Source: Photobacterium sp. DA100 (GTDB lineage Bacteria; Pseudomonadota; Gammaproteobacteria; Enterobacterales; Vibrionaceae). Taken from it: DNA of 64,000 nucleotides. The stretch covers positions 1,488,001-1,552,000 of the forward strand of contig NZ_CP119423.1 of assembly GCF_029223585.1 (NCBI RefSeq), given 5' to 3'. Under the pieces are notes generated by a model. It did no database searches. It had not been told where the DNA came from and was given only the letters and a program-made list of their open reading frames with translations. The first letter of the stretch is position 1, and every line of letters begins with the position of its first letter. Position numbers and translations under genes: made by a program. Below are positions 1-64,000 of this stretch, in pieces.

Positions 1-531
1 GAGACCGGCGAAGCCTTTAGCTTTGAACTGCTGATGTATAGCCCGACCACCGAGCGTCTGGCGATCCCGCTGCAGCGAAACCTCAAGTTACTCGGCATAG
101 ATATGCGCTTGCGCACCGTGGACACCACACAGTACATCAAGCGTCTGAGAGACCGGGACTTTGATATGGTGTCTGCTGGCTATGGAGCCAATCCGTATCC
201 GAGTCCGAACCTGATGATTGCCTGGAACAGTAATTTTATTGACAGCACCTACAACACGGCAGGGGTAAAAGACCCTGCCATTGATTACCTGACCGAGCAA
301 ATCGCCGAAAACCAGGAAAATCCGGACAAGTTGCTCAGCCTTGGCCGGGCGCTTGACCGGGTGTTGCAGTGGAATTTCTATGTGATCCCGCAATGGCATA
401 TCAGCATGTTCCGGGTAGCGAGTTGGGACAAGTTTTCCCGTCCGCCGCTGCGGCCAAAATATACCCTGGGCCAGGATACCTGGTGGATTGATAGTGAAAA
501 GGCAGCCAAGTTGCCTGAGAAGCGGCGGTAA
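1..531 (+). CDS. yejA: YejA-type periplasmic peptide-binding protein, C-terminal part
   Basis: The reading frame is open from the first base of the window, so the N-terminus lies upstream; about 176 C-terminal residues are present. The product matches the end of family 5 extracellular solute-binding proteins: a predicted substrate-cleft segment ([18 protein letters not shown]), and a conserved end with [19 protein letters not shown] that is typical of YejA. It would deliver oligopeptides (in E. coli also microcin C) to the YejBEF importer in the inner membrane. It stops two bases before the ATG of yejB, consistent with one operon. The function comes from family similarity and from the three genes that follow. 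Confidence 0.9.
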
Positions 532-533
532 CC

Positions 534-1619
534 ATGTCAGCATATATTATTCGGCGTTTGTTGTTGGTGATCCCCACCTTGTGGGCCATCATCACCATCA
601 ACTTCTTTGTCATTCAGATTGCCCCAGGCGGCCCGGTGGAGCAGGCGGTGGCCCAGCTTGAAGGCCATAGCTCGGGGATCATGGAGCGTTTTACCGGCGG
701 CGGGCAGGAGGTCGGCTCGCTGGAGCCGTCCGAGAATGGTTCGGGTTACCGGGGATCGCGCGGACTGGATCCCGAAGTGGTCGAGGCGATCAAAAAACAG
801 TTTGGTTTCGACAAGCCGCTGCTTGAGCGGTATGTCGATATGCTCAAGGATTACGCGACCTTTAACTTCGGCGAGAGCCTGTTCAAAGGCGGCAATGTCA
901 TTGATTTGATTATCGACCGCTTGCCGGTATCCATTTCGCTCGGGTTGTGGAGTACCCTGATCATTTACCTGGTGTCTATTCCGCTAGGGATAGCCAAGGC
1001 CATCAAGCATGGCTCGCGGTTTGATGTCTGGAGTAGCGCGGTGGTCATCGTGGGGTATGCGATCCCGGGGTTCCTGTTCGCGATTTTGCTGATTATCTTT
1101 TTTGCCAGCGGCAACTATTTCAGTTGGTTTCCGCTGCGCGGCTTAGTGTCATCGAACTTTGATCAGTTGAACTGGTACCAGCAAATTATCGATTATTTTT
1201 GGCATTTGACATTGCCGATTCTGGCCATGGTGATCGGCGGGTTTGCCACCTTGACCATGCTGACCAAAAACTCCTTTCTCGATGAAATCAACAAGCAGTA
1301 CGTGGTCACCGCCCGCGCCAAGGGGCTGGATGAGCGCAGTATCCTCTACCGCCATGTTTTCCGAAATGCCATGCTGATCATCATCGCAGGGTTTCCGGCG
1401 GCGTTTATCAGTATTTTCTTCACCGGCGCGATGCTGATTGAGGTTATGTTCTCGTTGGAAGGGATAGGACTGCTTGGGTTCGAGTCGACCATACAGCGGG
1501 ATTACCCGGTGGTATTTAGCTCTTTGTATATCATGACGCTACTAGGGCTTTTGCTGAACATTATTTCGGATATCACCTACACACTGGTTGATCCACGGAT
1601 AGATTTTGAGGCACGTTAG
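534..1619 (+). CDS. yejB: Peptide ABC transporter permease YejB
   Basis: A 361-residue inner membrane permease, close to the 364 residues of E. coli YejB. It has an N-terminal membrane helix (residues about 8-28), a long periplasmic insertion after it (about 35-95), and five further helices in the binding-protein-dependent transport domain. The EAA-type loop that contacts the ATPase is visible as [25 protein letters not shown], around residues 255-282. The ATG follows the yejA stop by two bases and the gene ends with a one-base overlap into yejE, so translation is probably coupled. It pairs with YejE to form the channel. Confidence 0.95.
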
Positions 1620-2641
1620 TGAAACTGAACCCATTAACCAAGGAACGCTGGGCAAGATTTCGGGCACATAAGCGAGGCTATTGGTCGCTTTGGATCTTCT
1701 CGTTGCTGTTTTTCAGCAGCCTGTTTGCTGAAATTATTGCCAATGATAAACCGCTGGTGATCCAGTTTCAGTCGCAGTGGTATTTCCCTATTGTGACCCC
1801 TTACTCGGAGACGGAGTTCGGCGGCGAATTCGACGCCGAGGCCGACTACACCGATCCGTATGTCGCCGAGCTGATCGAGGCCGACGGCTTTATGATCTGG
1901 CCGCTCATCCGTTTCAGTTACGACACCATCAACTACAACTTGTCGGGGCCGGCTCCATCTCCGCCGGATAGCATCAACTGGCTTGGCACCGATGATAAGG
2001 GACGGGATGTCCTGGCTCGGATCATCTATGGTTTTCGGATTTCGGTGTTGTTTGGGTTTGCCCTAACCATTATATCCACCGTCATTGGTGTGATTGTCGG
2101 TGCTTGTCAGGGCTATTACGGCGGCTGGCTTGATCTGTTCGGCCAGCGCTTCATCGAAGTATGGTCGGGTATGCCGACCTTGTTCTTGCTGATCATATTG
2201 TCGAGTTTTGTCGAGCCAAACTTCTGGTGGCTGCTGGGTATTATGGTGCTCTTTAGCTGGATGGGACTGGTCGGTGTCGTGCGTGCCGAGTTTCTCCGTT
2301 GCCGCAATCTCGATTATGTCCGGGCGGCGCAGGCGATGGGGGTCGGTGATGGCCGCATTATGCTGCGCCATATGCTGCCCAACGCCATGGTGGCCTCGCT
2401 CACTATGATGCCGTTTATTCTCAGCGGTTCGGTGACCACGCTAACCTCGCTGGATTTCCTTGGCTTTGGCCTGCCGGCCGGGTCGCCGTCACTGGGCGAA
2501 CTGCTGGCCCAGGGCAAAACGAACCTTCAGGCCCCTTGGCTGGGCTTATCGGCTTTTGTTGTTCTGTCTATCATGCTTAGCTTGCTGGTTTTTGTCGGTG
2601 AAGCGGTACGTGATGCATTTGATCCCCACCACCAGAGGTAA
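1619..2641 (+). CDS. yejE: Peptide ABC transporter permease YejE
   Basis: A 340-residue inner membrane permease starting with GTG; the G is shared with the TAG stop of yejB. E. coli YejE is 341 residues. An N-terminal helix (about 21-40) is followed by a periplasmic stretch containing the family motif GTDDKGRDVLARIIYG near residue 120. The dipeptide-permease domain then carries the ATPase-contact loop (LDYVRAAQAMGVGDGRIMLRHMLPN, about residues 230-254). It forms the transmembrane pore with YejB. The ATG of yejF follows after two bases, confirming operon structure. Confidence 0.95.
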   Translation: MKLNPLTKERWARFRAHKRGYWSLWIFSLLFFSSLFAEIIANDKPLVIQFQSQWYFPIVTPYSETEFGGEFDAEADYTDPYVAELIEADGFMIWPLIRFSYDTINYNLSGPAPSPPDSINWLGTDDKGRDVLARIIYGFRISVLFGFALTIISTVIGVIVGACQGYYGGWLDLFGQRFIEVWSGMPTLFLLIILSSFVEPNFWWLLGIMVLFSWMGLVGVVRAEFLRCRNLDYVRAAQAMGVGDGRIMLRHMLPNAMVASLTMMPFILSGSVTTLTSLDFLGFGLPAGSPSLGELLAQGKTNLQAPWLGLSAFVVLSIMLSLLVFVGEAVRDAFDPHHQR

Positions 2642-2643
2642 CT

Positions 2644-4230
2644 ATGTCACAACCAATTATTACCATTGAAAACCTGTCGGTGGGCTTTCAAACCGGACAG
2701 TCAGTCAATCAGGTGACCTACAATGTCAGCCTGGATATCCGGCGAGGCGAAACCCTGGCGCTGGTGGGGGAGAGTGGCTCGGGCAAATCGGTGACGGCCA
2801 ATGCCATTTTGCGCCTGCTGCCGAAGTCTTCTACCCGCTACCTCAACGGTCACATTCACTATGATGGCATTGATATGATGAATTGTAGTGAAAGGGAGAT
2901 GCGCGGTCTGCGGGGGCATCGGATTGGTATGATTTTCCAGGAGCCGATGATGTCACTCAATCCGCTGCACAAGGTTGGCCGCCAACTTTGCGAAACCTTG
3001 GCGATCCACCGCGGTACCCGGCAGCGTGAAGCGCAGCAGAAAGCACTCGAGTGGCTGAAAAAAGTCGGGATCAGAAATCCGGAAAAACGGCTGGAAGCCT
3101 ATCCCCATGAGTTATCAGGCGGAGAGCGGCAGCGGGTGATGATTGCCATGGCGCTGATCAACGAGCCGGAGCTGCTGATTGCCGATGAGCCGACCACGGC
3201 CCTTGATGTGTCGGTTCAGGCCCAGATCCTCGACCTGCTAAAAGATCTGCAGCGCGAAATGGGGATGGCCATGCTGTTTATTACCCATGATCTGAGTATC
3301 GTGCGCAAGATTGCCGATCGGGTCGCCGTTATGCAGATGGGGCGGCTGGTGGAAACCAACACCATGACCGAAGTGTTCGAGCGACCTCAAGATCCCTATA
3401 CCATCAAGTTGATCAATTCCGATCCGAGCGGGGAGCCCGTGCCTGTCGATATGGCGGCGACACCGATGTTCGAGGTCAAGGATTTGCGGGTGTGGTTTCC
3501 GATAAAAGGCGGGGTGCTCAAGCGGGTAAAAGATCACATCAAGGCGGTTACTGATGTGAGCTTCATGTTGCGAACGGGGCACAGTGTTGGCTTGGTGGGA
3601 GAGAGTGGCTCGGGCAAGTCGACGACCGGTATGGCCATTCTCAAACTGCTTGAGAGTAGCGGCGAAATTGTCTATCGCGGTCAAGATATCTCGGCCTTCA
3701 ATCGCAAGCAAATGTTGCCCATGCGCAGTAAGTTGCAAGTGGTATTCCAGGACCCATTTTCAGCGTTGAACCCGAGGATGTCGGTGGCACAGATCATCGG
3801 CGAGGGATTAAAGGTTCACCAAAACCTGACGCCAGAGCAAGAAGACCAAATGATTTGTGATGCCATGCGCGATGTGGAGCTGGATCCGGAAACCCGCCAC
3901 CGTTATCCCAACGAATTCTCGGGCGGCCAGCGCCAGCGTATTGCGATTGCAAGGGCATTGGTACTCAAGCCGTCATTTATCCTGCTGGATGAGCCAACCT
4001 CTTCGCTTGACCGAACCGTTCAATTCCAGGTGCTGACGTTATTGAAAACGCTGCAGCAGAAATATCACCTCACCTATCTATTTATCAGCCATGATCTCAG
4101 TGTCGTTAAGTCGCTGTGCCACTATACCTTGGTCCTGCGCCAAGGGCAGGTTGTCGAACAGGGAGAGACCCAGACTCTGTTTAGTGAGCCTAAACAAGAC
4201 TATACCAAGCAGTTGGTCGCTTTGTCCTAG
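2644..4230 (+). CDS. yejF: Peptide ABC transporter ATPase YejF (two fused nucleotide-binding domains)
   Basis: A 528-residue protein with two complete ABC ATPase domains in tandem, as in E. coli YejF (529 residues). The first domain has Walker A GESGSGKS at residues 42-49, a signature LSGGERQR near 157 and Walker B LLIADEPTTALD. The second has Walker A GESGSGKST near 319, signature FSGGQRQR near 426, and FILLDEPTSSLD. Both look catalytically intact. It powers import of oligopeptides captured by YejA through YejBE. It is the last gene of the operon; a stem-loop sits about 105 bases after its stop. Confidence 0.96.
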   Translation: MSQPIITIENLSVGFQTGQSVNQVTYNVSLDIRRGETLALVGESGSGKSVTANAILRLLPKSSTRYLNGHIHYDGIDMMNCSEREMRGLRGHRIGMIFQEPMMSLNPLHKVGRQLCETLAIHRGTRQREAQQKALEWLKKVGIRNPEKRLEAYPHELSGGERQRVMIAMALINEPELLIADEPTTALDVSVQAQILDLLKDLQREMGMAMLFITHDLSIVRKIADRVAVMQMGRLVETNTMTEVFERPQDPYTIKLINSDPSGEPVPVDMAATPMFEVKDLRVWFPIKGGVLKRVKDHIKAVTDVSFMLRTGHSVGLVGESGSGKSTTGMAILKLLESSGEIVYRGQDISAFNRKQMLPMRSKLQVVFQDPFSALNPRMSVAQIIGEGLKVHQNLTPEQEDQMICDAMRDVELDPETRHRYPNEFSGGQRQRIAIARALVLKPSFILLDEPTSSLDRTVQFQVLTLLKTLQQKYHLTYLFISHDLSVVKSLCHYTLVLRQGQVVEQGETQTLFSEPKQDYTKQLVALS

Positions 4231-4334
4231 GTGGTAATACCAGACATTTGTAGCTGTGATGTTACGTGCTTCTCAGACATAATGTGTCGCCCAAGAGGCG
4301 TGCTTGTCATAATCGACTAAAATCTAACCAAATA

Positions 4335-4369
4335 AAGGTTTTACCTATTACTGTGATAGGCAAAACCTT
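4335..4369 (+). terminator. Stem-loop downstream of yejF
   Basis: A 14-bp inverted repeat with one mismatch: arms 4335-4348 and 4356-4369, loop of seven bases. Only a short T-run follows (CTTTTTAG at 4376-4383), and not directly. It is the most likely transcription end for yejABEF, but it could also be a repeat-type hairpin. The 304 bases between yejF and zwf hold this hairpin, the repeat at 4401-4478 and presumably the zwf promoter, with no gene. Confidence 0.45.
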
Positions 4370-4400
4370 CTGGTGCTTTTTAGTCGTGTTGATAACATCA

Positions 4401-4478
4401 ATACCAACCTGAATAATGTCCTCTGAATCAGTGAGATAATAATTACTGACAACCTAAAAGCATTAATCAGCTTGGTAT
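4401..4478. repeat. Short palindromic (MITE-like) repeat
   Basis: The 18-base ends are inverted copies of each other with 16 of 18 matches: ataccaacctgaataatg at 4401-4418 and cattaatcagcttggtat at 4461-4478. The inner part can pair further through TCAGT and ACTGA. Compact hairpin elements with an ATACCAA end are familiar intergenic repeats in Photobacterium, Vibrio and Shewanella; that attribution is from memory and was not searched. It lies between yejF and zwf. Confidence 0.55.
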
Positions 4479-4534
4479 CACTACAATAATATGAATAACT
4501 TGTCCTGATGGATTCAGGCGAGTGGGAAAGCATT

Positions 4535-6034
4535 ATGGTTAAGCCTGAAAATAATTGTATCGTCATCTTCGGGGCGTCGGGTGACCTGACCCATCGTAAG
4601 TTGATCCCAGCCTTTTACCACCTATTCGCGAATGGATTGCTCTCTGAGGAATTCGCAATTTTGGGGGTAAGCCGAACACACTACTCTGATGCTGAGTTCC
4701 AGCACAAGTTGAAAGAATCACTGACAGCCAACGAAAAAGTTGATCCTCAAGTGTTGGATGCTTTCTGTCAGCGCCTGCACTACCAGGCCATCGATACCAA
4801 GAGCGTAGAAGATTATGCCAAGCTCAAAGCCCGTTTGGATGAGATTGGGCACAAGTATCGCACCGGTGGCAACACGACCTTCTATCTGGCAACACCACCT
4901 AGCCTGTACAGCGTGATCCCAGAATGTCTGGCCGCACACGGCCTGAACAAGGAAGACAATGGCTGGAAACGTCTAATTGTCGAAAAGCCGTTTGGTTATG
5001 ACTTGGCCACGGCCGAGCAGCTTGATCATGACTTGCACGCCCATTTCCAAGAACACCAAATCTACCGTATCGACCACTACCTGGGTAAAGAAACCGTTCA
5101 GAACCTGCTGGTATTCCGTTTTGCCAACGGCATGTTCGAACCGCTTTGGAACCGCAATTTTATCGACTATGTCGAGATCACCGCGGCAGAATTCCTCGGT
5201 GTCGAAGAGCGTGGAGGGTATTACGACGGCGCGGGCGCTGTGCGTGATATGTTCCAGAACCATTTGCTACAGGTGCTGGCAATGGTTGGTATGGAGCCGC
5301 CGGCGGCTATCAATGCCGACTCGATGCGTGATGAAGTGATGAAGGTGTTCAAGAGCCTCCAGCCGCTTTCTGAAAACGATCTGCAAAATAACCTAGTGCT
5401 GGGCCAGTATACGGAATCGGACGTTCGTGGCGATCACCTTAAGGGATACCGCGAAGAGCCGGGGGTGGCGGAAGATTCACGTACCGAGACCTATGTCGGT
5501 TTGAAGATGTTTATCGATAACTGGCGCTGGAACGGGGTACCTTTCTATGTCCGTACCGGTAAGCGGTTGCCAACCCGTGTGACCGAAGTGGTTATTCACT
5601 TCAAAAAGACCCCCCATCCAGTCTTTGGGGCCAATGCGCCGGAGAACAAACTGATCATTCGTATCCAGCCGGATGAAGGCATCCTGATGAGCTTTGGCCT
5701 CAAGAAGCCGGGAGCCGGGTTTGAAGCCAAAGAAGTGAGCATGGACTTTCACTATGAAAGCCTGGAAGAGACGCACATGCTGACTGCCTATGAGCGTTTG
5801 CTGCTGGACTCGATGAAAGGGGATGCCACCCTCTTTGCCCGTACCGATGCGGTGAAGGCCTGCTGGCAGTTTGTCCAGCCGATTCTGGAGTACAAAGAAA
5901 ACCCAGAGCACCTTTATGGCTATGCGGCGGGCACGTGGGGGCCGAAAGAAGCCGACGAGCTATTGTCTCGTGATGGCCGCGAGTGGCGCTTCCCATGTAA
6001 GAACCTGACCAATACCGACTATTGCGAGCTATGA
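4535..6034 (+). CDS. zwf: Glucose-6-phosphate 1-dehydrogenase
   Basis: Oxidises glucose 6-phosphate to 6-phosphogluconolactone with NADP+, the first step of the oxidative pentose phosphate pathway, in the cytosol. The 499-residue product has the nucleotide-binding motif [10 protein letters not shown] near residue 13, the active-site motif RIDHYLGKE near 180, and the C-terminus [12 protein letters not shown] typical of Vibrionaceae Zwf. The start at 4535 is preferred over an in-frame ATG at 4508 because it matches the family start (MVxPEN) and has GGGAAAG upstream. The stop overlaps the pgl start as ATGA, so zwf, pgl and gnd form one operon covering the whole oxidative branch. Confidence 0.97.
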
Positions 6035-6753
6035 GTGAGATGAATTACCACGTATTTGAAAATGCCGAGCAGGTTGTTCATGCATTGGCGACCAGCTTGC
6101 AGGACTACAGTGAGCAGGGGCGTCCCGTTCATATCTCACTGTCGGGTGGCAGTACGCCATCCCAGTTGTTTGCCTATTTGGCCGGTTCTGAGTTTGCTCA
6201 GTCCATCCAGTGGCAAAACCTCCATTTCTGGTGGGGGGACGAACGCTGTGTCGCACCGGATGACGAGCAAAGCAATTACGGCCAGGCCAAAGCCTTGCTG
6301 TTCGACCACATAGCGATCCCTGCTGAAAATATCCACCGTATCCGCGGTGAAGACTTCGCGGCAATGGAAGCGATCCGCTTTGCCCAAGAGATGAGTTCAG
6401 AAATCCCGGCAAAGGACGGGGTACCTGAGTTTGACTGGATTTTGCTCGGCATGGGTACTGATGGCCATACGGCGTCTCTGTTCCCAGGGCAAACAGACTA
6501 CAACACAACGGAAATCGCCGCGATTGCGGCGCATCCAGAGACTCGCCAGATCCGCGTGACCAAAACCGCGCACCTGCTGGCAAATGCAAAACGTATTACC
6601 TACTTGGTGCTAGGTGCAGGCAAAGCGTCGGTGGTCAAAGAGATTGCCGACAATGCACCGGCTGCACAAGCGTATCCAGCAGCCCAGGTTAGCGCGAAAG
6701 CGGGCACTACCGAGTGGTATTTAGATTCAGAAGCAGCCAAAGAGCTGGCATAA
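6031..6753 (+). CDS. pgl: 6-phosphogluconolactonase
   Basis: Hydrolyses 6-phosphogluconolactone to 6-phosphogluconate. The 240-residue product belongs to the DevB/SOL family: SGGSTP near residue 37, WWGDERCV near 69, and [14 protein letters not shown] near 145 are the usual conserved blocks. The ATG at 6031 overlaps the zwf stop (ATGA); a second ATG at 6040 (MNYHVF) is a possible alternative. It sits between zwf and gnd, matching its step in the pathway, and an AAGGAGAG ribosome site near its stop serves gnd. Confidence 0.96.
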
Positions 6754-6765
6754 GGAGAGAAGTAA

Positions 6766-8214
6766 ATGAAAGCTGATATTGGTGTTATCGGTCTGGCCGT
6801 GATGGGGCAGAACCTGATCCTAAACATGAACGATAACGGATTTAAAGTGGTTGCCTACAACCGTACCGTGGCGAAAGTGGATGAATTTTTGCAAGGTCCG
6901 GCGAAAGGGACCAACATTGTCGGTGCAACTTCTCTTGAAGATCTGGTTGGCAAGCTTGAATCGCCGCGCAAGGTGATGTTGATGGTCCGCGCCGGTGCCG
7001 TTGTTGATCAGTTTATCGACAGCCTGGTACCGCTGCTAGACGAAGGGGACATCATCATCGATGGTGGTAACACCAACTACCCGGATACCAACCGCCGCGT
7101 GGCAGCGCTACGCGAGAAAGGTATCCGCTATGTCGGTGCGGGTGTATCCGGCGGGGAAGAAGGTGCACGTTTCGGGCCGTCTATCATGCCAGGTGGCGAT
7201 CCTGAAGCATGGCCACATGTTAAGCCGATTTTCCAGGCTATTGCAGCTAAAACTGACAAAGGCGAAGCGTGCTGTGACTGGGTAGGTAAAGAAGGCGCTG
7301 GCCATTTTGTGAAAATGGTTCACAACGGTATCGAATACGGTGACATGCAGCTGATCAGCGAAGCGTACCACTTCATGAAAGAAGGCCTGGGTATGTCTCA
7401 TGATGAGATGCAGGCAACGTTTGCCGAGTGGAACAAAACTGAGCTGGATAGCTACCTGATCGAAATCACAGCCGACATCCTAGGTTACCGCGATGAAGAC
7501 GGTGAGCCGCTGGTCGAGAAGATCCTAGATACAGCAGGCCAGAAAGGGACCGGTAAGTGGACAGGTATTAACGCCCTTGACCACGGTATTCCGCTGACGC
7601 TGATCACCGAATCAGTATTTGCCCGCTGCCTGTCGTCACTGAAAGAGCAGCGCGAAGAGGCGGCGTCGCTGTTCAACAATCCAATTACTGCCGTGGAAGG
7701 TGACAAGTCTGAGTGGCTGGATGCACTGCGTCAGGCACTGCTGGCGTCTAAGATCATCTCATACGCTCAGGGCTTTATGCTGATCCGTGAGGCGTCTGAG
7801 TCTAACAACTGGGATCTGAACTACGGCAACGTGGCGCTGATGTGGCGTGGCGGTTGTATCATCCGCAGTGCCTTCCTGGGGAACATCCGTGATGCTTTCG
7901 AAGCCAACCCTGAGCTTGCGTTCCTAGGGCTGGATAGCTACTTCAAGGATATCCTTGAAAGCTGCCTACCGGCATGGCGAAAAGTCGTTGCTAAGTCATT
8001 CGAGACTGGCCTACCAATGCCTTGTATGTCCTCGGCGCTGACCTTCCTAAATGGTTACACCACGGCTCGCCTGCCAGCCAACATGCTACAAGCTCAGCGT
8101 GACTACTTTGGTGCGCATACTTATGAGCGCACTGACAAGCCACGCGGCGAGTTTTACCACACCAACTGGACCGGTACCGGCGGTGATATTTCGTCAACAA
8201 CCTACGATGTTTGA
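6766..8214 (+). CDS. gnd: 6-phosphogluconate dehydrogenase, decarboxylating
   Basis: Oxidative decarboxylation of 6-phosphogluconate to ribulose 5-phosphate with NADP+. At 482 residues it is the usual length of the long-chain family. The Rossmann motif GLAVMGQNL is at residues 7-15. The substrate motif GVSGGEEGARFGPSIMPGG is near 127, and ILDTAGQKGTGKWT near 254 is the family signature. A strong AAGGAGAG precedes the ATG. It ends the zwf-pgl-gnd operon and is followed by a clear terminator. Confidence 0.98.
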   Translation: MKADIGVIGLAVMGQNLILNMNDNGFKVVAYNRTVAKVDEFLQGPAKGTNIVGATSLEDLVGKLESPRKVMLMVRAGAVVDQFIDSLVPLLDEGDIIIDGGNTNYPDTNRRVAALREKGIRYVGAGVSGGEEGARFGPSIMPGGDPEAWPHVKPIFQAIAAKTDKGEACCDWVGKEGAGHFVKMVHNGIEYGDMQLISEAYHFMKEGLGMSHDEMQATFAEWNKTELDSYLIEITADILGYRDEDGEPLVEKILDTAGQKGTGKWTGINALDHGIPLTLITESVFARCLSSLKEQREEAASLFNNPITAVEGDKSEWLDALRQALLASKIISYAQGFMLIREASESNNWDLNYGNVALMWRGGCIIRSAFLGNIRDAFEANPELAFLGLDSYFKDILESCLPAWRKVVAKSFETGLPMPCMSSALTFLNGYTTARLPANMLQAQRDYFGAHTYERTDKPRGEFYHTNWTGTGGDISSTTYDV

Positions 8215-8250
8215 TTCATTGCTTAACGGATAGATCTAACTGAGAGAAAA

Positions 8251-8275
8251 GGCGCTGATTATTCAGCGCCTTTTT
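8251..8275 (+). terminator. Rho-independent terminator of zwf-pgl-gnd
   Basis: A perfect 8-bp stem, GGCGCTGA (8251-8258) and TCAGCGCC (8263-8270), with loop TTAT, followed directly by TTTTT. An A-run precedes the stem. It lies 36 bases after the gnd stop. Confidence 0.93.
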
Positions 8276-8443
8276 GTTATGAAGCAATGTAAATATGCGA
8301 GGGGAAGGCAATAGCGAAAAATTGTGATCGATGAAGAATATTTGGATTTGTTTGCTTGTTATTTAAACAATGAAGTAACAATCCCGTAGCAAGAAATCCA
8401 GTTTGTTCGACCTGAATCACGTAATTTATTGGGGGCTTAAACT

Positions 8444-8483
8444 GTGATGGCGCAGACCCTCCGTTTTATGCGCCATAGATCAC
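8444..8483 (+). promoter_or_regulatory. Leader hairpin upstream of the AgcS-type symporter
   Basis: An 8-bp perfect stem ATGGCGCA (8447-8454) and TGCGCCAT (8469-8476) can be extended by GTG/CAC across a short bulge. No T-run follows, so it is not a plain terminator. It lies about 100 bases before the symporter start, so it could be a 5' UTR control element or an operator. The rest of the 364-base gap after gnd shows only the gnd terminator. A glycine riboswitch, known upstream of a homologous transporter in V. cholerae, is not recognisable here. Confidence 0.35.
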
Positions 8484-8579
8484 GCTAAATTGCATGACGA
8501 AATAAAATATTTAACATTTACCTTACAATGTGATTATTATACTGACGAAGCATTAACCAATCATACAGGGAGTTTTTTA

Positions 8580-10121
8580 ATGCAGTCGTTAGTTGATTTT
8601 CTCAATGGAATCATTTGGAGCCCGGTGCTGATTTATCTGTGTCTGGGTGCAGGTTTGTTCTACTCCATTACCACACGTTTCGTACAGCTGCGTCACTTCA
8701 GAGAGATGTGGCGTCTTCTGTTATCAGGCAAAAGTTCCGCTCAGGGTATCTCCTCTTTTCAGGCATTAGCCGTTTCACTTTCTGGGCGCGTAGGTACTGG
8801 TAACATTGCAGGTGTTGCTGCGGCTATCGGTTTCGGTGGTCCAGGTGCTGTTTTCTGGATGTGGGTTGTTGCCTTCTTGGGTGCCGCAACCGCATACAGT
8901 GAGTCTGCACTGGCACAGATTTACAAAGAAGAAGATGAAGACGGTCAATTCCGTGGCGGCCCGGCGTATTACATTGAAAAGGCGATGGGTCAGAAGTGGT
9001 ATGCCTGGATCTTTGCGATTGCCACTATCTTTGCCTGTGGTGTGCTTCTTCCTGGTGTCCAGTCGAACAGTATCGGTAATGCGGTTGAAGCAGCCTTTGG
9101 TCCGGGTCAGATGATTGAGACAACCATTGGTACTATCAGTCTGGCGAAAATTGTTACGGGTACCTTTGTTTCTATTATCCTGGCCTTCATCATCTTTGGT
9201 GGTGTAAAGCGTATCGCGAACTTCACCCAGGTTGTCGTTCCTTTCATGGCCTTGGCTTATATCGTTGTTGCTTTCATTATCATCTTGCTGAACATCAACA
9301 TGGTTCCGAGCATCTTCATGATGATTTTGGGCGATGCCTTTACGCCGATGGCCGGTGTCGGTGCGGCAATCGGTTGGGGTGTTAAGCGTGGTGTTTACTC
9401 GAACGAAGCCGGCCAGGGTACGGGTCCTCATGCCGCAGCGGCCGCGGATGTGCAGCACCCGGCTCAGCAGGGTCTGGTCCAGTCTTTCTCAATCTACATT
9501 GATACCTTGCTCGTTTGTTCGGCAACAGCCTTCATGATCCTGATTACCGGTGCGTACAATGTACACGGTGGGGCTGAAGGGGTGTTCCTGGTACAGAATC
9601 TAGCAGCAGACATTGGTGCTAACGGTCCTGTCTTTACCCAGATGGCGATTGAAAGTGCGATGCCTGGTATCGGTAAGCCGTTCATTGCTTTTGCACTGTT
9701 CTTCTTTGCCTTCACCACGATTCTCGCTTACTACTACATTGCTGAAACTAACATTGCTTACATCCGCCGTTCGATGAAACTACCTGGCATGATGTTTGTG
9801 CTGAAAATCATCCTAACGGTCGCGGTATTCTACGGAACCGTGAAAACCGCCAACCTTGCTTGGGCGATGGGTGATGTCGGTGTGGGCTTGATGGCTTGGC
9901 TGAACATTGTCGGTATCTTGATCATCTTCTTCCTGTCCAAGCCTGCACTGAAAGCGCTGAAAGACTACGAGAATCAGCAGCAGGCCGGTGTCAAGGACTT
10001 TACCTTTGACCCTGTTAAGCTGGGTATCAAGAATGCCACTTACTGGGAAAAGAAACTCCACGGTAAAGTGGAAACTGAGCAGGTTGCAGACGACGCCGAG
10101 CCAGTGAAAACCACCATCTAG
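8580..10121 (+). CDS. Sodium:alanine/glycine symporter family protein (AgcS)
   Basis: An inner membrane carrier of 513 residues that takes up alanine or glycine with sodium. Family features are the FQALAVSLSGRVGTGNIAGVAAAIGFGGPGAVFWMW block (near residue 58) and GGPAYYIEKAMG (near 121), plus about ten hydrophobic segments. A later block is SNEAGQGTGPHAAAAA (near 272). The start at 8580 is preferred because AGGGAG lies just upstream and the family starts with a short segment before the first helix; an upstream in-frame start at 8490 lacks support. The gene stands alone between two terminators. Substrate choice between alanine and glycine cannot be decided from sequence. Confidence 0.92.
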   Translation: MQSLVDFLNGIIWSPVLIYLCLGAGLFYSITTRFVQLRHFREMWRLLLSGKSSAQGISSFQALAVSLSGRVGTGNIAGVAAAIGFGGPGAVFWMWVVAFLGAATAYSESALAQIYKEEDEDGQFRGGPAYYIEKAMGQKWYAWIFAIATIFACGVLLPGVQSNSIGNAVEAAFGPGQMIETTIGTISLAKIVTGTFVSIILAFIIFGGVKRIANFTQVVVPFMALAYIVVAFIIILLNINMVPSIFMMILGDAFTPMAGVGAAIGWGVKRGVYSNEAGQGTGPHAAAAADVQHPAQQGLVQSFSIYIDTLLVCSATAFMILITGAYNVHGGAEGVFLVQNLAADIGANGPVFTQMAIESAMPGIGKPFIAFALFFFAFTTILAYYYIAETNIAYIRRSMKLPGMMFVLKIILTVAVFYGTVKTANLAWAMGDVGVGLMAWLNIVGILIIFFLSKPALKALKDYENQQQAGVKDFTFDPVKLGIKNATYWEKKLHGKVETEQVADDAEPVKTTI

Positions 10122-10160
10122 GTGAGCAGCCACAGCAAACAGTTTAACAGCTGAAGAACA

Positions 10161-10192
10161 AGGCCATTGATATCAACTCAATGGCCTTTTTT
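10161..10192 (+). terminator. Rho-independent terminator after the symporter
   Basis: A perfect 10-bp stem, AGGCCATTGA (10161-10170) and TCAATGGCCT (10178-10187), loop of seven bases, then a T-run. It is 40 bases after the symporter stop. Confidence 0.93.
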
Positions 10193-10251
10193 ATTTTGCC
10201 TGTTTTGGTGGCAAGTTGTGAAGTGGCCTAGAGAAAAGGGGCTTACTGTCA

Positions 10252-10271
10252 CACTAGTCAATCAACTAGTG
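10252..10271. promoter_or_regulatory. Inverted repeat CACTAGT-N6-ACTAGTG, possible operator
   Basis: Perfect 7-bp arms (10252-10258 and 10265-10271) with a 6-base spacer, about 175 bases before the XRE-type regulator at 10445. The size suits a dimeric regulator. No regulator can be assigned from sequence; autoregulation by the downstream gene is one possibility. The remainder of this 320-base gap holds only the symporter terminator. Confidence 0.3.
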
Positions 10272-10444
10272 GCATAATAAAGCGTGCAACTTGGCTGGCA
10301 GCAAAGCTGTCGGTAGTGCCATATACCTGACAGGCTTCCATCTAAGTTATTGAAAGTAAATGATGTCATGGGTTTGTCAGGTTCGTGTCGTTCTCTATTT
10401 TCCAGAACAAAAGTACAGTTGAGTCAAACAGCAGAAAGGATTCT

Positions 10445-10915
10445 ATGATGATTGTCAGAAAGCTAAGGCTGCAGCGGGGTTGGTCGCAAGAGCACCTCTC
10501 GCAACTATCGGGTTTGAGCGTCCGGACTATCCAGCGTATCGAGCGGGGCCAGAACGCCGGACTGGAATCCTTGAAATCACTGGCTGCTGTGTTTGACATT
10601 CCAGTTACCGAACTTCAGGGAGAGCCAGCAATGAACGACAAAGCACAAATTACCCCCGATGAAATGAAAGTCATCGAGCAGGTAAGAGAGATCAAAGGTT
10701 TTTATTCCCACTTGGTCACTTATGTCTTGGTGATAGCCATGCTGTTTGTGATCAACTACATGACCGACCCGAGTTATATATGGGCATGGTGGCCGGCCAT
10801 GGGGTGGGGGATAGGGATCGTGTCCCACGGCCTGAGCGCCTTTGAAGTCTTTAACTTCTTTGGTGCAGAGTGGGAAAAACGCCAGATAGAGAAACGCCTG
10901 GGCCGCAAGCTATGA
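10445..10915 (+). CDS. XRE-family regulator with a C-terminal two-helix membrane (2TM) domain
   Basis: A 156-residue protein. Residues about 5-58 form a Cro/C1-type helix-turn-helix (QRGWSQEHLSQLSGLSVRTIQRIERGQNAGLESLKSLAAVF). After a linker, two hydrophobic segments (about 93-107 and 116-133) are followed by a charged end (EWEKRQIEKRLGRKL), as in the 2TM domain found alone or fused to such DNA-binding domains. It is probably a membrane-anchored transcription regulator. The start ATG (10445, or 10448) has AGAAAGGA upstream; an earlier in-frame start has no such site. Target genes and signal are unknown. Confidence 0.8.
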   Translation: MMIVRKLRLQRGWSQEHLSQLSGLSVRTIQRIERGQNAGLESLKSLAAVFDIPVTELQGEPAMNDKAQITPDEMKVIEQVREIKGFYSHLVTYVLVIAMLFVINYMTDPSYIWAWWPAMGWGIGIVSHGLSAFEVFNFFGAEWEKRQIEKRLGRKL

Positions 10916-10952
10916 TGTGGTTTTAAGGCCACCGGATACAACTGGATTAAGG

Positions 10953-10974
10953 GGCCGGTCGTGACCGGCCTCTT
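10953..10974 (+). terminator. Terminator after the XRE-2TM gene
   Basis: GGCCGGTC (10953-10960) pairs with GACCGGCC (10963-10970) to give a stem of at least seven bp with a four-base loop. It is followed by TCTTTGC, a short tail, so efficiency may be modest. Confidence 0.65.
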
Positions 10975-11036
10975 TGCTCAGTGCTCTAGCGCAGTAGTAG
11001 GCACACACTCAACTTCATTTAATGATGGGGGCTCAT

Positions 11037-11753
11037 ATGTCATCGAAGGCCAATGAAGAGGCTGCTCAAACGGCATCCCCTCGTCAGTGGATGAGATTAG
11101 TTGTGGTCTATCTGCTAATCCCGTTGGTTTTATTGGGATGCGCTGGGGATGTGGGGTGGTGGCAGGGATGGCTATTTTCCATGTTGTTCTTGGCGGCCGG
11201 GATCGGTGGACGTATATGGGCCGAGCGACGCCACCCAGGATTAACTGCGGAAAGACAAAATAGTAAAAATATAGGAAAAGCAAAAGGCTGGGACAGGGTG
11301 CTGGCACCACTGATGGCGGTGAGCCTTGGGTTTCCTATGGTTATAGTCGCTGGGCTGGACCATCGCCATGGTTGGTCACTCGGGTTTGCGCCTTGGCTTG
11401 TTGTCATTGGTTTTATATTGGTTTTACTCGGATATGCTTTTGCAGTGTGGGCGCTAGCGGAGAACCGGTTTTTCTCCAGTGTGGTTCGCATTCAGACAGA
11501 ACGTGGCCATGTGGTATGTGATAGCGGCCCTTACCGGTTTGTACGGCATCCGGGGTATGCCGGAAATATCCTGGCACTGTTCGGCCTTGTTTTTGCACTG
11601 AGTTCGTTATGGGCACTGATCCCTGCGGTGGTGGCATCAATTATTACGCTGATCAGAACCGTACTTGAAGATCAGACTTTGCACGAAGAGCTGCCGGGCT
11701 ATCGGGACTACGCAACACGCGTCCGCTATAGGTTGATTCCTTGTATCTACTAA
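11037..11753 (+). CDS. Isoprenylcysteine carboxyl methyltransferase-like membrane protein
   Basis: A 238-residue membrane protein with about five hydrophobic segments. The C-terminal part carries the pattern of the ICMT/PEMT group: GPYRFVRHPGYAGN (about residue 162) and LxEELPGYRDYATRVRYRLIP at the end. These bind S-adenosylmethionine in characterised members. Bacterial relatives are annotated only as membrane methyltransferases and the substrate is unknown. The ATG at 11037 is chosen because GGGGG lies seven bases upstream; in-frame ATGs at 11022 and 11025 are alternatives. It appears monocistronic, between the XRE regulator and the alkaline phosphatase gene. Confidence 0.75.
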   Translation: MSSKANEEAAQTASPRQWMRLVVVYLLIPLVLLGCAGDVGWWQGWLFSMLFLAAGIGGRIWAERRHPGLTAERQNSKNIGKAKGWDRVLAPLMAVSLGFPMVIVAGLDHRHGWSLGFAPWLVVIGFILVLLGYAFAVWALAENRFFSSVVRIQTERGHVVCDSGPYRFVRHPGYAGNILALFGLVFALSSLWALIPAVVASIITLIRTVLEDQTLHEELPGYRDYATRVRYRLIPCIY

Positions 11754-11982
11754 GAAATTGGGATACCGATTTGCTAGCCTTTGCTTGGGCTGTTTTGTGA
11801 GAGCTAGGTGAACTTATTGTCTCCGTGTCAGCAGGTCGAGATGAATTTTCAAAGGGTAGGGCAAGGTGTATCAAAGGTTATTGCCTAGTGTGATGGTGCG
11901 AGCAAACCTCTTGTTCTTCATATTATTAGATCTGTTTGTTTAACGTGGATACTCATTCATAAAAATACGAAGCCGTATATCG

Positions 11983-12022
11983 CTTTCATAAAAGCTTAGG
12001 GTTGCTGTAAGAAAAATGTCAA
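11983..12022 (+). promoter_or_regulatory. Candidate Pho box (PhoB binding site) before the alkaline phosphatase gene
   Basis: Four consecutive 11-base units start at 11983 (CTTTCAT), 11994 (GCTTAGG), 12005 (CTGTAAG) and 12016 (ATGTCAA). Three are followed by an A-rich spacer, as in the PhoB consensus CTGTCAT-N4 repeated every 11 bases. The last two units match best (5/7 and 6/7); the second is poor. The site ends 45 bases before the alkaline phosphatase ATG. The rest of the 313-base gap after the methyltransferase gene shows no gene. Confidence 0.6.
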
Positions 12023-12067
12023 AACAAGTTGATTAACTAACGCCGAATTTATCCATCGGGAACAAAG

Positions 12068-13645
12068 ATGAAACACATAGTAAAACCCCTCGTTGTAGCC
12101 GTTGCTGCTTCGACCATGTCTTTTTCGGTACTATCGGCAGAAATCAAGAATGTTATTCTTATGATTGGTGACGGCATGGGGCCGCAGCAAGTAGGTTTGC
12201 TAGAAACATACGCAAACAATGCACCAAATTCTATTTACAACGGTGAAACCACCGCATTGTATAAACTCGCTCAAGAGGGGGTGATTGGTGCTTCGCTAAC
12301 TCACCCGCATGAAGCTATTGTTGTCGACTCTGCATGTTCAGCAACCATGCTGGCGACCGGAATACATACCGCTTCAGAGGTGATTGGCATAAACTCGAAC
12401 GGTGACCATGTTGAAACCGTGCTCGAAAAAGCAAAACGCCTTGGTAAAGCAACGGGCCTGGTTTCTGATACTCGCCTGACCCACGCCACTCCAGCGGCAT
12501 TTGCAGCGCATCAGCCTCACCGTTCTCTGGAAAACGAAATTGCGGCTGACATGCTAGAAGCCGGTGTTGATGTCATGCTCTCTGGTGGTCTTCGCCACTG
12601 GATCCCAAAATCGACTAACGATAAAGGTGCCACCTACCAGGAGCTTGAGAAACTGACACAAGGTGATGTGGATCTGAAGTCCAAGCGCCGTGATGAGCGT
12701 AATCTACTTACCGAGGCGAAAAACGAAGGCTACAGCCTAGTCTTCAACAAAGACATGCTAGAAAAAGTACAAGGCGACAAGCTACTTGGCCTGTTTGCTT
12801 CTTCTGGTATGAACGATGGTATTGCTTATAGTCATTCCAAAAATGACCCCAACCGAACTCAGCCATCGCTTAAAGAGATGACGGAGAAAGCAATCGCTTT
12901 GCTTTCAAAAGATAAAGACGGCTTCTTCCTGATGGTGGAAGGCGGTCAAATTGACTGGGCTGGTCACAGTAATGATGCAGGTACGATGCTGCATGAAATG
13001 ATCAAGTTCGATGAAGCGGTGAACTCTGTGTATGAGTGGGCCAAAGATCGCGATGATACCTTAATCATCGTAACCGCTGACCACGAAACAGGCTCATTCG
13101 GCTTCAGCTATTCTTCACAAGGTATACCCGAGCCGGAAAAACGTTCAGGGGAAGCATTCCAGAAACGCGATTATGCGCCTAACTTTAACTTTGGCAAGTT
13201 TGAGATCTTAGATGGGCTTTACAACCAGAAGATTAGCTATGCCCAGATGTTCAGCAAGTTCGATCAACTTGATAAAGAACAGCAGACTGCTGAAAAGCTT
13301 GCTGAAATCGTCAACTCAAACAGTGATTTCCCGATCACGGTAGCTCAAGCGAAAAACGTGATGACGACAAAGCCGAACCCGTATCATCACGAAAACCACA
13401 AATACCTAGCCAGTGAGGAAGTGCCAGCAATCAACGATTTTGATGCGTTCTTCCCATACAATGATCGCGGCAACTTGCTGGCTCGCGAGCATGCCACGGG
13501 TCAAAATACAGTTTGGGGAACAGGTACGCATACTCATACTCCAGTTAATGTATTTGCTTGGGGGCCTCTGAAAGAGATCGTCCCAGTCTCTAAAATCATG
13601 CACCACTCAGAGCTTGGTGAATACATTAAACAGATGGTGAAGTAG
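12068..13645 (+). CDS. Secreted alkaline phosphatase
   Basis: A 525-residue phosphomonoesterase of the PhoA/alkaline phosphatase superfamily. A signal peptide is clear (MKHIVKPLVVAVAASTMSFSVLSA, cleavage about residue 24), so it acts in the periplasm or outside. IGDGMGPQQ near 35 holds a metal-binding Asp. VVDSACSATMLATG near 84 holds the phosphorylated Ser, and VEGGQIDWAGHSND and TADHETGSFGF hold further metal ligands. It is longer than E. coli PhoA (471 residues) and fits the Vibrio-type enzymes. It releases phosphate from organic esters, which agrees with the Pho box just upstream. A bidirectional terminator follows. Confidence 0.93.
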   Translation: MKHIVKPLVVAVAASTMSFSVLSAEIKNVILMIGDGMGPQQVGLLETYANNAPNSIYNGETTALYKLAQEGVIGASLTHPHEAIVVDSACSATMLATGIHTASEVIGINSNGDHVETVLEKAKRLGKATGLVSDTRLTHATPAAFAAHQPHRSLENEIAADMLEAGVDVMLSGGLRHWIPKSTNDKGATYQELEKLTQGDVDLKSKRRDERNLLTEAKNEGYSLVFNKDMLEKVQGDKLLGLFASSGMNDGIAYSHSKNDPNRTQPSLKEMTEKAIALLSKDKDGFFLMVEGGQIDWAGHSNDAGTMLHEMIKFDEAVNSVYEWAKDRDDTLIIVTADHETGSFGFSYSSQGIPEPEKRSGEAFQKRDYAPNFNFGKFEILDGLYNQKISYAQMFSKFDQLDKEQQTAEKLAEIVNSNSDFPITVAQAKNVMTTKPNPYHHENHKYLASEEVPAINDFDAFFPYNDRGNLLAREHATGQNTVWGTGTHTHTPVNVFAWGPLKEIVPVSKIMHHSELGEYIKQMVK

Positions 13646-13697
13646 GCTTCTGCTGTAGACCTTCACTAAAATCTCAGCTCATACGCGCCAATGAAAC

Positions 13698-13732
13698 AAC
13701 GGCCCTAAGCAGACGCTCAGGGCCGTTTTGTA
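13698..13732 (+). terminator. Terminator shared by the convergent phosphatase and chemoreceptor genes
   Basis: AACGGCCCT (13698-13706) pairs with AGGGCCGTT (13719-13727); the inner AGC/GCT extends the stem. TTTTGTATTTT follows on the + strand. On the - strand the tail is weaker (GTTTCATT). Confidence 0.88.
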
Positions 13733-13775
13733 TTTTATAAGGACTCAGTGTTCCCGAAAGTCTACATGGTGTGAA

Positions 13776-15644
13776 TTACACCACAAACTTGTTCATGATC
13801 GCGTCTTGCTCCCGGACTTTATTGATTTGCTCTTCCAGAGCCTGATCGGCGGCCGCCGCGGCATCAGAGACCTGCACACTGAGCTCTTTGATGTTTAGCG
13901 TGTTGGTATTGATCTCCTCGGCCACCAGGCTCTGCTCCTCGGCGGCAGAAGCGATTTGCAGGTTCATGTCGTTGATCTGCTGGATGGCCCCGCTGATCCT
14001 GACCAGCGCCTCGTCCGCTTCTTGAGATTTCTCCACCGTCGAGGCCGCAGTCTCTTTGCTCATGCCCATCACGTTCGCCGCCGAGCTTGCCCCGGACTGC
14101 AGTTGCTCGATCATCTGGCGAATTTCGGTGGTGGACTCCTGCGTTCGTTGGGCGAGTGTCCGCACCTCATCGGCCACAACGGCAAAGCCTCGGCCAGATT
14201 CACCGGCACGCGCCGCCTCAATGGCCGCATTGAGGGCCAGCAGGTTGGTTTGATCGGCGATTTCATTGATCACCTTGAGAATGGACTCAATGTTGCCCGT
14301 CGACGCTTCCAGTTGTTTGACCACCTCAACCGCCTGATCAATTTGCGCGGAAAGATCTGAGATGGCACTGGCCGTGTGGGAGACAATGCGCCCACCGTCT
14401 TTGACCGCGTCATCAGCCTGTTGTGCTGCCGTGGCCGCCCCCTGTGCATTATTGGCTACCTCAACCGAGGTTGCCGCCATTTCGTGCATGGCGGTTGCCA
14501 ACTGATCCAGCTCTTTCAGCTGGTTGGACATGGCAGAAGCTGACTGTTGGGCCCCGGCGGCAGTTTGTTCGGTGCCGAGCAAAATATCACTGCTGAGTGA
14601 TTTAGATTGCAGGATCAGGTTTTGCAGTTTCTCGGTAAAGGCATTGAATCCTTTAGCCAGCACCGCAAACTCCTGATCGGTATTGGTATCCAGCCGTCGG
14701 GTGAGATCGCCCTGGCCTGATGCCACATCCTGTATCGCGGTGTTGAGATCTGTCAGCGGTCGCATCAATACCTTGATCAAGACTAGCAGAGCGATAATTC
14801 CGGCCACCATGGCGATTAGCGAGTAGATAACCGCATCTGTCCGAAGCTGGTTGACTGCGGCAAAAGCGACGTTTTCATCCAGTACCGCACCGATATACCA
14901 CTCTTGGCCTGTGATCTGGGTAAAGGACAAGGTCACGGTTTTACCGTCTAGCTCAGCGTGGACGGCATTTGTTGCAATCGGGTTGTTGCCGACAAACTCG
15001 CTCATTGGCTTACCGTTAAATCTGGCGTCGGGATGGGCAATGGTCGTGCCATCACCCGCGACGATGAAGAGGTAACCGGCATTGAATAAAGAGACTTGGT
15101 TCACCAGCTCGGCCAGGCCTGACAGGCTCATGTCGAAGAAGATCGCCCCCTGGAATTGCCCGTCAGAGAGCAAGGGACTGGCGATGGAGACCAAAATCTC
15201 ATTGCTGACAGAGTCTGCGTAAGGGGACGTGATAACAATATCGCGGCTTTGCTTGCTATCGATGTACCACGGGCGAGCTCGCGGCTCCCAGGACTCCCCA
15301 GGATCCCAGCTCGGGTCATTGCTGGTGAAGCTGCCATCTTTTTCAAATCCCAGTCCGGTGAGCAAAAAAGCGTGTTTGAGAGTGGGTTGCTCAATGACGG
15401 TTTGGATATTGTCCAGTGACATGTCACTGGATACCAGGCTGGCAGTATAGGCAGCGAGAGACTTTTTGCTTGATAGTTCGGCATTGACCGTATTGCTCAT
15501 GCCGGAAATGATCTCATCCATACTTTGCATGACTAAAGACTGGATTTGGTTTTTGGTATTGAAATATTGGTTGGCAGACAGGAGCGAGAGTGCTGCTAGT
15601 AATATTGCCGACGATGTTGCGACAACTTTATGGCTGAACTTCAT
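13776..15644 (-). CDS. Methyl-accepting chemotaxis protein with dCACHE-type sensor
   Basis: A 622-residue chemoreceptor. An N-terminal membrane helix (about 7-25) is followed by a periplasmic double-CACHE domain (about 30-270). Recognisable there are the [18 protein letters not shown] block and a CACHE-like [13 protein letters not shown] second helix (about 275-295) leads to a HAMP segment and the cytoplasmic signalling domain. The hairpin tip [38 protein letters not shown] is intact. It signals to CheW/CheA and the flagellar motor; its ligand is unknown, although dCACHE domains often bind amino acids. The ATG at 15644 is used because GAGGGAT precedes it. A GCCGACAT element upstream (complement of 15683-15690) resembles a sigma-28 -10 box, only tentatively. 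Confidence 0.93.
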
Positions 15645-15853
15645 TGGATCCCTCAACAAGCACTGAAATTAGAATAACTATAATGTCGGCGCTGTAATGG
15701 AATTGTTAATCGTCATTGTCAAGGAGTGTGATCTGAAGTTGGATTTTTTTGCTGTATTGTTATGAAAAAGAAGTTTTATATGCTACCGGGTGATTATGGC
15801 TGTTGTGCTCAAGCGGATGGCTGAGTATGAACGCAATGAGCGAAGGGCAAAAC

Positions 15854-15880
15854 AAGAAAGGCAGGTAGCCTGCCTTTCTT
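15854..15880 (-). terminator. Terminator of purC
   Basis: A perfect 12-bp inverted repeat, AAGAAAGGCAGG (15854-15865) and CCTGCCTTTCTT (15869-15880), with a 3-base loop. On the - strand it is followed by GTTTTG. It is 22 bases after the purC stop. Confidence 0.88.
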
Positions 15881-15902
15881 TAAAGAGATACGAATCCGGT
15901 AG

Positions 15903-17006
15903 TTAGTCGATCAAACCATATTCATCGCGCAGGACGGCAATGATTTCTGCTTTCGGGTTTTGACTAAGCTGGATTTTATCGCCAGTGATTTTCTCGGCAA
16001 TCTCGGTGTAGATCTTCGACAGGTTCATCAGGGCATCCACCGGCAGCTCGTTGTCACGGGCCAGGGCGAAGCGCTCATCCATGCGGTCTTTATTCAGCAG
16101 GATATCTGGATCCGGGAAGTGGTTCAGCAGCATCTGGCGGAAGCCTTCCTTGGAGTTTTCGATGATTTCACCATCGCGGTAAGCCGCACCGTCCCAGATA
16201 CGGGAAGAATCCGGTGTGCCCACTTCATCCATGTAGATCAGCTTTTCATTGCCTTTGGCATCGGTTACGTAACCGAATTCGAACTTAGTATCGACGAAGA
16301 TCTGATCCAACGCCGCCAGCTCTTTGCTGATCACATCGAAGCCTTCCTCGAGCAGCTGCTCGTAGCGGCCGATATCATCGGCGCTGCGGAAGTTGAATGC
16401 TTCAAAGTTGTTCTCCAGATCGGAGCGGGTGACATTGACATCGTCGACTTCCGGCACACCAGGAATACCGGTAAGAATTCCCTTGGTCGATGGCGTCATC
16501 AGTAGCTCAGGCAATTTCTGATCTTTTTCCAGTCCTTCTGGCAGTTCGATACCACAGAAGTTGCGCTCGCCTTGGCTGTAGGCTCGCCACATTGAACCTG
16601 TGATGTACTGGCGGCAAATCGCTTCAACCATCACGGGCTTGGCTTTTTGTACGATCCAGACAAACGGGTGCGGGATATCCAGGATATGGCTGTCGGCTAG
16701 GCCATTTTCACGGAATAGCTTGAACCAGTGGTTGGAAATGGCGTTGAGTGCTGCCCCTTTACCCGGTACGCCTCTCAGGCCGCCTTCGGCGTGCCAGATG
16801 CAGTCGAAAGCAGAGATACGATCACTGATCACCATGATAGCCAGCGGGGCATCAGGTTGAACGTTGTAGCCTTTCTCTTTGATCAAGCGACGGCTATCTT
16901 CTTCGGTTAACCAGTAGACGGAACGAACCTTACCGCTATGGACGAGTTTATCGGTTCGGATTGGCAGGTCATCATTTACAGCGAGAACTTGATCAGCAAG
17001 GCTCAT
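15903..17006 (-). CDS. purC: Phosphoribosylaminoimidazole-succinocarboxamide synthase (SAICAR synthetase)
   Basis: Joins aspartate to CAIR with ATP in purine biosynthesis, in the cytosol. The product has 367 residues, the long form found in Vibrionaceae, whereas E. coli PurC has 237. Family motifs are [11 protein letters not shown] (nucleotide-binding start), [22 protein letters not shown] and the ATP-site region DTKFEFGY with the following [15 protein letters not shown]. The gene is transcribed alone and ends at a strong hairpin. Upstream lies a near-perfect PurR operator, so it is probably repressed by PurR with hypoxanthine or guanine. Confidence 0.96.
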
Positions 17007-17103
17007 GGCGAATTCCTATTTCAAAAGTTAAACGAAGGTAACCCGTGGTGGCATGACAAGCGGTTTTGCCCATGCCTGGGTCTCTAAACCCTTAATGGGG
17101 GCG

Positions 17104-17109
17104 ATAATA
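17104..17109 (-). promoter_or_regulatory. Possible purC -10 element
   Basis: Read on the - strand this is TATTAT, about 100 bases before the purC ATG. A matching -35 is weak. The PurR palindrome at 17141-17152 lies 31 bases further upstream, close enough to interfere with RNA polymerase at this promoter. Confidence 0.4.
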
Positions 17110-17140
17110 ACAGAACTCTCATGGCCTTTCAGCTAGAAAA

Positions 17141-17152
17141 GCAAACGTTTGC
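17141..17152. promoter_or_regulatory. PurR operator (PUR box)
   Basis: The core GCAAACGTTTGC is a perfect 12-base palindrome. Read on the - strand the site is GCGCAAACGTTTGCTT, almost identical to the PurR consensus ACGCAAACGTTTNCNT. It lies in the purC-helicase intergenic region, 135 bases from the purC start and 125 bases from the helicase start. Confidence 0.85.
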
Positions 17153-17276
17153 GCAATTTTATTTTTCATCCAAATATCGAATTTATGTGAACCGATTTCA
17201 ATTGGTCATATTTTATTCAGGGGCCAACGGCGAAGTGTGGCAAAATCGGTCTCCCATTTTCTACTCAAGGCCCACC

Positions 17277-19646
17277 ATGACCCGTTATACCAGCGAACAA
17301 TCGGCATTTATTGATCACCAGCACGGGAATGCCCTTTGTATTGCCGGGGCTGGAACCGGGAAAACCACCACCCTGGTCGGCTTGATTGAGCAGAAGTTAG
17401 CGACTATCCCTGCCCAAGAAATGCTGGTGCTGATGTTCAACCGGGATATTCGCACCGATTTCCAGGCCAAGCTGCGGGATAGCGGGATCCAAGCGCAGGT
17501 GCCGGTGCATACTTTCCACAGTTTCTGTTTGAAGTTCCTCAACCAAACTGGGTTTATCCGCAATACCGGTTATAGGGTCGATTATCAGAGTGGTGAAAGT
17601 GACAAGGCTCTGGTAAAGGCTATCCTGCGGGAGTTATCCGGTCTTGAAAAGACTTACCAGCGCCAGCAGATGATCAAAGATCCGAAAACCATCGAGTTGC
17701 TACTGAGCTTTATCGGGTTGGTGAAGGCGTACATGCTGTCGCCGCACGAAGTGTTCAAAATTGCCGAAATCAACCGGGACTACCTGTTTATTCTTGATGC
17801 CTACGAGCAGTTTGAAACCCTACGAAAAAAACAGCGCCTGTTGTTTTTTGACGACTGGCTGGTGGAAACCGTCAAATTGCTCGAGAGCGATGATGCTATC
17901 CGCGCGCATTTTCACCAGCACTGCAAGCTGGTGGTGGTTGATGAGTTTCAGGATATCAATACCGCCCAGTACCGTTTGCTGAAACAGCTGCTGGGGCCGC
18001 AAACTCAGTTGCTGGCGGTGGGAGATGTCGACCAGTGTATCTATAAATGGCGGGGGAGTGCGCCGCAGTTCATGCTCAACTTTGAGCAGGATTTCGCGCC
18101 CGCGAAAACCTATACCCTGTCGCAGACATTCCGTTTCGGTCATAGCTTGGCCTTGGCCGCGAGCCATTTGATTGCCAACAACAAAGAGCGCTTCAGTGAG
18201 TTTTTGACTGTCTCGGGAGAGGGCATTTCCGATACCCAGATCGTCGAATGTGGCTCATCCCGGCAGGTCGGGGAAATCGCCAATGCCATCAGCCAGTATC
18301 TGGCCGAGGGCGGCCAGCCTTCCGATGTGGCGATCCTGGTTCGCCGCTGGTCGCAAACCTTGCTGTTCGAGCTGGCTTTTCTCAGCAAACAATTGCCTTA
18401 TCAGATGCCGGTGCCGTCGGTATTGGCCCACAGCCGGGAAGTGAAATTGCTGATGGAGTTGGCTACCCTGGCGACGCCACGCTTTTCTGAACTTGCAGTG
18501 GCACAGAAAGCGAGTTTGCTGTTTAGCTTGATGTGCTTTCCTCACTGCTATGTGCCCAATAAATCCTTGAAGCCATTGTGCGAGCAGCTGGCGGGCATGG
18601 AGCCTTCGCAGTGGCTGACGTTTATCGGGCGCTATGAAAAGGCCAACGCCACGCTGAAGCTCGACAACTTGATTGAGCGCCTGGCGTTACTTACGCGGCT
18701 GATGCGTAAAGGCAGTTTCAAAGCCGCGGAAGTCTACCAGCAATACCGCAACGAAAGTGGCTTGGATAGCTGGATCTGGAAAACCGAAGCCACGGCATCG
18801 GAAATCGAGGAAGCGGTGGAGCGGCTGGACAGTGTTGCCACCGTGCTGGAGGCGATGGATCAGAGCTGTGAAAAGGCGCTGCAGTATTTCGAGTATTACA
18901 CCCAACAGTCTGGCCAGAAAAGCGCCAACACCAATGCGGGCTCCAAAGAGCCTGACGCGCAAAATGCCCTCCAGCTGACAACCATTTTCCGCGCCAAGGG
19001 CTGTGAATACCACCATGTCCATCTGCCGTTTTGGGACAAGGATGCCTTTCCCTATGTGAATCGGACTTCCGGTACCGTGGGGGCCGATTTGGAGGAAGAG
19101 CGCCGCTTGGCCTATGTCGCCCTGACCCGGGCCAAACAAAAAGCCTTTGTCTATTACACCATGCCCGACAAGCCGTCGGTGAAGGCAACCAATGCCAGCC
19201 GGTTTGTGCTGGAAGGGAAAATCAACCTGGCCCAGGACCTGGGACCCAAGCTCTACCAGCAAGGTACGCTGCCTTATTACTCGAGCCCGGTTGCCGAGGA
19301 ATACTGCCGCCGCATGGGGCGGGAGCAGGATGTTGCCGAGCCGCCGGTAAAGAAAACCAAGAAGCTCCCGAGTGCAAAAGCGGTGAGAATAAGCGGCGGG
19401 AAACAAACGGATGCCGGCTTAAGTAGCGGCAACGAATACAGTTACAAATGGGCCATGCAGCAGCCACTGCCGGACAATGCTGAGAAAGTGATTCGGGCAA
19501 TGGTGAAAACCAAAAATGCCAAATACTTGGATGGTGAGATAAATCGAATTATCAGGGAGTTGCCGTCGGTGTCGGAGACCAAGAAGAAAGTGCTGGTCAA
19601 CCGCCTGATTGTCGCGGCTAATGCCAGAAGTCTGGTTCGGCGTTAG
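17277..19646 (+). CDS. UvrD/Rep-type ATP-dependent DNA helicase
   Basis: A 789-residue superfamily 1A helicase. Visible motifs are Walker A CIAGAGTGKTTT near residue 21, VVVDEFQDIN (Walker B/motif II), GDVDQCIYKWRGS (motif III), SQTFRFGHSLA (motif IV region), LQLTTIFRAKGCEYHHV (motif V) and LAYVALTRAKQKAFVYY (motif VI). Substrate and pathway (repair, replication restart) cannot be told from sequence; it is shorter at the C-terminal side than RecB and differs from canonical UvrD/Rep. The start at 17277 (MTRYTSEQ) is preferred: AAGG precedes it and the helicase fold begins there. A frame open back to 17121 would run across the PurR operator. It converges with arcC at a shared terminator. Confidence 0.9.
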   Translation: MTRYTSEQSAFIDHQHGNALCIAGAGTGKTTTLVGLIEQKLATIPAQEMLVLMFNRDIRTDFQAKLRDSGIQAQVPVHTFHSFCLKFLNQTGFIRNTGYRVDYQSGESDKALVKAILRELSGLEKTYQRQQMIKDPKTIELLLSFIGLVKAYMLSPHEVFKIAEINRDYLFILDAYEQFETLRKKQRLLFFDDWLVETVKLLESDDAIRAHFHQHCKLVVVDEFQDINTAQYRLLKQLLGPQTQLLAVGDVDQCIYKWRGSAPQFMLNFEQDFAPAKTYTLSQTFRFGHSLALAASHLIANNKERFSEFLTVSGEGISDTQIVECGSSRQVGEIANAISQYLAEGGQPSDVAILVRRWSQTLLFELAFLSKQLPYQMPVPSVLAHSREVKLLMELATLATPRFSELAVAQKASLLFSLMCFPHCYVPNKSLKPLCEQLAGMEPSQWLTFIGRYEKANATLKLDNLIERLALLTRLMRKGSFKAAEVYQQYRNESGLDSWIWKTEATASEIEEAVERLDSVATVLEAMDQSCEKALQYFEYYTQQSGQKSANTNAGSKEPDAQNALQLTTIFRAKGCEYHHVHLPFWDKDAFPYVNRTSGTVGADLEEERRLAYVALTRAKQKAFVYYTMPDKPSVKATNASRFVLEGKINLAQDLGPKLYQQGTLPYYSSPVAEEYCRRMGREQDVAEPPVKKTKKLPSAKAVRISGGKQTDAGLSSGNEYSYKWAMQQPLPDNAEKVIRAMVKTKNAKYLDGEINRIIRELPSVSETKKKVLVNRLIVAANARSLVRR

Positions 19647-19658
19647 TTTAACGAGAAT

Positions 19659-19688
19659 AAAACTAAGCCTCATCAGAGGCTTAGTTTT
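19659..19688. terminator. Bidirectional terminator between the helicase and carbamate kinase genes
   Basis: A perfect 13-bp stem, AAAACTAAGCCTC (19659-19671) and GAGGCTTAGTTTT (19676-19688), loop ATCA. It has A- and T-rich bases on both sides, so it can end transcription from either direction. Confidence 0.93.
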
Positions 19689-19711
19689 TATATGGCTAAA
19701 ACGGTATTGGC

Positions 19712-20641
19712 TTAGTAATACTCAATCCCTTCGCCAGCCTTCACCAAGGTTCCGGCTTCATTGGTCAAAATTCGGTCAAGGTCAAACAGAGAGCCGATTG
19801 CAGCATTACCACGGCCGCTGTTGACGAATTGGCAAACGGCATCCACTTTCGGCCCCATAGATCCTGCAGGGAAGTTGAAGTGTGATAGGCCTTCCGGTGT
19901 GGCCACTTTCATTTCGGCTTGATCTTCTTTACCGTAGTTTCGATAGATAGAACCGTCGGTCAAAATGACAAACAGATCAGCGTTAATGGTTTCGGCCAAC
20001 AGTTCTGCAGTCAAATCTTTATCAATGACGCACTCAACACCTTCCAGACGGCCATCTTGGCGACAAACCGGAACACCGCCGCCACCACAGGCAATCACCA
20101 CATTGCCGCTGGTGAGTAGTGTCTCAATCTGCTGTTGTTCGATGATTGCTTTAGGCATCGGTGAAGGGACCACGCGGCGGAAGTATTTGCCGTCAGCCTT
20201 GAACTCTTTGTCGCTTGCCGCCATGATTTCTTTGGCACGCTCCTCGGTGTAGACCGGGCCGACAAATTTGGTTGGGTTGGCAAACGCAGGGTCTTCTTTG
20301 CTGACTTCAGTTTGGGTAACCAAGGTCGCCACCGATAGGTTGGCATCGATATTACGCAGCTCTTGTTGCAGCATATAACCTACCATGCCGCAGGTTTGGG
20401 AGCCCAACACATCCATTGGATATGGTGTGGTTTCTGGTGAATACTCCTGGTAAGCGCTGTTTTGCTCCATCAGCAAACCCACCTGCGGACCGTTACCGTG
20501 AACGATTACCACTTCATGGTCGTTTGCAATCGCGGCGATGCTGGCTGCTGCCTTTTGGATATTTTCTCTTTGGTTCTCGGCGGTTAAGGCTTGGCCTCGA
20601 GCTAATAGGGCGTTTCCGCCTAGTGCTAAAACTATGCGCAT
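19712..20641 (-). CDS. arcC: Carbamate kinase
   Basis: Interconverts carbamoyl phosphate plus ADP with ATP, CO2 and ammonia, in the cytosol. The 309-residue product has the amino-acid-kinase motifs LALGGNALLARG (residues 4-15), VIVHGNGPQVGLL near 46, DVLGSQTCGMVGYMLQQEL near 80, and ACGGGGVPV near 210. The start at 20641 has GGAGAT upstream and gives the family start MRIVLALGGNAL. In most bacteria arcC sits with arcA and arcB of the arginine deiminase pathway; here no such gene is adjacent, so it may work with carbamoyl phosphate from another source or with arc genes elsewhere. Confidence 0.95.
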   Translation of the reverse strand: MRIVLALGGNALLARGQALTAENQRENIQKAAASIAAIANDHEVVIVHGNGPQVGLLMEQNSAYQEYSPETTPYPMDVLGSQTCGMVGYMLQQELRNIDANLSVATLVTQTEVSKEDPAFANPTKFVGPVYTEERAKEIMAASDKEFKADGKYFRRVVPSPMPKAIIEQQQIETLLTSGNVVIACGGGGVPVCRQDGRLEGVECVIDKDLTAELLAETINADLFVILTDGSIYRNYGKEDQAEMKVATPEGLSHFNFPAGSMGPKVDAVCQFVNSGRGNAAIGSLFDLDRILTNEAGTLVKAGEGIEYY

Positions 20642-21110
20642 GATCGTATCTCCATTTAAGAGTATTTTTTCGTATTTATTTGTATTTATTTGTTTTATAT
20701 CCAAGCGAAGCAATGTGCTTGGTTAGGGGTAGATTAAGAAAATTATTTGAGTCTGAATGTGATAATTCTCTAATAATATATTTCTGTTTATTTCACATAA
20801 ATACAAACTGGGATTCAAATAGTGCGTAAATATCCGTAGGTGCCCGAAACGGGGCATTTTTTACTAAAGCAAAGGCATATAGCTTATCAGGAAAAACGAA
20901 TAGTTATTTTCGCTAAAATTAAGTGAAAAATGTTAATGAGATCACATAGAAATGGCTTTTATGTCTGTCAATGCTGGGAGGGGAAAGTATAGGTGCCACC
21001 GGTGCATCGGCTGGTTTACATTTCGGTTATGGTGGCAGCATAACTTTGCTGTATTTCTACCTTAATTTTTGTTAAAAATACTGTTCGATGGAACATGATT
21101 ATGGAAGACG
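20642..21110. other. Divergent intergenic region between arcC and a diguanylate cyclase gene
   Basis: 469 bases without a credible gene. Near arcC there is a tandem 10-base repeat (GTATTTATTT at 20672-20681 and 20682-20691), between the arcC start and its probable promoter; its role is unknown. The sequence is AT-rich and must hold the two divergent promoters. No convincing ArgR, CRP or FNR palindrome was seen. A 9-codon frame at 21101 overlaps the start of the next gene. Confidence 0.5.
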
Positions 21111-23114
21111 TTGATTTTTTCTGCCTGTAGTTCTATGCCTATACCTTCTCCTTTTAAAGTGCTCATTGTTGCGCTATTTTTCATTTTATCTAATGGTCTT
21201 CTCTCGCCAGCGGTACTTGCAGCCGGTAGTAAAACACCCTATCAGTGTTATTTATCCACCAAGGTAAATAGTGCGGATAATGCCTATATCAAGTACTACA
21301 GCCTGTCCCTAGATAACCCGTATCTTGCTGATGAGCAGACGGTAGCTTTACAACGCCGGATTGACGATGGTGCATCTGATAACGAGCAGGCACTCTATTG
21401 GCTGGCGCGTTACAACATTGAACAGGCTGAAGGCCGGACAGAGATCGATATTGCATTTTTCATCGAGCAACTGGAGCTCATCGCAAAACGGTCTGGCGAA
21501 GCCTGGATACATGCGGAGATCATGTTTCTTGATGCCCTGGCGCTAATGGAACAAAGGGAGTACGCACTGGCCCAGGTAAAACTTGAGTCGGTGAAGCTCA
21601 GCGCCGAACAAATGGGGTATCAAATCTTGCTGGCAAGAAGCCTCAAGTGGCTGGCCAATATTGATGTCGAGCGTTCGAACTATCACGAGGCGCTGGATAA
21701 ATACCAGCAAGCCTATGAGATTTTCTCTGCCCGCTCTGACGACCAGCAACTGGCGAGGCTGCTCTCCAATATCTCTTCCGTCTATATCAACATGGAAGAG
21801 TGGGATATTGCCTCGCAATACAGCCAGCGGGCCTTTGAACGCTATGGGAAAAGTGCACTCAATAACGCGTATATCGCAGCCATCTTGCATATCAATGCCG
21901 GAGTCATTGATAAGTTTTTAGGCAATGAAGCGCAGAGGAAATTCCATGTCGACAAGGCGGTAAAACTGTCGGCGAAAACGCGCTCAATCAGAATTAAGAC
22001 CATTGCCTTGGTCAACCTTTCGGCCTACTACCTCGACCGCGGGGACGAGCCTGCCGCGATGAATGCCGCTGAACGTTGCCTGAGTATGGCAAGGCGTTTT
22101 GGTGGCAAGAATGGTATTACTGTCGCCAATTGTCATGAAAGCCTGTCGGAAGCATTTTACTCTTCACAGCGAACCGAGCAGGCGCTTTACTACGCCAAAA
22201 TGGCATTGTCGGTGTATGAGGCCAATCACTTCCAACATCGGATGATTTATCTGTATGAGCTGATGGCAAAGATTTACGAAAGTGTGGGTGATTACCAGCA
22301 AGCTTTAGCTTATTACAAAAAGTATTCTGACCTAGGTAAAAGCTATCTGTTTGATATTCGAAGAAAAGAGCTTTTCGACATGCAAGAGCGCTACGACACG
22401 CATGTCAAAGAAAAGGAGATCCAGTTACTCAAGGCTGAAAACGCGCTGACAAATTCTCGATTGGCAGAAAAAAAAGCCAGTGAGAACATGCTTAAACTGG
22501 GCACGGCATTGATCATCATTCTGCTTTACTGGTTATACCGTCGGTATTCGATGCTTAATAAAGACAAGCAGGTGCTAGAGCGTTCCAATGCACAACTGGT
22601 TACCCAGTCAAACAAAGATCCGCTGACGATGCTTCACAATCGCCGCTTTTTAGAACGCTGGCTAAAAGAGCCGCCGGTTGCCGACTATTGCCACGGCGGG
22701 CTGGTTGTCGTGATTGATATTGACCATTTTAAGCAATTCAATGACCACTACGGGCATAATGTTGGCGATGAGGTACTGGTCGAGATGGCCAAGCGGTTGA
22801 AGTCCGTCGTCCGTCACCAAGACGTGGTGGTCCGCTGGGGCGGTGAAGAGTTTATTATGGTGGTAGCGTGCCGTGAGAGTGAAAGCGAGCGGCTACTCCA
22901 GCGTATTCTGCGGCAAATAACCGGAACCGAGTTCATGCTGAGCTGCGGTGATTATCCGGTAACCGTGTCGATGGGGGGGATTTTTACGCCTAGTGCCAAG
23001 CAACTGAGCCAGGATTGGGTGTCTCTATTGATTGAAGCAGACAGGGCCTTATATCAAGTCAAGGCGTCAGGGCGTAATGGCTATCGGCTATCGACTTGCT
23101 CTACCTCAAGCTGA
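21111..23114 (+). CDS. Diguanylate cyclase with periplasmic TPR sensor region
   Basis: Makes cyclic di-GMP from two GTP. An N-terminal signal or anchor (about residues 15-38) is followed by a helical, TPR-like region (about 90-410), a coiled stretch (425-458), a membrane helix (461-478) and a GGDEF domain (about 495-660). The active-site motif is GGEEF at 577-581, and the inhibitory site RHQD at 568-571 has the right five-residue spacing, so product inhibition is likely. The TTG at 21111 has GGAAGA upstream; an ATG at 21135 (MPIPSPFK) is a plausible alternative start. The architecture suggests an extracytoplasmic signal read through the TPR part. The next gene encodes a matching phosphodiesterase. 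Confidence 0.88.
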   Translation: MIFSACSSMPIPSPFKVLIVALFFILSNGLLSPAVLAAGSKTPYQCYLSTKVNSADNAYIKYYSLSLDNPYLADEQTVALQRRIDDGASDNEQALYWLARYNIEQAEGRTEIDIAFFIEQLELIAKRSGEAWIHAEIMFLDALALMEQREYALAQVKLESVKLSAEQMGYQILLARSLKWLANIDVERSNYHEALDKYQQAYEIFSARSDDQQLARLLSNISSVYINMEEWDIASQYSQRAFERYGKSALNNAYIAAILHINAGVIDKFLGNEAQRKFHVDKAVKLSAKTRSIRIKTIALVNLSAYYLDRGDEPAAMNAAERCLSMARRFGGKNGITVANCHESLSEAFYSSQRTEQALYYAKMALSVYEANHFQHRMIYLYELMAKIYESVGDYQQALAYYKKYSDLGKSYLFDIRRKELFDMQERYDTHVKEKEIQLLKAENALTNSRLAEKKASENMLKLGTALIIILLYWLYRRYSMLNKDKQVLERSNAQLVTQSNKDPLTMLHNRRFLERWLKEPPVADYCHGGLVVVIDIDHFKQFNDHYGHNVGDEVLVEMAKRLKSVVRHQDVVVRWGGEEFIMVVACRESESERLLQRILRQITGTEFMLSCGDYPVTVSMGGIFTPSAKQLSQDWVSLLIEADRALYQVKASGRNGYRLSTCSTSS

Positions 23115-23196
23115 TGCTGTGGGCGTTGTATTGGCTGCTATTCCTGTAGAGAGATTGCAACGAGTTGTTTTATATCAACATTGCGGAAGCGCATAA

Positions 23197-25998
23197 TTGC
23201 TACATTTATATTCCCGTAGTGAATATTCCGCAAGTATCCAGCTGATGATGAAAATAAAGAATCTAGTCTCTGCCAAGCTGAGTACAAGAACGGCAATCTT
23301 GTTTGGTGCCGCGCTTTTTGCCATTGCTGCTCTTTGTCTGCTTTGTGCCCGTTATTTCTTTTTGCAGAACCTCAATGAGATTGAGCAGCGGCATGTTGTT
23401 CAGCATGTCGATCAAGCGGAGAAAATGATAGATATCGCTGTCCGCCAGCAGCTGAAACGATCCTTTGATTGGTCTTATTGGGACGAGAGCTATCAGTTAG
23501 TTATGCAGGGCGATGCCGCTTATCGGGAGCGCAATCTGTACTACGATGGACTTCAGAGCCTGGATGTTGATCTGATGGTTTTTCTCGATCTTGAAGGGAC
23601 CGTCGTCGAAAGTATTTATGCCACAGAGCAGGGCAAGTCTGTGTCGTTACCGGCTAAGTTCAGGCAGCGACTGTTGGCTCCAGAAGGTCTGGGCTTGAAG
23701 CTGGCAGCTGAAATTGAAAGTGAGGTGGCGACGGGGAACGCTTATGCCGGTCTGCTCAGGTGGGGAGATGACATTATGATCGTTTCTGTTGCGCCTATTC
23801 GCAATAGCCTCGGCAATGGCCCGGTCGCCGGCTGGCTGATTTGGGGACGCTACCTGTCGGCGGTGTTCCCTGGCCAGTACAGTGATGTGTTGGCAACGCG
23901 CATCTCCCTGGCTGCTATAACCTCTGATGCAAATATCCCGTATCCGGCATCTCCTGCTGTGCAGAGTGATAGCAGCGGAGAGTATCTAACCGCCAGCGTT
24001 ATTCTCAATGATATCAATGGCACGCCGCTTGCCGTATTGAATAGCAGTCACCTACGCACTATTTATCAGCAGGGGAGCCAGCTGATCAGTTGGTTGGCCA
24101 TTGCTATGTTCGTGGTAGCTGTGGTGATTGGGATGCTGACACTGCTGGCATTCAGACTAAAAGTAGGCAGCCGCTTTTTGGCGTTTGAAAAAGGGCTGGA
24201 GGCGCTGGTCAGGGATCAATATAGCGCACAGATGAAAGCTGAAGGCAGTGATGAGTTTTCGATTATTGAGGAAGTGATTAATCAGACTCTCACTAAATCA
24301 CCTCACAGCAATTCGGCATTGAACGATGTGGTGCAAAAATTTGATGCGCTATATCGTACCAGTAATCTCGGTTTGCTGATGGTGCTCGACGGCCAAATTG
24401 TCGATGCCAATGATACCATCGCTGAGATTTTGTCTTATCCATCCGGGCAAGGGCTTATTGGACAGTCTTTACTGAACTTGTGTCCGGCATCATCGCATCA
24501 CTGCTGCAAAGTTGAGGCGTTAACGCAAGCAGTCAATGGCGGACAAAGGCATTTTGACACCGAGCTACTGGCGTCCGATGGGCGGGTTGTGGCGTGCAAG
24601 TTGGAGGTGATGCCAATTAAGCAGCAATGTGGCGAGGCGCTGATGTTTTCGATTAAGGATGTCAGTCGGCAGAAAGAGCAGGAAGGCCTGATCAACCAGA
24701 TGGAAAAGTATGATCCGCTAACCGGGCTGCTCAATCGCCAGACTTTGCTGGCCCTGCTCGAGGACAGATTGTCATCCGGCCAGCGCACCGGGAGTGCGGT
24801 GATTTATCTCCGTGTCGAGCGCTTCAATATTGTTGTCGGGGCGTTTGGCCATCAGATGGCAGATGAGGCACTGATGGGGGTAGCCAAGCAGCTCAAACGT
24901 GTATATGGACAAGGGCTGCTGGGGCGGGTAGCAGAAAGTGAATTCGCGCTGGTGCTTGGTGATGAAAGCCATCTTACCCCTTATCGCTGTGCCAAGGCGA
25001 TACTGTCGGCTTTGGAAAAACCGTTGCAGGTCAAGGGTGTTGACTTGCGTTTATCCGCTTCTGTCGGATTGGTACAGCTTTCAGTCATGGACACGTCCGC
25101 CGAACAGGTAATAAGTGCGGCGGAGTTTGCGACCTATTGTGCGCGGACCAAGAAATCCCGTATCCAGTTTTTTGACAGGCAAATAGAGCAACAGCTGAAG
25201 AGTCATATCGTTATTCAGCGCGATATTGCCAACGCAATCAGCCAAGGTGATATTTATCCCGATTTTCAGCCTATTGTTAACAGCAAGACGGAAGAGGTCT
25301 GTGGATTCGAGGCGCTGGCAAGGTGGCACCATCCGGAGCTAGGGGTCATTTCGCCTGAGCAGTTTATTCCGCTGGCCGAGTCACGAGAGCTGATTGTTGC
25401 CCTGGGTAGCTGTATTCTGGAAAAGTCGTGTGAGTTCTTGGCGCAGGTGAACAGCAGGCGTAAAGAGCTGGGGCTTGGTGCATTGACGGTCAATGTTAAC
25501 TTGGCCGGCTCGCATTTTTCTCATCCCCAATTACTCCCTCAGTTGCGAACATTACTTGAGCGCTACCAGATCAGTCCCAAGTATCTGATTATCGAGATCA
25601 CCGAAACTATGCTGATCGATTCCAATCCGGCAGTGCTTCAGCAGATGCAGGCGATAAAGAATTTGGGTATCAAGCTAGCGCTTGACGACTTCGGAACCGG
25701 TTATTCGGCCTTGAGCTCGCTGTGCGAGTTCCCGCTTGATATCGTCAAGCTGGATCGCAGTTTTGTCCAACGTATTGGTCAGGAGACACAGAGTGAAATC
25801 CTGATCAGTAGCATCGTCAAAATGTCAAAGGCGCTTGAGCTAAAGATGGTTGCAGAGGGAGTGGAAACGAAAGAGCAGAAACAGACGATGCAGTCGTTGG
25901 ATGTTGCCGCGATACAGGGGTTCTATTTCTACAGGCCCATGTCAGCACCGGCGGCGTTGGAGGTCGCGTTGCAAGTTTGCGTCGAGGAGGCTTACTAA
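23197..25998 (+). CDS. Cyclic di-GMP phosphodiesterase with CHASE4-like sensor, PAS, degenerate GGDEF and EAL domains
   Basis: A 933-residue membrane protein. Two helices (about 35-57 and 298-320) bracket a periplasmic CHASE4-like domain (WSYWDESYQLV is typical). A PAS domain (about 385-490), GGDEF domain (505-660) and EAL domain (680-925) follow. The GGDEF motif is AESEF at 579-583, so cyclase activity is unlikely. The EAL motif (705-707) and the other catalytic blocks NVNLAG, IEITET, DDFGTGYS, KLDRSF, AEGVET and QGFYF are present, so it should hydrolyse cyclic di-GMP. The TTG start has GGAAG upstream; ATGs at 23245/23248 are alternatives. It follows the cyclase gene by 82 bases on the same strand. 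Confidence 0.88.
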   Translation: MLHLYSRSEYSASIQLMMKIKNLVSAKLSTRTAILFGAALFAIAALCLLCARYFFLQNLNEIEQRHVVQHVDQAEKMIDIAVRQQLKRSFDWSYWDESYQLVMQGDAAYRERNLYYDGLQSLDVDLMVFLDLEGTVVESIYATEQGKSVSLPAKFRQRLLAPEGLGLKLAAEIESEVATGNAYAGLLRWGDDIMIVSVAPIRNSLGNGPVAGWLIWGRYLSAVFPGQYSDVLATRISLAAITSDANIPYPASPAVQSDSSGEYLTASVILNDINGTPLAVLNSSHLRTIYQQGSQLISWLAIAMFVVAVVIGMLTLLAFRLKVGSRFLAFEKGLEALVRDQYSAQMKAEGSDEFSIIEEVINQTLTKSPHSNSALNDVVQKFDALYRTSNLGLLMVLDGQIVDANDTIAEILSYPSGQGLIGQSLLNLCPASSHHCCKVEALTQAVNGGQRHFDTELLASDGRVVACKLEVMPIKQQCGEALMFSIKDVSRQKEQEGLINQMEKYDPLTGLLNRQTLLALLEDRLSSGQRTGSAVIYLRVERFNIVVGAFGHQMADEALMGVAKQLKRVYGQGLLGRVAESEFALVLGDESHLTPYRCAKAILSALEKPLQVKGVDLRLSASVGLVQLSVMDTSAEQVISAAEFATYCARTKKSRIQFFDRQIEQQLKSHIVIQRDIANAISQGDIYPDFQPIVNSKTEEVCGFEALARWHHPELGVISPEQFIPLAESRELIVALGSCILEKSCEFLAQVNSRRKELGLGALTVNVNLAGSHFSHPQLLPQLRTLLERYQISPKYLIIEITETMLIDSNPAVLQQMQAIKNLGIKLALDDFGTGYSALSSLCEFPLDIVKLDRSFVQRIGQETQSEILISSIVKMSKALELKMVAEGVETKEQKQTMQSLDVAAIQGFYFYRPMSAPAALEVALQVCVEEAY

Positions 25999-26152
25999 GC
26001 CTCATTCTGTCTCTCATGTTTCACCATGCTGTTGAAAATATTGCCGCTCTACGCCTACAGAGTGAAACCACGCTCACAGAAGCTTAATTAGAACGCCTGG
26101 ATTCAAGGCGGTTTTGCTACACTCCGATTTTGTGAAATGTAAGGGAGTGAAC

Positions 26153-26827
26153 ATGGAATTTTCGCGCAACCCATCTTTATCAATCCATTCCGACTCCTTG
26201 AACTTAGCACTGTTACCCATTGCCGATTTGGCTATGCTGGGTATAACGCCGCCATTGCCAAAAGCAGACTGGCAGCTGGTTATTAAGCCGTTGTCTGATC
26301 TGACCCATGAGGTGCAGTATCTCGATGATGACTATCACCAAGTGCAGGCGGTTATTGATGGCAGCCAGGAGGCATCGCCGCATAAGCGCCAATCGGATGA
26401 GGCAGGCGATATCGCTGTGGAAGTTTATGCCGACGGTGAGATAGCCGCGGTGGCGACGTTTGGTCGTTATCTGGAAGATCACCGTAATCGCCGTAAGCCG
26501 ACAGAGCTGTTCTACGAAGTGACCTTGCATACGATGTATGTCAAAGAAGCGTATAGAAGGCAAGGATTAGCTTCATGCCTGTGCGAGTTAATCATCAATA
26601 TTGCCCGAACGGATTGCGATAGCCTGTTTCGTAAGTTGGCCCAGCACTCCATTCAGCTGAAACTGTGGTTTTCTGCACTGGCAATTACCCAAGGTGGCGA
26701 AGCGATTTGCGATTTGCTCAGTGAAGCCTTTGTTGAAATGGCTGATGATGTGATTGATGAGTTGATAGAACAAGGGGTGCCTGTTCGCTATCAAGAGCCG
26801 ATGATCTTCGTTGACTGCCTGGCCTAG
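26153..26827 (+). CDS. GNAT-like N-acetyltransferase domain protein
   Basis: A 224-residue cytosolic protein of uncertain function. The segment FYEVTLHTMYVKEAYRRQGLASCLCELI (about residues 120-147) fits motif A of GNAT acetyltransferases, with RRQGLA in the acetyl-CoA pyrophosphate loop. The N-terminal half and the acidic C-terminal half are not recognised. The ATG at 26153 is chosen for AAGGGAG upstream. It is convergent with the NqrB-like gene, separated by a GC-rich hairpin. Substrate unknown. Confidence 0.6.
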   Translation: MEFSRNPSLSIHSDSLNLALLPIADLAMLGITPPLPKADWQLVIKPLSDLTHEVQYLDDDYHQVQAVIDGSQEASPHKRQSDEAGDIAVEVYADGEIAAVATFGRYLEDHRNRRKPTELFYEVTLHTMYVKEAYRRQGLASCLCELIINIARTDCDSLFRKLAQHSIQLKLWFSALAITQGGEAICDLLSEAFVEMADDVIDELIEQGVPVRYQEPMIFVDCLA

Positions 26828-26839
26828 TATTGCGGGACG

Positions 26840-26862
26840 CCCCACGTCGTGCGGACGTGGGG
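26840..26862. terminator. GC-rich hairpin between convergent genes
   Basis: CCCCACGTC (26840-26848) pairs perfectly with GACGTGGGG (26854-26862), five-base loop. There is no T-run on either strand, so it may act as a barrier between the convergent genes or as a weak terminator. Confidence 0.5.
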
Positions 26863-26867
26863 GAATA

Positions 26868-28115
26868 TCAATTACTGGTGTGGCGGTTGAGCCGGCGTTT
26901 GATGTTTGAGCGTGAAACCAGATTGTCAAATAGGGGAGCAAACAGGTTGGCGAACAAGATAGCCAACATGATCCCCTCGGGGTAGGCTGGGTTGACGACC
27001 CGAATAAACACCGTCATAACTCCGATGAGGATCCCGTACGCCCATTTCCCTTTGTCCGTGAACGCGGCAGAAACCGGATCGGTTGCCATAAACAGCATTC
27101 CGAAGGCGAAGCCACCAAGTACCAAGTGCCACCAAAATGGCATTGCAAACATTGGGTTAGTGTCAGAACCAATAATATTGAGCAGCGTCGAGGTGACAAT
27201 CATCCCCACCATAACCCCGATCACAATCCGCCATGAAGCAATCCCCATTAGCATAATCATCAAACCGCCGAGCAATAGGAATAATGTCGAGACTTCACCA
27301 ATGGATCCGGGGATATTGCCGATAAACGCGTCCATCCAGGTGATGGCCTCACCGGTAGCATTGTGCACCATGGCCGCTGAGCCGTTTTCGGCCCACTGAC
27401 TAAGCGCTGTTGCTCCGGTATAACCATCGGCTGCAGTCCATACCATCCCGCCGGAGATTTCAGCCGGATAGGCAAAGTACAAGAAGGCCCGGCCGGCAAG
27501 GGCGGGGTTGAGGAAGTTGCGTCCGGTGCCGCCGAAGACTTCTTTGGCGACGACGATACCGAAAGTGATCCCCAGTGCCGCCTGCCACAGTGGCAACGTC
27601 GGTGGCAAAATGAGCGCAAACAAGATCGAGGAGACAAAGAAGCCTTCATTGATTTCATGCTTGCGGATGATGGCGAATAATACTTCCCAGAATCCGCCTA
27701 CAATGAACACCGTGATGTAGAGTGGCAGGAAGTAGCAAGCCCCGAGCAGCATTTTGCTGGCCCAGCCTGAGGACTCGGCCAAACTGCCGCCCATGGCGAG
27801 TGTTGTTGAATATTGCCAGTTGGCACTGACCAGTTGCTGGATCTCCTCGGGGGAATACAGGCTGTTGAGGGCAATGACCGTTTGGTGCCCGACATTGTAT
27901 AGCCCCCAGAACAGAGCAGGAAAGACGGCCAACCACACCATGATCATAATCCGCTTGAGGTCGATACTGTCCCTGACGTGGGTTAGGCGGTTGGTGACTT
28001 GGCCCGGAGTGTACAGCAAAGTGGTAAAAGCTTCGAAGAGTGGGAACCACTTTTGGTATTTGCCTCCTGGCTCAAAGGCATGTTCGAATTTCTCTAATGT
28101 TGATTTTAGACTCAT
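26868..28115 (-). CDS. nqrB: Stand-alone NqrB-type subunit of Na+-translocating NADH:quinone reductase
   Basis: A 415-residue inner membrane protein that matches NqrB along its whole length. Thr-236 in the motif GYTGATALS is the residue that covalently carries FMN in V. cholerae NqrB. Gly-140/Gly-141 (VGGFWEVLF), linked to quinone and inhibitor binding, are also at the same positions. About ten membrane helices are visible. In the full enzyme NqrB takes part in sodium pumping with NqrA, C, D, E and F, normally from one six-gene operon. Here none of the partners is adjacent: the gene is alone, convergent with a GNAT-like gene and divergent from cioAB. It may be a duplicate paralogue of an operon copy elsewhere; the window cannot show that. 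Confidence 0.9.
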
Positions 28116-28422
28116 TGTTTAGCCCTCACGAGTCACTGGCAGGGAGAGTGCCAGCATTGCTATTGCTACTGTTACGGGCTGAGTGGGAATTTCGATTAGC
28201 AATAACTTAACTATAACGCATCATGCTTGGCCAGCAAGCGGCAAATGATGGGAAGCGCGGTCAAGACAGACGAAAAATCTAGCTTGTCGCCGCTTCGCCA
28301 TATTTAAGCAAGATGAACCATACTGTTAAGCAACGCGTATAGAAAGGGTTGTAGTTTCATTATTTCCCATAGCTTTACCTATTCAATTAAAAGCCCGTTA
28401 GATTAGGTATTAAGGAGAAACC
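28116..28422. other. Divergent promoter region between nqrB and cioA
   Basis: 307 bases without a credible gene. It must contain the promoters for the NqrB-like gene (-) and cioA (+). The cioA ribosome site TAAGGAG lies about 8 bases before its ATG. No firm FNR, ArcA or CRP palindrome was identified by eye. Confidence 0.5.
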
Positions 28423-29826
28423 ATGAATGAACTCGCGGTTGACCTTGCTAGATTCCAGTTTGCGTTCACAGTCTCGTTCCATATCATTTTTCCGGCTTTC
28501 ACGATTGGACTAGCCAGTTACTTGGCGGTGCTAGAAGGCTTGTACCTGAAAACCGGCAAGCACAAATACATCGAGCTCTACCAGTACTGGATAAAAATCT
28601 TCGCGATCAGTTTCGGTATGGGGGTAGTCAGCGGTATTGTCATGAGTTACCAGTTCGGCACCAACTGGAGTGTGTTCTCAGACAAAACCGGCCCGGTGCT
28701 TGGACCGCTGATGGGGTACGAGGTCTTTACGGCGTTTTTCCTCGAGGCCGGCTTCTTGGGGGTTATGCTGTTCGGCATGAACCGGGTGGGGAAAAAGCTG
28801 CATTTCATGTCGACGGTGATCGTCGCGATTGGAACCCTGATGTCGGCCTTTTGGATCCTATCAGTCAACAGCTGGATGCAAACTCCCGCCGGCTATTCAA
28901 TTAATGAACTCGGCCAGTTCATTCCAGATGACTGGATGGCGGTGGTGTTCAATCCGTCCTTTCCGTACCGGCTTGTCCACATGGTGCTTGCCGCCTTTCT
29001 GACCACCGCCTTTGTTGTCGGCGGGGTAGGGGCGTATCACTTGCTCAAATCGCAAAATAATCATTTAGCCCGAACCATGTTTTCCATGGCGCTGTGGATG
29101 GCGGCGATTGTTACACCGATCCAGATTGTGGTTGGGGATATGCATGGCCTCAATACTTTCGAGCACCAGCCAGCTAAAGTGGCTGCGATGGAAGGGCATT
29201 ATGAAACCCAGCAAGGTGCGCCATTGATATTGTTTGGTTTGCCCAATGAAGAAACCAAAGAAGTGGATTATAAAATTGCCATTCCACATTTAGGCAGTTT
29301 GATTTTGACCCATGAGTGGAACGGTGAGGTTAAAGGGCTGGATGCTTTCCCTGAAGATGAACACCCGCCAGTGCCTATCGTGTTCTGGAGCTTCCGGATC
29401 ATGGTCGGTATTGGTTTTTTGATGCTGGCTATTGGCCTCTACAGTTTGTGGCTGCGCAAGAAGGGAGAGCTTTATTACCATACTTTCTTCCACCGCTGCT
29501 GTGTGGCAATGGCACCAACCGGTTTTATAGCCATCCTGTGCGGCTGGATCACCACCGAAGTCGGGCGACAGCCTTTCACCGTCTACGGTTTGCTCAGAAC
29601 GGCTGATTCGATATCCCCGGTCAATGCCGCGGCCGTCAGTGTGTCCGTTGCAGCTTTCGTGATTGTGTATTTCTCGGTATTCGGTGCCGGCTTTTTCTAC
29701 TTGCTTCGCCTGATGCGCAAGCCTCCAACGAAATATGTCCTGCCACCAACCTCCAGCGTTCCGGACGTCGGCGATGAGAGTAAAGACAAACAGTCATTGG
29801 CAGCGTCGAACAAATTGACAATGTGA
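28423..29826 (+). CDS. cioA: Cyanide-insensitive bd-type quinol oxidase subunit I
   Basis: A 467-residue inner membrane subunit that holds the heme groups and oxidises quinol with oxygen. Heme ligands and conserved blocks include RFQFAFTVSFHIIFP (His-21 region), GDMHGLNTFEHQPAK (quinol site) and GWITTEVGRQPFTVYG. The region after the quinol site is short, which is the short Q-loop class typical of CioA rather than E. coli CydA (522 residues). Such oxidases resist cyanide and support respiration under low oxygen or toxic stress. It is the first gene of cioA-cioB-DUF2474. Confidence 0.93.
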   Translation: MNELAVDLARFQFAFTVSFHIIFPAFTIGLASYLAVLEGLYLKTGKHKYIELYQYWIKIFAISFGMGVVSGIVMSYQFGTNWSVFSDKTGPVLGPLMGYEVFTAFFLEAGFLGVMLFGMNRVGKKLHFMSTVIVAIGTLMSAFWILSVNSWMQTPAGYSINELGQFIPDDWMAVVFNPSFPYRLVHMVLAAFLTTAFVVGGVGAYHLLKSQNNHLARTMFSMALWMAAIVTPIQIVVGDMHGLNTFEHQPAKVAAMEGHYETQQGAPLILFGLPNEETKEVDYKIAIPHLGSLILTHEWNGEVKGLDAFPEDEHPPVPIVFWSFRIMVGIGFLMLAIGLYSLWLRKKGELYYHTFFHRCCVAMAPTGFIAILCGWITTEVGRQPFTVYGLLRTADSISPVNAAAVSVSVAAFVIVYFSVFGAGFFYLLRLMRKPPTKYVLPPTSSVPDVGDESKDKQSLAASNKLTM

Positions 29827-29836
29827 GGACCCGGTT

Positions 29837-30835
29837 ATGGATTACGCATTGATTTGGTACATTTTGATTGCAGTTGCCGTATTTGCCTATGTCATTCTCG
29901 ATGGGTTTGATTTGGGGATCGGCATCTTGTTTATTTCTGCCGAGACCACCAAAGAGCGGGATCTGATGATGAACAGTATCGCGCCGGTTTGGGATGGCAA
30001 CGAAACCTGGCTGGTACTGGGGGGCGGAGGGCTTTTCGCAGTCTTCCCCCTTGCTTATGCGGTGGCGATGCCGGCCTTATACGCGTTGATTATCATGATG
30101 CTGCTTGGCTTGATTTTCCGGGGGGTGGCGTTTGAGTATCGCTTCAGGACCAAGCGTGGCCAGTTTCTGTGGGACAGTTCGTTTTTCCTCGGCTCCCTGA
30201 TTGCGACCTTTACTCAGGGAATGATCCTCGGAACCCTGCTTCAGGGAGTCTCGGTCACCGATCGTGCATACAGCGGCGGCTGGTTTGATTGGTTTACCCC
30301 GTTCAGCGTCTACTGTGGTTTTGTCACTGTTGCAGCCTATACATTGCTCGGGGCGTGCTGGCTGCTCATCAAAATGCCTGAAGGCATGTACCAGCGGTTT
30401 TATGTGATTGCCAAGCGGTGTGCGCTGATAATGGTGGCAATGGTAGTCATACTCAGCCTGTGGCTGCCGCTCGGCAATGCAACCATCGCCGAACGCTGGT
30501 TCACCTTTCCGCAGGCACTGCTGTTCTTATTGATACCGGGCTGCTCTACCTATTTGGTATACCTATTGTTCAAAGATTTGATGGAGCATAAACCGGTGCA
30601 AGCGTACTTGGTGGTGCTTGGCCTATTTTTCTTGGCTTTTCTCGGTTTTGGCGTGAGTACTTATCCGTACATTGTCCCGCATGCGATCACCTATGCCGAG
30701 GCGGCCGCGCCTGATACCAGCCTGAAGTTCTTGCTCAGTGGTGCTGTTTTCCTACTGCCGTTGATTATTGCATACACGGCATACTCTTACTGGGTATTCC
30801 GGGGCAAACTGAAAGAGGATGAGGGATACCATTGA
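29837..30835 (+). CDS. cioB: Cyanide-insensitive bd-type quinol oxidase subunit II
   Basis: A 332-residue CydB/CioB-family membrane subunit with about eight to nine helices. The N-terminal block YVILDGFDLGIGIL and the following NSIAPVWDGNETWLVLGGGGLFAVFP are family hallmarks. It partners CioA, 10 bases upstream. Its TGA stop overlaps the ATG of a 35-codon gene by one base (TGATG), so the small gene is translationally coupled. Confidence 0.95.
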   Translation: MDYALIWYILIAVAVFAYVILDGFDLGIGILFISAETTKERDLMMNSIAPVWDGNETWLVLGGGGLFAVFPLAYAVAMPALYALIIMMLLGLIFRGVAFEYRFRTKRGQFLWDSSFFLGSLIATFTQGMILGTLLQGVSVTDRAYSGGWFDWFTPFSVYCGFVTVAAYTLLGACWLLIKMPEGMYQRFYVIAKRCALIMVAMVVILSLWLPLGNATIAERWFTFPQALLFLLIPGCSTYLVYLLFKDLMEHKPVQAYLVVLGLFFLAFLGFGVSTYPYIVPHAITYAEAAAPDTSLKFLLSGAVFLLPLIIAYTAYSYWVFRGKLKEDEGYH

Positions 30836-30942
30836 TGATAAATGCCTGCTTCAAAAGATGGTTTTGGTTTGTGGTGCTCTACCTTGGCGGGATCTTCGCC
30901 GTCGGCTTGCTCGCCGCGGTGATCAAGTGGGTTTTGGGGTAG
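30835..30942 (+). CDS. 35-residue membrane peptide of the cio operon (DUF2474-like)
   Basis: A small gene whose ATG overlaps the cioB stop by one base. The peptide starts MINACFKRWFWFVVLYLGG and has one hydrophobic helix (about residues 9-31) before a short end, KWVLG. This size, the charged start with aromatic residues, and the position directly after cioAB fit the DUF2474 family of tiny proteins linked to bd oxidases. They resemble CydX in E. coli in size and place, and may stabilise the oxidase; that role is inferred. It is followed by a GC-rich terminator. Confidence 0.75.
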   Translation: MINACFKRWFWFVVLYLGGIFAVGLLAAVIKWVLG

Positions 30943-30961
30943 AACTTATCGCTAGCTAACG

Positions 30962-30995
30962 GCCGCCGAAGTGATGCCATCACATCGGCGGCTTT
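30962..30995 (+). terminator. Terminator of the cio operon
   Basis: GCCGCCGA (30962-30969) and GTGAT (30971-30975) pair with ATCAC (30979-30983) and TCGGCGGC (30985-30992), with one A/A mismatch. A short TTT follows. Confidence 0.75.
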
Positions 30996-31011
30996 GGATA
31001 TGGAGCCGTTG

Positions 31012-34000
31012 TTACTCCAGCCTTTCGGTGGTTCCCTGCGCGGTTACCGTTTTGCTCGTCGAGGGTGGGGAAGATAACACCTTGCCCAGCTGCTGTTTGA
31101 CAATATCTTCAGGATCCGCCATTGGCGTGTGGCCGTTTTGTGTTTGCGGTGCCAAAGCGCGCTGCTCTGCACGTTGTCTATGATCCCGCCCCAGCATGAG
31201 CAGGCAGGGTGTGAGGATCAAGGTCAGCACCGTAGCAAAGGCAAGGCCCCCGGCCACCGCAGTGGCTAACTGCGACCACCACTGGGTACTAGGTGCGCCG
31301 AATTCGACCACGCGGTTTAGCAGATCAATATTCATCTCAAGCACCATAGGCAGCAGGCCGAGGACCGTCGTGATTGTGGTGAGCAAAACCGGGCGCAAAC
31401 GCTGTGCGCCAGTGTGCATGATGGCCGTGACCTTATCCATTCCGCCGTGGCGAAGCTGGTTATACGTGTCGATCAGAACGATATTGTTGTTCACCACAAT
31501 ACCAGCCAGTGAGATCACTCCGATACCGGACATGATGATGCCAAAGGGGCGCTGGAAAATCAGTAGCCCCAAGAAGACACCGACAGTGGAGAACAGTACG
31601 GCACTCAATATCAGTAGTGCTTGATAGAAACTGTTGAACTGGGTGATCAAAATCAGCCCCATCACGGCGAGGGCGACCAGGAAGGCATTTTGCAAAAAGG
31701 CTGATGATTTCTCCTGATCTTCATTCTGTCCCCTGACAACCACTTGGGTTCCTTTGGCGAGCGGCATTTCCGTAATCGCCGCATTGATCACCGGAAGCTG
31801 TAAGCTCAGGTTGTATCCGGTGGCCATATCCGCCATGACCTCGATGACCCGCTTGCCATCAATGCGGTTGATGGTGCCCTGCTTTGGTGAGGGCGTAATG
31901 CTGGCAAAGTTGGTGATTGGCACCATGCCGTACACCGTTTTGACCCTCAGCTCATCGAACCGCCCGATATCCCGTTTGTCTTCGGGGTAGCGGACCAGGA
32001 TATCGACTTCTTCGTCGGTATCATCAGGAAGGAAGTCTCCGATCTTAAGTCCGTTTGTCACAAACTGAACGGTATTGCCGACCAAGGTGGCGTCGCTGCC
32101 AAAGCGAGCGGCATCATCCCGGCTGATGTTGATTTCCCAATCAATTCCTTCCTTGTCTGCCGAATCGGAGATGTTGGTGAAAGCCGGCTGTGATTCGAGC
32201 CAATAACGGACTTGGCGGACCGCATCGTTCATTTCGGCGGTGTTGTTGCCGGAGACTTCGATGACCACGTCATGCTCGCTGGGTGGCCCTGCCTGGGGAA
32301 ACTTGAATTCCAATTCGACGCCAGCTATGTCAGCGGTTTTTTCCCGCATCTCGGCAATGATTTCCTTGATTGGCGGGCGGTATTGCCAATCGAGCGGATT
32401 GAGTTGGATTTGGCCAATTTCGTTATTGCCCCCGGTCCTGGTGTAGACGCTCTTGACGCCTTCGGTGTCCATGATGCGTTGCTCTATCTGGCTCATCAGG
32501 ATATCTTTTTCGTAGATAGACAAGTCGCCATGGGAGCGGACCTTAATGGTAAAGTGGGGCGGGTCGACATCAGGAAAGAATACGACTCCGAGCCCTGCCT
32601 TGCTGTAGGTTACCCCGACGGCAACGGCGAAGAGGCAGGCCGAGAGCAGGATTTTGAGCGGGTGCTTAATTGCGATCGCAAGGGTTGCCAGATATAGCTT
32701 GGTCAAGCCGCGGGCTTGGGAGAAGTCCCCTTTTTCAAGAGCAATCTTGCGTTCTTTGTCTTGCTGGGTGGTGTACTGCGGCTTACCGACGACACTACCT
32801 AGCACTGGCACGAAGAGCAGCGCCATGATCAGTGACGCTGACAGTGTCGCTATCAAAGTAAGTGGCAGGTAGCGCATGAACTCGCCAGTGGTATCTGGCC
32901 AAAATAGCAATGGCGCGAAAGCGGCGAGGGTCGTGGCGGTTGAGGCGGTGATTGGCCAGGCCATGCGTTTTGCCGCCTCACGGTAGGCTTGCTTGCGGCC
33001 AACCCCTTCTTGCATTTTCCGGTCGGCATACTCGGTAACCACAATGGCCCCATCAACCAGCATACCGACGGCCATAATTAGGGCGAACAGCACAATCATA
33101 TTGATGGTGATCCCGCTGATTGCCAGCATCAGCAAACCGGTTAGGAACGCGCCCGGGATCGAGACCCCAACCAAGAATGCCGTGCGGGTTCCCAGAATCG
33201 CCAGTATGACAATGACCACCAAGATAATGGCCGAGAGAATGTTGTTTTGCAGATCGCTGAGCATGGTCTCGACATCTTCCGATTGGTCGAGGGTGTATTC
33301 GACCAGGAGGTTGTCGGGCCATTCTTCAAGCTTTTGGGCCTCTTCGACAACGGCTTTGACGATATTGACCGTTTCAATGATGTTTTCGCCCGCCCGTTTT
33401 TTTACATCCAGCACAACGGCGGTGTCACCGTTGAGGCGAGCAAAGCTGTCGGGGTCACGGTAGGCACGGCGTATGGTGGCGACATCACTGAAAGTGACGA
33501 CCTTGTTGCCATCGACTTTGATGGGCAGTTCGAGGATATCTTTCAGCGAGTCAAAAACCGAGGGCACCTTGACAGAAAAACGGCCATAGCCGGTATCGAC
33601 AAACCCAGCAGCCACGACGCGGTTATTGCGGGCAACCAAGTTGAAGACGTCTTGCTGGTCAAGGCCGTAGCTCTCCATCAATAGCGGTTCGACCAGCACT
33701 TCAACGACGTCCTCCCTGTCACCGGCGATATCCACCTCAAGTACCTGCTTGAAGCTCTCTAGCTTGTCCTGTAATTCACGTGCTATCTGAATCGTGGTCC
33801 GTTCAGGTACGGTTCCGTAGAGAACCAGTGACAATACCGGCTCGTAGCTGGCAAGGGTGACTTCGTTCACCGTTGGTTCGTCGGCGTCTTCGGGGAGCTT
33901 GGTCTTGGCCATATCTACGGCCTCTCGGACATCGGTGAGGGCAACGTTGATATCCGAACCAACGATAAACTCGAGGGTGACGGAGGCATGGCCTTCCGAT

Positions 34001-34254
34001 GCCGTTGCGGTCATCTCTTTGACGCCCTCAATTGAGCGCAACTCTTTTTCTAACGGCCTGACCAGCAAACGTTCGGCATCGACAGGGCTGATCCCCTGGT
34101 GGCCGACGGAGACGTAAATGACCGGAATGGTGATATCCGGGCTGGACTCTTTGGGTATGATGCGATAGGTAATGGCCCCTGCCAGTAAGATAAGTACGAG
34201 CAAGGTGAGCATGGTGCGCGAGCGGTTTATCGCTGCGTCAATGATGGCAAACAT
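31012..34254 (-). CDS. RND-family efflux transporter permease
   Basis: A 1080-residue inner membrane pump of the AcrB/MdtB type (HAE-1-like), driven by the proton gradient. It has the duplicated RND layout: a helix at residues 12-30, a large periplasmic loop, six helices, a second helix and loop, and six more helices. In the first helix bundle GMLVDGAIVVTEYADR supplies acidic proton-relay residues, and the second repeat has a matching GIVVNNNIVLIDTYN. Its ATG overlaps the stop of the adaptor gene by one base. No outer-membrane TolC-like gene is adjacent, so it presumably uses TolC from elsewhere. Substrates are not predictable; a related family exports drugs, dyes or bile. Confidence 0.9.
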   Translation of the reverse strand: MFAIIDAAINRSRTMLTLLVLILLAGAITYRIIPKESSPDITIPVIYVSVGHQGISPVDAERLLVRPLEKELRSIEGVKEMTATASEGHASVTLEFIVGSDINVALTDVREAVDMAKTKLPEDADEPTVNEVTLASYEPVLSLVLYGTVPERTTIQIARELQDKLESFKQVLEVDIAGDREDVVEVLVEPLLMESYGLDQQDVFNLVARNNRVVAAGFVDTGYGRFSVKVPSVFDSLKDILELPIKVDGNKVVTFSDVATIRRAYRDPDSFARLNGDTAVVLDVKKRAGENIIETVNIVKAVVEEAQKLEEWPDNLLVEYTLDQSEDVETMLSDLQNNILSAIILVVIVILAILGTRTAFLVGVSIPGAFLTGLLMLAISGITINMIVLFALIMAVGMLVDGAIVVTEYADRKMQEGVGRKQAYREAAKRMAWPITASTATTLAAFAPLLFWPDTTGEFMRYLPLTLIATLSASLIMALLFVPVLGSVVGKPQYTTQQDKERKIALEKGDFSQARGLTKLYLATLAIAIKHPLKILLSACLFAVAVGVTYSKAGLGVVFFPDVDPPHFTIKVRSHGDLSIYEKDILMSQIEQRIMDTEGVKSVYTRTGGNNEIGQIQLNPLDWQYRPPIKEIIAEMREKTADIAGVELEFKFPQAGPPSEHDVVIEVSGNNTAEMNDAVRQVRYWLESQPAFTNISDSADKEGIDWEINISRDDAARFGSDATLVGNTVQFVTNGLKIGDFLPDDTDEEVDILVRYPEDKRDIGRFDELRVKTVYGMVPITNFASITPSPKQGTINRIDGKRVIEVMADMATGYNLSLQLPVINAAITEMPLAKGTQVVVRGQNEDQEKSSAFLQNAFLVALAVMGLILITQFNSFYQALLILSAVLFSTVGVFLGLLIFQRPFGIIMSGIGVISLAGIVVNNNIVLIDTYNQLRHGGMDKVTAIMHTGAQRLRPVLLTTITTVLGLLPMVLEMNIDLLNRVVEFGAPSTQWWSQLATAVAGGLAFATVLTLILTPCLLMLGRDHRQRAEQRALAPQTQNGHTPMADPEDIVKQQLGKVLSSPPSTSKTVTAQGTTERLE

Positions 34255-35372
34255 TACTCACTCCCATTGAGGTCAACTGAATTGCGGCGTACCGGGATCA
34301 CCGTATCACCATCTCTGACGAAACCTTGGCCTGTCGTGATGATGTCGACAGTGGGCTCGGTACCGCTCAGCCATACCCCGTCAGGCTCGACTTTGACAAT
34401 AGAAATTGGGACAAAATGAACCTTATCGCCTGACGTCAATGTTTTTATCCCCAGATTGCCCGCTTCATCGAGTGCCAGCATCGAAGGGGTAATCTTAATC
34501 GCCGGCTCGGTCGCTAAGATCAGTTCGAGATTGGCACTGGTACCGGCCGTCAGGGCCATATCAGGATTACTGATTTCTACCTCGATAGGATACGTATTAG
34601 TGGCTTCGCTGGCGACGGCCCCGCGGAAACTCAGTATACCCGTGGTAGCAAATCCGGTGACTAGGCTGACTTGGGCCGGCTGATCTTTGTAGATCTTATC
34701 GATATGGCGCTCGCTGACATCGGCACTGATCACCAGCGGATCAAGATCCACAATGGAAATGATGGGATCGCCAATCCCCAGATAGTCGCCTTTTTCAATA
34801 TAGAGGAGTTCGATAATTCCGTCGAAGGGGGCATAGACTTCGGTATTGGCAAGCGTCAGCTCCAGGCTTTTGACCTGTGCCTTGGCCTCAATGAGGTTGG
34901 CTTCTGCCTGGCTAAATGCGACCTCTCCCTGTAAACCTCTATTCTTTAATGACGTTGCGGCGTTGAACTCTTGGTTACGCACCTTGAGTAATGCCTTGGT
35001 GCGGGCAAGTTGCAGCTCGCGATCTGCTTTGTCTAGCTGGACAAGTGCTTGGCCGGCTTTGACATGCTGGCCCTTGCGCACTAGGAGGTTTTCGACTTTC
35101 CCGGAGACTTCTGCGCCGAGAGTCGCTTTGCGGTTGGGGGCGGTACGGCCGTAGAGGGAAAGGGTGCGGGTAACGGGCTGGACAGTAAATTGCTCGATGA
35201 CAACCTTGGCCAGTGGGGGGGCGTTGGAGCCATCGGTGGCTTGCCCTTGGGGATCCGAATTATCCGGTGGGGCCGATTGGTGGCCACTAAACAACCAAAT
35301 GCCGATGCCGAGCAAAATAAATGTGGAGAGTATCCAAGGTTTACGTCTTAAAAGTTCCTTGAGAGAAATCAT
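34254..35372 (-). CDS. RND efflux periplasmic adaptor (membrane fusion protein)
   Basis: A 372-residue adaptor. An N-terminal anchor helix (about 13-29) is followed by a low-complexity linker. A biotinyl-lipoyl half (AEVSGKVENLLVRKGQHVKAGQALVQLD, about 86-115), a helical hairpin (115-170), the second lipoyl half (EVYAPFDGIIELLYIEKGDYLGIGDPI) and a beta-barrel follow. It links the RND pump encoded next to an outer-membrane channel. AAGGA precedes the ATG. The two genes form an operon whose order is adaptor then pump. Confidence 0.9.
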   Translation of the reverse strand: MISLKELLRRKPWILSTFILLGIGIWLFSGHQSAPPDNSDPQGQATDGSNAPPLAKVVIEQFTVQPVTRTLSLYGRTAPNRKATLGAEVSGKVENLLVRKGQHVKAGQALVQLDKADRELQLARTKALLKVRNQEFNAATSLKNRGLQGEVAFSQAEANLIEAKAQVKSLELTLANTEVYAPFDGIIELLYIEKGDYLGIGDPIISIVDLDPLVISADVSERHIDKIYKDQPAQVSLVTGFATTGILSFRGAVASEATNTYPIEVEISNPDMALTAGTSANLELILATEPAIKITPSMLALDEAGNLGIKTLTSGDKVHFVPISIVKVEPDGVWLSGTEPTVDIITTGQGFVRDGDTVIPVRRNSVDLNGSE

Positions 35373-35569
35373 CTGTTACTGTCCTTAGTAAGCAAAATAT
35401 CAACATGTATTGTTACAGCAAAGTTGCAAAAAATGCTTTAACTACAGTTAATTGCATACTAACAGTAATCTGCGTGAATGTTAATTTGAAGAATTTGACC
35501 TGACTCGCTTAATAACAAAGCAATCTCGGTCGCTTAACGTATAAGTGATTTATAAATAGCAGTACAACT

Positions 35570-36523
35570 ATGAAGGAACAAATCACGATATCGGTTTCAT
35601 CGATACATGGTTCGAGGCACTTTCAGCTCAGTCTCAAAGCCCAGCGTAATTTACGCTGGCTGGCTATCTCTGCAGTGGTGGTCACCGTGACGGCGGCCGG
35701 TTGGATGGTGTATTTGAAGTCAGAAGCTGATGACGCGAAATACAAACAAATGGAATTGCAAGCCCAGTCATCCTCATTGACTGAAGAGCTTGATCAACTG
35801 AAATCGTTGAAATTCGATTTAGAAGCGGACTTGGATGCCCGCGAAAATCGTTTGAGTGGGGTATCGGATAGGCTACATGAACTCGAAGCCTTGCTGGGCG
35901 TTGATGTTACCGGGGAAGTCGATGCTATCGAGGAGCGCTTGGATGTTGCCGCGATCAACTCGGCGGTACGCACTGCCATACTGGAGAGCTTACCCAACGG
36001 GTCGCCGGTGGGAAATGCCCGCCAGTCTTCCCAGTTTGGCTATCGTGTTCATCCAGTCACCGGCAAGCGTCGATTGCACCGAGGGCTGGACTTTGCCGTG
36101 AACACCGGTACGCCGGTGTATGCGCCTGCAGATGGTGTGGTAGAAACCGTGCGGCCAAGTAAAGAGGGGTCGGGTAACTTTCTTCGCCTGCAGCATACCT
36201 TCGGCTTTTCGTCCTCTTATTCCCATTTACACAAGTTTGCCGTGAAAGCCGGTGATTTCGTCAACAAGGGCGATCTCATTGCTTACTCCGGCAATTCCGG
36301 TTTGTCATCTGGACCACACCTGCATTATGAGGTGCGGTTTGTAGGGCGGGCGTTGAATCCACGGCCATTCGTTGATTGGAGCTTGGATAATTTTGAACAT
36401 ATTTTTGAGAAAGAGAGAAATATTCAATGGGCATCTTTGATAAACAAAGTGGAGCAGCAAGTCAGCAAACAACTACAACTGTCATCGCAGCGGGATGTGA
36501 CATCCAAGGAGAATTCAAGCTAA
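35570..36523 (+). CDS. M23-family (LytM-type) peptidase with membrane anchor
   Basis: A 317-residue protein. A single helix (about 29-48) precedes a coiled-coil (about 52-112) and an M23 peptidase domain (about 150-270). The zinc/active residues are visible: His-170 and Asp-174 in HRGLDF, and His-250/His-252 in GPHLHYE, with SYSHLH in between. It probably cuts peptidoglycan crosslinks in the periplasm. The next gene encodes a bactofilin and begins inside this gene, in another frame, 97 bases before its end. M23-bactofilin pairs control cell shape in other bacteria (for example Csd1 and CcmA of Helicobacter pylori), which is a likely role here. Confidence 0.9.
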   Translation: MKEQITISVSSIHGSRHFQLSLKAQRNLRWLAISAVVVTVTAAGWMVYLKSEADDAKYKQMELQAQSSSLTEELDQLKSLKFDLEADLDARENRLSGVSDRLHELEALLGVDVTGEVDAIEERLDVAAINSAVRTAILESLPNGSPVGNARQSSQFGYRVHPVTGKRRLHRGLDFAVNTGTPVYAPADGVVETVRPSKEGSGNFLRLQHTFGFSSSYSHLHKFAVKAGDFVNKGDLIAYSGNSGLSSGPHLHYEVRFVGRALNPRPFVDWSLDNFEHIFEKERNIQWASLINKVEQQVSKQLQLSSQRDVTSKENSS

Positions 36524-36888
36524 GTTGCGATATGCAGGTCGACGGGATGATTGAGGGGACACTGAAGCTGGAAAAGGGGTTGGTCGTCAGCCTCAGTGGC
36601 TCTATCAAAGGGGAAATCTGGGCTGACAAGATCATCGTCAACGGGCAGATAGAAGGGGTGTGCCGCGCCAATGCCATCGAGATCCTGGATAAGGGGGTCG
36701 TATCGGGCAGTATTTACTGCGATAACCTGAGCATCGATCGCGGTGGTAAGTTCTTCGGTACCACGCACCCGGCCGAAACTCAGCATGTTGTTGAGTTTAC
36801 GCCAAAAGGCAAGACAGACATAAATAAAGCAGATTTGCCGGCGAATGAGAAAAAGCCGTCAGAGCAAAAGATGAAAAAGGCGCAATAA
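36427..36888 (+). CDS. Bactofilin (polymer-forming cytoskeletal protein)
   Basis: A 153-residue bactofilin. The beta-helix core with its repeating pattern (GCDIQGEFKLSCDMQVDGMIEG, then GSIKGEIWADKIIVNGQIEG, then GVVSGSIYCDNLSIDRGGKFFG) covers residues 23-115; the termini are flexible, and the C-terminal tail is lysine-rich. It would polymerise at the inner membrane and position the peptidoglycan hydrolase encoded upstream. The ATG at 36427 is preceded by GAGAGAAA and sits within the last 97 bases of the M23 gene in the +1 frame; no later ATG would keep the normal N-terminus. Confidence 0.92.
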   Translation: MGIFDKQSGAASQQTTTTVIAAGCDIQGEFKLSCDMQVDGMIEGTLKLEKGLVVSLSGSIKGEIWADKIIVNGQIEGVCRANAIEILDKGVVSGSIYCDNLSIDRGGKFFGTTHPAETQHVVEFTPKGKTDINKADLPANEKKPSEQKMKKAQ

Positions 36889-36927
36889 CGGTCGCTGATA
36901 GCGGTAACCCTCTGTCTATACTTATAG

Positions 36928-36993
36928 CCAACTCACTTCAAGCTGCGTGTTGATAGGTATTCGCGCTAGATACTGCGACTTGGAGTTATTTGG
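36928..36993. repeat. Short inverted-repeat hairpin element upstream of oxyR
   Basis: The ends CCAACTCACTTCAAGCTGC (36928-36946) and GCGACTTGGAGTTATTTGG (36975-36993) are inverted copies with 14 of 19 matches. Hairpin repeats starting CCAA-TNACTTCAAG occur in many intergenic regions of Vibrionaceae genomes (recalled, not searched). This copy lies between the bactofilin and oxyR genes and may act as terminator or simply be a MITE-like repeat. Confidence 0.5.
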
Positions 36994-37019
36994 TTTCATG
37001 GTAAAGACTTTGGGGCAGA

Positions 37020-37916
37020 ATGATTTCTATCAAGCAGCTAAGTTATGCACTTGCCGTAGAAAAAACCTTACATTTCAAGAAAGCCGCCGATCTGTGCTTT
37101 GTCAGCCAGTCGGCGCTTAGTGCGGCCCTGAGCGAGCTTGAAAAGCAGCTCGGGCTGCAGATCTTTGAGCGCAACAACAAGCAAGTACTGGTCACGCCGA
37201 TTGGCCGAGAGGTGCTCGAGCGGGCAAAAGATATTTTGCTGCGGATCGAGGAATTGGAACACTTGGCCGGCAGCCAGAGTAGTCCCCTGAGCTTTCCTAT
37301 CAACCTTGGTGTCATTCCAACAATCGCGCCCTATTTGTTGCCGAAAATTTTTCCCGAGCTCAACGAGCGTTTTCCGCTTGCGCAAATCAATGTGGTGGAA
37401 GAGCAGTCACAACAGCTGGTGGATATGGTCAAAAGTGGCGAAATCGATACGGCCATTCTGGCGTTGCCGTATCCTTGCGAGGGGTTACTGACGCTGGAGT
37501 TTTGGCAGGAAGACTTTTATTGGGTTACCCTCAAAGGCGCGTTGTATTCCCGGCAGAGCGAAATCACCAGCGACGAAGTCACGCAAACTCGCTTGATGCT
37601 GCTCAAGGAAGGTCATTGCCTCAAACACCATGCATTGGATGTATGCAAACTGACCGAGCAGCGGGCCAACCATGGCTTTGGTGCAACCAGTTTGACCACC
37701 CTGATCCAGATGGTGCAGGGAAACCTGGGGACGACCTTGATCCCGGCAATGGCCAAAGAGCAGCTCATTGCCGCCAGTGATCGGCTGTCGGTTATCCACC
37801 TCAATGAACCCAGCCCCCACCGCAGAATTGCCTTTGTTTACCGGCCCAATTACAGCTGCCTGTCGAGCATCGTAGCCCTCGCCGAAATTTGTAAGGCATC
37901 TCTCGTTACTAACTGA
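37020..37916 (+). CDS. oxyR: LysR-type hydrogen peroxide sensor OxyR
   Basis: A 298-residue LysR regulator. The N-terminal winged helix-turn-helix is at about 2-60. The two redox cysteines of OxyR are both present with exact spacing: Cys-200 in EGHC and Cys-209 nine residues later (GHCLKHHALDVC). The disulfide between them turns OxyR into an activator of peroxide-defence genes. The sequence FGATSLTTLIQMVQGNLGTTLIPAMA also matches the family. It lies directly upstream of katG on the same strand, a classic target. Confidence 0.93.
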   Translation: MISIKQLSYALAVEKTLHFKKAADLCFVSQSALSAALSELEKQLGLQIFERNNKQVLVTPIGREVLERAKDILLRIEELEHLAGSQSSPLSFPINLGVIPTIAPYLLPKIFPELNERFPLAQINVVEEQSQQLVDMVKSGEIDTAILALPYPCEGLLTLEFWQEDFYWVTLKGALYSRQSEITSDEVTQTRLMLLKEGHCLKHHALDVCKLTEQRANHGFGATSLTTLIQMVQGNLGTTLIPAMAKEQLIAASDRLSVIHLNEPSPHRRIAFVYRPNYSCLSSIVALAEICKASLVTN

Positions 37917-37984
37917 TTATTAATCATAAATAAATTCTTTTTTGCCAATCATATTTTCTGATAACAATGTTCGGAATTTTGTAA

Positions 37985-40267
<2,283 letters not shown>

Positions 40268-40327
40268 TCATTATTAAAGGCTGAGAGTCGTTACGAAAGA
40301 GAAACAAACTTAAGTGTGCTGCAAACT

Positions 40328-40364
40328 AGAAGCCGTGCTTGATTTCGACACGGCTTCTTTTTTT
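40328..40364 (+). terminator. Rho-independent terminator of katG
   Basis: A perfect 10-bp stem, AGAAGCCGTG (40328-40337) and CACGGCTTCT (40349-40358), followed by a T-run to 40364. The end of the T-run touches the stop of the convergent gene. Confidence 0.92.
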
Positions 40365-41127
40365 ACTGCCCGTAAGTCTGTTCAAGATACGCCACAATAT
40401 CTTTCGATTCGAACATGGCAGCTCCGGTATTGGGATCCATCAGGAAAGGAACCTGCACATTGCCGTACTGCTTGAAGAATTCATCCCGTTTGGTATTGGG
40501 CAGCGGTTGGTAGGGTTTGAGGCTCCACCGCATGTTTGCTGGCCCCATATCTGAGAGTTGCTGTTTGCCAAGGTTAATCAGAATATAGCTCAGCTCTAAT
40601 TCACACAGCTTTTCGCGCACCAGCCTGGCGTACGGGCTGGATTCGAAGCTGTACAATATCAACGGCAGCTGGGGTTGATGTGATGGTTGGGCATGCGTTC
40701 CCGTATTAAACCGAACACTTGAAGCCAGCGTTGAGCTGACTTGGTTTGTGACTCTACCAAGTAGGGAAGTCGATGTACTTACCGAACCATAATGTTGGTT
40801 AAGGTGTTTTAGAATAGACTTCGCACCATACATGGCTTTGGATTGGTTATTATCAACAAAAACCGGTGGCCGGATGTCATCACCTTTACCCGATTGGGTT
40901 TTCAGTGCCCCGATATTCTTGCCGCCTTTGGGGCAGGGAACAATGAGAATATCCAAATTCAGCTTAGTCAGCGCTTCGCGAATCTGTCGGCATTCGGCAT
41001 TATTCTCTTGGTCAAACAGCATGAGCGTTTGCGTTGGCTGCTCGGTTGTTGTATCTGCCACTGTTCCTTGCCAGCAGCGATAAGTAGAGGCGAGCAGTGA
41101 GGTTGTAACGTCTAGAATATGATTCAT
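40363..41127 (-). CDS. Protein with two glutathione S-transferase N-terminal (thioredoxin-fold) domains
   Basis: A 254-residue cytosolic protein. The first thioredoxin-like domain (about 35-115) carries NNAECRQIREAL with one cysteine. The second (about 155-250) begins LILYSFESSPYARLVREKLCELELSYILINLGK and ends ESKDIVAYLEQTYG, a good GST-N match. The usual CPYC/CPFC is replaced by SSPY, so a dithiol activity is unlikely; glutathione binding is possible through ESKDI. No C-terminal helical GST domain follows. The ATG at 41127 has an AGG a few bases upstream; an earlier in-frame start at 41157 is less likely. Convergent with katG, so an oxidative-stress link is possible but unproven. Confidence 0.7.
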   Translation of the reverse strand: MNHILDVTTSLLASTYRCWQGTVADTTTEQPTQTLMLFDQENNAECRQIREALTKLNLDILIVPCPKGGKNIGALKTQSGKGDDIRPPVFVDNNQSKAMYGAKSILKHLNQHYGSVSTSTSLLGRVTNQVSSTLASSVRFNTGTHAQPSHQPQLPLILYSFESSPYARLVREKLCELELSYILINLGKQQLSDMGPANMRWSLKPYQPLPNTKRDEFFKQYGNVQVPFLMDPNTGAAMFESKDIVAYLEQTYGQ

Positions 41128-41395
41128 TGTTAACCTAATTCCTTTTGGTAAATGCAATGTGTTGAGTGCTGTTTATTCTTGCTATCGTGCTACCTGCTAT
41201 GGCCGAAGTTATAGTTATTCTAGTTCATGAAAGATAATTTTTTCAGTGATTTATCTTACATATTGGACGGTGCTGTTGGAACGTCAGCAAGCGACTGGGA
41301 GTGAAGATTGCAGATAATGTTCTATGCTGCCTTGAGTGGTCAGTTATAATACGTCCTAGCTACTTAGATATAAAAAAATGATATTAGCAGGAAGC

Positions 41396-42151
41396 ATGAA
41401 AACGGAAACCAAACAGGAAAAGCGCCTAAGGCAATTGGCTGAATTACTGCAAGGCCAAGATAAAATACACCTGAAGAAAGCCGCAGAAACCCTAGCGGTT
41501 TCTGAAATGACCCTGCGCCGAGACTTGACCCTGCCTCATCCCACACTGAGTGTTATTGGTGGTTATATTATCAATAAACAATCAGGTACGAGCGGCGCGG
41601 AATATAGGCTCATCGAGCAGAATGAAAATCATGTCAGCGAGAAAAGTGCGTTGGGCAAACTGGCTGCCCAGAGGGTCAGCAACAATGACACCGTGTTCTT
41701 TGATAACGGTACAACCACAGTCCATATTATCCATGCCATCGATGATGAAATCGCCTTTACCGGGGTGTGTTTTTCGCTGAATATTTTCTTGGCCTTAAAA
41801 AGCAAGCCCAACTGTAAGCCAATATTATGCGGCGGTCAGTTCGATGCGAAATGTAATCACTTTTACCCTCTGTCGACCCAAACTGAATTGGATAATCTTA
41901 GATTTGACTTGATGTTTGCCTCGGCGGCGGGGATTGATCCGCAGCAGGGTGTGACTTGCTATGCGCTGACCGAATTGCCTTATAAGCGTCAGGCCATGCG
42001 CCAATCGCAGAAGACGATCTTGGTTGTCGATAGCAGTAAGATAGGTAAGGTCCGCAAAGCTTTTATGTGCCGGGTTGAAGATATCGATGAGATTTTATGC
42101 GACAGCGATTTGCCGAACCGCTGGGTAGCAGAAGGCGATATCCCTAACTAA
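41396..42151 (+). CDS. deoR: DeoR-family transcriptional repressor, DeoR type
   Basis: A 251-residue regulator matching E. coli DeoR along its length. The helix-turn-helix at about 20-45 (DKIHLKKAAETLAVSEMTLRRDL) is the DeoR signature. The sugar-sensing domain has TVFFDNGTTTVHIIHAID and VVDSSKIGKVR. DeoR represses nucleoside catabolism genes until deoxyribose 5-phosphate appears. GGAAGC directly before the ATG at 41396 fixes the start. No deo genes are adjacent, so targets lie elsewhere or differ. Confidence 0.85.
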   Translation: MKTETKQEKRLRQLAELLQGQDKIHLKKAAETLAVSEMTLRRDLTLPHPTLSVIGGYIINKQSGTSGAEYRLIEQNENHVSEKSALGKLAAQRVSNNDTVFFDNGTTTVHIIHAIDDEIAFTGVCFSLNIFLALKSKPNCKPILCGGQFDAKCNHFYPLSTQTELDNLRFDLMFASAAGIDPQQGVTCYALTELPYKRQAMRQSQKTILVVDSSKIGKVRKAFMCRVEDIDEILCDSDLPNRWVAEGDIPN

Positions 42152-42176
42152 CGGTGAAGTGACTTGGAATAAATTA

Positions 42177-42209
42177 AAAGAGGCTGAATTCAGCCTCTTT
42201 GTCTTTTTT
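42177..42209 (+). terminator. Terminator between deoR and the nuclease gene
   Basis: A perfect 24-base palindrome at 42177-42200 centred on GAATTC, giving a stem with GAGGCTGA and TCAGCCTC. GTCTTTTTT follows on the + strand. On the - strand the tail is AT-rich, so it can also serve the convergent nuclease transcript. Confidence 0.88.
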
Positions 42210-42216
42210 GCTAATG

Positions 42217-45200
42217 CTATTTACGCTTTCTGCGCAACAAGCCTAGGCCCATCAGAGACAGCAGGCCAAACCATCCCGTAGAGCCGCCAGAACCATCGTA
42301 GCTAGGCTCCGTCACTTTAGGCTCAAGTGAGTCGCGTTTAACCACTTCAACATCCATGGTCACCGTGGCATTGGTAATTGGTGTCGCAGTGGCCTTGGAG
42401 CTCATTGGGCGTACCAGGGACATGGTCATCGTGTACCGGCCCGTATCGATGCCGTTCACATCAAACGATACCGTATGCTTACCGTCTTCTGTCAGTGTTA
42501 CCTCCGGCAGGGTTACTTTGCTCATATCGGCAGGTGCCGGCGAAAATTGGATCCTTGCCACATCACCTGCTTTTGCCTCGCTGGTTGGAATAGGGTAAGC
42601 CACTTCCATACGGCCACTCTTTGTCGCCAGCAGTACTGGCTCGCCAGCGGTTTCACCATATCCGTAGCTTAGGGTGATAATGGCAGAGTCATGATCTGAA
42701 GAGCGGTAAGGATCTTGCGAATAGAAAGGGTTGTTACCCCAAGAGCTACTCTTGTATTTGCTGCTGTAATCAAACAGTGGTGATTCAGCGGCATTGATAT
42801 GCCAGTCCGTCGCATCGATAACACGTTTTGACAATGATGAAGTGATCAGGACATGGTCAAGTGAGCCGATTTCATCATTGTAGGAATAACTCCAAACAGC
42901 ATGTTTCTGGTGGGTCTCTTTTTCAATCTTGTCATTGATCATCTCAACGGCATTGATCAAGCCATATGATTTGGTGATTTCCGCGCCATTTTCGCCAAAC
43001 TGTGGCTTGTAGCCAATAAAGGTATCACGCGCAGCGCGAATGGTTTTTCCTTCAGGCAAGTATTTCGGGATCGTGGTCAATACCAGCATCGGATCTTCAT
43101 TGGCATAGGAGTTGAAGTCACCCATGACCACTTGATCGCCACCCATTTTGGCAAGTTGCTCACCTAATTCAACAGCAGCGGCAACCCGGAAGTTTTCACA
43201 TGAACCTTGGAAGTCATCATTTCTGACATCATCTTTTTCCGGGTTGAACTTATCCCATGATTGCCAGCCTTGCCAGTCTTCCCAACATGTTGAGCCTTTC
43301 GACTTCAGGTGGTTAACCGCAACAGTGAGTTTCTTGCCGGTATTGAGCAGGCGGAAGGTGGCAGCAACGGTATTGCGTTGGAAGTTCTTACCGTTTTCGC
43401 GGATCTCTTCATTTTCGTCGGTCACCGGCTGGCCATTTTCATAAGCAATGATCGGGGCTTCCTGGCGTGGCATTTCAATAATGCGCGATGATTCCAGTGC
43501 GACTTTGCTTGGGCGGTACAATAGCCCCGAGGTAATAGCATCACCACCTACAGAGTCGTACTCATCCAGCACCACATCGCCGTTTGAATCGAAGCCAACA
43601 AATACGTATTTGTTGTGGACTGATTTAGCTTCGTTGCGGTCTTGGTAGTTTTCGTAGTAGTACTTTTCGTTGACTGCGTTAACTAGTTCTGTGATGGCAC
43701 TGTAAGCCCCAAACCCATTGTTTTCAATTTCCATCAGGCCAATGATATCGGCATCGAGACCATAGATGGCCTCGACGATTTTGGCCTGCTGGCGTTCAAA
43801 ATCAATTTGGCTTTCGGCACCACGGTTATCACCGTGCTGGTTTTCCGCACCGCCGTATGGCGAGTTGAAATAGTTAAGGACATTCTGGGTCGCCAAGCGA
43901 ATGGCAAAGGCATCAGAGGTTGTTTCTTCGCTGATCTCCGGCTGCTCTTGGCGATCGGTATTGTGAATGAAGTTAGTGTTATCAACTTCTTTCATCGGGA
44001 TCAGACGGTAATCCCCGTAGGAGAAGTGGATTACGCCCTCTAGGCCAACAACGCTGTCGTTGATGCGGATGTAGTTGTTTTCCGGGTCCGATTTGAAATT
44101 CGGGTAGTAGGGGATTTCGCCATTGCCCGGCTTCTTGTCGCTGTCGACATATAAGCGGAAGTTGTCGTTCTCTGCGGCCTGATTTTTTGAGCCCTGACTG
44201 CCGGCAATGTTTTCTTGGTTCGGCTGCATGTTAGGGCGTTTATAAGCCAGTACCATGTTGTTGCGTCGGCTATCATAATCGTAGCTGAAGGTACGAGAAA
44301 CCCGCATGTCGTCTTTGACATTCGGGGTGTATAGATCGATGTCTTCTGGCAAGCGAACTAACATGCCTTCGTGTCGTTCCAGGGTCTTCTCAAAGTCATC
44401 GTCGTCGATTGCAATTGTGGTGAGATCAACCGCTGCAGGTACAGAGATAGCTTCAGAGCCCACTTCCCAGCCATCGGCAGCCAGTTGGGTCATGCCGTAA
44501 TTTTCTTGTACCTTGCCCGTCACCGTCACTGTGGCGCCAATCTGCGGCTGTTCATTAGTGGTGGCAATGAACAGGCCGTTTGAGGTTTGGCTGTCGCCAT
44601 CGTCGGCATAGAGGTAGAAGCCTTTCACTAACGAGTTGGCAACCGCCGAGACCACGCCGGTCACGCGGTAGCGATCAGCGGATTGGTATTCGCCGTCCTC
44701 AAGCAGTGGAGAGCGGAAACCGCTGCCTTGAATTTCACCAATGGTGGTATCGATTGCTTCGGCAGGTTTTTCTTCCAAGGTGGGATCACCAAGGCCGGAG
44801 AAGTCATCTTTGCCAAACTGAGACCAGTCTGCCTGTTCGTATGTTGGTGATTGCGACTCACTGCCTTGGTAACGGCGGAGGGTGCGATCAGCGCCCCAGA
44901 GGTTATCTTCTTCCGCAATGCCAATGATATCGAGTATGTTGTTGCGAGGGTCGGTTGTTTTGGCCAGTACTACAGCGTCGTCACCGTTAAAGCCCATGGC
45001 GTTGTAGCCAGATGTTGGTGAAAGAAGGTGGGAGGCGCCATTATTCGTAACTGCTGCAATGAGCTCTGCACTCGCTTTGCCATGGGCGAGAACAACCGCT
45101 TTTTTGGCCGGAATAGTCAAGCCTTTCAGGATTGATGCTTTATCTGCGCTGTAGATCATATTGATGTACTTACCGCTGTCGTAGTACAAGCCAACAGAAT

Positions 45201-45366
45201 CATCGAAGGTATAGTCGGTCTCTCCGGTATTTGTCAGTTCGATAGCCTTGTTATAGCTGCTACCTTCTACGTATTCAGAGATAATAATATCGTCAATGCC
45301 AGCGATGGCTGGAGCGGCGAGGGCAGCAGCAATTGCTGCCGAAACCAATGTTATTTTGTTTTTCAT
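42217..45366 (-). CDS. Extracellular endonuclease, ExeM type, with GlyGly-CTERM anchor
   Basis: A 1049-residue secreted DNase. In order: signal peptide (1-22), a lamin-tail-like domain (about 25-190; IIISEYVEGSSYNKAIEL), an OB-fold region (about 205-470), an endonuclease/exonuclease/phosphatase domain (about 490-870) and a C-terminal sorting tail. Active-site signs in the nuclease domain are LATQNVLNYF, DIIGLMEIEN, VAVNHLKSKGS, VMGDFNSY and SLDHVL / SSDHDSAI. The end (GGSTGWFGLLSLMGLGLLRRKRK) is a GlyGly-CTERM: glycines, a hydrophobic stretch and basic residues, processed by rhombosortase after type II secretion. It degrades extracellular DNA, important for nutrients and biofilm. It is 37 bases downstream of the porin gene on the same strand. 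Confidence 0.93.
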   Translation of the reverse strand: MKNKITLVSAAIAAALAAPAIAGIDDIIISEYVEGSSYNKAIELTNTGETDYTFDDSVGLYYDSGKYINMIYSADKASILKGLTIPAKKAVVLAHGKASAELIAAVTNNGASHLLSPTSGYNAMGFNGDDAVVLAKTTDPRNNILDIIGIAEEDNLWGADRTLRRYQGSESQSPTYEQADWSQFGKDDFSGLGDPTLEEKPAEAIDTTIGEIQGSGFRSPLLEDGEYQSADRYRVTGVVSAVANSLVKGFYLYADDGDSQTSNGLFIATTNEQPQIGATVTVTGKVQENYGMTQLAADGWEVGSEAISVPAAVDLTTIAIDDDDFEKTLERHEGMLVRLPEDIDLYTPNVKDDMRVSRTFSYDYDSRRNNMVLAYKRPNMQPNQENIAGSQGSKNQAAENDNFRLYVDSDKKPGNGEIPYYPNFKSDPENNYIRINDSVVGLEGVIHFSYGDYRLIPMKEVDNTNFIHNTDRQEQPEISEETTSDAFAIRLATQNVLNYFNSPYGGAENQHGDNRGAESQIDFERQQAKIVEAIYGLDADIIGLMEIENNGFGAYSAITELVNAVNEKYYYENYQDRNEAKSVHNKYVFVGFDSNGDVVLDEYDSVGGDAITSGLLYRPSKVALESSRIIEMPRQEAPIIAYENGQPVTDENEEIRENGKNFQRNTVAATFRLLNTGKKLTVAVNHLKSKGSTCWEDWQGWQSWDKFNPEKDDVRNDDFQGSCENFRVAAAVELGEQLAKMGGDQVVMGDFNSYANEDPMLVLTTIPKYLPEGKTIRAARDTFIGYKPQFGENGAEITKSYGLINAVEMINDKIEKETHQKHAVWSYSYNDEIGSLDHVLITSSLSKRVIDATDWHINAAESPLFDYSSKYKSSSWGNNPFYSQDPYRSSDHDSAIITLSYGYGETAGEPVLLATKSGRMEVAYPIPTSEAKAGDVARIQFSPAPADMSKVTLPEVTLTEDGKHTVSFDVNGIDTGRYTMTMSLVRPMSSKATATPITNATVTMDVEVVKRDSLEPKVTEPSYDGSGGSTGWFGLLSLMGLGLLRRKRK

Positions 45367-45403
45367 AGCAATTTGACTCTTTATTTTTAGTTATTGGTGA
45401 GAA

Positions 45404-46486
45404 TTAGAAATAAACCCGTGCGTAGGCGTAAACATCTTGGGCGGCTTCACCGACGTTGCCTTCGATAGCCAGTACCGATGAGCTAGTTGGTTTGTAGTTC
45501 ACACCCAGGGTGCCCCAGGTACGGCTGCTGCCCCAGCTGTAGTCTTTACCGTCCCAGTACTCGCTGTCTTTGTCCCAGTTTTCATAGGCTTCATAGTTCG
45601 CCGAGCCAACCACTTGCCATTGCTCGGTTAGGTTATATTTGGCGGAGACCAAAGCCCCTTCATGATCGAGGGTTTGGTAATCGTTATAGCGGTACACTTT
45701 GTTGTTTGGATCGCTGGTATCAACCGTTGTTTTTTCCTGGGCGATATCTTCTTGCTCAAGGAAACCATTGAAGCCCAATGTAAGATCTTGGGTGACAGCT
45801 AGGCGCATGCCCAAGCCGAGTAGGCGTTGTTCACCGTATTTAGATTCACCCTCGGAACCACCGCGGCCTTCTAAACCAACAACGATAGAAAAGACTTTGC
45901 CGAAATAACCAGCGTAACCGTTAACCACATCACCCAGCGGGGAGCCGGAGCTGGACTTGGAATCGTAGCTGTAAGAAGCCCCAACTTTGATATCGCCGTA
46001 GCGGCCTTCATATTTTACCGTGGCGTCCTGATCGCCCGCTTCACCGGTTTCTACCGTTGTATCAAAGGTAAAATCGCCGTATTTGTCGTAGTCATCAAAC
46101 GCGGTATCGGTCAAGCCTGCCTCAATGTAGTGGTGATCATTGAACTCGCAGCCAAGGTATAGCTTGTCGATGCTGAGCACCATGTCGCCGGAACCGTATT
46201 TCCAGTTCTCGCGCTCGTAATCCAACTCCAGTCGGTAAAGGATCTCGCCATTGCGGCCTTTGACCCCGAGCGTGGCAAACGAGTCATCAATATAGCTTTG
46301 ATCCTTGTAAAACTCGCCAGATTCAAAGTCAGCTCCGAAATGTCCGCCGATCCCGACTTCACCGTAGACAGCGAGATAATCACCGTTGTCGGCTTGGTAA
46401 ACGGTCGCGGCCTGTAGGGATGGGGTAAGCATCAGTGAAGAAACGAATGCAGCAAGCGCACTTTTTTTATGTTTGAGAATGTTCAT
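45404..46486 (-). CDS. Outer membrane porin, Vibrio general-porin type
   Basis: A 360-residue porin precursor. A signal peptide (MNILKHKKSALAAFVSSLML, cleaved near TPSLQA) is followed by an acidic start ATVYQADNGDYLAVYGEVGIGG, alternating beta strands, and a terminal aromatic residue (YAYARVYF). This fits Gram-negative trimeric porins with 16 strands. The start at 46486 has AAAGG upstream; the longer frame to 46624 is untranslated leader. It lies just before the nuclease gene, so both may share a transcript; a role in taking up nuclease products is a guess. Confidence 0.85.
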   Translation of the reverse strand: MNILKHKKSALAAFVSSLMLTPSLQAATVYQADNGDYLAVYGEVGIGGHFGADFESGEFYKDQSYIDDSFATLGVKGRNGEILYRLELDYERENWKYGSGDMVLSIDKLYLGCEFNDHHYIEAGLTDTAFDDYDKYGDFTFDTTVETGEAGDQDATVKYEGRYGDIKVGASYSYDSKSSSGSPLGDVVNGYAGYFGKVFSIVVGLEGRGGSEGESKYGEQRLLGLGMRLAVTQDLTLGFNGFLEQEDIAQEKTTVDTSDPNNKVYRYNDYQTLDHEGALVSAKYNLTEQWQVVGSANYEAYENWDKDSEYWDGKDYSWGSSRTWGTLGVNYKPTSSSVLAIEGNVGEAAQDVYAYARVYF

Positions 46487-46835
46487 CTTATAACCTTTGT
46501 TGATATCCAAACATTTTGATTTTATTTTGTTTTTATTGTTACTTTTTATATCGTGGTGAAGCAAATATCGGCTCCTAATAATGAGAGCGTTATCAATATT
46601 ATTGTTGATTTGTTGGTAATGCATTGTTGCTGGGAATGGTTCTGAGGCAACATTGACTCAATTATTTACGAGAGGTTGTCCAAAAATACGACTGGTTGAA
46701 CTGATGAGGTGGCAGTTATGCGAGTAGCAAAATGTTGAACGGAAGTATATTTGTGAAGCGATTTTTTTGTTGCGTTGGTAACAATAATGGCGATTGGAGC
46801 GGAATAGGAAAATGAGAGGAGGGCAGTTGTTTGAA
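46487..46835. other. Intergenic region between the porin gene and the tRNA terminator
   Basis: Nearly 350 bases without a credible gene. It is AT-rich near the porin and presumably holds its promoter. Nothing else could be recognised; short frames here overlap the tRNA end and lack ribosome sites. Confidence 0.5.
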
Positions 46836-46867
46836 CGCAAAAAAGCCTGCTCAATGAGCAGGCTTTT
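46836..46867 (-). terminator. Terminator of the valine tRNA cluster
   Basis: A perfect 12-bp stem, AAAAGCCTGCTC (46841-46852) and GAGCAGGCTTTT (46856-46867), loop AAT. On the - strand a T-run continues past the stem (TTTTTTGCG). It lies 15 bases after the last tRNA. Confidence 0.93.
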
Positions 46868-46881
46868 GCTTCTTATGAAAG

Positions 46882-46957
46882 TGGTGGGCGATACCGGGCT
46901 CGAACCAGTGACCCCCTCCTTGTAAGGGAGGTGCTCTCCCAACTGAGCTAATCGCCC
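46882..46957 (-). tRNA. tRNA-Val (anticodon TAC)
   Basis: 76 bases including an encoded CCA. Acceptor GGGCGAT, D-arm TAGCTCAGTTGGGAGAGC, anticodon loop CTTACAA between CCTCC and GGAGG, T-arm GGTTCGAGCC. It is the last gene of the cluster and reads the GTA, GTG and probably GTT codons. Confidence 0.95.
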
Positions 46958-47004
46958 TAATAAACGCTTGGGAGCCTCAATGAGGTAGTGCGTTTATTGG
47001 AATT

Positions 47005-47081
47005 TGGTGGGTCCGGGCGAACTCGAATCGCCGACCCCTACCATGTCAAGGTAGTACTCTAACCAACTGAGCTACGGACCC
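47005..47081 (-). tRNA. tRNA-Val (anticodon GAC)
   Basis: 77 bases including encoded CCA. Acceptor GGGTCCG/CGGACCC, anticodon stem CTACC-GGTAG with loop TTGACAT, anticodon GAC. Sequence differs from the other five GAC genes mostly in the acceptor and T stem. Confidence 0.95.
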
Positions 47082-47115
47082 AAATTTGTACTTCTTATTT
47101 GGTTAAGTAAGAAGT

Positions 47116-47192
47116 TGGTACGACCGAGTGGACTCGAACCACCGACCCCCACCATGTCAAGGTGGTGCTCTAACCAGCTGAGCTACGGTCGT
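47116..47192 (-). tRNA. tRNA-Val (anticodon GAC), type A copy 1
   Basis: 77 bases with CCA. Acceptor ACGACCG/CGGTCGT, anticodon loop TTGACAT between CCACC and GGTGG. Same sequence as the genes at 47324-47400 and 47532-47608. Confidence 0.95.
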
Positions 47193-47217
47193 ACTGTATC
47201 TTCAATTAAATTGAAGA

Positions 47218-47294
47218 TGGTGCGTCTGAGTGGACTCGAACCACCGACCCCTACCATGTCAAGGTAGTACTCTAACCAGCTGAGCTACAGACGC
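47218..47294 (-). tRNA. tRNA-Val (anticodon GAC), type B copy 1
   Basis: 77 bases with CCA. Acceptor GCGTCTG/CAGACGC, anticodon stem CTACC-GGTAG, loop TTGACAT. Same sequence as the gene at 47426-47502. Confidence 0.95.
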
Positions 47295-47323
47295 AGATTG
47301 TGTTCTAGATTAAAGCTAGAAAT

Positions 47324-47400
47324 TGGTACGACCGAGTGGACTCGAACCACCGACCCCCACCATGTCAAGGTGGTGCTCTAACCAGCTGAGCTACGGTCGT
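47324..47400 (-). tRNA. tRNA-Val (anticodon GAC), type A copy 2
   Basis: Identical in sequence to the tRNA at 47116-47192, exactly 208 bases away. Confidence 0.95.
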
Positions 47401-47425
47401 ACTGTATCTTCAATCAAATTGAAGA

Positions 47426-47502
47426 TGGTGCGTCTGAGTGGACTCGAACCACCGACCCCTACCATGTCAAGGTAGTACTCTAACCAGCTGAGCTACAGAC
47501 GC
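47426..47502 (-). tRNA. tRNA-Val (anticodon GAC), type B copy 2
   Basis: Identical in sequence to the tRNA at 47218-47294, exactly 208 bases away. Confidence 0.95.
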
Positions 47503-47531
47503 AAATTGTGTTCTAGATTAAAGCTAGAAGT

Positions 47532-47608
47532 TGGTACGACCGAGTGGACTCGAACCACCGACCCCCACCATGTCAAGGTGGTGCTCTAACCAGCTGAGCT
47601 ACGGTCGT
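47532..47608 (-). tRNA. tRNA-Val (anticodon GAC), type A copy 3 (first gene of the operon)
   Basis: Identical to the other type A copies, 208 bases from copy 2. It is nearest the promoter at 47635-47663. Confidence 0.95.
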
Positions 47609-47634
47609 ACTGCATTCCCGTGGGAACGAGGAGC

Positions 47635-47663
47635 ATATTAGCGAGTGATGATCCCTCGTGCAA
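47635..47663 (-). promoter_or_regulatory. Sigma-70 promoter of the valine tRNA cluster
   Basis: Read on the - strand: -35 TTGCAC (complement of 47658-47663), 17-base spacer, -10 TAATAT (complement of 47635-47640), then a GC-rich stretch GCTCCTCG. A strong promoter with a GC-rich discriminator is typical of stable RNA operons under stringent control. Confidence 0.85.
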
Positions 47664-47824
47664 GTGTTTGAGTTGGCTTTTTTAAGTTATGGTGACTGTT
47701 TGCTTATGCTTTGAGCGCGGCGGATTATTTATCACCGCCGTGGCGGTTAAAAGTGTGATTTCAATCACTTTTATCCGAGGTGACTTTCCCTCTCCAGCTT
47801 TTTCATATTGCCTGACGATAAAGT

Positions 47825-47860
47825 TAAGCCAGCTTGTCATTATGCTAACAAGCTGGCTTA
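47825..47860 (-). terminator. Hairpin after the ParA-like gene
   Basis: A perfect 13-bp stem, TAAGCCAGCTTGT (47825-47837) and ACAAGCTGGCTTA (47848-47860), loop of ten bases. The T-run on the - strand is weak. It lies 34 bases after the ParA stop and is the likely transcript end. The surrounding bases between the tRNA promoter and this gene contain no credible gene. Confidence 0.6.
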
Positions 47861-47894
47861 CAATGATAACTGCCTGATAACTATGGACGAGGCG

Positions 47895-48683
47895 TTAATT
47901 GACTGTGGCTTTTTCCGTTTGCTCCAGCGTGGCAAAAAGATTGCTAAATGACTGGGTGAGTTTGTGGTTCGGCAGCAGGTGGATTAGCGGCTGTTGGTGA
48001 TAATGCGATTCTTTCATCTTGACCGAAAGCGGCAGGTAAGGCTCAAGGATCGGCAAGCCGATATCTTTTAAGTCTTCGATGATTTTAGCTGGGAACTTGG
48101 CCTGGGCATTGAACATATTGACAATCACCCCTTCCACTTCAAGCTTGGGGTTATGATCCTCGCGCAGCTCTGCCACATTGTTGAGCAAGGTCATCAATGC
48201 CTGTTGGGAGAAGCTATCGCAGTCAAACGGGATCAGCAGTTTATGAGCACCAATAAGGGCGGCCTTGCTGAAGAAATTCAAATTCGGCGGGGTATCGATG
48301 TATATACGGTCGTACTCTTTGTCCAGCTCATCCAGAGCGTCGCGCAGTTTATAGATTTTATAACGGCGCTCGAGCTCAGACTCGATTTTTTCCAGTTTCG
48401 GGCTGGCGGGGATAATGTCTAGGTTGTCGAATGGAGTCGCTTGTGGGTAGGACTTGATCGGCGTCGATACCGAGAACCAGCCCACGGTTTGGTTGAGTAG
48501 CTCAGCAATATTTTTGCTGTTGTCGACATTGATATCGAAGCCGAGATAATGGCTACTGTTACCTTGGACATCTAAGTCGATGAGCAGTGTCTTGTACCCT
48601 TGGGCTGCACTGATTGCAGCAAGGTTGGCAGTAATACTTGATTTACCAACCCCGCCTTTTTGGTTGAAGACGACACGACGCAT
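47895..48683 (-). CDS. ParA-family ATPase without a ParB neighbour
   Basis: A 262-residue deviant Walker ATPase. The start MRRVVFNQKGGVGKSSITANLAA holds KGGVGKSS (residues 9-16); LLIDLDVQGNSSHYLG and YDRIYIDTPPNLNF are the other ParA/MinD motifs. Such proteins position DNA, chemoreceptor arrays or other cargo. No parB, centromere-like repeat, or cargo gene lies beside it. It is not the main chromosome ParA by context. Cargo unknown. Confidence 0.85.
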   Translation of the reverse strand: MRRVVFNQKGGVGKSSITANLAAISAAQGYKTLLIDLDVQGNSSHYLGFDINVDNSKNIAELLNQTVGWFSVSTPIKSYPQATPFDNLDIIPASPKLEKIESELERRYKIYKLRDALDELDKEYDRIYIDTPPNLNFFSKAALIGAHKLLIPFDCDSFSQQALMTLLNNVAELREDHNPKLEVEGVIVNMFNAQAKFPAKIIEDLKDIGLPILEPYLPLSVKMKESHYHQQPLIHLLPNHKLTQSFSNLFATLEQTEKATVN

Positions 48684-48798
48684 GAAAATCCTTGTTATGC
48701 TACTAAATAGATATGTTCACGGTAGCGCACTGATATACGAGTCGCAATCCGGGTACCGAAAAAATGTTAGCTATTTAACTTTTTGGTGAGTATCTACT

Positions 48799-49386
48799 TC
48801 ATTCGGCAGCGGCTTCCGTCGCTGCTGGCTTGGGCAGCGCATGGGCGATACCGGCATGGCAGTCGATGCATGTTTGCCCTCGTTCCGCCATAGTCTGGTG
48901 GCGGCGGCTGGCATTGCGTGACTGGTTTTCGAAATCCATCTTGTTGACATCATGACAATAACGGCACTGCTTGGAGTCATTGGCCTTGTACTCGTCGGTC
49001 ACTTTCTGTGCCAGCCGCGGGCGGTGTTCTGTTTCGAAGTTCTCCAGCGTGATGGTGCCGCGCATCATGTGGAAGATATCGCCAGTCGCGCCAATTTTCA
49101 GCGCCATTTTGGGAACGAATTCACGGGGGACGTGGCAGTCGCTGCACGTAGCGGCGACCACCCCCTTGGTGTTTTTAAAATGAATCGAGGCTTGGTATTC
49201 CTCGACGATGGTATCCATGCCGATATGACAGCCATAACAGAACTGGTTCCTGTTGGTATAGTCCATCGTCCAGTGAAAGGCAGCCATTGCACCTATACCC
49301 AGAACGAAAGCAATGAACGCCCCAACAGGGATGCCCCATAGCAATTTACGCCAGAGTGAGCTGCTGGGTTTGTTGGAATCTGTCAC
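48799..49386 (-). CDS. cymA: Tetraheme quinol dehydrogenase of the NapC/NirT family (CymA type)
   Basis: Takes electrons from menaquinol or ubiquinol and passes them to periplasmic cytochromes. The 195-residue protein has one N-terminal helix (about 15-38) and a periplasmic domain with four CxxCH heme motifs (CYGCH, CSDCH, CRYCH, CIDCH). Length and layout match Shewanella CymA (187 residues). The start is GTG with AGGAG upstream. It lies 16 bases after pdsA on the same strand and diverges from mtrCAB, as in the Vibrio electron transfer locus. Confidence 0.88.
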   Translation of the reverse strand: MTDSNKPSSSLWRKLLWGIPVGAFIAFVLGIGAMAAFHWTMDYTNRNQFCYGCHIGMDTIVEEYQASIHFKNTKGVVAATCSDCHVPREFVPKMALKIGATGDIFHMMRGTITLENFETEHRPRLAQKVTDEYKANDSKQCRYCHDVNKMDFENQSRNASRRHQTMAERGQTCIDCHAGIAHALPKPAATEAAAE

Positions 49387-49402
49387 GGCCTGTCACTCCT
49401 GC

Positions 49403-50014
49403 TTATTGCTGGCTGGCATAAAACTCAACCAGCGCTGAAATATCATCAGCGCTCAGGGCTTTGATTGCATCGACCATACCTTTGTCACCTTGGCGCTGGC
49501 CACCCTTGTACTCATTCATAGTGCGCAGGATGTAACCTTTTTGCTGGCCTGCGAGGATAGAGGCCTCGTCGAATGGGTCGCTGCCACCTTTCGAATGGCA
49601 TTTGTCACAGCTGGCCATATGTACCTCTTTGCCCGCAGCCGCTTTGTTGCCATCGAACGTTTGTTTGGCTTTGACAAAAGGTTTGGATGAGTAATATTTG
49701 GCAAGATCGTTGATTTGATCCTCGCTCAGCCCTTCGACAACGGTTTTCATATTGCCACTTTTGCTGGTATCCCCAAGGACATGGTTAACGGTTTTGGCCG
49801 GGCGGCCATCGAGGTATTGCAGCATCTGATCGCTGAGGTTCCATTCGGCAATCCCGGCAATAGAGGGGATGTTGGTGTTTTTACTGACCCCGTTAGTACC
49901 GTGGCAAGCATCGCAACTTTTCACTAGCTCATCACTGACCGCAGCGGCATGGCTGCAATAGCCACCGATAATAATGAGGCAGGTTAGTGCAAAGGGTTGT
50001 TTCAACACTTTCAT
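49403..50014 (-). CDS. pdsA: Periplasmic diheme cytochrome c (PdsA type)
   Basis: A 203-residue cytochrome with a signal peptide (MKVLKQPFALTCLIIIGGYC, then SHAAA) and two class I heme domains, each with one CxxCH (CDACH and CDKCH) and a methionine later in each half. The duplicated layout is like cytochrome c4. In Aeromonas hydrophila and Vibrio natriegens a diheme shuttle called PdsA moves electrons to MtrCAB; placement with cymA opposite mtrCAB supports the same role. AAGGAGT before the ATG at 50014 fixes the start. Confidence 0.8.
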   Translation of the reverse strand: MKVLKQPFALTCLIIIGGYCSHAAAVSDELVKSCDACHGTNGVSKNTNIPSIAGIAEWNLSDQMLQYLDGRPAKTVNHVLGDTSKSGNMKTVVEGLSEDQINDLAKYYSSKPFVKAKQTFDGNKAAAGKEVHMASCDKCHSKGGSDPFDEASILAGQQKGYILRTMNEYKGGQRQGDKGMVDAIKALSADDISALVEFYASQQ

Positions 50015-50369
50015 GATGTACTCCTTCGAACGCGACACTGTCACGATGGTTTTTTGTCATCAAAGATAGGACAGAAGCTCAAATCCCGCCAATGACTACA
50101 GAGAGTGAGAGTAAGGGGGAAGCTGAGAAAGCTGTTGCGATTAATGGATTGTTCTTAAAATTGAGTCAGGGTTATTTGTAATTTTTATCAGACACTTGCT
50201 TCTATTTTCGGGGGATTAACCCTGATGTCATCAAATTCTCAGCCAAACACACAGCGATAAATAGCTATATTTTTTATTTGCTTGCCAAGCCTTGCGAGAA
50301 GTTATGGACCCAGGCTATCTCCCATGGAGTGCAAGCTAACCCTTCAATCCGCTAGTGTGAGTTAATCTG
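50015..50369. other. Divergent control region of the electron transfer locus
   Basis: 355 bases between pdsA (-) and mtrC (+). No credible gene. It must carry both promoters. No clean FNR (TTGAT-N4-ATCAA) or CRP (TGTGA-N6-TCACA) palindrome was found by eye, so the regulator is unknown. Confidence 0.5.
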
Positions 50370-52505
50370 ATGATTGTTATAAGATTTATATTAGCTTTTA
50401 TTTGTATCTGCCTGATTCAAGCTTGTGATAACCAAGGAAGCGATCAGAATTCTCCACCGCCGGATCCGAATGATATATCCATCGATGCCCAGACACCGGT
50501 TCTGAATGAGAACGGCTTGCTGTCGGTTGAGTTTACGGCAACAGACGGTACGGGAGCACCATTTGAACTCGACCCTGAAAGCGGTTTGAGTTTCGCCGTC
50601 CTCAAGGTAAGCGAGGGGCGTAGCACCGGTGACAATAGCTTTTGGCAAACCTTTATCTTTGGGAGCCAGTCTCCAGCAGCCGATGCCAAGCCAAACTTTG
50701 AATCCAGCGGGGTCTTTGAGGTGCTGGCGGCAGGCAGTTATCGCTATACCTTCTCGGTAGACGTTACCCAAGTGGTTGACCCCGCCCAACTGTCGGCAGA
50801 ACCAGCACCGGCAGAAGCGGCAGTGATTGAGTGGGAGCCGGATGTTCTTCACCGCTTTGCCATTCGCTATGGCGATGCGCTCTCGGATATCCCTGTCATT
50901 AACTATACCCTGGACTGGGTTCCTTCCGGTGGCTCGGCACCGCTGTCGCGGGATATCCTGGATAATTCAAGCTGTACCACGTGCCACATGGGCGAGGCTC
51001 CTTTTCATGGCACTCGCGCGCCGGCAAACCGGGTAGAGCCGCAAATCTGTTCAGCCTGCCACAACGACAGTAACCCCAACTCAACCCGTCGCTCTTTAGC
51101 GGTCATTGTCCATGACAAGCACGGTAATGTGTTTGAGATCCCGGATGAGGGGGGCGAAGAGGCTGAGCCAGAGCTGGTGGGCTCGCCGTATCCGCAGGAT
51201 GCCAGGAATTGCGATACCTGCCACAAGGATGTCTCCGATACAACGGCCGATGCCGATAACTGGTTCAATCATCCAACTGCTGAAGCCTGTGGGGCCTGCC
51301 ATACGGTGCGCAACTCACATTCAAGTGCTTTCCCATCCAATGACCGCTGCGAAGGCTGCCACGGAGTTGATGCCGGTGGAAGGTCGGTGCAATCTGTCCA
51401 TGGAGGCCGGCTGGCGGCGATGCAGGCAGGAAGGGATACCTTGGAATTGGCGATTAACTCGGCCCGCTACAGCGACCCGGATTTCGAAATAGAGATCACG
51501 CTGACGCGCAACGGGGAGGGCGTCGCGTCATTTGCAGATATCGCCCCGTTTATCCGCCACGGTTCTGCCTACTTGTTGGTTAACTGGAATAACGGCAACG
51601 GCCTTGAGATCAGCTATACCGCCAATCGCGTCCGGATCAATATGACCGAAGAATGTAGCGCGATGGGGGATGGACAGTTTCTCTGTAAGAAGGCCTTCCC
51701 GAACGGTGAAACAGCGCTTAAACCTACCGCTGGCTCGGTATTGGTTGTGACAAATGCTGAAATGCCGCTGTGTACCGACAGAAAAGCCGAGCAACCGGCG
51801 CTGATCGCTTGTGATGACAGTTCGCTCGAGAATGATAGGGACACCGAGTACCTGCTAGCGGCCAATGCGGTCTGGGCCGCTTTTGATATCGGTGGCGGCG
51901 CCGTCAATGAAAAAACCGCGATTGGCGCAGATTTAGCATCGTGCAACGGTTGCCACAAGGATCTGACCGTACATCTCTATGGTCCGGCGGGACAAGCGCA
52001 TTCAGCCAAGGACTTCGAGCAGTGTGCCAGCTGTCATAACGCCACACGAGCGGCATTCTACCCAGGGATCCCCGGCGATCTGAAATACCATGTCCATTCA
52101 TTCCACGGATTTGGCTCGCAGCGCAGCGGGGAGTCTAGTTATCCCGGCAATCTCGCTAACTGCGAAGCGTGCCATACCGCCTCGCAGTACAACCTGCCGA
52201 ATCAGGCAAACATCCGGCCTTCGGTTGCTAGCGTGGCGGCCGGTGATGCGAGAGAAAACAAGTTCTTCAGCCCTGCCTTGGTGGTATGCGGTAGTTGTCA
52301 CCTGGCATCCAATTTGGGGGATGTCAATCCCGATAGTCCGGCTGAAGGCGATGGCGCGATTTCGCATATGCTCAGGAACGGCGCCGTGTTTGCCGCAGAC
52401 AGTGCCGCTGATGCAACCGGCAGTGAGCAGTGTGCGACCTGTCACTCGGTCGGGCAGGATGTCGGTGTCGACGTTGTCCATGATGTCTACCGGTTCCGCC
52501 AGTAA
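50370..52505 (+). CDS. mtrC: Decaheme surface lipoprotein cytochrome, OmcA/MtrC family
   Basis: The terminal reductase of the electron transfer conduit. A 711-residue lipoprotein with lipobox LIQAC (Cys-19), then an N-terminal beta domain (about 30-200). Ten CxxCH heme motifs occur as two groups of five: CTTCH, CSACH, CDTCH, CGACH, CEGCH (about 203-330), and CNGCH, CASCH, CEACH, CGSCH, CATCH (about 528-695). The beta-rich middle (about 350-510) separates the groups, as in Shewanella MtrC (671 residues). It should sit on the outer face of the outer membrane and reduce metals, flavins or electrodes. mtrA follows after 37 bases. Confidence 0.9.
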   Translation: MIVIRFILAFICICLIQACDNQGSDQNSPPPDPNDISIDAQTPVLNENGLLSVEFTATDGTGAPFELDPESGLSFAVLKVSEGRSTGDNSFWQTFIFGSQSPAADAKPNFESSGVFEVLAAGSYRYTFSVDVTQVVDPAQLSAEPAPAEAAVIEWEPDVLHRFAIRYGDALSDIPVINYTLDWVPSGGSAPLSRDILDNSSCTTCHMGEAPFHGTRAPANRVEPQICSACHNDSNPNSTRRSLAVIVHDKHGNVFEIPDEGGEEAEPELVGSPYPQDARNCDTCHKDVSDTTADADNWFNHPTAEACGACHTVRNSHSSAFPSNDRCEGCHGVDAGGRSVQSVHGGRLAAMQAGRDTLELAINSARYSDPDFEIEITLTRNGEGVASFADIAPFIRHGSAYLLVNWNNGNGLEISYTANRVRINMTEECSAMGDGQFLCKKAFPNGETALKPTAGSVLVVTNAEMPLCTDRKAEQPALIACDDSSLENDRDTEYLLAANAVWAAFDIGGGAVNEKTAIGADLASCNGCHKDLTVHLYGPAGQAHSAKDFEQCASCHNATRAAFYPGIPGDLKYHVHSFHGFGSQRSGESSYPGNLANCEACHTASQYNLPNQANIRPSVASVAAGDARENKFFSPALVVCGSCHLASNLGDVNPDSPAEGDGAISHMLRNGAVFAADSAADATGSEQCATCHSVGQDVGVDVVHDVYRFRQ

Positions 52506-52542
52506 ACCAGATTCGCTGAGAACGCCTTGGAAGGATTATAAA

Positions 52543-53505
52543 ATGAATAAGAGAAAGTGGTGGTCGTGGGCAGCAAGCGGGATCCTGATCATGCTGGTCA
52601 GCATGATGGCTTTTGCCGACACTGAAAGCCGAGATCCCCGTGAAGCCGTTGAGGCTGAGCTGGATAAAAAATTCCAGGATGGACGCTATTCACGCGATGG
52701 CACTGAGACGTGTCTGCGTTGCCATGACAAGGATTCAGAGATCCCGGCGACGGGGATCTTCGACAATGTTCACGGCCGCCTGGGGGTTTCCCATGGCCCG
52801 ATGAGCGATCGCCAGTGCGAAGCTTGCCATGGCCCGCTGGGAAACCACCACCGTAACCCGAGGGGGGATAATGCGCGTGAGCCCATGATCACCTTTGGTG
52901 ACGATTCCCCCGTTCCTGCCAGCAAGCAAAACAGCGTTTGCCTGTCTTGCCACCAAGGCAGTGCTCAGAGGAACTGGCACTCGAGCGTGCATGCGTTCGA
53001 AGATGTTAGTTGCTCGAGCTGCCATAAGCTGCATCAGGCTGAAGACCCCATGTTTAACCAAGCAACACAGGTAGAAACCTGTACCGGCTGCCATAGCCAG
53101 GTTAAAGCTCAGCTGCACAAGCGTTCCAGCCATCCGATACGGGATGGGGTCATGAGCTGTTCGAGCTGCCATGAGCCGCACCAGTCAGTCAACGAAGCCA
53201 GTTTGAAGCAGGTGGATATCAACGAAAATTGCTATCAATGCCATGCGGAAAAACGCGGCCCCTTCCTGTGGGAGCATGAGCCGGTGTCTGAGGACTGCAG
53301 TTATTGCCATAACCCGCACGGCTCCATCAATAGTGCGATGTTGGACAAACGCATGCCTCAACTGTGTCAGGACTGCCATCGAGTGCCGCACGCTCAAGTG
53401 GACATTCCAGAAGGAGACCTGCGTGTGCGTGGCGGCAGCTGCATGAACTGCCATAGTCAGGTACACGGTACCAATCATCCTCGCGGCTTAACGTTGAGAA
53501 AATGA
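52543..53505 (+). CDS. mtrA: Periplasmic decaheme cytochrome MtrA (DmsE family)
   Basis: A 320-residue protein with signal peptide (about 1-26, ending MMAFA) and ten CxxCH motifs: CLRCH, CEACH, CLSCH, CSSCH, CTGCH, CSSCH, CYQCH, CSYCH, CQDCH and CMNCH. Shewanella MtrA has 333 residues and also ten hemes. It spans the MtrB barrel and connects the periplasm to MtrC. The ATG at 52543 follows AAGGAT; the frame is open upstream into mtrC but that part is not real protein. mtrB begins 10 bases later. Confidence 0.92.
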   Translation: MNKRKWWSWAASGILIMLVSMMAFADTESRDPREAVEAELDKKFQDGRYSRDGTETCLRCHDKDSEIPATGIFDNVHGRLGVSHGPMSDRQCEACHGPLGNHHRNPRGDNAREPMITFGDDSPVPASKQNSVCLSCHQGSAQRNWHSSVHAFEDVSCSSCHKLHQAEDPMFNQATQVETCTGCHSQVKAQLHKRSSHPIRDGVMSCSSCHEPHQSVNEASLKQVDINENCYQCHAEKRGPFLWEHEPVSEDCSYCHNPHGSINSAMLDKRMPQLCQDCHRVPHAQVDIPEGDLRVRGGSCMNCHSQVHGTNHPRGLTLRK

Positions 53506-53515
53506 GAGCAGAGCA

Positions 53516-55519
53516 ATGAAGATTGTATATCCAATTTATTGGCTGACTGCATCGATGACATTTTGTGGTTATGCCGAAGAAGAGAGCGTGCCCGCTGACA
53601 ATCCGTACCAGGATTACTCACTCAAAGCGGCGAAAGAGGTCGATACATCCGGCTGGGAGTGTAAAGCCTGCTCAAGTGATGGGCAATGGCAGGGAAGTGC
53701 CGCATTGGGCGCGGGCTATTCAGATAATGGTGGCTCGACCCGGTTCAACAATTGGGTGCCGACCCACAGTGATGTAGGGGCCGTGGGAACACTCAATGCC
53801 GATTTAGGGCAAGTCAATGATGACGGGGAATACACGCGGTTTGAGGTCGAAGACCTTGGCTTGAAGCGGTTTCGGATCGGCACCGAGCTGGGTGATTACG
53901 ACGGTGTGCGGGCAAGCCTTTACTACAGCCAGTCACCGTATTACTGGAACGATGATAGCCTTTCTGCATACCGTGGTGATGGCACGACATTGACCGAAGG
54001 GGATCTCAGGACTTTCGACAAGGAATCGATTCGGGAAAAAATCCAGATCGGGTTGAAGTATACGCCGCCAAGCCCCTGGCAGCCCTATGCGGACATGACG
54101 TTCGAGCAAAAAGAGGGGACATATTCCTTCTATGACAACCGGGTGCCTGGCGTGGGCAGTGTTCCCGGATATATTCAAAAACCGCTCTCGCATGAAACCC
54201 TCAATACTGCTGTTGGGGTGTCCTATCTTGAGGAAGGCTGGCTTATCGATGCGGCATACCGGGCCTCGGTCTTTCGTAATGACAACCAGGCCTTGTATTT
54301 TGGCCCTGCCAGCGATCCCTTTGCCGACTCCCGGGCCTACGAGCCCGATAATGAATTTCACCAGGTTGCTGTCTCGGGAAATTACAGGATGGACAGGCAG
54401 ACGATTGATGGCCGGGTACTTTGGCAGGAGTCGACATCTGACGGTGGGTTGAATGTCTTTCCGGGTTCACCGAACCAAAAGTCCAAGTTTGACGGTAAGG
54501 TCAATACGGTTCAGGTTGATGCGGGTTACAGCAATCGGCTGACGAGTAAAGCTGCGCTGAAGGTGCGGGCAGATTACCGGGACCGGGATGATCGCTCGGA
54601 TAAGGATGCTGTCATAGGCCAGACAAGGCCAACAACCGACAGAACCCGAAGCGGTCTCGAAGTGGTGGGGGATTACCGCTATAACCGGTCGTGGAAAATT
54701 CAGGGCGGGTTCGACTATAGGTATCGTTCGCGGGAAGAGGCGGACAGGAAGCGCACCAATGAAAGCACGCTGTATCTTTCAACACGCTACAAACCGGTCG
54801 ATGACTGGAGTGCCGGTGCCAAAGTCTCATGGCAAGACAGAGACGGCTCGAGCTGGAGGAACGACAGTGCCAATAGCCCGAATTTGAGGCAGTATTATTT
54901 GGCCGATCGGGAAAGGCTGGAACTCCGTGGGGATATTCGCTATCAGCTCAATGATTCAACCCAATTGTCTGCCGCCGCTTGGTACGGCGATGAGGATTAT
55001 CCCACCCCGGATATAGGCCGCAGCTCGGGTAAAGATTATGGCTATGATGCCACCGTTGATTACCAGCATGATGAAAATACCGTGGGCTATGCCTACCTGA
55101 ATTATCAGCAAATTGAATCCAAGCAGCAGAGCGCCAACAGCAATTCCCCTGATTTTTCCCGATATACTTCAGAATTGACCGATGAAGCTGTGGTTGTCGG
55201 AGTTGGAGCCAACCGGAACAATCTGATGGATAAGCGGCTGGATATCGGGCTTGATTACAGTTATAGCTATGGCAAGGGAAAGACATCCACCACGTCAAAT
55301 GCCGACTTTGATTATCCGGATAATCGCTCCCAGGGGCATCGTTTGGAGGTCAATGGTACCTATCGTGTCGATGACAGACAGAGTATCAAGCTCAATATCA
55401 GGTATGAAAACTATGATGAGGATGATTATCTGTTTGCCGCAGACGAGGCTAGCCTAGGCCGTGTCAATCAAGACTATGATGGCTACTTCGGTATGGTGTC
55501 GTGGGAATATAAATACTGA
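53516..55519 (+). CDS. mtrB: Outer membrane beta-barrel MtrB (MtrB/PioB family)
   Basis: A 667-residue barrel that sheathes MtrA in the outer membrane. A signal peptide (about 1-20) is followed by a periplasmic start with a CxxC (Cys-49 and Cys-52, WECKAC), a feature of MtrB that is needed for stability in Shewanella. The rest alternates as beta strands with many aromatic residues and ends GYFGMVSWEYKY. Shewanella MtrB has 697 residues. It completes the operon mtrC-mtrA-mtrB. Confidence 0.9.
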   Translation: MKIVYPIYWLTASMTFCGYAEEESVPADNPYQDYSLKAAKEVDTSGWECKACSSDGQWQGSAALGAGYSDNGGSTRFNNWVPTHSDVGAVGTLNADLGQVNDDGEYTRFEVEDLGLKRFRIGTELGDYDGVRASLYYSQSPYYWNDDSLSAYRGDGTTLTEGDLRTFDKESIREKIQIGLKYTPPSPWQPYADMTFEQKEGTYSFYDNRVPGVGSVPGYIQKPLSHETLNTAVGVSYLEEGWLIDAAYRASVFRNDNQALYFGPASDPFADSRAYEPDNEFHQVAVSGNYRMDRQTIDGRVLWQESTSDGGLNVFPGSPNQKSKFDGKVNTVQVDAGYSNRLTSKAALKVRADYRDRDDRSDKDAVIGQTRPTTDRTRSGLEVVGDYRYNRSWKIQGGFDYRYRSREEADRKRTNESTLYLSTRYKPVDDWSAGAKVSWQDRDGSSWRNDSANSPNLRQYYLADRERLELRGDIRYQLNDSTQLSAAAWYGDEDYPTPDIGRSSGKDYGYDATVDYQHDENTVGYAYLNYQQIESKQQSANSNSPDFSRYTSELTDEAVVVGVGANRNNLMDKRLDIGLDYSYSYGKGKTSTTSNADFDYPDNRSQGHRLEVNGTYRVDDRQSIKLNIRYENYDEDDYLFAADEASLGRVNQDYDGYFGMVSWEYKY

Positions 55520-55531
55520 TAGCAGGTAAAC

Positions 55532-55561
55532 CAGCAGGTTTGAGGGGGCTCAAACCTGCTG
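55532..55561. terminator. Hairpin between convergent mtrB and a DUF5062-like gene
   Basis: CAGCAGGTTTGAG (55532-55544) pairs perfectly with CTCAAACCTGCTG (55549-55561), loop of four G. No T-run follows on either side. It fills the 48 bases between the two genes and is the probable end of mtrCAB transcription. Confidence 0.65.
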
Positions 55562-55567
55562 CAAGTG

Positions 55568-55828
55568 TTACTGGAGCAGTTCGTGATCCGGCGGTAATAG
55601 CCGGGTAATCCACAGGATGAGTCTGTGTTTCATATTCGGTCCGTCTTCCTTGTCTTCAGGAAGCGGGGTAATTTGCTTGAATTGAACCAGCAAGCGGTAA
55701 ATACATTCGACCTTATCCTTCGACGAGACTGATTTGTCTAAATCATCAAACCCTTGCTTCTTAGCAAAGGCCATACCTAGCTCTAGCGCTTTTTTTAAGA
55801 GTTTTGCATCGTTTTTGTTCTTCTTCAT
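55568..55828 (-). CDS. Small conserved protein (DUF5062-like)
   Basis: An 86-residue, mostly helical, charged protein without signal peptide or known motif. It reads like the DUF5062 family of Vibrionaceae (lysine-rich start, KDKVECIYRLLVQFK, ending MKHRLILWITRLLPPDHELL); the match is from memory. Function unknown. It is transcribed toward mtrB but not part of that operon. Confidence 0.65.
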   Translation of the reverse strand: MKKNKNDAKLLKKALELGMAFAKKQGFDDLDKSVSSKDKVECIYRLLVQFKQITPLPEDKEDGPNMKHRLILWITRLLPPDHELLQ

Positions 55829-55958
55829 ATCAGCTCCAGCCAGATGGTTATTAATTCATCTTAGAGCCTGTTGTTATGCATTTATAGCAATACAGGGCAA
55901 TTCTTTGCGCTGAGTCGGTGAATTAATAATACCAGGCGATAGATGGCCAAAGTTTAGG

Positions 55959-56996
55959 CTAACGGGTGCCGACTTTGATGTTGCACCGCTTGAACGTCCG
56001 TTGCCAGAACCCGACATGCTGGCGTGTCGCCTGCCTGAAGCGATTATGGAGCTTACCGTTGAGGTATTGCTCGACGTAGGGAGTGGTGGCTGATTTCCTG
56101 GCATGTTCCAGCGTGAGCAGTGTTGTTAGAGCAGGAGATATTTGGCGGTATTGGGAGTCGAGTTCGGCAAGGTAGGCCTGCAGCTCGCTGGCAAAGAATT
56201 TGTTGAAAACGTTACTGAGGTATTCGGCTTTCTGTTGGTTGCGGTTAGGGCCGCAGATGAGCCGCTGTTCATGTTGTTCCAGCATGTCGGTAATCGCTTC
56301 TAACCACAACGTCGCGAGGTGTATCGAATAGACCAGCTGGCCGAAGTAGTGGTGGGTATGTAGCTGCTCTTGATGCTTTATCAGCCGGTCAGCCTGTTTC
56401 TCTTCTACACTGGTGCCCTGCAGGATGTTTTTCTGAATAAAAGTTAGAAAGTTAAAGGCATTTAAGCTTTCATCAAAGCCATAGAATAGGCCTAGCTCGA
56501 AAGGTTGGTGGTATATGGTGAGTTGCTGCCGCCACTCCTTTTCTGTGGTGAGCATATTCCACAGGTGGCTGGCGAGCTGGGCTTGTTTCTGCTGCTTGAA
56601 CCCTTGAAGCATCGGCAGGACCTCAGAGTCTTGCGGGAGTACCTGCTGGCAGTGGTTGAGGCCACTTAACAGGATGAGCTCATAACGCAGTTGACGGGTT
56701 TTGTCCTGTACCTTGCCCAAAATGGAGTTGCGCTCGGCGATCAGGTTGAACAGTCCGCATTTTCTCAGTTCATAGGCATCGAGTAAATCAATTCGAATAT
56801 CTTCGATAGGCTCTAGAAGCTCGCGGGGTTCTGGAAAGGCGATGAGATCTATGTCATCGACGGCCACTGGCGAAGTGTCGAGGACATTGGCGAGCCGCTC
56901 ATTGTAGCTGTTGAAGCTGCGTGTGGCGGTGTTGGGCTCGCAGCCAGTCAGTACCAGGAGCAGCAGAAGTAGTAGAGGATGGCAAAACAGGTTCAT
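55959..56996 (-). CDS. DUF3080-family lipoprotein
   Basis: A 345-residue predicted lipoprotein: the signal peptide ends LVLTGC (Cys near residue 19), which is the lipobox. The rest is helical and soluble (PFELGLFYGFDESLNAFNFLTFIQKNIL is a conserved-looking block) and fits the DUF3080 family seen near norM in vibrios. Function unknown. The ATG at 56996 gives the signal peptide. An IS element inserted 72 bases upstream now separates it from norM and may replace its natural promoter region. Confidence 0.7.
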   Translation of the reverse strand: MNLFCHPLLLLLLLVLTGCEPNTATRSFNSYNERLANVLDTSPVAVDDIDLIAFPEPRELLEPIEDIRIDLLDAYELRKCGLFNLIAERNSILGKVQDKTRQLRYELILLSGLNHCQQVLPQDSEVLPMLQGFKQQKQAQLASHLWNMLTTEKEWRQQLTIYHQPFELGLFYGFDESLNAFNFLTFIQKNILQGTSVEEKQADRLIKHQEQLHTHHYFGQLVYSIHLATLWLEAITDMLEQHEQRLICGPNRNQQKAEYLSNVFNKFFASELQAYLAELDSQYRQISPALTTLLTLEHARKSATTPYVEQYLNGKLHNRFRQATRQHVGFWQRTFKRCNIKVGTR

Positions 56997-57059
56997 ATGA
57001 TTAGTATATCCAAGTAACCTGGTGTCACTCGGTTTTATACGTCGCGTAACAAAAAGGCG

Positions 57060-57068
57060 ACCAACGGC
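57060..57068. repeat. Target site duplication, left copy (ACCAACGGC)
   Basis: Nine bases, ACCAACGGC, immediately before the left end of the IS element. The same nine bases follow the right end at 58573-58581. A 9-bp duplication is characteristic of Tn5/IS50. Confidence 0.95.
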
Positions 57069-57079
57069 CTGTCTCTTGA

Positions 57080-58477
57080 TCACAAGTTTTGATGGTCAAG
57101 AGACATTGCTAGCTCATAGCCTTCAAGGATGGTTTGTAACTTGAACCATCCTTCCCATAGGGCTTTCACTGATGCCTTTCCTGTTCGTTTGGTATCTTTC
57201 CATCCCCCCATTCTTGCAAGGTTTTCATAAGCCCAAGATATATTGGGTGGCGACTCGGGAATGGTTTTCTTCTCCATTTTCAACCACAACAACTTCCAAG
57301 CTTGTGTGCTCAATACCTTTTCACAGTTATGATCAGCCTGAGAACACGTTTTTCTCATAAAGCGTAACTGTAATAAACGTGTGGCTATAAATGCTAAAAT
57401 GACGCTTATCCGCTCTAAATTATCTCGACTTTGCATTCTGAGCTCTTCAACTCCTGTCCCCTCACTTTTCCAGACCTTATGGTAGTCCTCAATTAACCAG
57501 CGGTGTTCGTAATAGCTGACAATGCGTTCCGCATCTTCTGCTTTTGTGACCCTTTCAGATGTCAGTAAGTGCCAAGCGAGCTTGTCTTTTCTATCGCCTT
57601 GTTCAACACAACTGACATAATACATAGCGGTATCGGGCTGAGATGATTTATTGGCTGGTGCTTTCAGTGTGACTTTTGCGTACTTGATATCAAGGACGAC
57701 ATCTCTCGCTTTACGTCCCCCTTTTTGAGGTATATGCAAGACTTTAGGCGTCGCATTTTGTAATTGCTCAGCATAGTCATAGAGTTTGTTGTCATGCTCT
57801 TTGATACATCGGCTCTGCATTGAACGCACAACAAATCGTTGATTATTTTGCGCTTTGTACGCCAGATATTCGTAGATATCAGCCTCACGGTCACATACTG
57901 AAATCACTTTATCTATATTAGTGCCTAATCGTTCAACCATGTTCTGAGAGGCCTTTTCCCACTTATAGCTCTCTTTTTCTTTGTAAGGCCGCGAAGCATG
58001 TTGATGTCGCTGGCCTCGTTTCAATATGTCACGGGTCCACATTTGCTGCTCAATTAAGCCAACAATATCGTGGTTTTGTGGAGCAAAAAGCAAAATCGAA
58101 TGTGCCAAGATGGCTCGATTATTATCTCCCTGATTAATATGCCCTAGTTCACCTTTAACCGATTGATGCCTAAAGACTAAAGCGGTTGTATCCTCAAGGG
58201 CGAGTAAAATGGGATGGGTTGCGGCTCTTTGAGCAGTTACTTGAAACCCCGCCTCAGCGATATCTTTTGGTTCGATATGGTCATTACGAATAAACCGGTA
58301 TGCCCCTTCCATATCAGCAGGTGAGAGGGATAATTTTGACACAGCAACTCCTGGCTGTTGAGCAAGTGAAGCCGCTAAAGAGACTAAACGCTGAGTTCGT
58401 CTAGGGTCGTTGAGGTTAGCTTGCCCAAATTGCATATCTGCCCATTGTTCATGAGTATTTTTATCCATCTTAATCAT
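57080..58477 (-). CDS. IS50-like transposase
   Basis: A 465-residue DDE transposase closely similar in layout to Tn5 Tnp (476 residues). The catalytic residues are visible: the Asp in LALEDTTAL (near 97), the Asp in VISVCDREADIYEYL (near 186) and the Glu in WLIEDYHKVWK (near 325, YREK-type motif). The N-terminal DNA-binding part (DPRRTQRLVSLAASLAQQPG, GAYRFIRN) and C-terminal NLERISVILAFIATRLLQLR block are present. The reading frame is full length with no stop. The start is 58477 or the next ATG at 58468. Confidence 0.95.
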   Translation of the reverse strand: MIKMDKNTHEQWADMQFGQANLNDPRRTQRLVSLAASLAQQPGVAVSKLSLSPADMEGAYRFIRNDHIEPKDIAEAGFQVTAQRAATHPILLALEDTTALVFRHQSVKGELGHINQGDNNRAILAHSILLFAPQNHDIVGLIEQQMWTRDILKRGQRHQHASRPYKEKESYKWEKASQNMVERLGTNIDKVISVCDREADIYEYLAYKAQNNQRFVVRSMQSRCIKEHDNKLYDYAEQLQNATPKVLHIPQKGGRKARDVVLDIKYAKVTLKAPANKSSQPDTAMYYVSCVEQGDRKDKLAWHLLTSERVTKAEDAERIVSYYEHRWLIEDYHKVWKSEGTGVEELRMQSRDNLERISVILAFIATRLLQLRFMRKTCSQADHNCEKVLSTQAWKLLWLKMEKKTIPESPPNISWAYENLARMGGWKDTKRTGKASVKALWEGWFKLQTILEGYELAMSLDHQNL

Positions 58478-58531
58478 CCATTTAATAGCTATTAAATGAT
58501 CAGATCACAACTTCGAAAGTGAGTTCAAAAA

Positions 58532-58557
58532 AAATCCCCGAGCATGCTCGGGGATTT
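58532..58557. repeat. 26-base perfect palindrome just inside the IS right end
   Basis: ATCCCCGAGC and GCTCGGGGAT are the central arms, flanked by A and T bases; the last four bases fall in the 19-base IS end. In IS50 and IS10 similar structures near the outside end limit transposase expression from incoming transcripts; the same role is inferred. Confidence 0.7.
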
Positions 58558-58572
58558 GTGCATAAGAGACAG

Positions 58573-58581
58573 ACCAACGGC
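58573..58581. repeat. Target site duplication, right copy (ACCAACGGC)
   Basis: Matches 57060-57068 exactly. Removing the IS and one copy rejoins AAAAGGCG and CGCCTTTT as a terminator stem. Confidence 0.95.
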
Positions 58582-58606
58582 CGCCTTTTAATTCGCGCAA
58601 GCAAAA

Positions 58607-59977
58607 TCACCGTAGTGACATCTGCAACTGTGAGTCATCATCTTGCTTCTGTACCCAGAGCAGGCGGTATGCCAGCATGATAGCGGCGGCGGTTAGGCCG
58701 ACGATGTTCCCTATCCAGAAGCCGTGTGGGCCCATCGGGGAGACGATCCAGTCGGTGATCCCGAGGATATAACCGATTGGCAAGCCAAGGATCCAGTAAG
58801 CAATGAAAGTGCGAATAAATATAGCCCGCATGTCCTTATAGCCCCTGAGTGCTCCGGCTGCCACTACCTGGATAGCATCGGTACATTGGTAGATGGCTGC
58901 GAGGAAGAGCAGTTGTCCAGCGATGTAGATAACCTCGCGGTTATCGGTATACATCTCAGCAATAGGTTCGCGCAGTACCACTGTCATGACCGCCGTCACC
59001 GCTGCGATACAAAAAGCCACAATCAAACCACTGCGGCTGGCGATTTTGGCCTCGGTAAAGTCTTGGCGTCCTAGCAAGTGACCGACCCGGATACTCAGGG
59101 CGGCACCTAGGCTCATCGGGATCATGAAGATCAACGAAGAAAAGTTACTTGCGACCTGATGGGCGGCGACGATCGTCGAGCCTAACGGAGAGATCAGCAA
59201 GGCAATAACCGCAAAAAGCGAGACTTCGAAGAAGATCGAGGCTGCAACCGGGAAGCCGAGGCGAAATAGGCGAATAACCGCTTTCAGCTGGGGTGGGTGC
59301 CAACGGTCGAAAATACCAATAGCGCGTAGCTTTTTGTTGAAACGGATATAAACCAGCATCGAGAAGAACATTAGCCAGTAGACGATAGCGGTTGCTACAC
59401 CGCAGCCGACACCGCCTAGCGCAGGGGCGCCGAATTTGCCGTAGACGAAGATCCAATTAAGCGGAATATTGGCGGCAAGGCCGATAAAGCCAATCACCAT
59501 CGACGGGACTGTCATCGATACGCCTTCAGAAAAACTCTTCAGGGTCTGGAAAAAAAGAAAGCCGGGAACGGCAAAGAGTACGGCATGAAGATACCCAGTG
59601 GTTTTTTCGGCCAACGCCGTTTCGACATCCATAAAATCAATCAGGGTGCCGGCATTGTACAGCACCCAAATGATCGGTATGGAAATCAACAGCGCCAGCA
59701 AGAAGCCATGTTGGACCTCAAACGGAATGTTATCACGCTTACCTGAACCATTCAGGGTGGCGACAATTGGAACCAGGGCAATCAGCAAACCGACACCAAA
59801 AAGGATCGCCGGTAACCAAATGCTTGCCGCTACAGATACCGCCGCCATATCCGTTGCACTGACGCCTCCGGCCATAACCGTATCTACAAACCCCATCGAG
59901 GTTTGGGCAACCGATGCAATCAGTACAGGGATCGCTAATTTGAGTAAGAGGCGGGTTTCTCGCCGATAGTTATGCAC
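58607..59977 (-). CDS. norM: MATE-family multidrug/Na+ antiporter NorM
   Basis: A 456-residue inner membrane exporter that uses sodium or proton influx to expel drugs such as fluoroquinolones. It matches V. cholerae NorM closely: LAIPVLIASVAQTSMGFVDTVMAGG at the start, LNWIFVYGKFGAPALGGVGCGVATAIVYW in the middle, and LGLPIGYILG in the last third. Asp-36-equivalent and about twelve helices are present. The GTG start at 59977 is chosen because AGGAG lies seven bases before it and the length fits; the ATG at 60040 adds an unmatched extension. Its terminator has been split by the IS. Confidence 0.93.
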   Translation of the reverse strand: MHNYRRETRLLLKLAIPVLIASVAQTSMGFVDTVMAGGVSATDMAAVSVAASIWLPAILFGVGLLIALVPIVATLNGSGKRDNIPFEVQHGFLLALLISIPIIWVLYNAGTLIDFMDVETALAEKTTGYLHAVLFAVPGFLFFQTLKSFSEGVSMTVPSMVIGFIGLAANIPLNWIFVYGKFGAPALGGVGCGVATAIVYWLMFFSMLVYIRFNKKLRAIGIFDRWHPPQLKAVIRLFRLGFPVAASIFFEVSLFAVIALLISPLGSTIVAAHQVASNFSSLIFMIPMSLGAALSIRVGHLLGRQDFTEAKIASRSGLIVAFCIAAVTAVMTVVLREPIAEMYTDNREVIYIAGQLLFLAAIYQCTDAIQVVAAGALRGYKDMRAIFIRTFIAYWILGLPIGYILGITDWIVSPMGPHGFWIGNIVGLTAAAIMLAYRLLWVQKQDDDSQLQMSLR

Positions 59978-60141
59978 AGAAGTGCTCCTGGTTGAAGAGA
60001 GGAATGACGCGAGAATTATAACGGTTCGCCAAATTGGCACAATTCACATCGAATAAAAATTATCATTTCATTCTCTAGATTTGATATCAATAGCTTAGCG
60101 AAGTATTTATCTGCCGCTCTCTTGCTGCCTGAGCCGCTGAT

Positions 60142-61974
60142 TTAGACCTCGTGATCATCAGCTGTCGGCTCTATCACAGCGCGATTCTTGCCCTCTTGCT
60201 TTGCCTGGTAGAGTAGCCTGTCGGCAACGGCATAGGATTTTTGCGGCAGGGAAGTGCAGCGACTGGCACCGATACTGGTCGAAACCATAACTGAGTTATT
60301 GTCATTTGTATAAGGGTGACGCTCAAGCTGCGATAGCAGCTGATGGGTGATTTTCTCGATTTCTAGTCGAGGTACATCTGCCATCCAGACGGCAAACTCC
60401 TCACCACCAATACGGCCAAAGAGGCAATTCGCAGGCAAAACAGCCTGACAAGTCGCCGTGAAATGCTTGAGGATATTATCGCCTTCGATGTGACCGTACG
60501 CATCGTTAATAAGCTTGAAGTTGTCGATATCCATAATTAGCAACCAACCGTCTTGCTCTCTACATTTTTCATCAAGCTGCTGCCAAAAATAACGGCGGTT
60601 GGCAATTCCCGTGAGGCCGTCGAAGTAGGCCATCTGTTGCAGTTTGGTATTGGCAGTGCTAAGCGCTTGAGTTCGTTCTTTTACTCGTGCTTCAAGCTCT
60701 TGGTTTTGACGTTCTAAGAGGGCATTGAGGCGTTTGGTCTCCTGCTGTTGGCTATCGAGTTCATGAATGGTCAACTCGAGATTTCGCTGCATCTTATTGA
60801 ACGATTTGGCCAGTGTCCCTAATTCGTCATCCCGGGTGATGGTAATCTGGCTTCCCCATCGTCCCTTGCTGATTTGCTCTGCCGCTTGGGTCAGGGCTTG
60901 AATTGGTTGATGGAGCTGCCAGGCAGCTTTCTTGCCGAGCAGGATGGCAACGAGCACTAAGACGGCGGTCAATAGGATCGCGGCTCGCTGGGAGGCACCG
61001 AGTTCAGGGGCAAAGTCAGTCAATGGGGAATAGAAGGCAATTTTGACAAGGTGATCTTGGCCGATATTGTAGTCGCTGATAAATCCAGCCCATTGTTCAC
61101 CATTGTGGTCAACCAGCAGCAAGCTGTTGCCTTTGTTGCTATCGGCTTTGATCAGGCTATCAAGGATTGGGGCGGTGGATTGGTTGATGGCAGGAAGCTC
61201 ACCGTTGCTCGGTGTATGAGCGGGAGAGGTACTGGCAAGAATAGCTTGGTTTTTATCGTATAGCACGACATCACCATGCTGGCTCAGTTTGCTCTTGTTC
61301 AGTTCATGCACAACCGTGGTGAGTGTTAAATCCAGTCCCCAGACACCTAACAGTTTGCCGCTTTCATCCCGTTGCGCCTGCGACAACGTAATACCTAGCA
61401 GGGTTGGGTCAAAGGCACCGGCGTAAATATTGCTCCAGACCGGCTCATTGCTGTCGATGGCATTTTGAAACCATGCTTTTTCTCGGGCATCGAAGTTTGT
61501 TGTTGTTTCGAGTAGCTGGCCTTTGTGACCATCGTGATCGGAGGAAAAACGATTCAAGTTACCAGCTTGATTAGAATCAGTTTCAATCAGGAAATACTGG
61601 TTATTTTCTTGATGGCCCATAGAGAGCAATCCACCATCGACATTCGCGAAATAGAAATAATCGATTTCATTGTGGTGGTTTAACACGGTTAGAAGATGGT
61701 TGAGCAATGTTTCCCGGTTTTGCACCTTGCTGTTGAGGGCTTTCTGAATACGGTCCTGGTGCTGATAGACTTGGTGCGCATCAGTGAAAAATTCCCGGAG
61801 ATGGGAAATTACCCCTTGGCTGGCATGTTTGTAGATGTGCTCAATCGTCTGGTGGACAACACGCTCGGTACTGTTGTGCCAGAGCAAGCCGATAGGCAGC
61901 GCCGTAAGGACAACCAACAACGCCATCAACACCTGAATTTGCAAATTAAGATTTTTTGTTAGGTGCCTTAGCAT
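60142..61974 (-). CDS. Diguanylate cyclase with dCACHE sensor and HAMP domain
   Basis: Makes cyclic di-GMP. A 610-residue protein: helix (about 13-31), periplasmic dCACHE domain (about 40-325), second helix (about 330-350), HAMP (about 350-405), a coiled coil (405-445) and a GGDEF domain (about 450-605). The active-site motif is GGEEF (523-527). The position of the RxxD inhibitory site reads PANC, so feedback inhibition at this site is unlikely. It probably senses a small molecule in the periplasm. The gene lies between norM and ribE, each on its own transcript. Confidence 0.9.
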   Translation of the reverse strand: MLRHLTKNLNLQIQVLMALLVVLTALPIGLLWHNSTERVVHQTIEHIYKHASQGVISHLREFFTDAHQVYQHQDRIQKALNSKVQNRETLLNHLLTVLNHHNEIDYFYFANVDGGLLSMGHQENNQYFLIETDSNQAGNLNRFSSDHDGHKGQLLETTTNFDAREKAWFQNAIDSNEPVWSNIYAGAFDPTLLGITLSQAQRDESGKLLGVWGLDLTLTTVVHELNKSKLSQHGDVVLYDKNQAILASTSPAHTPSNGELPAINQSTAPILDSLIKADSNKGNSLLLVDHNGEQWAGFISDYNIGQDHLVKIAFYSPLTDFAPELGASQRAAILLTAVLVLVAILLGKKAAWQLHQPIQALTQAAEQISKGRWGSQITITRDDELGTLAKSFNKMQRNLELTIHELDSQQQETKRLNALLERQNQELEARVKERTQALSTANTKLQQMAYFDGLTGIANRRYFWQQLDEKCREQDGWLLIMDIDNFKLINDAYGHIEGDNILKHFTATCQAVLPANCLFGRIGGEEFAVWMADVPRLEIEKITHQLLSQLERHPYTNDNNSVMVSTSIGASRCTSLPQKSYAVADRLLYQAKQEGKNRAVIEPTADDHEV

Positions 61975-62122
61975 GCGGAGTCCAACTTAGTACATTCTGC
62001 TGTAACCTTCTAAATATGTGCTGAGGATATAGGGTTAAGCCTGATAGTGCAATTTCGCTTGCTTTTTACACGGCCGATTTATTGTTAACATACTGAAAGT
62101 TATCTGATCATCAGGAGTTGAT

Positions 62123-62737
62123 ATGTTTACCGGAATTGTTCAGGGTACAGCACAAGTTATTGCTATCGAAAAAAAAGAAGCGTTTCAAACCCATGTTGTC
62201 CGATTATTCGGCAAGATGCGGGAGGGGTTGGAAATCGGTGCCTCAGTTGCCCATAACGGTTGTTGCCTGACGGTCACGAAACTGGAGGGGGATAATGTTT
62301 CTTTCGACCTGATGCAAGAAACACTGGCCGTGACTAACCTCGGCGCACTCAGCGCCGGTGATAGTGTGAATATTGAACGGGCGGCCAAGTTTGGTGATGA
62401 AATTGGCGGCCACTCCATGTCGGGGCACATCAATGCGGTAACAACGATCGTTGACATTGAAGTATCGCCAAACAATACAACTATTTGGTTTGAAATCCCC
62501 GAATCCTACAATAAATATATCTTGCGCAAGGGATACATTGGTTTGGATGGCTGCTCGTTGACGATAGGTACGGTAGATGAGGATCGTTTCTGTGTGCATT
62601 TGATCCCTGAAACCTTGCAACGAACCCTATTTGGCGTGAAGAAAGTCGGTGCTAAAGTCAATATCGAAATCGATCCTCAAACCCAAGCCATAGTCGATAC
62701 GGTTGAAAGGGTATTGGCTGAAAAAGGCTTAGGATAA
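62123..62737 (+). CDS. ribE: Riboflavin synthase, alpha subunit
   Basis: Converts two 6,7-dimethyl-8-ribityllumazine to riboflavin and the pyrimidine precursor. The 204-residue protein has the duplicated lumazine-binding fold: [12 protein letters not shown] at the start with NGCCLTV, and the second half with [12 protein letters not shown] and LDGCSLTIG. It is slightly shorter than E. coli RibC/RibE (213). The ATG follows AGGAG. The enzyme gene is solitary (not in the rib operon) and beside norM, an arrangement shared with Vibrio and E. coli. It ends at a strong terminator. Confidence 0.95.
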
Positions 62738-62755
62738 TTGACTCAAGTAAAATAG

Positions 62756-62782
62756 AAACCCCTACGGTTCAGTAGGGGTTTT
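62756..62782 (+). terminator. Rho-independent terminator of ribE
   Basis: AAACCCCTAC (62756-62765) pairs with GTAGGGGTTT (62772-62781) with a six-base loop; TTTT overlaps the end. Confidence 0.9.
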
Positions 62783-62818
62783 GAATATCGGATACGGCAT
62801 TTAATAACAGCCAATGGA

Positions 62819-63022
62819 CTAGAAAATCTGCTCATCATCGGCATCGACAAATAAGTTGATGGTCTTATGTAGTTCATCAACTTGCATATTTAGATGGATG
62901 GCGTGGCAGCAGGCAGGGCAGTCATCATAGAACTCTTGGCTGCCTGCACTGGCATCAAGAGTAATAGGGATGTTGTGGCCACAGTGTGGGCATACTACTG
63001 TCTGCTCTGTGTAATTCTTCAT
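62819..63022 (-). CDS. CPXCG-motif cysteine-rich small protein
   Basis: A 67-residue cytosolic protein with two CxxC knuckles: VCPHCGHN (about residues 10-17) and DCPACCH (about 34-40), so it probably binds one zinc ion. It fits the CPXCG motif family of small proteins. The acidic C-terminal part follows. Function unknown. The ATG is preceded by AAGGAGT. Confidence 0.8.
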   Translation of the reverse strand: MKNYTEQTVVCPHCGHNIPITLDASAGSQEFYDDCPACCHAIHLNMQVDELHKTINLFVDADDEQIF

Positions 63023-63298
63023 AGTGTACTCCTTGCAAACTTAAGCCAAGAATTAGCATCCAAGTTGCAATAATTCCCGAGAACGCGACTGGTTCAGTTC
63101 AATGATTTAACTTTAGCGTTAAGCATTCGTTTTCGCCTCAAATTATCTATAAAGTTTGAACTCACAGAAAGTTATGACAAAGAAGAGAGTTGCAGCGATC
63201 AGATATTAAAAAAAGACTGGACGTATAAATTTCTGTTTATATTGGTGAAATAAATATTAGGTCAGAAATGGCACATTTTGCGACTGCAAGGACAGAGC
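63023..63298. other. Intergenic region between the CPXCG gene and the HAD remnant
   Basis: About 275 bases, up to the hairpin at 63299, with no credible gene. It holds the promoter of the CPXCG gene. The neighbouring decayed gene may explain its length. Confidence 0.5.
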
Positions 63299-63338
63299 AA
63301 AAAGGTGTAAACAATATCATGGTTACAATGACACCTTT
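63299..63338 (-). terminator. Terminator after the HAD remnant
   Basis: AAAGGTGT (63301-63308) pairs with ACACCTTT (63331-63338); an inner GTAA/TTAC pair may extend it. On the - strand a T-run follows (ACACCTTTTTGC). It would end the fructosamine kinase transcript. Confidence 0.65.
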
Positions 63339-63355
63339 GCATCTAAGCAACGGTA

Positions 63356-63580
63356 TCAGATGGTTGCAATTAATTGCTTATTTACTTCGGGTAACGAGTT
63401 AAGTTTGCGGTTGGCAGTTGACCAGCGTGGACCATTGGCATATACGGCATCAGGGACGGCCACCCTTTTCATTTGGGCCGCTTTCGCGGCCAGCAGGCCG
63501 GTTACCGAGTCCTCGACGGCAATAAATGACTGTGGGCTAACACCGAGCACATCAGCAGCGTTGATGGCGAGAATAATTGG
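63356..63580 (-). pseudogene. HAD-family hydrolase remnant (C-terminal part of a YniC/HxpB-like phosphatase)
   Basis: About 75 codons matching the C-terminal third of HAD subfamily IA phosphatases: AADVLGVSPQSFIAVEDSVTGLLAAKAAQMKRVAVPDA, with VEDS being motif IV. A normal enzyme has about 220 residues with DxD near the N-terminus; this copy lacks motifs I-III and has no good start. It begins within a few bases of the fructosamine kinase stop, suggesting that a deletion removed its 5' part. In enterobacteria yniC lies near yniA, so it is likely the decayed partner. Confidence 0.7.
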
Positions 63581-63582
63581 GC

Positions 63583-64000
63583 CTATTTCAGCCCTAGCTC
63601 TTCCATCATATGTTCTGCCTGGGTGATGTAGCTACCGCCGAACAGGTTGCAGTGGTTGAGCACATGGTAAAGGTTGTAGAGCGTTTTGCGCTTTTCATAG
63701 CCGTCTTCCAGCGGCCAGACAGACTGGTATCCTTCGTAGAAGCTGGGTGGGAACCCACCAAACAGTTCGGTCATAGCGATATCACATTCACGATCCCCCC
63801 AATAGCTGGCAGGATCATAGATGATAGGCCCGGTAACGGTAACGGCGGTATTGCCATGCCAGAGATCGCCATGCAGCAACGAGGGCTTGGGTTGGTGGTG
63901 TACCAGAAGATCGATTACTTTGCTGGTGATCGTATCGATATTGCCAAAATCGATGCCTTTTTCCGAACAAAGCTGCAACTGCCAGGCAATGCGTTGTTCA
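63583..64000 (-). CDS. yniA: Fructosamine kinase family protein, C-terminal part
   Basis: The frame is open to the window edge, so the N-terminus is missing; about 138 residues are present. The kinase catalytic block is intact: SLLHGDLWHGNTAV supplies the catalytic Asp and metal-binding Asn, and PIIYDPASYWGDRECDIAMTELFGG holds the metal-binding Asp. It belongs to the fructosamine-3-kinase/YniA family, which phosphorylates sugars attached to proteins or small sugars; the bacterial substrate is unsure. It ends at 63583, followed immediately by a HAD remnant. Confidence 0.9.
   Translation of the reverse strand, partial: EQRIAWQLQLCSEKGIDFGNIDTITSKVIDLLVHHQPKPSLLHGDLWHGNTAVTVTGPIIYDPASYWGDRECDIAMTELFGGFPPSFYEGYQSVWPLEDGYEKRKTLYNLYHVLNHCNLFGGSYITQAEHMMEELGLK

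Follow-up and report, generated by a model that had tools for sequence, protein, structure and literature searches.

A complete Mtr-type electron transfer locus in Photobacterium sp. DA100, one of two sets in its genome and probably inserted as a cassette

The window analyzed here, a stretch of 64,000 nucleotides, comes from contig C1 in the two-contig, 6.01 Mb genome of Photobacterium sp. DA100. The genes of one locus in it very probably specify an entire Mtr-type chain for extracellular electron transfer; this locus is one of two such sets in the genome and was likely inserted as a cassette. The preliminary description had claimed a complete five-gene locus at 48799–55519, and all five open reading frames were found in those places, each of them intact. 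The tetraheme and diheme genes on the reverse strand diverge from mtrC, mtrA and mtrB on the forward strand (Table 1). Comparison with the second copy indicates that the ATG of pdsA is most likely its start, and not the GTG to which its frame remains open; the open frame of mtrA starts within mtrC, and the same comparison places the gene's own start at ATG 52543.

Table 1. Features of the mtr locus, in window positions
Feature	Coordinates	Strand	Details
Approximate cassette, probably inserted (five genes and their ends), from parA-like gene to DUF5062 gene	48755..55557		From empty-site alignments
cymA-like gene, NapC/NirT-family tetraheme membrane cytochrome	48799..49386	-	195 aa, GTG start; PF03264 197.3 bits; 4 CxxCH
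pdsA, periplasmic diheme cytochrome c	49403..50014	-	203 aa from ATG 50014; frame open to GTG 50044
Intergenic region between divergent pdsA-cymA and mtrCAB transcripts	50015..50369		From gene coordinates
mtrC, OmcA/MtrC-family decaheme lipoprotein	50370..52505	+	711 aa; lipobox LIQA-C; TIGR03507 408.8 bits (cut-off 209.3); 10 CxxCH
mtrA, periplasmic decaheme cytochrome	52543..53505	+	320 aa; TIGR03508 322.7 bits (cut-off 192.2)
mtrB, outer-membrane beta-barrel, N-terminal CKAC	53516..55519	+	667 aa; PF11854 488.7 bits; TIGR03509 513.1 bits (cut-off 240.05)

The heme-binding motifs and protein families agree with this assignment. The CxxCH counts given beforehand, 4, 2, 10 and 10 for the tetraheme protein, the diheme protein, MtrC and MtrA, were reproduced, and they are not a product of chance because shuffled versions of the four cytochromes never exceed 2 motifs (2000 shuffles per protein; mean counts 0.004–0.09; maxima 1, 1, 1 and 2). 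The barrel, described as containing a CxxC, has one such motif (CKAC) near the N terminus of MtrB. According to Pfam and NCBIfam, the five proteins belong to the NapC/NirT, PdsA, OmcA/MtrC, DmsE-family decaheme and MtrB/PioB families; a decaheme MtrA and an MtrB/PioB barrel are adjacent, with TIGR03508 and TIGR03509 above their cut-offs, and the same gene cluster includes the OmcA/MtrC-family decaheme lipoprotein, with TIGR03507 above its own. In 6r2q, taken here as the MtrCAB complex of Shewanella baltica, chain A aligns with almost the full length of MtrA (E = 3e-97, residues 13–322 of the translated stretch 52534–53505) and chain B aligns with MtrB (E = 1e-53); chain A is displayed as cystathionine beta-synthase, apparently through mislabeling. 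By sequence, the profile of MtrC matches chain C of this entry and also MtrF, UndA, OmcA and other MtrC chains. A structure model of MtrC reached middling confidence (pLDDT 62.7, pTM 0.52), and a Foldseek search with it gave 990 matches at E ≤ 10, where all 16 matches at E ≤ 0.001 are OmcA, MtrC, UndA or MtrF structures. Families, gene order, heme counts and the MtrC fold thus support the CymA-PdsA/MtrCAB identity that had been proposed.

For the tetraheme protein, 'CymA' is the name of a role, because the protein falls outside the rows of a NapC/NirT tree that we took to be Shewanella CymA. Its own clade (14 rows, support 100/100) consists of mtr-linked proteins, among them those of Vibrio and of one genome of family f25, presumably Aeromonas; this tree carries long-branch warnings. 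The diheme cytochrome beside mtrCAB has PdsA as its best model, and NF049874 PdsA is the sole NCBIfam model found at E ≤ 1e-20. Its score of 259.9 bits is under the model's cut-off of 330, a threshold that all seven tested Photobacterium and Vibrio PdsA proteins fall below and all three tested f25 PdsA proteins surpass.

We read 28 loci, and 15 of them, including both loci of the window genome, have the same five genes as single open frames in the same divergent order. The CymA/PdsA/MtrCAB genes of Vibrio natriegens are the same kind of set, and its MtrC is 39–40% identical to the window MtrC over the whole length, although the window protein is shorter (711 versus 754 and 770 aa). The Vibrio loci read share the divergent order. 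Three loci of the genus Vibrio have broken genes, through decay or sequencing error: L084 (G298) has MtrC split between frames, L087 (G186) has MtrB, MtrC and CymA split and a short PdsA, and L088 (G296) has PdsA, MtrA and MtrB split between frames. When the window locus is compared with the Vibrio and Shewanella Mtr sets, as had been proposed, the MtrCAB families match, whereas the tetraheme protein differs from the putative Shewanella CymA. The architecture of MtrA, MtrB and MtrC is like that of Shewanella MtrCAB/OmcA; in the Shewanella-like family f6, which we take to be Shewanella and kin, MtrB is 26–32% identical to the window MtrB and the tetraheme protein belongs to a different clade. 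The Aeromonas NetBCD/PdsA/MtrCAB loci (f25) have PdsA and MtrCAB in common with the window locus, but three of four f25 loci have, beside pdsA and in the place of the tetraheme protein, a five-heme MtrA-like protein, and the one tested is NrfB-like. CymA/PdsA/MtrCAB-type loci have been published for Vibrio and Aeromonas, and the window locus has PdsA instead of the FccA/CctA of Shewanella (PMC8805035).

The genome carries two unlike complete Mtr sets. The second set (copy 2) is located at C2:1503143-1510265, where mtrB2, mtrA2, mtrC2, pdsA2 and cymA2 repeat the divergent arrangement of the window set (copy 1); protein identities between the copies are 72% for CymA, 60% for PdsA, 48% for MtrC, 68% for MtrA and 58% for MtrB. 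Copy 2 lies on the smaller contig and occurs in a third species (G024) as well as in Photobacterium gaetbulicola (G012). In all three genomes it is found between an HPPD-like gene and a PTS gene (flanks named by eye), with a further gene block separating mtrB2 from the PTS gene in the window genome. Between the window genome and G012, the dS of copy 2 is 0.35 for mtrC (L019 10137–12329 versus L074) and 0.31 for pdsA, far above the 0.03 for mtrB, which suggests recombination of the surface cytochrome gene. The Mtr system and the two copies of P. gaetbulicola are already published: Baker et al. (2022) report two mtrCAB copies in P. gaetbulicola Gung47, they suggest an internal duplication for Shewanella insulae and describe Photobacterium as 'a similar phenomenon', and the passages on the two copies give no separate origin (PMC8805035). 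The window genome has both mtr loci, as P. gaetbulicola does, and it is a separate species representative with an insertion sequence downstream of the locus.

We used phylogenetic tests to compare the descent of the two copies. In a concatenated five-protein tree with f25 as the outgroup, copy 1 branches outside both the Vibrio loci and copy 2 (support 100/99), and an approximately unbiased (AU) test rejects holding the five Photobacterium rows as one clade (p = 3e-6). The AU tests covered 20 of the 28 loci (PdsA had 19 rows and CymA 16), the eight others being six f6 loci, the broken G296 and the f1g5 locus; gene sets excluded frames with <72% query coverage or <60 bits and MtrA frames with <9 hemes, and kept a maximum of two MtrC rows per f6 locus. 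Gene by gene, one clade is rejected for MtrC (p = 7e-12) and MtrA (p = 0.044), but not for MtrB (p = 0.20) or PdsA (p = 0.22). When three long or damaged rows (f25_542, f25_533 and Vib186) are also removed, MtrC still rejects it (p = 5e-4), while MtrA with MtrB (p = 0.080) and the four genes MtrA, MtrB, PdsA and CymA together (p = 0.136) do not. Several trees carry long-branch warnings (treekit). Separate origin therefore rests mainly on MtrC, because the other four genes do not reject one clade without it, and a mixed gene history, or faster change in MtrC1, is possible.

The two sets may alternatively have arisen by duplication within Photobacterium, followed by drift that was fastest in MtrC1. 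The genes that do not reject one clade are consistent with this explanation, as is the comparison in Baker et al. (PMC8805035). Beyond its own copy-1 orthologue, MtrB1 is closest to the MtrB2 of the same genus (57–58%, versus 51% for the best match outside the genus); the rows of both copies come together in the CymA tree, weakly (59.9), and they share a six-row PdsA group with one Vibrio row (support 93). The rejections for MtrC, for MtrA and for the five proteins jointly argue against it, MtrC2 shares up to 55% identity with Vibrio MtrC but 48% with MtrC1, and G024 has copy 2 together with an empty copy 1 site. We consider duplication a real but clearly minority prospect and favor the reading that copy 1 was likely inserted as a cassette.

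The distribution of the locus and the state of its site in relatives point to such an insertion. In the genus, 3 of 52 genomes have an MtrB above the Pfam cut-off and three more have weak matches; in a protein search, 16 of 329 family genomes and 37 of 394 order genomes had MtrB relatives. MtrC as the query of a contig scan gave a single weak locus, from a Bacteroidetes record. Copy 1 is present in two of the 52 genus genomes, the window genome (G000) and P. gaetbulicola, and its site is empty in 14 others. Across the 38 genus genomes that have both flanking genes at the thresholds used, the distance between parA and DUF3080 is 7278 bp in the two carriers and 425–483 bp in 14 other genomes; it is 604 and 1101 bp in two more, and in the remaining 20 the genes are far apart or on different contigs. 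In blastn comparisons with three empty-site relatives, the alignment ends at 48683 and resumes at 55558, with weak left-flank similarity to about 48752 (by eye), and the inserted part consists of the five genes and their ends. The simplest explanation of the empty sites is that a five-gene cassette would have been inserted between the parA-like gene and the DUF5062-DUF3080 pair in an ancestor of the window species and P. gaetbulicola. The cassette has no convincing terminal repeats and no sign of foreign base composition (GC3 of 55–65% for the five genes, versus a mean of 59.9 and sd of 5.7 for 24 other long window ORFs).

Several other features were found around the site and elsewhere in the window. 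The DUF5062 gene (55568–55828, reverse strand, 86 aa) lies between mtrB and DUF3080, and the same stretch stands between parA and DUF3080 in the aligned relatives that have no mtr genes. An array of seven tRNA-Val genes (46882–47608, reverse strand; one TAC and six GAC anticodons) adjoins the parA-like gene. An IS4/Tn5-like insertion sequence at 57069–58572 (transposase 57080–58477) has a 9-bp target duplication, ACCAACGGC (ends by eye), and extends over the start listed for the DUF3080 ORF. We rejected the idea that this IS4-family element brought in the cassette; it is a later insertion with its own duplication and is absent from G012. The window also encodes a cytochrome bd-type oxidase pair (28423–30835, forward strand), whose subunit I is far under the cut-offs of the two matching NCBIfam subunit I models, and an ExeM/NucH-type extracellular nuclease (42217–45366, reverse strand, 1049 aa).

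Between the window genome and G012, four copy 1 genes have nucleotide identities of 98.6–99.2%, and pdsA has 97.7%. Their dS values are 0.03–0.09, compared with 0.07 and 0.02 for two flanking genes, and dN/dS is 0.07–0.09 for all five genes, from 4–23 synonymous and 1–6 nonsynonymous changes per gene. All five genes look to be under purifying selection. Because dS resembles that of the flanks and dN/dS is low, though based on few changes, the cassette was probably present in the common ancestor of the two species and kept by selection. A decayed or silent copy 1, a spare without function beside an active second set, is thus very unlikely: the redundancy of two complete sets and a nearby insertion sequence would fit with it, but every copy 1 frame is open, the dN/dS ratios are low, and the insertion sequence lies beyond the locus and is lacking in G012.

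A functional copy 1 would be expected to operate as an electron conduit from the quinone pool to the cell surface. The tetraheme membrane protein would accept electrons from menaquinol, and the diheme PdsA-type protein may ferry them across the periplasm, as in published work on Vibrio and Aeromonas. Judging from structural homologues, MtrA within the MtrB barrel would conduct the electrons through the outer membrane, and surface MtrC would deliver them to external acceptors, for example Fe(III), Mn(IV), humics or electrodes. The analysis lends no support to the preliminary idea that the length of MtrC bears on its acceptor range. Genes for MenD and for two CcmF_C-family proteins are present in the genome, which makes a quinone supply and heme attachment plausible. 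The refuting case named in the preliminary description, a DmsEF conduit for DMSO respiration with DmsAB lost or located elsewhere, can be set aside as highly improbable: MtrA does score best against an NCBIfam model called 'DmsE family decaheme', but TIGR03508 presumably covers MtrA-type proteins as well, a full-length MtrC is present where a DmsEF-DmsAB locus would have none, MtrA aligns with 6r2q chain A over almost its entire length, and the scanned neighbors of the locus include no molybdopterin reductase and no DmsAB.

The sorting signal of MtrC qualifies its predicted surface location. The lipobox cysteine, C19, is invariant in 21 aligned sequences, and the window protein has Asp at position +2 and Asn at +3. 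The lipobox could be read in 16 Vibrionaceae rows of this group (Vib261 by eye; Vib296 and four f25 rows have no lipobox in the trimmed sequence). In these the +2 residue is Asp in two, both of them copy 1, Asn in five and Gly in nine, and it is Gly in all 11 database relatives; among the rows read, Asp at +2 is a feature of copy 1 and not of Vibrio. In Escherichia coli, Asp at +2 combined with certain +3 residues holds a lipoprotein in the inner membrane (PMC9595528). If this rule applies here, the surface display of the window MtrC would fail, and we treat the residue as a warning sign for its predicted location. As a control, a strict filter applied to 40 genome stretches of 20 kb and the window returned just 13 lipoprotein candidates, two of them with Asp at +2: the window MtrC and a doubtful 83-aa frame. 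This sample is too small for a verdict on the rule. In the window's divergent intergenic region, no clear FNR or CRP site was found (the best consensus matches have two mismatches); the intergenic region of copy 2 has one FNR-like match with one mismatch.

Within the family, Mtr loci have a sparse and patchy distribution, and this genome has two unlike complete sets, one of them at a site that is empty in relatives. It is conceivable, though we would not expect it on present evidence, that the two conduits differ in descent and are specialized rather than redundant. The smaller contig would then carry a Vibrio-like set, and the larger one a cassette from a lineage that diverged before all sampled Vibrio mtr loci, its MtrC having a distinct sorting signal and perhaps a distinct acceptor. 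The genome lends itself to the question of whether Mtr conduits can coexist and divide labor, and its window locus would illustrate clearly how five genes can move together as a single cassette.
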